From positions 1-32,558 of the forward strand of contig CAJOFT010000011.1 in the NCBI GenBank assembly GCA_905234025.1: DNA of 32,558 nucleotides. The letters run 5' to 3'. This DNA is from Paludibacteraceae bacterium (GTDB lineage Bacteria; Bacteroidota; Bacteroidia; Bacteroidales; Paludibacteraceae). How positions within the stretch are numbered: the first letter of the stretch is position 1; each line of letters opens with the position of its first letter. Below the pieces are notes generated by a model that saw only the letters and a list, made by a program, of their open reading frames with translations, was not told the origin of the DNA and did not search any database. Shown piece by piece: positions 1 to 32,558 of the stretch. The position numbers and the translations under genes are program-made.

Positions 1-46
1 CTTTGGGCGAAGTTCTTGTACTAATCCACCATTTTGGTGCCATTTA

Positions 47-201
47 CACCACTTTTCTCCACATTGTTGAAAACTTTTATAACTCACTGAAATTCAGTGA
101 GTTTATTTATGTTTGTGCTTGTTGAAAACCGGTATAAAACAATGTTTGTAAATTTTTTGTGGTGAAAAGTGGGGAAATATCAAATATTTTTTGTACCTTT
201 G
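47..201 (+). promoter_or_regulatory. mraZ promoter/operator region: TACCTTTG -7 box (194-201) and inverted copies of TGGNGAAAAGTGGNG (minus 47-61, plus 160-174)
   Basis: TAnnTTTG Bacteroidetes -7 motif. TGGTG-N5-TGGGG resembles the TGGGN-N5 direct repeats bound by MraZ in other bacteria. Confidence 0.55.
81..103. repeat. Perfect 10-bp hairpin (AACTCACTGA-AAT-TCAGTGAGTT)
   Basis: Read directly; terminator or operator role not determined. Confidence 0.7.
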
Positions 202-226
202 CAGCGTTTTTTGAAGAAAAACAGAA

Positions 227-260
227 AAATCGTAAATCGTAAATCGTCAAATCGTAAATT
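227..260 (+). repeat. AAATCGT-type short repeats immediately upstream of the mraZ ATG
   Basis: aaatcgtaaatcgtaaatcgtcaaatcgtaaat read directly. Confidence 0.85.
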
Positions 261-263
261 GAC

Positions 264-728
264 ATGAGTACATTTATTGGTAATATCGAGGTCAAGGCAG
301 ACGAGAAAGGTCGTATCTTTGTGCCGGCAGGTTACCGCAAGATTCTGGCGGAAATGGAATCCAAACGCATTGTCATGCGTCGTGATACGGACAATGCCTG
401 CCTGATTTTCTATCCCGAAACGGTGTGGAACGACAAGGTGGCTGCATTGCGTAATGCGCTGGACGAATGGGATCCTGAAGACCAGTTACTGCTGATGCAG
501 TTTATGTCTGACGCTGAAATGCTGGAGCCTGATAATCAGGGACGTATTCTGCTGCAAAAACGGAACTTTGAGTGCCTTAATGACGGACAAACCAATTCCG
601 AAAGCAAAGAAATGGTCTTTGTCGGAATGTTTGACCGCTTCGCATTGTGGAATCCGGAAGTGTTTGCCAACAAGAAACTGGAGCAGCATGACCTTGCAGA
701 GCGTATCCGCGTCAGAATGAGAAAATGA
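264..728 (+). CDS. mraZ: Transcriptional regulator MraZ
   Basis: First gene of the dcw cluster; MraZ-like N-terminus (FIGNIEVKADEKGRIFVPAGYRKIL); ATGA overlap with rsmH. Confidence 0.93.
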   Translation: MSTFIGNIEVKADEKGRIFVPAGYRKILAEMESKRIVMRRDTDNACLIFYPETVWNDKVAALRNALDEWDPEDQLLLMQFMSDAEMLEPDNQGRILLQKRNFECLNDGQTNSESKEMVFVGMFDRFALWNPEVFANKKLEQHDLAERIRVRMRK

Positions 729-1618
729 ACACCATATACCACATACCGGCGATGTTGACAGAGACAATCAACGGCTTGAATGTCAAGCCGGACGGTGTCT
801 ATGTGGATGTCACTTTCGGAGGTGGCGGTCATTCACGCGCCATTCTCGAAGCAGGGGCAGGCGCGCTTTATTCCTTTGACCAGGATTTGGATGCATACCG
901 GAACAGCATTGATGATCCGCGTTGGCACTTTGTACACGGGAACTTCCGGTACTTGTCCAACTTTATGGACTTTTACGGTGTGGCGGAAATAGACGGGCTG
1001 ATTGCCGATTTGGGCGTGAGTTTCCATCACTTTGACGAAGCAGACAGAGGATTCAGTTTCCGTTTTGATGCACCGCTTGATATGCGCATGAATCAGAAAG
1101 CCGGACAAACCGCGGCAGACCTTATAAATACATATAGCGAGGAAGAACTGGCGCGGGTGTTGGCATTGTATGGGGAACTGAAAAACGCCCGGCAGTTGGC
1201 GCGCAAACTGATACAGGCACGACCTGTTGCAAAAACCGGCGATGTTCTGAAAGCGCTGAACATTGATGTCGAAAATATTGACCCGCGGCGGAAGAAAGAA
1301 CTGACTTGTATGTTCCAGGCATTGCGGATTGAGGTGAATGACGAACTTGGAGCACTCCGTGAAATGCTTGTTGCAGCAAAGGATTTGCTTAAGCCCGGAG
1401 GACGGATTGCCGTGCTGACATATCATTCACTGGAAGACCGGATTGTGAAGAACTTTCTTCGCAGCGGCAACCTCGAAGGAGAGATTGAAAAAGATTTTTA
1501 CGGCAATATACTTTCTCCGTTTACATTGATAGAGAAAGGACTGAGTGCTTCCGCCGAAGAAGTGGAACGCAATCCCAGAGCCAGAAGTGCGCGCTTGCGC
1601 GTCGCGCAAAAAGTGTAG
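725..1618 (+). CDS. rsmH: 16S rRNA (cytosine1402-N4)-methyltransferase RsmH/MraW
   Basis: HIPAMLTETINGL, DVTFGGGGHSRAIL, LADLGVSFHHFD motifs. Confidence 0.95.
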   Translation: MNTIYHIPAMLTETINGLNVKPDGVYVDVTFGGGGHSRAILEAGAGALYSFDQDLDAYRNSIDDPRWHFVHGNFRYLSNFMDFYGVAEIDGLIADLGVSFHHFDEADRGFSFRFDAPLDMRMNQKAGQTAADLINTYSEEELARVLALYGELKNARQLARKLIQARPVAKTGDVLKALNIDVENIDPRRKKELTCMFQALRIEVNDELGALREMLVAAKDLLKPGGRIAVLTYHSLEDRIVKNFLRSGNLEGEIEKDFYGNILSPFTLIEKGLSASAEEVERNPRARSARLRVAQKV

Positions 1619-1625
1619 AGATTAT

Positions 1626-1937
1626 ATGAAGACAAAGACAATACAGGGCTTCTTGAACGGAGAATTACTCCGTAGCGAATGGGTTCGCAAGCAGTACAAA
1701 CTGATTGCGCTCATTGTCGGTCTTGTGTTCATATATATTCTTGCGGGCTACCGCTCTATGCAGCAACAGCGCCGGTTGAGCGATCTTCGTGACGAAGTGC
1801 GTGACAAGAAATTCGAGTATCTGACGCTATCGACGGAATTAGTGACCCTGACACGCCAATCACAAGTGGTGAAGGAGCTGGAAGCACGCGGCAGCAAGTT
1901 GAAAGAAAACAAAACGCCTGCTGTTAAAATCAAATAG
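1626..1937 (+). CDS. FtsL-like small membrane division protein
   Basis: Position between rsmH and ftsI; one TM helix followed by coiled coil; ATG at 1626. Confidence 0.75.
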   Translation: MKTKTIQGFLNGELLRSEWVRKQYKLIALIVGLVFIYILAGYRSMQQQRRLSDLRDEVRDKKFEYLTLSTELVTLTRQSQVVKELEARGSKLKENKTPAVKIK

Positions 1938-1944
1938 CATTGAT

Positions 1945-3771
1945 ATGGGTGACAACCAACGAAATACGATTTTGCGCTTTGCAGCAATCTTCCTGCTCAT
2001 TACAGCAGGCTTTATTGCTGTGCTCGTGAAGATATTTGTCATTCAGACCAAAGAACGTGACCAGTGGCTGCAAGTGGCAAAAAGCCAGATCAAGACGAAC
2101 CAGCCAATACCTGCAACACGCGGCAATATCTTGGATTGCGAGGGACGTATGCTGGCTTCCAGCATGCCGCAGTACTACATCACAATGGATACCCGCGTGG
2201 AAGCCCTGCACTTGGGCGGTGACACATTGTTCTATAAGTACGTCGATTCGATTGCAGACGGCTTGAACCGGATCATCGGCGACCGTACAAGCGAGGAATA
2301 CAAAAATATCATGGTTACAGCGTTCAAGGCAAACAAGGGAAAAGGAAAGATGATTCCCAAGTTGTCGAAACGCCGTATCACGTACACCGAGCGGAAGGAG
2401 GTCGTGAAATTGCCGCTGGTACGCAGAGGTGTTTACAAATCCGGCATCAGTTTTGAGGACCAGCACCGCCGCGTAAAACCGTTCGGCAGTTTGGCAAGCC
2501 GCACAATTGGTACCATCTATGGCGATGGCGGTCAGGGAAATGCGGGACTTGAGAAAGCCTTTGAAAAGGAATTGGCAGGCAAGGACGGCGTGAGTACCAG
2601 ACAGCGTGTCGGAGGACGTTGGGAGAATGTGACCGTGGAAGACGAGGAGGACGGATTGGACGTTGTGACCACGCTGAATGCGGATTTGCAGGATATCGTG
2701 GAAACGGCTTTGCGTGAGCGTTTGAATGCGACAAGAGCGGATTGGGGCTGCTGTATTCTTATGGAAACGAAAACAGGGCACATCAAAGCCATTACGAATC
2801 TTGACCGCAATGCGGACGGCTCCTATTCCGAGGCAATGAACCATGCCGTGACACGTGTGGAACCGGGTTCGACATTCAAAACGATTGCATTGATGGCAGC
2901 GTTGGATGACGGAAAAGTCGGGCTGTACGACACGATTAAAGTCTATCGCGACGGATGGATGTACCTCGGCAAGTCCAAACACACGGATTCGCACCCCAAA
3001 GACACGATTTATACCGTCAGAAGCGCGCTGGCAATCAGTTCGAATATTGCGTTGGCGAAGATTGTCACCAAAGCATATGACGGTGATGCGGCGAAGTTCG
3101 TCCGCAAACTGGAGAAGATGAATCTGCGGGACAGCTTCTACAGCGAAATCCCCGGTGCAGACGGTCCGCGGATACAAGTGCCGAAGGATGCCGTAACAAT
3201 AAGCAAGATGGCTTACGGCTATTCGGTGGAACTGAGCCCGATGCAGATTCTGGCGTTCTACAACGGCATCGCGAACAACGGCAAGATGATCCGTCCGATG
3301 CTGGTGAGCGAATTGCAGCAGGACGGAATGACCGTAAAGGAGTTCAAAACGGAGACCATCAAATCGTCGATGTGCAAGAAATCTACGTTGAACGATATCC
3401 GTCTGTGCTTGCACGATGTGGTTTGGGACAACAACCTCGGAACGGCATCCGTGCGCAAATGGGCAGGGCGGATTGTGGCATACAAAGCGCAGAGCGACTT
3501 GGTGCATATTGCCGGCAAGACAGGAACGGCACAGTTGCTTCGGAACGGGCGTTATACGGGCAAGAACCACCGCATGACCTTTGTGGGATATTTTCCGGAA
3601 GAGGCACCGCAATATACCTGCATCTGCATGATTGAGAATCCGCAGAACTGGCCTGCCTACGATGCGGGTTACGATTGCGGAAACGTAGTGCGGACGATTG
3701 CAGAAAAGACGATTGCCTACAGCGATTGCTACGCCATTCATAAAGGCGAATTGGAACTGACAAAAAGATAA
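1945..3771 (+). CDS. ftsI: Division-specific transpeptidase (PBP3/FtsI)
   Basis: N-terminal TM, PATRGNILD, GSTFK, SSN, KTGTAQ motifs. Confidence 0.93.
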   Translation: MGDNQRNTILRFAAIFLLITAGFIAVLVKIFVIQTKERDQWLQVAKSQIKTNQPIPATRGNILDCEGRMLASSMPQYYITMDTRVEALHLGGDTLFYKYVDSIADGLNRIIGDRTSEEYKNIMVTAFKANKGKGKMIPKLSKRRITYTERKEVVKLPLVRRGVYKSGISFEDQHRRVKPFGSLASRTIGTIYGDGGQGNAGLEKAFEKELAGKDGVSTRQRVGGRWENVTVEDEEDGLDVVTTLNADLQDIVETALRERLNATRADWGCCILMETKTGHIKAITNLDRNADGSYSEAMNHAVTRVEPGSTFKTIALMAALDDGKVGLYDTIKVYRDGWMYLGKSKHTDSHPKDTIYTVRSALAISSNIALAKIVTKAYDGDAAKFVRKLEKMNLRDSFYSEIPGADGPRIQVPKDAVTISKMAYGYSVELSPMQILAFYNGIANNGKMIRPMLVSELQQDGMTVKEFKTETIKSSMCKKSTLNDIRLCLHDVVWDNNLGTASVRKWAGRIVAYKAQSDLVHIAGKTGTAQLLRNGRYTGKNHRMTFVGYFPEEAPQYTCICMIENPQNWPAYDAGYDCGNVVRTIAEKTIAYSDCYAIHKGELELTKR

Positions 3772-3775
3772 AACT

Positions 3776-5221
3776 ATGATACTGAACGAGTTACTGAAAG
3801 TGATTACGCCGCTGAAAGTGGTCGGCTATGCAAATGTCGATATTACTGGCATCCAGTTTGATTCACGCAAAGTGGAAGCGGGAAATATGTTTGTTGCGCA
3901 GGTGGGCACAGCAGTAGATGGACATGCGTTCATTGATGGTTGTGTCGCCAAAGGCGCGGCGGCAGTAGTGCTTTCAAACGCGGAGTTTATGCCTGCTGCG
4001 GCAAACAGCGTGTGCTATGTGCTGGTGGAAAACACCGACAAGGCATTGGGGCTGATGGCATGCAAGTGGTTTGGCGAACCGTCGCACAAGATGAAACTGG
4101 TCGGTGTAACCGGCACGAACGGCAAAACTACCATCGCCACCTTGTTATATAAACTCGCGCGCGCGTTAGGACACAAAGCGGGATTGCTTTCAACGGTCGT
4201 GAATTATGTGGACGAGGAGGCTGTGCCTGCCACGCATACCACACCGGATGCACTGGAACTCAATGGCTTGCTCGCACAAATGGTGGCCGCGGGCTGCGAG
4301 TACGCGTTTATGGAGGTTTCGTCGCACGCGATTGCGCAGGAACGCATTGCCGGCTTGGACTTTGACGGAGCGTTGTTCACCAATCTCACGCGCGACCATA
4401 TTGATTATCATAAGACTTTTGACAACTATCGCGATACGAAAAAACGGCTCTTTGACAGCCTGAAACGCAATGCTTTTGCCGTAACGAATAAGGATGACCG
4501 GAACGGGCTCGTAATGACGCAGAATACGGAGGCTAAGGTCTATTCTTATTCGGTGCGTGCAATGGCGGACTACCGCGCGCAGATTCTCGAAGAAGGCTTC
4601 GACGGCATGTTGCTGAACATGGACGGACAGGAAGTGTTTGTGCCGTTGGTCGGACGATTCAATGTCAGCAATCTGCTCTGTATCTATGGCGCGGCATTGA
4701 ATCTCGGCTTTGAGAAAATGGAAGTGCTGCGTGTTTTGAGTACTTTGAAGCCTGTGAACGGACGCTTTGAGACCATTCGTTCGCCGAAAGGGTGGACGGC
4801 GATTGTCGATTATGCGCACACGCCCGATGCGGTGGATAATGTCATCCAGACGATTAACGAGATTCGCAAGGGCAAACTCATTACGGTGGTTGGCTGCGGC
4901 GGAAACCGTGACAAGGGAAAACGTCCGATGATGGCGCAGATTGCGAAGCATGGTAGTGACCAGTTGATCTTGACATCAGACAATCCGCGTGACGAGGAAC
5001 CTGCTGATATACTGAAAGACATGGCGGCAGGCTTGACGGAGGAAGAACTCCGTTCAACCTTGATTATCGAAGACCGTGAATCGGCAATCAAAACCGCTTG
5101 CACGATAGCCCAATCCGGAGATGTCATTCTCATTGCCGGCAAAGGCCACGAGGATTACCAGATCATCAAAGGCGTGAAGCACCACTTCGACGACCACGAA
5201 ATCGTCCGCAAATGCCTCTAA
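3776..5221 (+). CDS. murE: UDP-N-acetylmuramoyl-tripeptide synthetase MurE
   Basis: GVTGTNGKTTIATLLY, EVSSHAIAQERIAGLDFDGALFTNLTRDHIDYH. Confidence 0.95.
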   Translation: MILNELLKVITPLKVVGYANVDITGIQFDSRKVEAGNMFVAQVGTAVDGHAFIDGCVAKGAAAVVLSNAEFMPAAANSVCYVLVENTDKALGLMACKWFGEPSHKMKLVGVTGTNGKTTIATLLYKLARALGHKAGLLSTVVNYVDEEAVPATHTTPDALELNGLLAQMVAAGCEYAFMEVSSHAIAQERIAGLDFDGALFTNLTRDHIDYHKTFDNYRDTKKRLFDSLKRNAFAVTNKDDRNGLVMTQNTEAKVYSYSVRAMADYRAQILEEGFDGMLLNMDGQEVFVPLVGRFNVSNLLCIYGAALNLGFEKMEVLRVLSTLKPVNGRFETIRSPKGWTAIVDYAHTPDAVDNVIQTINEIRKGKLITVVGCGGNRDKGKRPMMAQIAKHGSDQLILTSDNPRDEEPADILKDMAAGLTEEELRSTLIIEDRESAIKTACTIAQSGDVILIAGKGHEDYQIIKGVKHHFDDHEIVRKCL

Positions 5222-5340
5222 ATGCGCAAATGAAAAAATGCGCAAATGAAAAAATGAGAAAATGAAAAAATGAGAAAATGTGCAAATGAAAAAATGAGAA
5301 AATGAGAAAATGCGCAAATGCTAAAATGCGAAAATGAAAA
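5221..5340 (+). repeat. Fifteen contiguous 8-bp units AATGNNNA between murE and mraY
   Basis: aatgcgca/aatgaaaa/aatgagaa units in register from 5221 to 5340. Confidence 0.95.
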
Positions 5341-5350
5341 AATAAATGCT

Positions 5351-5392
5351 TAAATCGTAAATCGCTAAATCGTAAATCGCTAAATCGTAAAT
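5351..5392 (+). repeat. 15-bp direct repeats TAAATCGTAAATCGC (2 full + 1 partial) abutting the mraY ATG
   Basis: Read directly; ends 1 nt before ATG 5394. Confidence 0.93.
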
Positions 5393-5393
5393 T

Positions 5394-6677
5394 ATGCTCT
5401 ATCATCTCTTCGATTACCTCACCACCGCTTACGGCCATTTTGCCGGCGCACGGCTGTTCGATTACATCTCCTTCCGCGCCATCATGGCGGGCATTATTGC
5501 CTTGTGTACCAGCATCTGGTTCGGCAACTGGTTCATCAATTACATGAAGCGTCACAACATCTCCGAGACGCAGCGCGACGAGAAACTCGACCCGTTCAAC
5601 GTCGCCAAGAAAGGTGTGCCGACCATGGGCGGATTGATTGTCATTGCTGCCATTCTGCTGCCGTGTCTGCTGCTTGGCAAACTGACCAACGTCTATATGC
5701 TTCTGTTGCTCATCACCACTTTGCTGATGGGCGCACTCGGCTTCGCGGACGATTATATCAAGACTTTCCGCAAGAACAAAGACGGTCTTAACGGCTGGGT
5801 CAAGATTGCCGGACAGGTGACGCTTGGATTGATTGTTGGTCTCACATTGCGTTTCGCACCTGCCGTGTCGATGAACGAAGTCGTTACAAGTCACATTGAG
5901 AACAACATCGTCGTGGTCGAGAAAACGCCGGAAATCAAGTCCACGCAGACCACCATTCCGTTTGTCAAACACCATAACTTCAACTATGCCGACCTCTTCA
6001 GCTGGACGGGCGAAAACAACAAATACCGCTTCGGCTGGATTTTCTTCGTGCTGCTGACGATTTTCGTGGTTGCGGCTGTGAGCAACGGTGCAAACCTCAA
6101 CGACGGCATGGACGGTATGTGTGCAGGCAACTCGGCGATAATCGGTGTCGCGTTGCTCATATTGGCATACACGAGCGGTAGTGTCGTGTGGGCGGAATAT
6201 TTCGATGTGATGTACATTCCCGGCAGCGAAGAACTTGTGGTCTTCCTCGCATCGTTTGTCGGTGCGTTGGTGGGTTATCTGTGGTTTAACGGCTTTCCTG
6301 CGCAGGTCTTCCTCGGTGATACGGGCAGTTTGACAGTTGGTGGCATTATCGGCGTTTGCGCGATGGTCATTCACAAGGAGTTGATGATTCCCGTGCTCTG
6401 CGGTGTCTTCCTCATGGAGAGCGTCAGCGTCATTCTCCAGACGCAGGTCTATAAGTATAACAAGAAGAAAGGTCGCCATGTGCGTGTATGGAAACGCACG
6501 CCGTTGCATGACCATTTCCGCACGTCGGTGGAGCAGGTTCTGAAGAACGACCCGACCTGTGCGATTATCTTCAAAGGCAGCGGCAATCTGCACCATGAGA
6601 CAAAGATTGTCCTTCGTTTCTGCATCGTCACGCTCATCCTCGCCGCCATCACAATTTTGACATTAAAAATAAGATAA
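5394..6677 (+). CDS. mraY: Phospho-N-acetylmuramoyl-pentapeptide transferase MraY
   Basis: VPTMGGLIV, FADDYIK, NLNDGMDGM, FLGDTGSL, HDHFR motifs. Confidence 0.95.
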   Translation: MLYHLFDYLTTAYGHFAGARLFDYISFRAIMAGIIALCTSIWFGNWFINYMKRHNISETQRDEKLDPFNVAKKGVPTMGGLIVIAAILLPCLLLGKLTNVYMLLLLITTLLMGALGFADDYIKTFRKNKDGLNGWVKIAGQVTLGLIVGLTLRFAPAVSMNEVVTSHIENNIVVVEKTPEIKSTQTTIPFVKHHNFNYADLFSWTGENNKYRFGWIFFVLLTIFVVAAVSNGANLNDGMDGMCAGNSAIIGVALLILAYTSGSVVWAEYFDVMYIPGSEELVVFLASFVGALVGYLWFNGFPAQVFLGDTGSLTVGGIIGVCAMVIHKELMIPVLCGVFLMESVSVILQTQVYKYNKKKGRHVRVWKRTPLHDHFRTSVEQVLKNDPTCAIIFKGSGNLHHETKIVLRFCIVTLILAAITILTLKIR

Positions 6678-6681
6678 ATAC

Positions 6682-6713
6682 CCCCTCCCGACCTCCCCTC
6701 ACGGGAGGAGAAA
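6682..6713 (-). repeat. GC-rich palindromic element (reverse orientation), upstream of the DUF559 gene
   Basis: Stem CCTCCC-CTCAC-GGGAGG plus arm CCCTCCCGAC; reverse complement resembles the murD copies. Confidence 0.75.
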
Positions 6714-6714
6714 A

Positions 6715-7092
6715 ATGAGCGAGATACCAAAATATATTACTGCGCGGACGTATGCATACCATATTTTGAGAGATAATATGCACCAACTCCGCAATCATCA
6801 AACGGACGCAGAGTATATGTTATGGCAACGTATCAGAAACAAACAATTAGGTGCAAAATTCCGTCGGCAGCATATTATAGATGATTATATTGTTGATTTT
6901 GTTTGCCTTCAGCACCAACTGATTATTGAGGTAGATGGTAAATATCACGCGGGTGGGGAGCAAAAGGAATTTGATGCTGTCAGAGAGCAAAAGCTCAAGT
7001 CAGAGGGCTATTATATCTTACGTTTTACGAACGAAGAAGTAATAAACAATTTAGACCAAACAATAGAATGTATAAAAAAACATCTAATATGA
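6715..7092 (+). CDS. DUF559-family (Vsr/PD-(D/E)XK-like) putative endonuclease
   Basis: LRNHQTDAEYMLWQRIRNKQLGAKFRRQHIIDDYIVDFVCLQHQLIIEVDG; TGA overlaps murD ATG (ATGA). Confidence 0.88.
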   Translation: MSEIPKYITARTYAYHILRDNMHQLRNHQTDAEYMLWQRIRNKQLGAKFRRQHIIDDYIVDFVCLQHQLIIEVDGKYHAGGEQKEFDAVREQKLKSEGYYILRFTNEEVINNLDQTIECIKKHLI

Positions 7093-8615
7093 ATACTAAT
7101 TATACACTCTCCCCTAAGGGGAGAGCTGGAGAGGGGTTTCTTGTAGTTCTCGGTGCTGGCGAAAGCGGAACAGGTGCCGCTATTCTCGCCAAAGAAAAAG
7201 GTTTTGAGGTTTTTGTCTCCGACATGGGCGAAATCAAACCTCCGTATCGCGCCTTGCTCGACCAGCACGGCATTGCATGGGAGGATGGCGGACATACGTT
7301 TGACAAACTCAAAGATGCCGATGAAATCATCAAATCGCCCGGCATCCCGAACGATGCTCCTATCATCCGACAAATCCAAAATTACCATTCTTCTCTCTCC
7401 CCTGAGGGGAGAGTCGGAGAGGGGTTTCAGGGAGTTCCCGTCATCTCCGAAATCGAGTTTGCTGCCCGCTACACCGATGCCAAGATGATTTGCATCACCG
7501 GCTCCAACGGCAAAACCACCACGACCTCGCTTATCTATGACATTCTCCGCCGTGCAGGTTTGAATGTCGGTCTGGCAGGCAATATCGGTGCGTCACTGGC
7601 ATTGCAGGTCGCGCACGAACACCATGATTACTATGTCATCGAACTCTCGTCTTTCCAGCTCGACAACATGTACGATTTCCGCGCGAACGTGGCGATTCTG
7701 CTCAATATCACGCCTGACCACCTTGACCGCTATAATTTCGAGTTCCAGAACTACGTCAATGCCAAGTTCCGCATCACGCAGAACCAGACGAAGGACGATG
7801 CGTTCATTTATTGGTCGGAGGATCCGGTCATTGACCGCGAGATACGGAAGATGTCGCTTGGCGCAACGCTTTATCCGTTCGGCAAGTCCGGCAATGCTGC
7901 CTATATCCGTGGCAACGACTTGGTGGTTGAGGCAGGCGAACCGCTTGTCATGCCCTATCAGGAACTGTCGTTGCAGGGCAAGCACAACCAACTGAACTCG
8001 ATGGCGGCATCCATTGCCGCGCAGGTTTTGCACATCAAGAACGATGTCATCCGCGAATCCTTGAAGCAGTTTGCCGGAGTGGAGCACCGCTTGCAGTATG
8101 TGGCAACCGTCAAGGGTGTGCGTTGGATTAACGACAGCAAGGCAACGAACGTCAATTCCTGTTGGTATGCGTTGGAGTCCATGACCACGCCGACGGTGCT
8201 TATTCTCGGCGGCAAGGACAAGGGCAACGATTATTCGGAGATTGACGATTTGGTTCGCGAGAAGTGCCACACGCTCATTTTCATGGGCTTGCACAACGAA
8301 AAACTCCACGAACATTTTGACAAGTTTGCAAAATCTTCTCTCTCCCTTGAGGGGAGAGCCGGAGAGGGGTTTAAATCTTCTCTCTCTCTTGATGAAAGAG
8401 CCGGAGAGAAAATATCCTCCCTCCCTTGTGGGGAGGGACGGGGAGAGGTTACTATTATCGACACGAACAATCTCAACGATGCCGTTCAGGCAGCATATCA
8501 TGCTGCGCATGAAGGTGATACGGTTTTGTTGTCGCCATGTTGTGCTTCGTTTGACTTATTCAAGTCTTACGAGGATCGCGGCAACCAGTTCATGTCCGCC
8601 GTCCGCAAACTCTGA
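7089..8615 (+). CDS. murD: UDP-N-acetylmuramoylalanine--D-glutamate ligase MurD with palindrome-encoded insertions
   Basis: VVLGAGESGTGAAILA, ITGSNGKTTTTSL, LLSPCCASFDLFKSYEDRGNQF; in-frame LSPxGRxGEGF peptides. Confidence 0.95.
   Translation: MNTNYTLSPKGRAGEGFLVVLGAGESGTGAAILAKEKGFEVFVSDMGEIKPPYRALLDQHGIAWEDGGHTFDKLKDADEIIKSPGIPNDAPIIRQIQNYHSSLSPEGRVGEGFQGVPVISEIEFAARYTDAKMICITGSNGKTTTTSLIYDILRRAGLNVGLAGNIGASLALQVAHEHHDYYVIELSSFQLDNMYDFRANVAILLNITPDHLDRYNFEFQNYVNAKFRITQNQTKDDAFIYWSEDPVIDREIRKMSLGATLYPFGKSGNAAYIRGNDLVVEAGEPLVMPYQELSLQGKHNQLNSMAASIAAQVLHIKNDVIRESLKQFAGVEHRLQYVATVKGVRWINDSKATNVNSCWYALESMTTPTVLILGGKDKGNDYSEIDDLVREKCHTLIFMGLHNEKLHEHFDKFAKSSLSLEGRAGEGFKSSLSLDERAGEKISSLPCGEGRGEVTIIDTNNLNDAVQAAYHAAHEGDTVLLSPCCASFDLFKSYEDRGNQFMSAVRKL
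7107..7139 (+). repeat. Palindromic element copy A in murD (LSPKGRAGEGF)
   Basis: CTCTCCCC-TAA-GGGGAGAG perfect 8-bp stem + CTGGAGAGGGGTTT, 33 bp in frame. Confidence 0.92.
7395..7427 (+). repeat. Palindromic element copy B in murD (LSPEGRVGEGF)
   Basis: CTCTCCCC-TGA-GGGGAGAG + TCGGAGAGGGGTTT, 33 bp in frame. Confidence 0.92.
8340..8372 (+). repeat. Palindromic element copy C in murD (LSLEGRAGEGF)
   Basis: ctctcccttgaggggagagccggagaggggttt, 33 bp in frame. Confidence 0.92.
8382..8411 (+). repeat. Degenerate palindromic element copy D in murD (LSLDERAGEK)
   Basis: ctctctcttgatgaaagagccggagagaaa. Confidence 0.75.
8415..8450 (+). repeat. Variant palindromic element copy E in murD (SSLPCGEGRGEV)
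   Basis: tcctccctcccttgtggggagggacggggagaggtt. Confidence 0.8.
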
Positions 8616-8652
8616 AGTACACCCAACACGTTAAATCTTACACGCTCACCCC

Positions 8653-8755
8653 CCTAAACGTTAAACGCTACACGCTAAACGCTAAACGTTAAACGTTAAA
8701 CCCTAAACGTTAAACCCTAAACGTTAAACCCTAAACGTTAAACCCTAAACGGTTA
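8653..8755 (+). repeat. Telomere-like tandem array, core unit CCCTAAACGTTAAA (14 bp)
   Basis: Units 8701-8714, 8715-8728, 8729-8742, partial 8743-8750; degenerate TAAACG repeats upstream. Confidence 0.92.
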
Positions 8756-8779
8756 ACCACCCCCCATCCAACTATACGT

Positions 8780-8812
8780 AATTTATAGGTTATTTATAGG
8801 TGATTTATAGGT
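8780..8812 (+). repeat. Three contiguous 11-bp direct repeats NATTTATAGGT
   Basis: aatttataggt/tatttataggt/gatttataggt. Confidence 0.92.
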
Positions 8813-8942
8813 TGTTCAGAAGACTGAAAGGACATATAAAAGGCTTATGACCATCTTCTGACAGCCAAGTTCACCGCAAATTTATTCCCGTTGGAAAGAA
8901 AATAAGAACTCTAATATTTACACAACAAAAATCGTACCAAAC

Positions 8943-9449
8943 ATGGCACAAGTCACATTAAAAAATCCATTTGATTCATTTCATGGCACATTGACGCCGC
9001 ATGGCATCGTCAATCGCAAGAAAACGTACAAAATCCGCAATAGCAAAGCTGTTGCCAAAGGACCTCAGGAGGCGTATGTCATCAAGCATCCCCGCGATTA
9101 CGAAATCGATCCTCCGAAGGGTGAGGAGCTCCGTAATATCAACTGTTGGACAGAGGCGTCGAACCGTGCCGCGCAGTTGATTTTGATGGAGAAGAACGAC
9201 GGTGTTATTCCGAAGGAAAAGCTGGCTGTCTATGCGTTGCGCAAAGTTCCTGTTTATTACACGTGGGATGAGGCGGAGCCGCTTATAAATCTGTTCCGTT
9301 CCCGTTTTGAACGCCAGTTTCCTGGCAAGCGTGGTTCCGCTCCTGACGACGATGCTCCCATTGACAAAACCACGCATCGCCCCAAGCGTTACATCCATTT
9401 CCCCTCCTTCCTCCGTGCCATCCTGTACCGCACCATCAAATCCCGCTAA
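8943..9449 (+). CDS. Conserved hypothetical protein, possibly a Bacteroidales-restricted family
   Basis: Intact 168-aa ORF with ATG start; family impression from memory only. Confidence 0.65.
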   Translation: MAQVTLKNPFDSFHGTLTPHGIVNRKKTYKIRNSKAVAKGPQEAYVIKHPRDYEIDPPKGEELRNINCWTEASNRAAQLILMEKNDGVIPKEKLAVYALRKVPVYYTWDEAEPLINLFRSRFERQFPGKRGSAPDDDAPIDKTTHRPKRYIHFPSFLRAILYRTIKSR

Positions 9450-9466
9450 AAAATCTGCATATATTA

Positions 9467-9508
9467 TGCAAATTTATTTGCATATGTCAAAAATAAGTTG
9501 TACCTTTG
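9467..9508 (+). promoter_or_regulatory. Promoter TTTG-N20-TACCTTTG with overlapping palindrome TGCAAATTTATTTGCA (9467-9482)
   Basis: TTTG 9477-9480, TACCTTTG 9501-9508; the palindrome covers the -33 element. Confidence 0.75.
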
Positions 9509-9530
9509 CGCGCTGAAATTTGTTTACTCA

Positions 9531-9788
9531 ATGAAAGATAATCAGACTACACAGAAAAGTGGTCAGACAAGTACGTTGACAGATACGTTGACAAGTACGT
9601 TGACGGGTACGCGGAAAAGTATTGTTGATATCATTCGGGAAAACCCTAAAATTACCATCCCTCAAATAGCAACCCGGTTGGGCAAAAATCCGCGAGGAAT
9701 AGACAAACACATGCAAAAACTCCGCGAACTTGGTATCATCCGCCGTGTTGGGGGAGATTTTGGCGGTCATTGGGAAATTGTGTCGTAG
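9531..9788 (+). CDS. Small winged-HTH protein with 12-bp-repeat-encoded linker (TLTDTLTSTLTGT)
   Basis: ATG at 9531 just downstream of the promoter; HTH IVDIIRENPKITIPQIATRLGKNPRGIDKHMQKLRELGIIRRVG. Confidence 0.8.
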   Translation: MKDNQTTQKSGQTSTLTDTLTSTLTGTRKSIVDIIRENPKITIPQIATRLGKNPRGIDKHMQKLRELGIIRRVGGDFGGHWEIVS

Positions 9789-9868
9789 TAAATATACCCC
9801 CGACATACATAGGGAATCCCCCTAACACTGCCATTAACACAGCAATAAAAAAGAAAATAAATAAAACT

Positions 9869-10696
9869 ATGGCAAAGATAGTACATACCATCTTATTTGG
9901 AGAGGATATAGATAGTTCTCGGCAAGTATATATCGACAATTGCGTTTGCCAATTGTTTCTGATTCGTCATGACGATAATGCCGTACTCGCACAAATCGCA
10001 GATGCTATTGATAAACCTGCTGTGTATGTTCTCCTGAATAGAGAGACAAGGAAGGCGTATGTTGGTCAGACCGATTCGTTCAAGAAGCGTTTGCAGCAGC
10101 ATTGGAACAAGACATTCTGGACAGAAGCCATGTGTTTCCAAGCCAATGACAATTCTTTGCATCTGACGAGTATTCATTATTTGGAAGCTATCGCCTATGA
10201 CTTAGCCAAGAAAGTCGGTAATTATGATCTCTCTGAGAACACCCAAGTGCCAAAGAAACCGGCAACGACTCCGCAACATCGCATTCCGGCAGAGCAGTTT
10301 TTTGAGTATGTACAGTTCTTGACGCAGTTTGTCGGCTGTGATATCTTCAGTTCAAAAAAGGAACAGGCTAAGCCGGAGCAACACATCTTTTATTGCAAGA
10401 GAGCTGGGAGCGATGCTAAGGGGTATCTGCGCGAGAATGAAGAATTTGTTGTATTAGCCGGAAGCGAACTGCGTAGTGGAGAGTGCGATTCACTCAAACC
10501 GCAATCCATCGAGAAACGCAATGCTTTTATTAAAGTTAATTGCACGCAAGCAAAAGGCAAGATTATCCTTAAAGCAGATTACACTTTCGCCTCACCATCT
10601 GCGGCCGCAGCAATGGTTGTAGGTGGCAGTTCCAACGGCTGGACAAGATGGAAGGATGCAGAAGGAAAAACGTTGAGCGAGGTTTACAGAAAATAG
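9869..10696 (+). CDS. GIY-YIG nuclease-like protein with C-terminal DUF4357
   Basis: AVYVLLNRETRKAYVGQTDSFKKRL; ASPSAAAAMVVGGSSNGWTRWKDAEGKTLSEVYR. Confidence 0.85.
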   Translation: MAKIVHTILFGEDIDSSRQVYIDNCVCQLFLIRHDDNAVLAQIADAIDKPAVYVLLNRETRKAYVGQTDSFKKRLQQHWNKTFWTEAMCFQANDNSLHLTSIHYLEAIAYDLAKKVGNYDLSENTQVPKKPATTPQHRIPAEQFFEYVQFLTQFVGCDIFSSKKEQAKPEQHIFYCKRAGSDAKGYLRENEEFVVLAGSELRSGECDSLKPQSIEKRNAFIKVNCTQAKGKIILKADYTFASPSAAAAMVVGGSSNGWTRWKDAEGKTLSEVYRK

Positions 10697-10699
10697 ACA

Positions 10700-10717
10700 T
10701 TGTAAATTGATTTACAA
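10700..10717. promoter_or_regulatory. Perfect palindrome TTGTAAAT-TG-ATTTACAA upstream of mod
   Basis: Core TGTAAATTGATTTACA matches 13/16 with the palindrome at 9467-9482. Confidence 0.65.
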
Positions 10718-10742
10718 ATCTAAAAAAAGCGAGACAAGATAT

Positions 10743-12476
10743 ATGGCAAAACAGTCTAAATATGATAGTTTATCAAGAGAGCAATTGATTGATAAAATAC
10801 TAAAATTAGAAAAGGAGAAGTATGGCCTTGTCTGGGAAGACAAGGAAGAAGATGTCGCAAAACGTTGCGAGGCAGAACTTCCATTGCTGAAAGAAGATAA
10901 GACGCGGGAGATTGTCAAAGACAAATCATTACCGTATAATATCATTATTGAGGGTGACAATTATCACTCTTTATATGCTTTGAGTTTTTCGCACAAAAAG
11001 AGTATTGATGTTATTTATATTGATCCCCCGTATAATACGGGTAAGAAATACGAATGGAAATATAATGATAGTTGGGTAGATGAGAATGATCGGTATAGAC
11101 ATAGTAAGTGGCTATCGTTTATAAGCAAAAGATTGAGGCTAGCAAGAAATTTATTGACATATGATGGAATCATTTTTATATCAATAAATGAGAATGAGTT
11201 AGCACAATTAAAGTTATTATGTGATTCAATTTTTGGAGAAAAGAATTATATTGCAACATTACCAAGAATCACTAAGAAAGCAGGAAAAACTACTAATGTA
11301 GTAGCAGATAATAATGATTTTGTTATAGCCTATTGTAAAAATAAAGGAAGAACATTTAATAAACTTGAATTGGTAGATAAGCAATATAAACATGAAGATG
11401 AGTATGTGGAAAGTCGTGGGAAATATAAGCTAAGTCAAACTTTAGATTATAGTTCCATACAATATTCAGTCTCTTTAGATTATGAGATAAAATTAGAAGG
11501 TGAAATATTTAGACCAGGAGGTGTGTCATACGATGACATGATTATTCGGCAGCAACGTAACCCTTCTAGTGATTATTGTTGGAGATGGTCTAAAGAATTA
11601 TATGATTTTGGATTAGCAAATGGTTTTATCGTTGTTAAAAGAACTAAGAAAGGAAAAAGAATATATACTAAAACATATCAAAATGCAACTATTAATAAAG
11701 ACGAAGATGGAACATATTTTATAGAATATTCAGAAAGAGCGAAAAATGCCACGACATTAGATTTGACTGATAATGTGTTTTCAAATGATAATGCAAAAAA
11801 AGAGTTAAATAAATTATTTGGAGAAAAGGTATTTGAGTATACAAAACCTACATCTTTAATACAAAGATTAATGTTTTGGGCTAGTAAGAAAGATTCTGTT
11901 GTATTAGATTTTTTTGCAGGGAGTGGCACCACAGGACATGCTATATTAAAATTAAACAAAACCGATGGAGGTAATCGTAGATTTATACTATGCACGAATA
12001 ATGAAAATAATATTTGTACTGAAGTAACATATCCGAGAATAAAAAAAGTAATCGAAGGCTATGCAGATGTATCGGGAATACCTGCAAATCTTAAATACTA
12101 TACGCAAACATTCGTTCCTGTTGTTGTGTCTGATAACGACAAACGGGAATTAGTTAACAGCAGCACAGATATACTATGTGTCGCTGAAGATTGCTATGAA
12201 CTAATCCGAGAAAGAAATAATCAAAGTGATTTTTCTGTATTCAAAAGCGCAAATAAACAAATGGCTATCATATATGATGAGGATTACATATATGATTGTA
12301 TTGATTATTTAAATGAGAACAGGTCTGAATTGGAGACAATCATATATGTGTTCAGTTATGATCACACCTATGATGCCGAAGACTTTGCAGGACTAAATAT
12401 TCAGTTCGCGGTAAAGCCTATACCCGAAGCGATAATAAACGTATATCGTAAAATCTCTAAAATGAAGAAAAAATGA
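10743..12476 (+). CDS. Type III R-M methyltransferase subunit (Mod), beta-class
   Basis: IYIDPPYNTG then DFFAGSGTTGHA motif order; partner res gene follows. Confidence 0.92.
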   Translation: MAKQSKYDSLSREQLIDKILKLEKEKYGLVWEDKEEDVAKRCEAELPLLKEDKTREIVKDKSLPYNIIIEGDNYHSLYALSFSHKKSIDVIYIDPPYNTGKKYEWKYNDSWVDENDRYRHSKWLSFISKRLRLARNLLTYDGIIFISINENELAQLKLLCDSIFGEKNYIATLPRITKKAGKTTNVVADNNDFVIAYCKNKGRTFNKLELVDKQYKHEDEYVESRGKYKLSQTLDYSSIQYSVSLDYEIKLEGEIFRPGGVSYDDMIIRQQRNPSSDYCWRWSKELYDFGLANGFIVVKRTKKGKRIYTKTYQNATINKDEDGTYFIEYSERAKNATTLDLTDNVFSNDNAKKELNKLFGEKVFEYTKPTSLIQRLMFWASKKDSVVLDFFAGSGTTGHAILKLNKTDGGNRRFILCTNNENNICTEVTYPRIKKVIEGYADVSGIPANLKYYTQTFVPVVVSDNDKRELVNSSTDILCVAEDCYELIRERNNQSDFSVFKSANKQMAIIYDEDYIYDCIDYLNENRSELETIIYVFSYDHTYDAEDFAGLNIQFAVKPIPEAIINVYRKISKMKKK

Positions 12477-15322
12477 AAGAGATTCAATACCAGAAAAAAT
12501 ATATCAACAAACTGGCAAACACAGCCAAAGAGTTATTGAAAGACCCATATCGTGATAGTGGTACCATTATTTTCAAAGCTCCTACGGGTTCCGGAAAAAC
12601 ATATATGGTGGCACAAGCGTTAACGCAAATGGTAAAAGATAATCCCGAAATATCTTTTGCCTTTATCTGGATCTCCGTAAACAATTTGCATGAACAAAGC
12701 TTAAATAGTTTGTCTTTATATTTTGAAGATGAGCGATTGCTGGAATGTATTACCAATGCAGACCTAAACAATAATGCAATTGAGCAAAACCAGATAATGT
12801 TCATTAACTGGGAGAGTATAAACAAGGAAAATTCACTTTTCCGTGTCGATAATGAACAAAATTGGAATTTGCAGACAGTTGTAGAAAATACAAGGGATAA
12901 CGGTTGTACCCTCGTTTTGTTGATAGACGAGAGCCATAGAAATGCAAATACCGATAAATCGAAAGAGTTAATTGAAATAATTGCGCCAAGACTTATTATT
13001 GAAGTTACAGCCACCCCGAAGAATTCATCCGGCACCTTAATTGATATACCTTTGAGAGAAGTAATCGACGAAGGCATGATAAAAAAAGAGGTGCGTATCA
13101 ATGATGAAAAGCCATCTTCGATTAAAAATAATGAAGACATATTAAGAATGGCTTTGCGCAAACGTACCCAATTACGAAGTGCATACACGAGCCTTAATAA
13201 AGATATTAATCCGCTATTACTTATTCAAATTCCAAACAAAAGGGCAAATGATGTAAGCAATCCTGAAGATGAAATTATTGCTTTCTTGAGCGAACAAGGA
13301 CTGACCATACAAAATGGGAAAGTTGCTTTATGGTTATCCGAAGATCACAGGAATAAAGAAGAAGTTGAATTAAATAGTAGTGCTGTTGAAGTTCTAATAT
13401 TTAAGGAAGCTATTGCTTTAGGTTGGGATTGTCCAAGAGCAAGCATTTTATTCTTGCAACGTGAATGGAATAATGAACGATATGAGTTCAATATTCAGAC
13501 GTTGGGACGAATTATGCGAATGCCGGAACAGATGCATTATGAAGAAAAACCGGAACTCAATTATGGGTATGTATATACAGCATCCGATAATTTTACAATT
13601 GTTGAAGATTTGGCAAAGGATTATGTTAGTCAGCAAAGATTAACAATTGACCATGATATATATAGTTCTCGTCCCCACATATTTAGCGAACATATTCGTC
13701 GTAAAAGAGAACTAACCAGATTATCCGGCGATTTTAAGAAAGTATTTAATGAGGCAGCGCTAAATTACAGACTGAAGGATAAAATCAATTGTGATGTAAA
13801 TCAAATAGTTAAGACCATAAAATTAGAGGCTGTCGTCCAGGAAATAGATAAAGGAGGAGAGCAAGAAGTACAATTTAAAGATAAAAAACAAATTAACAGA
13901 AGTAAAGCAGAGATCCAGAGTTTATATGATGGATTTATTCGTAAAATGGTGAATCCGTATGAAATTGCTCGTTCTCAAAATATCCTTAAAACGGCTATTC
14001 GCAGCTGGTTTAAATCTGAACTTTCTATTTCAGACGATGATCTTATTCAAATGATTGTAATGAGTTTTAGCCAGAATAATAATGCTCATTTCAAACAGGT
14101 AATAGACGACGCAAAAGAGTTATATAAAAATCTGCCGACAAAGACTGACGAAATAACAACAAATGAGAATTGGACCATTCCTAATTCTGTTGATATTTTC
14201 TCTGATTGTGAAGAAATAAGACCAAGCGCTAAGTCTATATTAAAACAAGAGGATGCAAAGTGTTTTATCGCAAAAAAAGACAAAAATGGTAAATCGGAAT
14301 TATCCAAACCGGAAAAAGAGTTCATTGCTCAAATGGAAGGTTCCGATGACTACCTACAATGGTGGTACAAAAACGGGAAAGGAGAAAGCAAGTATTTTTG
14401 TATAGCTTATCAAAAGGAAGACGGGTTCTATTATGGTTTTTATCCTGACTTTATTCTGAAGACAAAAAAGGAAACAATAATTGTAGAGATAAAAGACGAT
14501 AAAGATTTTAAAGCCGATAATTATTATAAATTAAGAGCGGGCAGGAAATATTTAGAGCGATTGAATGGAGAGGAGAAAGTTCGTTTCTATATTCTTTCTC
14601 CAAATTGTTATTATGAATTTTTCCGGAAATTAAACGATATGGACTTAGATAGCTTTGAGTCCAAATTTGAACATAATTTATTGACATTTATCCAAAGCCA
14701 ACAACTTCAGATTCAAGAAAAGATTAAAAAAGCCGAGGCTTTAACAAAGGCAGAAGAAGAATACAAAGAGCTTTTCTCTGAGTATGAAAAATCCCTATCA
14801 GAGTTAGGAGACGAGAAGTTTAGAAGAGAATTACTGGAGTTGGAATTGGATGAAGCAAAAGCTATTATAGAACAATACAAAACAAATATTGATATTCTAT
14901 CGATTGTTTCTAAGCCCAAAGAAATGACTATTGAAAAAATGGTCATTAGCACCCCATTCAATATATGTATTATAGGTGAAGTTTCGGACCTGTCACAAAT
15001 ACGACATGAGTTGAATTCATATTTTGAGAAAATAGGAATTGCTCCAACAGATTGGGATGTGGATTTTATCAACAATACAAAATTGGAGAATGCCAATATA
15101 TACAAATCTCTGCAGAAGGGACAAACTAAATATAACATCATTGTCGTGGGACAAATATACCATCATTCGGGAAAAGGAAACCAAAAGGCTAATATTATTT
15201 CAGAATTAAAAAATGAGAAATATATACCATTTATTGTTGGTTGTTCTCCTAAAGAGGTGTTGACACCGGATAATTTAATAAAGAAATTACATGAGTATTT
15301 GACAGAATATTACTCCATATAG
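12473..15322 (+). CDS. Type III R-M restriction subunit (Res), with extra C-terminal domain
   Basis: APTGSGKT Walker A, LLIDESHRN, TATPK, PD-(D/E)XK-like PDFILKTKKETIIVEIKD; ATGA overlap with mod. Confidence 0.9.
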   Translation: MKEIQYQKKYINKLANTAKELLKDPYRDSGTIIFKAPTGSGKTYMVAQALTQMVKDNPEISFAFIWISVNNLHEQSLNSLSLYFEDERLLECITNADLNNNAIEQNQIMFINWESINKENSLFRVDNEQNWNLQTVVENTRDNGCTLVLLIDESHRNANTDKSKELIEIIAPRLIIEVTATPKNSSGTLIDIPLREVIDEGMIKKEVRINDEKPSSIKNNEDILRMALRKRTQLRSAYTSLNKDINPLLLIQIPNKRANDVSNPEDEIIAFLSEQGLTIQNGKVALWLSEDHRNKEEVELNSSAVEVLIFKEAIALGWDCPRASILFLQREWNNERYEFNIQTLGRIMRMPEQMHYEEKPELNYGYVYTASDNFTIVEDLAKDYVSQQRLTIDHDIYSSRPHIFSEHIRRKRELTRLSGDFKKVFNEAALNYRLKDKINCDVNQIVKTIKLEAVVQEIDKGGEQEVQFKDKKQINRSKAEIQSLYDGFIRKMVNPYEIARSQNILKTAIRSWFKSELSISDDDLIQMIVMSFSQNNNAHFKQVIDDAKELYKNLPTKTDEITTNENWTIPNSVDIFSDCEEIRPSAKSILKQEDAKCFIAKKDKNGKSELSKPEKEFIAQMEGSDDYLQWWYKNGKGESKYFCIAYQKEDGFYYGFYPDFILKTKKETIIVEIKDDKDFKADNYYKLRAGRKYLERLNGEEKVRFYILSPNCYYEFFRKLNDMDLDSFESKFEHNLLTFIQSQQLQIQEKIKKAEALTKAEEEYKELFSEYEKSLSELGDEKFRRELLELELDEAKAIIEQYKTNIDILSIVSKPKEMTIEKMVISTPFNICIIGEVSDLSQIRHELNSYFEKIGIAPTDWDVDFINNTKLENANIYKSLQKGQTKYNIIVVGQIYHHSGKGNQKANIISELKNEKYIPFIVGCSPKEVLTPDNLIKKLHEYLTEYYSI

Positions 15323-15414
15323 CATCGTGCCAGACCGAAATCCGCAAAGCGCAAGATATTATTGACGGCTGTGCCGCACGCAAGAAAGCAATACTGGATA
15401 AATATTTGAAATAA
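15322..15414 (+). pseudogene. Relic of HsdS (Type I specificity subunit) C-terminus
   Basis: ASCQTEIRKAQDIIDGCAARKKAILDKYLK* matches the characteristic HsdS terminal helix and has no upstream gene. Confidence 0.7.
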
Positions 15415-15522
15415 ACAAAATTAGATTGTAAAAATGGCAAATTACAAAATAAGATATCGTTAGTAAAAAAGTGGAGTGTGTTTTGATAAAAGAATCTATT
15501 TCGCAATTTGATTATTAATTGT

Positions 15523-17499
15523 ATGCAAGACAGAGTTTGTTATTTCTCAAGGGATGATATGTCTTTAGGGTATAATCTTGAAATGGCGGAAAAGCGTATT
15601 CAAGAACTGTCTAAAGGTGAGATGCCTACTGATATAGAAGGCATCATTGAACTATGGCATATCAAACAGATGTATGATAATGATTGCAGATTACTGAAAT
15701 GGGATGATAATGAATATCAAACACTGAAAGACCAAACACATGAGTATAACAATATTATAGCGAGATTTTTTAATGGTCTTAACCCTAAAACAATAAAAAA
15801 CAATTTCGAACATTTAGAATGGGGTTATAAAAAAACATTCTGGGAAATAATAGATGCATATAAGTTATATAAACTGCTTGAACCGGAGACCTTACGTGAA
15901 ATACTAACAAAAAACATCAATTATGTACGTGAGGTTTTAGAGTGCCAAGGTTTAGTTGAAAAGTTTAAAGGCATTATTCGTGAAATCCTTATCAGCAACG
16001 TAAATTGTGCTCATATTCTTTTAGATAAATATGTTGCTAAGCAAGACTTGCATAGAGAAAAGAAAATCTATTTGCCATCCAATCTTACTTTAGAAGATAA
16101 AGAGCAAATGCTTATTAATTATTTACAAAGTGCAGAGCCTAATATAAACTATGTACGGTTAATTTCTCAAATAAAAAACTGTAGTCAAATAAAAATATCA
16201 CCAAAAACAAGACTTATGGCTGAAAAATTAGCTCAGAAACTTAATGATGAATTGATGAGCAGTCCAACAGCCATAAAAACGAATTGGTCTGTGGGGATTC
16301 GGTTTGTGGATGATAATAAAACAGAGCCAATAGAGTTAAGTATTGATGAAAAAGGTGTTCTTACATATACTTACAGTATCCCATACATAAAAAAATGTGA
16401 TAGCGTAAGGAGAGTGACTAATTGTATCTCACTTTTCGGCTGGTTGAATAATCACCGTATGTTAAATCTAATTAATAAGAGAACCGAAGTGGACACTATG
16501 GAAACCTTATTGATTGATAAAGGAAAGGACGCTTATCCAACATATATGGTATTTGACCAAAAGAATAGATTGTCATTACATCAGTTATACGCATATAGAA
16601 ATACCCTTACCACGATTAATGGTTCTTATGAAGGTGAGTTAAAGCAGTTCTATGAACATTATCTCAAAGATACATATGGTTATCCGGGATTAGTCATAAA
16701 CCTCCCAAAATCCGAAGATTCAGCACTGAATAAATGCCTTATAATATGTCCTGTTTTAGATGCAATAGTAAAACAATTTAACGCATTTGCGGAAGAAGGC
16801 GAAATAGATAAGGAACTTATTAGGTTGTCTCTACCGTTGAAGGTTGAAGAAGGGAAAAGCCTTTTAGCAAATAAATACTATGAAATAGCCGAAGATAATG
16901 ATGATATAAAGAGTGTCCTGTATGGTTTATTTGGGGCGGGTAATTCATTACTTGCTTATGTAGAACCCTTCAAAAATAAAAATTATCATTCATTAATCGA
17001 TTTGCTTACAAATGAAACAAAGGTACTATACTCAAATTATCATGCATATCAAAAGCCTCATCTTGATTTTCTAATAAAACAAGGAGTGATCGGTGTTAGT
17101 GCCGACGGATATGTTTATGTCGCAAATCCATCAATGGTCAAAGTTTTAAAATCTTTATGGGAGTATGAAGCATGCTCTTATTGGCATTATGGGGAAGCAG
17201 AGCGAAAAACAATTGATGATATGTGCGCAAATGGCTGGCTTGTGAAAGATAATCATTTGTTAAGTAAGCCGGAACGTGACTATTTCAGTTATTACCTTGA
17301 TAATATGAAATTTACCAATGGAAAGGCATATAGAAATCATTATGCACATGGAGATTCTCTTTCAGCAGATGATGTAAATGCACATTCTTTAGCATACATA
17401 ACTTTCTTAGAGTTACTTACAATATTGTTACTAAAGATTGAGGACGATTTACAGTTATCAAGAAACACAGGACTCTTGCCCACAAAGCAAAACAACTGA
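15523..17499 (+). CDS. Uncharacterised large protein with C-terminal HEPN-like motif (RNHYAH)
   Basis: Long intact ORF; YRNHYAHG followed by a hydrophobic helix; no other recognised domain. Confidence 0.7.
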   Translation: MQDRVCYFSRDDMSLGYNLEMAEKRIQELSKGEMPTDIEGIIELWHIKQMYDNDCRLLKWDDNEYQTLKDQTHEYNNIIARFFNGLNPKTIKNNFEHLEWGYKKTFWEIIDAYKLYKLLEPETLREILTKNINYVREVLECQGLVEKFKGIIREILISNVNCAHILLDKYVAKQDLHREKKIYLPSNLTLEDKEQMLINYLQSAEPNINYVRLISQIKNCSQIKISPKTRLMAEKLAQKLNDELMSSPTAIKTNWSVGIRFVDDNKTEPIELSIDEKGVLTYTYSIPYIKKCDSVRRVTNCISLFGWLNNHRMLNLINKRTEVDTMETLLIDKGKDAYPTYMVFDQKNRLSLHQLYAYRNTLTTINGSYEGELKQFYEHYLKDTYGYPGLVINLPKSEDSALNKCLIICPVLDAIVKQFNAFAEEGEIDKELIRLSLPLKVEEGKSLLANKYYEIAEDNDDIKSVLYGLFGAGNSLLAYVEPFKNKNYHSLIDLLTNETKVLYSNYHAYQKPHLDFLIKQGVIGVSADGYVYVANPSMVKVLKSLWEYEACSYWHYGEAERKTIDDMCANGWLVKDNHLLSKPERDYFSYYLDNMKFTNGKAYRNHYAHGDSLSADDVNAHSLAYITFLELLTILLLKIEDDLQLSRNTGLLPTKQNN

Positions 17500-17582
17500 T
17501 TAAACAGCAACAACCCAAAGCACCCAAACCACCAAACCGGATTTCCTAATCTGGAGCGAGTTAATGAATAAAAAGGAAGAAT

Positions 17583-18950
17583 ATGGAAACACAAAATATA
17601 GAGTACAAAGTAAAGTGGAAAGACGAGTTTCTAAAAGAGATTTGCGCATTTGCCAATTCCCAAGGCGGTACGCTTTATATCGGCATTGACGATAACGGAC
17701 ACATTGAGGGCGTAACTGATGCGAAGAACTTATTAGAAAACCTACCCAACAAAGTGCGGGATACAATGGGTATCTTGGTCAATGTCAAGCACGAACGCAG
17801 AGAAGACAAAGATATTGTCTCCGTTTCTGTCGAGCCAAGTAGCGTTCCTATCTCGCTCAATTCTCAGTATTATATTCGTTCAGGTTCAACAAAACAGGAA
17901 TTGCGCGGTACTGCTCTGCAAGAGTTTATACTCAAAAAGATGGGCAAGCAATGGGACGATGTGTATCACGATACAGCAACTATAGATTGCATTGATCCCA
18001 AGGCTATTGCATATTTCATCAAACGAAGTATTGCTGCCAAACGCCTTACGCCGGAAACAACTGGCGATACGCCGCAAGAAGTATTGGAGAACTTGCGGCT
18101 TATCTCTGATGATGGCAAACTCAAATATGCTGCAATTCTGCTTTTCGCCAAAGATCCTTTGCGCTATTTTACAGGAGTACAATTCAAAATAGGTCGTTTC
18201 GGAGAGGATGAAGCGGATTTGCGCTCACAAGACATAGTGGAGGGTAACATTCTTCAAATGGCAGACCGCGTTATTGAGGTTCTTAAGAACAAATACCTCC
18301 ATTCATACATTCGGTATGAGGGTATGCAACGCATTGAGGAATTGGAGATACCTGAAGATGCTTTCCGTGAAATATTGTACAATGCGATAGTTCACAAACA
18401 ATATACAGGCGCACCTATACAAATGCGTATCTTTGAAGACCATATCGAGTTGTGGAACGAAGGGAATCTGCCGGAGAACTACACAGTGGAAACACTCATG
18501 CACAAACATGCGTCCAAACCTCGGAACTTGAATATCGCTAGTGTGTTCTACAAAGCAGGTTTTATTGAGGCATGGGGGCGCGGTTACAAGAAGATTCAGG
18601 ACGGTTTCAATGAAGCCAAACTGCCGATGCCTGTTTTTGCAACAGCGTTCGGAGGTGTGGAAGTGAATATAACAAGACCAAGAGCCATTGAAAATGGCGG
18701 TCAAAATGGCGGTCAAAATGCAGCGCAATTAACTGAAAGACAGCAGTTAATACTCTCTTCAATAGAGAAACATGGCGGTCATGTTGGCGGACAAAATGGC
18801 GGTCAAAAAGCGGGGTTGAATAATGAAGATTTGGCAAAATTGTTGGGTATAAGCTTACGAACCATTGAAAGAGAAGTTGTTGTTTTGAAGAAAAAGAATC
18901 TCATCAAGCGTATTGGCTATGGCTTAAAAGGCTATTGGGCAATTATTTGA
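17583..18950 (+). CDS. AlbA_2 (Schlafen-like) DNA-binding/ATPase-type protein with C-terminal wHTH
   Basis: ESE-type N-terminus, ICAFANSQGGTLYIGIDDNG, VHKQYTGAPIQMRIFEDHIELWNEG, GGQNGGQN linker, HTH. Confidence 0.88.
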   Translation: METQNIEYKVKWKDEFLKEICAFANSQGGTLYIGIDDNGHIEGVTDAKNLLENLPNKVRDTMGILVNVKHERREDKDIVSVSVEPSSVPISLNSQYYIRSGSTKQELRGTALQEFILKKMGKQWDDVYHDTATIDCIDPKAIAYFIKRSIAAKRLTPETTGDTPQEVLENLRLISDDGKLKYAAILLFAKDPLRYFTGVQFKIGRFGEDEADLRSQDIVEGNILQMADRVIEVLKNKYLHSYIRYEGMQRIEELEIPEDAFREILYNAIVHKQYTGAPIQMRIFEDHIELWNEGNLPENYTVETLMHKHASKPRNLNIASVFYKAGFIEAWGRGYKKIQDGFNEAKLPMPVFATAFGGVEVNITRPRAIENGGQNGGQNAAQLTERQQLILSSIEKHGGHVGGQNGGQKAGLNNEDLAKLLGISLRTIEREVVVLKKKNLIKRIGYGLKGYWAII

Positions 18951-18988
18951 CATGAGATCGGTTTCTCGCCATACAACAACAGAAAACT

Positions 18989-19090
18989 ATGCCCGATGTA
19001 CTAACCCCACAACAACGCCATCGCTGCATGTCGCATATACGCAATAAGGCTACGAAGCCGGAAATGAATACAAAACTGACAACCATATAG
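18989..19090 (+). pseudogene. Truncated Vsr endonuclease N-terminus
   Basis: MPDVLTPQQRHRCMSHIRNKATKPEM then NTKLTTI*. Confidence 0.75.
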
Positions 19091-19108
19091 CCTGGTCCTT
19101 TTTTGAAA
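19087..19108 (+). repeat. 22-bp direct repeat copy 1 (ATAGCCTGGTCCTTTTTTGAAA)
   Basis: Identical to 19439-19460. Confidence 0.93.
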
Positions 19109-19147
19109 CATCAAAGCCGTACATACTACACACATAAATATCAATGC

Positions 19148-19169
19148 ACAGCTTGGTCTTTTTTTGAAA
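19148..19169 (+). repeat. 22-bp direct repeat copy 2 (diverged)
   Basis: ACAGCTTGGTCTTTTTTTGAAA. Confidence 0.85.
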
Positions 19170-19170
19170 T

Positions 19171-19434
19171 ATGAATACAAAAATTAAAACAGAAGAACGG
19201 ATTTGCCGCTTGGTTGCATGTCTTGGGAAAGAGACAAAACCGCGTCGTGAACTGATGGCCGAGTTGGGACTTCGGGAGAGCAGCCGTAGAAATTTCAGGG
19301 TTAATTATATCAATCCTGCGATTGAACAGGGATATGTGCGAATGACTATTCCGGGGGCACCCAGTTGTCCTGAACAAGCTATGTCCTTACTCAAAACGGA
19401 CTTGATTTCCTTGCAGAATTATCACAAGACGTAA
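19171..19434 (+). CDS. Small wHTH ORF resembling the C-terminal domain of Fic/AlbA_2-type proteins; probably frameshifted near its 3' end
   Basis: RRELMAELGLRESSRRNFRVNYINPAIEQGYVRMTIPGAPSCPEQA; expected YVLTQNGLDFL tail lies in another frame. Confidence 0.6.
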   Translation: MNTKIKTEERICRLVACLGKETKPRRELMAELGLRESSRRNFRVNYINPAIEQGYVRMTIPGAPSCPEQAMSLLKTDLISLQNYHKT

Positions 19435-19438
19435 AAGT

Positions 19439-19460
19439 ATAGCCTGGTCCTTTTTTGAAA
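19439..19460 (+). repeat. 22-bp direct repeat copy 3
   Basis: ATAGCCTGGTCCTTTTTTGAAA. Confidence 0.93.
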
Positions 19461-19514
19461 GGGAGAAAAGATAGAAAACGTTAAAAAAAGAAAAAAACTT
19501 GCATTTCAAGTGAT

Positions 19515-19557
19515 AGATTTGCCCTCTTTTATGCCTTATATATGGAGGGGTATATAA
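19515..19557 (+). repeat. 43-bp direct repeat, left copy
   Basis: 40/43 identical to 20688-20730. Confidence 0.93.
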
Positions 19558-19676
19558 AAGGACATGAAGTGTCCGAACAAAGAGCAACAAACGCATTTTG
19601 CATAAAATAAAAAAGCACTCAAAACACTACACTCGATTTCATGCCTAAGGCGAGGTGATGGATAAAAAGGAATAAT

Positions 19677-20681
19677 ATGGAAACACAACCACATATATCG
19701 CAATCAAGTATAGAAATCTATACTGCACCGGACAATAGTATCCAACTGCAAGTCAAGTTGGATCAAGATACAGTATGGCTGACGCAAAAGCAGTTAGCTG
19801 AATTATTTGGCGTTAAAAAAGCAGCTATTTCCAAGCATATATCCAATATATTTGCTACTGGGGAACTTGAACCGACCATGACAGTTTCCAAAATGGAAAC
19901 AGTCGTAAACCGTGGTTTCCGAGGTGTTGTAACGGATTGGGTTGAATACTACAATCTGGACATGATTTTGTCTATTGGCTACCGCGTCAATTCACGTAGC
20001 GCTATTTCCTTCCGTCAATGGGCAAATCGTGTATTGAAAGATTTCCTTATCAAAGGTTACGCAGTACGTACAAGTCTGCAGCTCAAGCAATATGAGGAGC
20101 TGAAGCAGTTGGTCGGTGTGTTGCAACAGACCATGCAAACAGAAGCATTAACCACCAACGAGGCACGAGACTTGGTCAAGGTGGTGACGGATTATACATA
20201 CGCGCTCGACACTTTGGACAATTACGACTATCAGCGTCTTGCAATAAGCGATACTGAAGGTGAAGAGCGTTTCCATGCGACATACGAGAATGCTATGGAG
20301 GCTATTCGCTCACTCAAAGAAAAATTTGGTGAGAGTTGGTTGTTCGGCAACGAGAAAGACGATTCGTTCAAGAGTAGTATAGGGCAGATATACCAGACTT
20401 TCGGCGGTCAGGAACTTTATCCGAGCGTGGAAGAAAAGGCTGCGATGTTGCTGTATCTTGTGACGAAAAATCATTCTTTTTCGGACGGCAACAAACGCAT
20501 TGCCGCTACGCTTTTCCTTTGGTTTATGGACAGAAACGGCATTCTTTACACGCCTGAAGGACACAAACGCATAGCGGATAATACACTTGTTGCACTCACG
20601 CTGATGATTGCCGAGAGCCGGACAGAAGAAAAGGATGTCATGGTAAAGGTGGTCGTTAATCTGATTAACAAAAAGAATTAA
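19677..20681 (+). CDS. RhuM-family protein fused to Fic/DOC-like domain
   Basis: DTVWLTQKQLAELFGVKKAAISKHISNIF; HSFSDGNKRIAATLFLWFMDRNG Fic motif. Confidence 0.9.
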   Translation: METQPHISQSSIEIYTAPDNSIQLQVKLDQDTVWLTQKQLAELFGVKKAAISKHISNIFATGELEPTMTVSKMETVVNRGFRGVVTDWVEYYNLDMILSIGYRVNSRSAISFRQWANRVLKDFLIKGYAVRTSLQLKQYEELKQLVGVLQQTMQTEALTTNEARDLVKVVTDYTYALDTLDNYDYQRLAISDTEGEERFHATYENAMEAIRSLKEKFGESWLFGNEKDDSFKSSIGQIYQTFGGQELYPSVEEKAAMLLYLVTKNHSFSDGNKRIAATLFLWFMDRNGILYTPEGHKRIADNTLVALTLMIAESRTEEKDVMVKVVVNLINKKN

Positions 20682-20687
20682 GCAAAC

Positions 20688-20730
20688 AGATTTGCCCTCT
20701 TTTTTGTCCTATATATGGAGGGGTATATAA
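20688..20730 (+). repeat. 43-bp direct repeat, right copy, immediately upstream of ftsW
   Basis: agatttgccctcttttttgtcctatatatggaggggtatataa. Confidence 0.93.
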
Positions 20731-20748
20731 TAATGATATAATAAAAAC

Positions 20749-21996
20749 ATGATGAAACGTTTGGATTTGAAGTATATTGACAAGACATACTGGGTCTTGT
20801 TCCTCACACTGGTCGTGGTGGCAGTAATCGCCCTGTTCTCGGCTGGAAGTACACTCGTTTACGAACGACATTCCGTCCTCGGACCGGTGCTGTCGCAGAT
20901 GATTTTCCTGTTCCTCGGTGTAGCCATCGCGTTCTTTATCCAGTTCGTGCCGAGCATGTATATCCGTGCAGGCGGTTATGTGCTGTTGGGCTTTTCGTTG
21001 CTGTGCCTGTATTTTATCATGCTGTTCCCGCACAGTTCGATGGTGGCAACCATCAACGGTGCCAGCCGCTGGATAAAAATAGGCGGATTCACGTTCCAAC
21101 CGTCGGAATTGGCGAAATTGAGCCTGATTATCGTGGTCGCGGACCTGCTTTCGCGCATCAAAACCGAGGAGGACAAGAAAAAATACTTCTTCTGGACACT
21201 TGGTCTGACAGCTGCAACGGCTTTGCCTATTATGACGGGCAACCTCTCAACGGCGGTATTGCTTGGCGGTATTGTGCTGATTATGTGGTTCTTGGCACAT
21301 CTTCCGTGGAAGTATATCCTTGCAACGGTCGGTATTGCTGTGGCATTGTTGGTGGCGGGATATCTGATTGTGGAGTTCGGCTTTGTGCGGCAACATCGGA
21401 AAATGGGCGGACCGTTTGCGCGTGCCGTGACCTGGGTCGGGCGTATTGATGATATCTTCACAGAACACAATCAGGATGCGGCAGAGTTCAAACTGACGGA
21501 CGATAACTACCAGCGTTCGATAGCGAAAGTGGCAGTGGCGCGCGGTGGCAAATCGCCGGTCGGTGTGCTGCCGGGAAACAGTCAGGAACGCGACTTCCTG
21601 CCGCAGGCGTTTGCGGATTACATCTTCGCAATCATTGTGGAGGAATCGGGCATGGTAGGTGCTATCTTTCTGATATTTATTTATCTGGCAGTTCTCTTCC
21701 GCGCGTGCCTGACAAGCAGTCGTTTCGGCGATTATGCGGCAATGCTGATGGTAATGGGCTTGGCGCTGATGCTGACGTGTCAGGCGTTGGTGTCCATGAT
21801 GGTGGCGGTTGGTCTCGGTCCCGTGACAGGACAGCCATTGCCGCTGATTTCGCGTGGCGGAACGAGTGCTGTGATAACAAGTGTTTATTTCGGCATCATC
21901 ATGGCGGTCAGCCGCGAGCAGAAAGAACTCAAAGAGCGTCAGACCCAGACGACAATCAAATCTAAGGAAGAAGTGCCGGAAATAACGCTCGAATAA
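20749..21996 (+). CDS. ftsW: Lipid II polymerase / SEDS division protein FtsW
   Basis: Multi-TM SEDS protein; GASRWIKIGGFTFQPSELAKL, PLISRGGTS. Confidence 0.95.
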   Translation: MMKRLDLKYIDKTYWVLFLTLVVVAVIALFSAGSTLVYERHSVLGPVLSQMIFLFLGVAIAFFIQFVPSMYIRAGGYVLLGFSLLCLYFIMLFPHSSMVATINGASRWIKIGGFTFQPSELAKLSLIIVVADLLSRIKTEEDKKKYFFWTLGLTAATALPIMTGNLSTAVLLGGIVLIMWFLAHLPWKYILATVGIAVALLVAGYLIVEFGFVRQHRKMGGPFARAVTWVGRIDDIFTEHNQDAAEFKLTDDNYQRSIAKVAVARGGKSPVGVLPGNSQERDFLPQAFADYIFAIIVEESGMVGAIFLIFIYLAVLFRACLTSSRFGDYAAMLMVMGLALMLTCQALVSMMVAVGLGPVTGQPLPLISRGGTSAVITSVYFGIIMAVSREQKELKERQTQTTIKSKEEVPEITLE

Positions 21997-22001
21997 AATC
22001 A

Positions 22002-22059
22002 TTAAATCGTAAATGACTAAATCATAAATGACTAAATCGTAAATGACTAAATCGTAAAT
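22002..22059 (+). repeat. 15-bp direct repeats TAAATCGTAAATGAC (about 4 copies) abutting the murG ATG
   Basis: Read directly. Confidence 0.93.
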
Positions 22060-22062
22060 ATT

Positions 22063-23127
22063 ATGAGATACCTCATCTCCGGCGGTGGAACAGGTGGTCA
22101 CATCTTCCCCGCAGTAAGTATTGCAAACGCGTTGCGCGAGTTGGATTCCGAAGCAGAAATCCTCTTTGTCGGAGCACTCGGACGCATGGAAATGGAACGT
22201 GTCCCGCAAGCGGGATATAAGATTATCGGTCTGCCGGTGCGCGGCTTCGACCGCAAACGCCCGTGGAAGAACATCTCTGTGCTCATTGATTTGGCGCGCT
22301 CAATGCGTATGGCGAAGAAGATTATCAGGGACTTCCGTCCGGATGTCGGTGTCGGTGTAGGCGGTTATGCTTCAGGCGCAGCGATGAAAGTGGCTGCGAA
22401 AATGGGTGTGCCTATTCTGTTGCAGGAGCAGAATGGTTTTGCAGGTGTGACGAACAAACTGCTCAAAGATGATGCACAGAAGATTTGCGTGGCATACGAA
22501 AACATGGAGCGTTTCTTCCCGAAAGACAAGATTATCCTCACCGGCAATCCTGTCCGGCAGAATCTGTTGGAAGGCAAAAAACAAGCCGGCAACGGCAAAA
22601 AGAATCTGCTGATTATCGGTGGCAGTCTCGGCGCACGGACCATCAACGAAGCCATTGCAAACGGCTTGGACAAATTGGCTATGGCTGGTATCAATGTCGT
22701 CTGGCAGACGGGAAAAGCCTACTATGAACAATATCGAAATATCGACACTTCGAAATATCGTAATGTCGAAGTAAAAGAATTCCTGAGCGACATGCCCGAC
22801 CGCTATGCAACGGCAGACCTTGTTATATCCCGCGCGGGCGCAAGTTCGATTTCGGAACTCTGTCTGTTGGGCAAACCGTGTGTGCTTGTGCCGTCTCCGA
22901 ATGTGGCGGAGGACCATCAGACGCACAATGCCATGGCGTTGGTGAACAAGAATGCGGCGGTGCTGGTGCGTGATGCCGAAGCGGCGGAGAAACTGGTAGA
23001 TACGGCACTTGCGCTGATTCAGGACGATGCGAAACTAAAAGAACTGCGCAAGAATATTCTCACTCTTGCGCAGCCCGATTCAGCTCGTCGTATTGCGGAA
23101 GAAGTTATCCGCTTGGCGAAGAAATAA
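22063..23127 (+). CDS. murG: UDP-N-acetylglucosamine transferase MurG
   Basis: ISGGGTGGHIFPAVSIANAL, GGSLGARTINEA. Confidence 0.96.
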   Translation: MRYLISGGGTGGHIFPAVSIANALRELDSEAEILFVGALGRMEMERVPQAGYKIIGLPVRGFDRKRPWKNISVLIDLARSMRMAKKIIRDFRPDVGVGVGGYASGAAMKVAAKMGVPILLQEQNGFAGVTNKLLKDDAQKICVAYENMERFFPKDKIILTGNPVRQNLLEGKKQAGNGKKNLLIIGGSLGARTINEAIANGLDKLAMAGINVVWQTGKAYYEQYRNIDTSKYRNVEVKEFLSDMPDRYATADLVISRAGASSISELCLLGKPCVLVPSPNVAEDHQTHNAMALVNKNAAVLVRDAEAAEKLVDTALALIQDDAKLKELRKNILTLAQPDSARRIAEEVIRLAKK

Positions 23128-24486
23128 CTATCGGATCATATCGTCGCCGAAGAACGGTTGCAGTGCTTTCGGAATACGGATTCCTTCTTCGCACTGGTTG
23201 TTCTCCAACAAAGCGGCTACAATTCTCGGCAGTGCTAACGCGCTGCCGTTCAAGGTGTGCGCGATATACACTTTCTTGTCATCTGCCTTGCGGTAGCGGC
23301 ATTTGAGACGATTTGCCTGATACGTGTCGAAGTTCGAGGTACTTGAAACCTCCAACCAGCGGTGTTGTGCCTCGGAATAAACCTCGAAGTCATAGCATAA
23401 TGCAGCCGTGAAGCTCATATCGCCGCCACAGAGACGGAGAATACGATAGGGTAACTCCAGCTTCTGCAGCAGACCTTCCACGTGTGCTAACATCTCACGG
23501 TGTGAAGCATCCGAATGGTCAGGTGTGTCAATGCGTACAATCTCAATCTTCGAGAACTCGTGCAGACGGTTCAATCCGCGCACGTCCTTGCCGTAACTGC
23601 CAGCTTCGCGACGGAAACACTCCGTGTAAGCGCAGTTTTTGATGGGCAGGTTAGCTTCGTCAATGATTTCATCGCGATACAAATTGGTCACCGGTACTTC
23701 CGCAGTCGGAATCAGATACAGGTCATCCACTTCGCAGTGATACATCTGTCCTTCCTTGTCCGGCAGTTGTCCTGTGCCGTAACCCGAAGCCTGATTAACC
23801 ACCGTTGGCGGCATGATTTCCGTATAACCGGCTTTGTTGGCTTCTGCGAGGAAGAAATTGATCAGTGCGCGTTGCAGGCGTGCGCCTTGTCCGATATAGA
23901 CAGGGAAACCTGCGCCTGAAATCTTCACGCCGAGGTCGAAGTCAATGAGGTTGTATTTCTTTGCAAGTTCCCAGTGCGGGAGTTTTGCAAAGGCAGGTTG
24001 CGGGTCTTCGGAAGCAGGCCAGTCGCGCAATGCGATACCGTTTCCGTCTGCATCGAACGAACGGTTGCCTTCTGCCAGTTTCTTGAGCGGTTCGCCGAAA
24101 TTCCAGCCGCCGACTTTGACAGCCACGTTGTCTTCTGCGCCTTTGCCTTCAGGAACGATGGAGTAGGGTACATTCGGTATTTGCAGCAGTGCTTGCGTCA
24201 GTTTCTCTTCTTCGGCAGCCATTTCCGCCTCAAGGGCTTTGATGTTCTCTTTCAGTTCGCCTGTTTTGGCTTTGGCGGCTTCGGCTTCTTCGCGTTTGCC
24301 TTGTGCCATAAGTGCGCCGATGGACTTCGATATCTGGTTCATCTCTGCGCTTGCCGCGTCTTTTTTCTGTTGGGCGGCTTTACGGGCTTGGTCTATAGCA
24401 ATGACGCTCTCGATTGTGTCGTGAGCGTCATTGAAATGCTTCTTTTCCAAACCCGCGACGATAGCTTGTTTATTGAGTGTTAGCAT
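23128..24486 (-). CDS. serS: Seryl-tRNA synthetase
   Basis: MLTLNKQAIVAGLEKKHF N-terminus, TAEVPVTNLY, FRREAGSYGKDVRGLNRLHEF, LEVSSTSNFDTYQANRL. Confidence 0.96.
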   Translation of the reverse strand: MLTLNKQAIVAGLEKKHFNDAHDTIESVIAIDQARKAAQQKKDAASAEMNQISKSIGALMAQGKREEAEAAKAKTGELKENIKALEAEMAAEEEKLTQALLQIPNVPYSIVPEGKGAEDNVAVKVGGWNFGEPLKKLAEGNRSFDADGNGIALRDWPASEDPQPAFAKLPHWELAKKYNLIDFDLGVKISGAGFPVYIGQGARLQRALINFFLAEANKAGYTEIMPPTVVNQASGYGTGQLPDKEGQMYHCEVDDLYLIPTAEVPVTNLYRDEIIDEANLPIKNCAYTECFRREAGSYGKDVRGLNRLHEFSKIEIVRIDTPDHSDASHREMLAHVEGLLQKLELPYRILRLCGGDMSFTAALCYDFEVYSEAQHRWLEVSSTSNFDTYQANRLKCRYRKADDKKVYIAHTLNGSALALPRIVAALLENNQCEEGIRIPKALQPFFGDDMIR

Positions 24487-24492
24487 AGCTAC

Positions 24493-24753
24493 TTATTGTG
24501 CAATTGGTTGGATAGAAACGTAGGATTTGTTGTTGCGTTTGCGGGTGAAAGTCACGATTCCGTCTGTCAGCGCATACAAAGTATGGTCGCTGCCGATACC
24601 CATATTCTGACCCGGATTGTGTTGTGTACCACGCTGGCGAACGATGATGTTACCTGCTTTCGCAAATTGTCCGCCCCATATTTTAACGCCTAAACGTTTG
24701 CTTTCTGATTCACGGCCGTTCTTTGAACTACCGACACCTTTCTTGTGTGCCAT
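24493..24753 (-). CDS. rpmA: 50S ribosomal protein L27
   Basis: [24 protein letters not shown]. Confidence 0.97.
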
Positions 24754-24797
24754 AATCTGATTTCTTTAAACTTTAAACATTAAACTTTAACCTGAGA

Positions 24798-25112
24798 TTA
24801 CGCAATAATCTCCTTTACTACGAGGTTCGTCAAATCCTGACGGTGACCGGTCAGTTTTTTGTAACCTTTGCGGCGTTTCTTGTGGAATACCAGCACTTTC
24901 TCTCCGCGGCATTCATTGTCAAGAACTTCGCAAACCACTTTGGCTCCCTTAACGGTCGGAGCACCTACTTTAATCTTGCCGTCGTTGTCAACGAGCAGCA
25001 CTTTGTCGAACTCAACCACGGCGCCCTTCTCGGCTTCCATACGGTTGATGAACAGCTTTTTGCCAGCTTCTACTTTGAATTGCTGGCCTTGCATTTCTAC
25101 AATAGCGTACAT
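24798..25112 (-). CDS. rplU: 50S ribosomal protein L21
   Basis: [33 protein letters not shown]. Confidence 0.97.
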
Positions 25113-25237
25113 TTAATTAATTTGTTTAATAATTCCATCGTGCAGGCGGCTGATCGCCGGGCTTCTGCGCTGCTAAATATCTATTTTCATACGCTGCCGA
25201 CGGGCGTCTTTTTCAAGCCTGAACACGAAAAAGCCCG

Positions 25238-25245
25238 CAAAAGTA
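25238..25245 (-). promoter_or_regulatory. -7 box TACTTTTG of the rplU-rpmA-serS operon (TTTG-N20-TACTTTTG)
   Basis: Minus-strand aaaaaaagcagTACTTTTGCggg. Confidence 0.7.
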
Positions 25246-25330
25246 CTGCTTTTTTTTCATTCCCGCAAATATTTCTTGCATTTTTTTGAAAAAAGAGTGA
25301 AAAAATATTGCATAGTTGCTAATTTTGTAG

Positions 25331-25338
25331 TACCTTTG
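25331..25338 (+). promoter_or_regulatory. -7 box TACCTTTG of folD
   Basis: TTG-N20-TACCTTTG, 18 nt upstream of ATG 25357. Confidence 0.65.
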
Positions 25339-25356
25339 CACGTTTTTTATTGGATT

Positions 25357-26259
25357 ATGGTAGTTTTAGACGGAAAATATATTGCTGCGCAGATTCGCGC
25401 GGAGCTGAAAAAGGAAGTCGCGGACATGGTGGCGGACGGGCATCGTGCTCCTTCTTTGGGCATCGTCATTGTCGGGCACAATCCCGCAAGCGAGACATAT
25501 GTGGCGAACAAAATGAAAGCTTGTGCGGAAGTGGGGATTGAGGCGCGGAAGATTGCGTTGGAAGAGTCTGTCACCGAAGCGGAACTGCTCTCCTGTGTGG
25601 CGAACTTGAACAACGATTCCTCCATTGACGGCTTCATCGTCCAGTTGCCGCTTCCGCCGCACATCAGCGAGCAGAACATCCTCTCTGCCATTGATTATCG
25701 CAAAGACGTGGACGGCTTGACACCTGAAAATGTCGGACGCACGGTACAAGGTCTGCCTTCTATTGTCAGTGCAACACCGCGTGGCATCAGTGAGCTGCTT
25801 TGCCGCTATAATATTCCAACGGAAGGCAGGCACGTAGTGGTTATCGGGCGGTCGAATATAGTTGGCAAACCGATGGCAATATTGCTCATGCAGCGTCCGT
25901 ATTTGCTCGTGCCAAAGATGAGCGTGGCAGCAGTGGGAAACGCAACGGTCACTATCTGCCACAGCAAAACGCGCAACCTCAAGGACATATGCCTCACGGC
26001 GGACATCATTATCGTGGCAGCCGGAAGTCCTGGACTGCTCACGGCGGATATGGTGCGCGAAGGGACAACGGTGATTGATGTCGGCATAACCCGTGTGGAC
26101 GATCCGGCAACGCCGAAAGGCTATCGTTTGGCGGGAGACGTGGATTTTGAAAACGTAGCGCCGAAATGCGCGTACATAACGCCTGTGCCGGGCGGGGTTG
26201 GTCCGATGACCATAGTTAGTTTGTTGAGTAACACGCTTCAGGCGGCAAAGAAGATTTGA
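25357..26259 (+). CDS. folD: Methylenetetrahydrofolate dehydrogenase/cyclohydrolase FolD
   Basis: [55 protein letters not shown]. Confidence 0.95.
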
Positions 26260-26888
26260 AGAAGATTCTCCTCATAATATGTGCATTGTGCGCCATGACG
26301 GCATTTGGCAGCGAACGCCAGACGCGGCGGGTGTATCTGGAAAGGGTGTTCGATTGTCCGAAGGAACGGGCTGAAGCTGTGGTGGACACCTTCGTTTATG
26401 CCTTGCAGACGGATATAAACTCGCTTTTTGATTGGGCATTTCTCGGCACCGGTGAACAGGGTGACCCGAAAGGCAAGGATGCCGTGAGTGTCGTCTATAC
26501 GGGCAATAGTTACGAAGTGGAAACGCGCACAGGCATACTGACGCTGACAATCAACGTGCTGGGTATGCCGTGGTTCAAAAATCGCGAACTGGGCAGTATT
26601 TACCGTGACAGTGTCGTTAATGAAACCCGCCACGCAAAATTGGATATCACCTATTCCGGCGCACTCCTCCAGGCGGCAGACGGACAGTTCCATACGACGG
26701 CTCTGAACGAAAACCAGACACAGGTGGATTTTGAACTGAATGTAACGCTGGGCAAGTTCTTCTCGGCGTTTGTCACAAACAAAATGTGGAACGAGGTCGC
26801 TGTCTGGCGGATTGAAAAGATGATTGACAATATAAAAGAATATGCCGAAACGGGCAAAGTGACCGCGAGAGAAAATGAGAAAATGTAA
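26256..26888 (+). CDS. Secreted hypothetical protein with signal peptide, probable TTG start
   Basis: [18 protein letters not shown] signal; TTG overlaps folD TGA. Confidence 0.7.
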
Positions 26889-29799
26889 AAATATGAAAAT
26901 GAAAAAATTAGCACTTGTTTTGTTGGCTCTCTGTGCGTTGGGCGCGCAAGCCAAAGAGTATCAGTTCCAAACCGTAGATGGTGACCCTGTTGCAGCGCGC
27001 ATCTACAAGTTGGATAATGGTCTGACCGTCTATTTGTCGCAGAATGCCGAGAAGCCGGAGATTCAGACGTTTATTGCTGTCCGTGCAGGCTCGCAGAATG
27101 ATCCGCTCGAATCAACGGGTTTGGCTCACTATCAGGAGCATATTATGTTCAAAGGCACAAAGTCTTATGGCACAACGAATTACGAGGCGGAACTGCCCAA
27201 CCTCAATGCCATTGATTCCCTGTACGAAGTCTATGGCGCAACCACCGACCCCGAGCAGCGCAAAGCCATCTATCACCTGATTGATTCATTCTCTTACGAG
27301 AGCTCGAAGATTGCTATTGCCAACGAGTTTGACAAACTCATGAACGCCATCGGTGCTACCGGCGTAAACGCCTTCACAGGCACGGACATGACATGCTATC
27401 ACGAGGTTATCCCTGCCGGCGAACTTACCCGTTGGGCGATGATTGAATCAGACCGTTTCCAAAATCTTGTTGTCCGTGGTTTCCACACCGAACTGGAGAC
27501 CGTTTACGAGGAGTTCAATCTGTATTCCACGCAGGATGATGAAAAGATTGATTTGGCAATTGGCAAGCTCCTTTATCCGGATGTTCCTTACCGTCAGCAT
27601 AGTGTAATCGGCACGCAGGAGCACCTCAAAAGCCCGAGTCTGAAGAACATCAAAAAGTTCTACGACACATACTATCGCCCGAACAATGTGGCTGTTTGCT
27701 TGTCCGGAGACTTTGAATTTGAGCATGCAATTGAAGTCATTGACAAGTATTTCGGTGCTTGGGAGCCCAAAGACCTTCCCGCATTCGAACTGCCCGTACA
27801 AGCCGATTTGACCGCTCACAAGGACACGCTTGTTTATGGCAAGGAATCACCCGAAGTCTGGCTTGCTTGGAAATTGCCGAACGTGCGTCATGAGGATTAT
27901 GATGCCTTGCAGGTAATGAGTGCTGTCATGGAGAACGGCAAATGTGGTCTCCTGAACTTGGACGTGGAGCAGAAACAAGCCTTGCTTGGAGTGGGCGATT
28001 ATCTGCATGGCGGCAACGATTATTCGACCTATTATCTGTTCGGCAACCCAAAAGCGAATCAGACCTTGGACGAGGTGCGTGATATCTTGTTGGCGGAGGT
28101 TGAGAAACTCAAAAAAGGTGAGTTCTCGGACGAACTTCTGCTGTCTATTGTGCGTAACCAGAAACGCAATGACCTTATCGGACAGCAGGAAAACTTTAAC
28201 CGCACATGGAATTTCGTGCAGGCGCACGTGTACCAGATTCCTTATGAAAACATTGTGCATCGTCTTGACCGTCTGGAACTCCTGAAAACGGAGGATATCG
28301 TGCGCGTGGCGAACAAGTATCTGCAAGACAATTATGTCTGCGTCTATAAGCATCCGGGCGACAATGGCGTTAATCCCGAGAAGGTGGAGAAGCCCGATAT
28401 TACGCCGATTGAAATGAACCGCGATGCACAATCACAGTTCTGCGAAGAACTGATAAAGATGGATGCGGAGAACCTCAAGCCGCAGTTCCTCGATTTCAAC
28501 AAAGACCTTTCCCGCAGTATGCTGCCTAATGGCGTGGAACTGCTCTATGTCCGCAATACGGAGAACGACCTCGCACAACTGAATTTCGTGGTTGGCGTAG
28601 GCGCAGACCAGGAACCGATGTTGGATTTCTCATCGGCATTGCTTTATTACCTCGGAACGGACGAACTTTCCGCAGAGGAGTATCAGACCAAGCTCTATTC
28701 ACTGGCTGCCGAAGCTTGGGCGTATGCCGGTGACAACGAAACGGAACTGGGCGTTTACGGCTTGCAGGAAACACTTCCGGAAGCCCTTCAACTCATGGAA
28801 AACTGGGTCTTGACGGCGCTGCCTGATCAGGAAATCCTGAAAGAAATTGTCCTCGACGAGATAAAATCGCACAATGACAGCAAATCCGACCAACAGTCCT
28901 GTTTCCGCCATTTGATGCGTTATGGCATGATTGGCGCGAAGGCGATGCAGGCGCGCTTGTACACGCCGAAACAGATGAAGAAACTCAAAGCACAAGCCGT
29001 TTTGGATCGTTTGCGTGCATTCTTGCCGGCTATTGAGCGGGTGGAGTACTACGGTCCGATGTCGGAGAATGAACTGAAAGCACTCCTTGCCAAATCGAAT
29101 CTCATGGCGCTGGCAGATGCCTCCAAACGCACGGAAGCCAAGCATATTCTCATGGAACTTGTCAAGCAGAACGAAGTCTGGGTGGCGCCGTATGATGCCA
29201 ACAACTCCTATTTGGTGGGCTATGCCAACTGGGGAGAGGTTTATTCGCCGAAGGACGAAGCCATTATCCGTCTCTTCAACGAATACTTTGATGGTTCGAT
29301 GGGCTCGATTGTTTTCCAGGAAATGCGTGAAGCGCGCGCATTGTGCTATGCGTCCGGTGCTTCCTACGATATGCCCGAATACAAAGGCGAAAACAACTAC
29401 TTCTACACCTATATTATCTCGCAAAACGACAAATTGCAGGATTGCATCGAGGCATTTGACACGATTTGCAACATCTTGCCGCAATCGCAATCAGCCTTCG
29501 ACAACGCCAAAACCTCGCTCCTGAAAAGCATCGAAAAGCGTCGTTATGTGCGTTCGGCACCCATTGACAGCTATGTTTATTATCGCGAAAAAGGTTGGGA
29601 TCACGACCGTTGGGAGGACATTTACCGCGAAGTCCAGAAATTGACCCTGGAAGATGTCGTCGCCTTCCAGAAAGCGCATGTGGCGAACCGCACGTACCGT
29701 TATCTCATCCTCGGCAACCCGAAGGAGCTGGATATGAACTACCTCAAAACGAAGGGTGCTGTCAAGAACCTCAAAATCAAAGATATCTTTGTGTACTAA
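26875..29799 (+). CDS. M16 family zinc metallopeptidase (insulinase-like), secreted
   Basis: Signal peptide; GLAHYQEHIMFKGT (HxxEH), downstream ETVYEEFNLY. Confidence 0.93.
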   Translation: MRKCKNMKMKKLALVLLALCALGAQAKEYQFQTVDGDPVAARIYKLDNGLTVYLSQNAEKPEIQTFIAVRAGSQNDPLESTGLAHYQEHIMFKGTKSYGTTNYEAELPNLNAIDSLYEVYGATTDPEQRKAIYHLIDSFSYESSKIAIANEFDKLMNAIGATGVNAFTGTDMTCYHEVIPAGELTRWAMIESDRFQNLVVRGFHTELETVYEEFNLYSTQDDEKIDLAIGKLLYPDVPYRQHSVIGTQEHLKSPSLKNIKKFYDTYYRPNNVAVCLSGDFEFEHAIEVIDKYFGAWEPKDLPAFELPVQADLTAHKDTLVYGKESPEVWLAWKLPNVRHEDYDALQVMSAVMENGKCGLLNLDVEQKQALLGVGDYLHGGNDYSTYYLFGNPKANQTLDEVRDILLAEVEKLKKGEFSDELLLSIVRNQKRNDLIGQQENFNRTWNFVQAHVYQIPYENIVHRLDRLELLKTEDIVRVANKYLQDNYVCVYKHPGDNGVNPEKVEKPDITPIEMNRDAQSQFCEELIKMDAENLKPQFLDFNKDLSRSMLPNGVELLYVRNTENDLAQLNFVVGVGADQEPMLDFSSALLYYLGTDELSAEEYQTKLYSLAAEAWAYAGDNETELGVYGLQETLPEALQLMENWVLTALPDQEILKEIVLDEIKSHNDSKSDQQSCFRHLMRYGMIGAKAMQARLYTPKQMKKLKAQAVLDRLRAFLPAIERVEYYGPMSENELKALLAKSNLMALADASKRTEAKHILMELVKQNEVWVAPYDANNSYLVGYANWGEVYSPKDEAIIRLFNEYFDGSMGSIVFQEMREARALCYASGASYDMPEYKGENNYFYTYIISQNDKLQDCIEAFDTICNILPQSQSAFDNAKTSLLKSIEKRRYVRSAPIDSYVYYREKGWDHDRWEDIYREVQKLTLEDVVAFQKAHVANRTYRYLILGNPKELDMNYLKTKGAVKNLKIKDIFVY

Positions 29800-30899
29800 T
29801 GGATATATTGTCTAAAATAGAAGGTCTCGAAGCCAAATTTCACGAGATTAGTCTTCTGATTACTGATCCGGCTGTCATTGCCGATCAGGCGCGCTATGTC
29901 CGTCTCAACCGCGAGTACCACGATTTGGAACGGGTACTTGCGGCGGCGGAAAAGTACAAAAAAGCCGCCAAAGACTTGGAGGATGCGAAGCAAATCTTCT
30001 ACAACGAATCCGATCCCGAACTCAAGGAAATGGCGCGCGCCGAAATCGATGATTTGGAACCGCAGTTGCCAAAACTCGAAGAAGACCTCAAACTGCTGCT
30101 TTTGCCGCAAGATCCGGAAGACGGCAAGAATGTGGTCATGGAGATTCGCGGTGGAACAGGTGGTGACGAAGCGGCACTTTTTGCCGGAGACCTCTTCCGC
30201 ATGTACACCAAATATTTCGAAATGCACGGCTTCAAATATTCCGTCTCATCCTTCTCCGAAGGGGCTGTTGGCGGATACAAGGAGATAATTTTCAACGTCA
30301 CCGGACAGAACGTCTATGGCACGCTCAAGTACGAATCCGGAGTTCACCGCGTCCAGCGTGTGCCCGTAACCGAAACCCAGGGACGTGTCCACACCTCTGC
30401 GGCTACTGTCGCAGTTTTGCCCGAAGCAGACGAGTTCGAAGTGCATATCAACGAAGGTGAAATCAAGTGGGAAACATTCCGTTCCGGCGGTGCTGGCGGT
30501 CAGAACGTCAACAAAGTCGAATCAGGTGTCCGTTTGCGTTATAATTGGCGCAACCCCAATACTGGCGAAGTCCAGGAGATTCTTATTGAATGTACGGAAA
30601 CGCGTGACCAGCCCAAGAACAAGGAACGTGCTCTCGCGCGCCTGCGCACGCAAATATATGATAAGGAGCACCAGAAATACATTGATGACATTGCCGCCCG
30701 CCGCAAAACGATGGTTTCAACCGGTGACCGTAGTGCCAAGATCCGCACTTATAACTATCCGCAGGGACGAATAACTGACCATCGCATCGGTTACACCATT
30801 TATAACCTTGCCGCCTTTATGGACGGGGATATACAGGGAGTGATAGATGCCCTGACCGTTGCCGAAAACGCCGAGCGCCTCAAAGCCGCCGATTTATAG
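29799..30899 (+). CDS. prfA: Peptide chain release factor 1
   Basis: GGAGGQNVNKVESGVRL GGQ motif; TAATG overlap with M16 stop. Confidence 0.95.
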   Translation: MDILSKIEGLEAKFHEISLLITDPAVIADQARYVRLNREYHDLERVLAAAEKYKKAAKDLEDAKQIFYNESDPELKEMARAEIDDLEPQLPKLEEDLKLLLLPQDPEDGKNVVMEIRGGTGGDEAALFAGDLFRMYTKYFEMHGFKYSVSSFSEGAVGGYKEIIFNVTGQNVYGTLKYESGVHRVQRVPVTETQGRVHTSAATVAVLPEADEFEVHINEGEIKWETFRSGGAGGQNVNKVESGVRLRYNWRNPNTGEVQEILIECTETRDQPKNKERALARLRTQIYDKEHQKYIDDIAARRKTMVSTGDRSAKIRTYNYPQGRITDHRIGYTIYNLAAFMDGDIQGVIDALTVAENAERLKAADL

Positions 30900-31698
30900 G
30901 AATTTCCATTTCAAACCCAGACACGGATTGCACATGAATCCTTTGCCCGTGAAGTTGTAGGAAAACTCGCACAGGTTCGGACACTTGAACCATTGCCCGA
31001 AAGCATACCACAGCTGCGGCTCCGAAATGAACACGAACGATTGTTTTGTCGGGTCGGTATAAACGTCGTTCTTGCGGTCATACACGCTTTGTTTCTGTCC
31101 CCATATATCTATGAATCCCGAGAAACTCAGCCCTTCCGCGCGGAATAGATCCTGACAAGCCCAAACGAATGTGAACTGCAACGGCACAAGATTCCCCGAT
31201 TGCTTTTTCCATTCGTCGTTGGATTTGATGTTCCACATGTTGTAGTCGTCCGCAATATATTTGAACAGCAGTTGCAGCGTGAACGTGTTCTTGAAGTTTT
31301 TGGTGTGCAGAAAATACTCTGGTCCGACAAGCACTGCATGGTTCACGCCATATCCGCCTTGCACCACTTTTCCGCCGAATATGCCTAATCCGCCATTGTA
31401 TTCCACGTGCAGCGACAAATCTTGTGCCTTCGTTTCTTTCCAGAAATTCAGGCTTCGCGTAATCTCCCAGTACGTCCCGAACGGACAGTTCTTCGGGTCT
31501 TGCGGGTTGTCGCTGGACTTGTTGATGCTGTAGTCCATGTCAAAGCAGTTCAACGGTTGTTGTCACGCGGTGGCTCCGCTGGTTCGCGCAGGCGGTGCCG
31601 TTCGAACCGAAATCATAATAAACCTGCAGATTCGCATCCACACCATACGCCGCCACTCCCGCTGCTATCAAACTAAAAACTAAAAAAACTCGTTTCAT
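30894..31698 (-). pseudogene. DUF5020-like outer-membrane-associated protein, disrupted by frameshift/deletion near codon 50
   Basis: MKRVFLVFSLIAAGVAAYGVDANLQVYYDFG...VTTTVELL* in frame 1; FDMDYSINKSSDN...LKWKFL* in a shifted frame. Confidence 0.65.
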
Positions 31699-31818
31699 GG
31701 TATTATATTGTATTGTTTTCGTTGTCTTTGTTTATTTTTTTTGCCGTCTCCGACATCAAAGTTTTTCCAACCCCCATTTTCATAAATATATATGATATAT
31801 ATATTTACACCCTCATTT

Positions 31819-31873
31819 TATTGCACTATTATTGCACCATTATTGGACCATTACTGCACCATAATTGCACCAT
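31819..31873. repeat. Five contiguous 11-bp repeats TATTGCACCAT
   Basis: tattgcactat/tattgcaccat/tattggaccat/tactgcaccat/aattgcaccat. Confidence 0.93.
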
Positions 31874-31931
31874 TAAGCACCCTTTACCCTGAGACAGATA
31901 TGCCACGCTCCCCTCTCTGTCAAAAACCGTG

Positions 31932-31939
31932 CAAAGTTA
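31932..31939 (-). promoter_or_regulatory. Candidate -7 box TAACTTTG for the minus-strand DUF5020-like gene
   Basis: TAnnTTTG on the minus strand. Confidence 0.45.
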
Positions 31940-32074
31940 CAACAAATTTTTGACATGAACAAATATTTTCGACACAAAAAGTCATAAAACCGGCTGTTTT
32001 TGGTGTATTTTTGCTAAACCTACTTGGCAAAAATCACGTTTGGACAAAAAAAACACCGAAAAAGCACAAAAAAT

Positions 32075-32105
32075 TTTGGCGGTCCAAAATAAAGCAGTAC
32101 TTTTG
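32075..32105 (+). promoter_or_regulatory. rRNA operon promoter P1 (TTTG-N19-TACTTTTG)
   Basis: TTTG 32075-32078, TACTTTTG 32098-32105. Confidence 0.8.
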
Positions 32106-32242
32106 CACCCGCTTTCGGAAAAACAAGAAAGCAAAGTGACCTAAAATAGCATAAATGCTTAAAAATGCTAAAAAAGCGCAAAAAAATGTAACGCTGATTA
32201 TCAGCCACTTACAAAGAAAATGCAAAAAAAATGCTAAAAAAT

Positions 32243-32273
32243 TTTGGTAGTCCGAAAAAAAGCAGTAATTTTG
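32243..32273 (+). promoter_or_regulatory. rRNA operon promoter P2 (TTTG-N19-TAATTTTG)
   Basis: TTTG 32243-32246, TAATTTTG 32266-32273. Confidence 0.8.
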
Positions 32274-32471
32274 CAGCCGATTTCGCGCCGAAAAGTAAAA
32301 AGCGAGGTCAAAAAGATGGTCTTTGAGAAACTTAATTAATGATGATGTAGTACAAGAAAAGCTTACACCTTATATATATTATATAGGGGAAGCGAATTGG
32401 GAAATTTTGTCCCTGTCAAAAAAGTACACTATCTGATAAATCGATTGTTCTGAGCTAACGATTAAATTTTT

Positions 32472-32558
32472 ACAACGAAGAGTTTGATCCTGGCTCAGGA
32501 TGAACGCTAGCGACAGGCCTAACACATGCAAGTCGAGGGGCAGCGCGGGGTAGCAATA
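32472..32558 (+). rRNA. 16S rRNA, 5' end (partial)
   Basis: GAAGAGTTTGATCCTGGCTCAGGATGAACGCTAGCGACAGGCCTAACACATGCAAGTCGAGGGGCAGC. Confidence 0.97.

Follow-up and report, generated by a model that had tools for sequence, protein, structure and literature searches.

What is encoded directly behind a type III restriction-modification (R-M) gene pair in a Paludibacteraceae genome, and does its product work with that R-M system? The window analysed here is the whole 32,558-nucleotide contig CAJOFT010000011.1 (assembly GCA_905234025.1). A sequence-only reading of it had placed a candidate HEPN RNase in an island of defence-type genes, after a type III pair and an HsdS relic and before an AlbA_2-type gene. 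Our searches recovered this setting, with the following features in one block:

9770..10696, + strand: GIY-YIG + DUF4357 protein (PDC-S14), a PADLOC candidate (Pfam, PADLOC)
10707..12476, + strand: type III modification methylase, mod (PF01555, E 2.9e-29; PADLOC MTase_III, E 5e-89)
12473..15322, + strand: type III restriction subunit, res (PF04851, E 7e-21; PADLOC REase_III, E 4e-16)
15325..15411, + strand: HsdS/target-recognition protein relic of 29 codons, covering the C-terminal tail (80-92% match to same-genus specificity-type tails)
15523..17499, + strand: PDC-S56 family protein, predicted HEPN RNase effector, 658 aa (PADLOC model; AlphaFold model)
17583..18950, + strand: SLFN_AlbA_2 + HATPase_c_4 protein (Pfam, PADLOC)
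19677..20681, + strand: RhuM-Fic protein (PDC-S23), a PADLOC candidate and possible associated toxin (PF13310, PF02661; PDC-S23, E 5e-137)

The HsdS relic is real but small, being only a C-terminal tail of about 29 codons. Its GC content is 0.45, and it lies between the AT-rich res and PDC-S56 genes. The relic suggests that R-M modules have been exchanged at the 3' end of a specificity gene. No separate antitoxin gene was found in the neighbourhood of the PDC-S56 gene.

The 12-kb defence-type block (8616-20748) lies within a cell-wall and division gene cluster and separates murD from ftsW by 12 kb. These two genes are direct neighbours, murD first, in 26 of 29 congeners. The mod, res and PDC-S56 genes have a GC content of 0.31-0.34 (third-position GC 0.24-0.31), compared to 0.51-0.52 (0.57-0.70) for mraY, murD, ftsW and murG and 0.43 for the AlbA_2 and RhuM-Fic genes. 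The common low GC of mod, res and PDC-S56 suggests that these three arrived together. No direct repeats of at least 11 bases were found between the two island-end stretches compared. Two other congeners carry unrelated genes upstream of ftsW, which we do not take as evidence of an insertion hotspot.

The stretch 15523-17499 is one intact frame, with no long frame on the reverse strand opposite it. The length of 663 aa first given for its product requires a TTG start at 15508, whereas translation from the ATG at 15523 yields 658 aa; this ATG is the likely start because close homologues share the MQDRV... N-terminus. Searches of Pfam, NCBIfam and PHROGs returned no match for the protein, and a sequence search of solved structures, with both the single sequence and a profile, found nothing relevant and matched no solved HEPN structure. 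The earlier statement that it has no recognisable domain thus holds for Pfam and NCBIfam, but PADLOC has a full-length model, PDLC05039 (PDC-S56), that matches residues 2-649 of 658 to model positions 5-644 of 649 (E 1.6e-173). The window protein therefore belongs to an already catalogued candidate family rather than to a new kind of system, so that the "new" in the proposed new abortive-infection effector was partly wrong, while the predicted HEPN features and the defence setting stand. PADLOC-DB lists PDC-S56 as a candidate single-gene phage defence family, without description, and our literature search found no paper naming it and no mechanism, experiment or activity data for the family. 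A 'guilt-by-embedding' screen yielded the PDC families, the majority of which are untested (PMC12988326). The likely HEPN reading of PDC-S56 is an addition of the present analysis.

We searched plasmids, genome contigs and phage records for relatives. On plasmids, tblastn identified relatives in Pseudoalteromonas, Bacillus thuringiensis and Enterococcus. A scan of GTDB genome contigs with the single protein gave no match; an alignment-based scan later identified 80 loci. None of 50,697 phage records matched the window protein. Members of PDC-S56 occur in the Bacteroidota, Bacillota, Pseudomonadota and Actinomycetota. A full-length member is present in only 3 of 394 genomes of the order, one of them being that of the window itself, and in none of 100 related genomes. 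This rare and patchy occurrence, the interruption of murD-ftsW by an AT-rich block and the PADLOC listing as candidate defence all speak against a gene with a housekeeping or metabolic role in the host that lies in the island by chance, a reading we consider very improbable even though a long intact frame without a known partner would suit it.

Within the protein, the alignment and the predicted structure delimit the following parts:

15523..16260, + strand: N-terminal all-helical, solenoid-like region, residues 1-246, candidate sensor or regulatory part (DSSP of model)
16546..16677, + strand: candidate HEPN helix 1 region, residues 342-385, two helices (inferred assignment)
16723..16797, + strand: candidate HEPN helix 2, residues 401-425, with [DE]413-x3-[KR]417 (conservation in 57 homologues)
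16993..17262, + strand: winged-helix-like insert between helices 2 and 3, residues about 491-580 (helix-strand pattern, weak Foldseek matches)
17266..17346, + strand: candidate HEPN helix 3, residues 582-608, broken, with invariant E584 (model and alignment)
17332..17349, + strand: RNHYAH, Rx4H active-site motif, R604-H609 (R, N, Y and H invariant in 57/57)
17374..17466, + strand: candidate HEPN helix 4, residues 618-648, hydrophobic (AlphaFold model)

The RNHYAH motif occupies residues 604-609 of 658, in the context YRNHYAHG and followed by a hydrophobic helix, just as the sequence-only reading had described. We aligned 57 full-length sequences, with members down to 25% identity to the query, and found nine invariant columns (P185, Y200, N209, F344, E584, R604, N605, Y607 and H609). 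As four of these nine lie in the motif across so divergent an alignment, it is not a chance match. The patterns used in the homologue scan partly contained RNxYxH; nine full-length homologues that did not fit the motif pattern and were found via another peptide nevertheless all keep it (9/9), as do the inspected plasmid homologues, which were found with the whole protein. The HEPN signature Rx4-6H with a polar residue after R is thus present throughout as RNxYxH, with R, H and the polar N605 strictly kept. Further, HEPN domains have a second signature, [DE]x3[KR], upstream of RNxxxH (PMC3710099), and its counterpart here lies on helix 401-425, where position 413 is acidic in 57/57 homologues and position 417 is K or R in 54/57.

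An AlphaFold model built with the 57 sequences (pLDDT 92.0, pTM 0.87) places these residues in a helical setting. By DSSP, residues 15-246 are helical and are followed by three strands; then come helices at 342-364, 369-385 and 401-425, a mixed helix-strand stretch at 491-580, and helices at 582-592, 603-608 and 618-648. The motif is at the end of helix 603-608, with a loop at 609-617 before the long final helix. In HEPN domains it is found where helix 3 ends and the loop towards helix 4 begins (PMC3710099), and the modelled order of secondary structure in the C-terminal half fits this fold. The HEPN domain, previously placed from about residue 560, probably starts instead near residue 342, helices 2 and 3 being separated by a large insert. 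Foldseek searches at E <= 0.001 returned nothing, and no HEPN structure, for either the whole model or residues 334-658 alone; the large insert may hide the bundle. The whole model gave insignificant matches to helical-repeat proteins only. The insignificant matches of the C-terminal part (MntR, CadC, RTP and MarR, several of them winged-helix proteins) presumably fall on the insert.

Such an insert, together with the lack of a fold match, could indicate a HEPN-like domain whose role is to bind RNA or DNA and not to cleave it, for instance a wHTH-containing regulator, and some HEPN families have indeed lost catalysis (PMC3710099). Families that do so usually lose R or H, whereas the present family keeps R, N and H in 57/57 sequences, and we regard a non-cutting binder as rather unlikely.

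The closest link to a named HEPN family is to DUF4209 / C6orf70 (ERMARD), a listed HEPN family (PF13910; PMC3710099). DUF4209 was the most frequent weak Pfam match among the homologues (11/57, best E 0.021) and Csx1_HEPN appeared in 1/57, yet the Pfam gathering cut-off of DUF4209 was reached neither by the query, which had no match, nor by any of the 57 homologues. For a profile-profile comparison we gathered DUF4209 proteins from whole genomes; the C-terminal part scored 38.4 (E 6e-5) against their profile and 41.8 (E 4e-6) with the insert removed, the best of 40 column-shuffled controls reaching 18.7. With the motif columns masked the scores were 17.2 and 14.3 against shuffled maxima of 18.1 and 19.1. 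At this background level it is the motif that carries the DUF4209 link, which adds nothing independent of it, and we rejected DUF4209 as a formal assignment. The two nonetheless share the RNxxxH motif, the acidic-x3-K/R upstream, an F/L-x3-[DE] helix leading into the motif, a large N-terminal region and occurrence in R-M-related operons; what separates them is that the window protein falls below the Pfam cut-off and is similar only at background outside the motif. A C-terminal HEPN motif with a variable N-terminal region is likewise seen in AbiJ, Abi2/AbiD, ApeA and other HEPN Abi proteins (PMC3710099), although the window protein had no sequence match to AbiJ, Abi2/AbiD or ApeA in Pfam, NCBIfam or PADLOC.

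It could be argued that the helical protein is unrelated to HEPN and that RNxYxH is a conserved site of another kind, as neither Foldseek nor sequence searches matched a solved HEPN structure and the DUF4209 similarity depends on the motif. The presence of two distinct HEPN signatures, correctly ordered and in a helical context, along with the weak Pfam matches to DUF4209 and the one to Csx1_HEPN, makes this unlikely. We conclude that the window protein is likely, though not proven, to be a HEPN protein that carries a candidate active site of the RNA-cutting type; it stops short of proof because no structure match was significant and the DUF4209 link vanishes when the motif is masked.

The window protein and its five nearest relatives (loci L013-L017) form a clade with support 97, and in 6/6 the gene has R-M genes (type I, II or III) upstream of it. 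Upstream on the same strand are an HSDR_N/N6-methylase/specificity fusion in L013, with a 603-aa gene in between; HsdM-HsdS in L014 (73 bp gap); mod...res in L015 (21 bp gap); a methylase in L016, with a DUF4062 gene in between; and a methylase in L017 (92 bp gap). The intervening 603-aa protein of L013 (8159-9970 of that locus) has no Pfam or PADLOC match and weak PHROG matches. The L017 gene, a 51% relative from a Lachnospiraceae bin, is nearest to a Bacteroidetes one; either it was passed from one phylum to another or its contig was misbinned. Outside this clade, R-M neighbours turn up sporadically (in L043, L090 and a small number of further loci) and most homologues have no recognised one; the count of R-M neighbours is a lower bound, as R-M genes were sought as homologues of a few queries. 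With most of the family lacking a visible R-M neighbour, R-M coupling cannot be required family-wide. Neighbours vary across the family with no conserved partner gene; AlbA_2-like genes adjoin PDC-S56 genes in L013, L018, L026, L057 and L061, and a RhuM-Fic gene 62% identical to the window's adjoins one in L020.

PrrC is a HEPN anticodon nuclease guarded by the type Ic R-M system EcoprrI. Like PrrC, the window protein has a HEPN-type RNase motif in its C-terminal part and, in the window and the five nearest relatives, is encoded beside R-M genes. Sets of R-M, HEPN, RhuM and Fic/Doc genes have moreover been described near PrrC/RloC-like loci (PMC3710099). Unlike PrrC, the protein has no ABC ATPase domain by Pfam and its N-terminal part is all-helical; and the R-M partners of its clade, putatively guarding, are of types I, II and III rather than type Ic as in EcoprrI.

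Given this pattern, we moderately favour PDC-S56 here as a single-protein, R-M-coupled HEPN RNase for abortive infection with PrrC-like logic, probably a suicide enzyme that backs up the R-M genes against phages. We infer its catalysis, target RNA, trigger and R-M guarding. The C-terminal half would be a divergent HEPN endoribonuclease with its active site at R604-N605...H609, helped by D413 and K417, and the N-terminal helical half a regulatory or sensor region. Normally the effector would be kept silent, either by its own N-terminal part or through the adjacent R-M complex. A phage that blocks or evades restriction would set it free to cut RNA of the host or of the phage, and the infection would abort. 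A candidate defence family would thereby gain a concrete set of catalytic residues and a likely working logic, with one effector clade paired with R-M systems of different types.

A strong rival, which we hold as tentatively plausible, is an autonomous HEPN RNase effector whose N-terminal part or winged-helix insert senses a phage product, the R-M adjacency being defence-island clustering. Its strength comes from most of the family not being visibly R-M-linked: homologues beyond the close clade mostly lack recognised R-M neighbours, neighbours vary with no constant partner, and no R-M gene is annotated next to the plasmid copies. Against it stands the window's own clade, which in every case lies behind R-M genes, and these differ in type across the clade. 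The probabilities of the R-M-coupled and autonomous readings overlap, since they have the HEPN effector core in common and differ only in the trigger. More speculatively, and doubtful in our judgement, the insert interrupting the HEPN bundle could sense DNA, with one effector guarding whichever R-M system lies upstream, type I, II or III, and firing when restriction is blocked.

Elsewhere in the window, the division cluster contains intergenic short tandem repeats at 8662-8756 and also at 227-259, 5351-5392 and 22003-22059 (TAAACGTTAAACCC; AAATCGT-type units), and the start of a 16S rRNA gene lies at the contig end (32472-32558).
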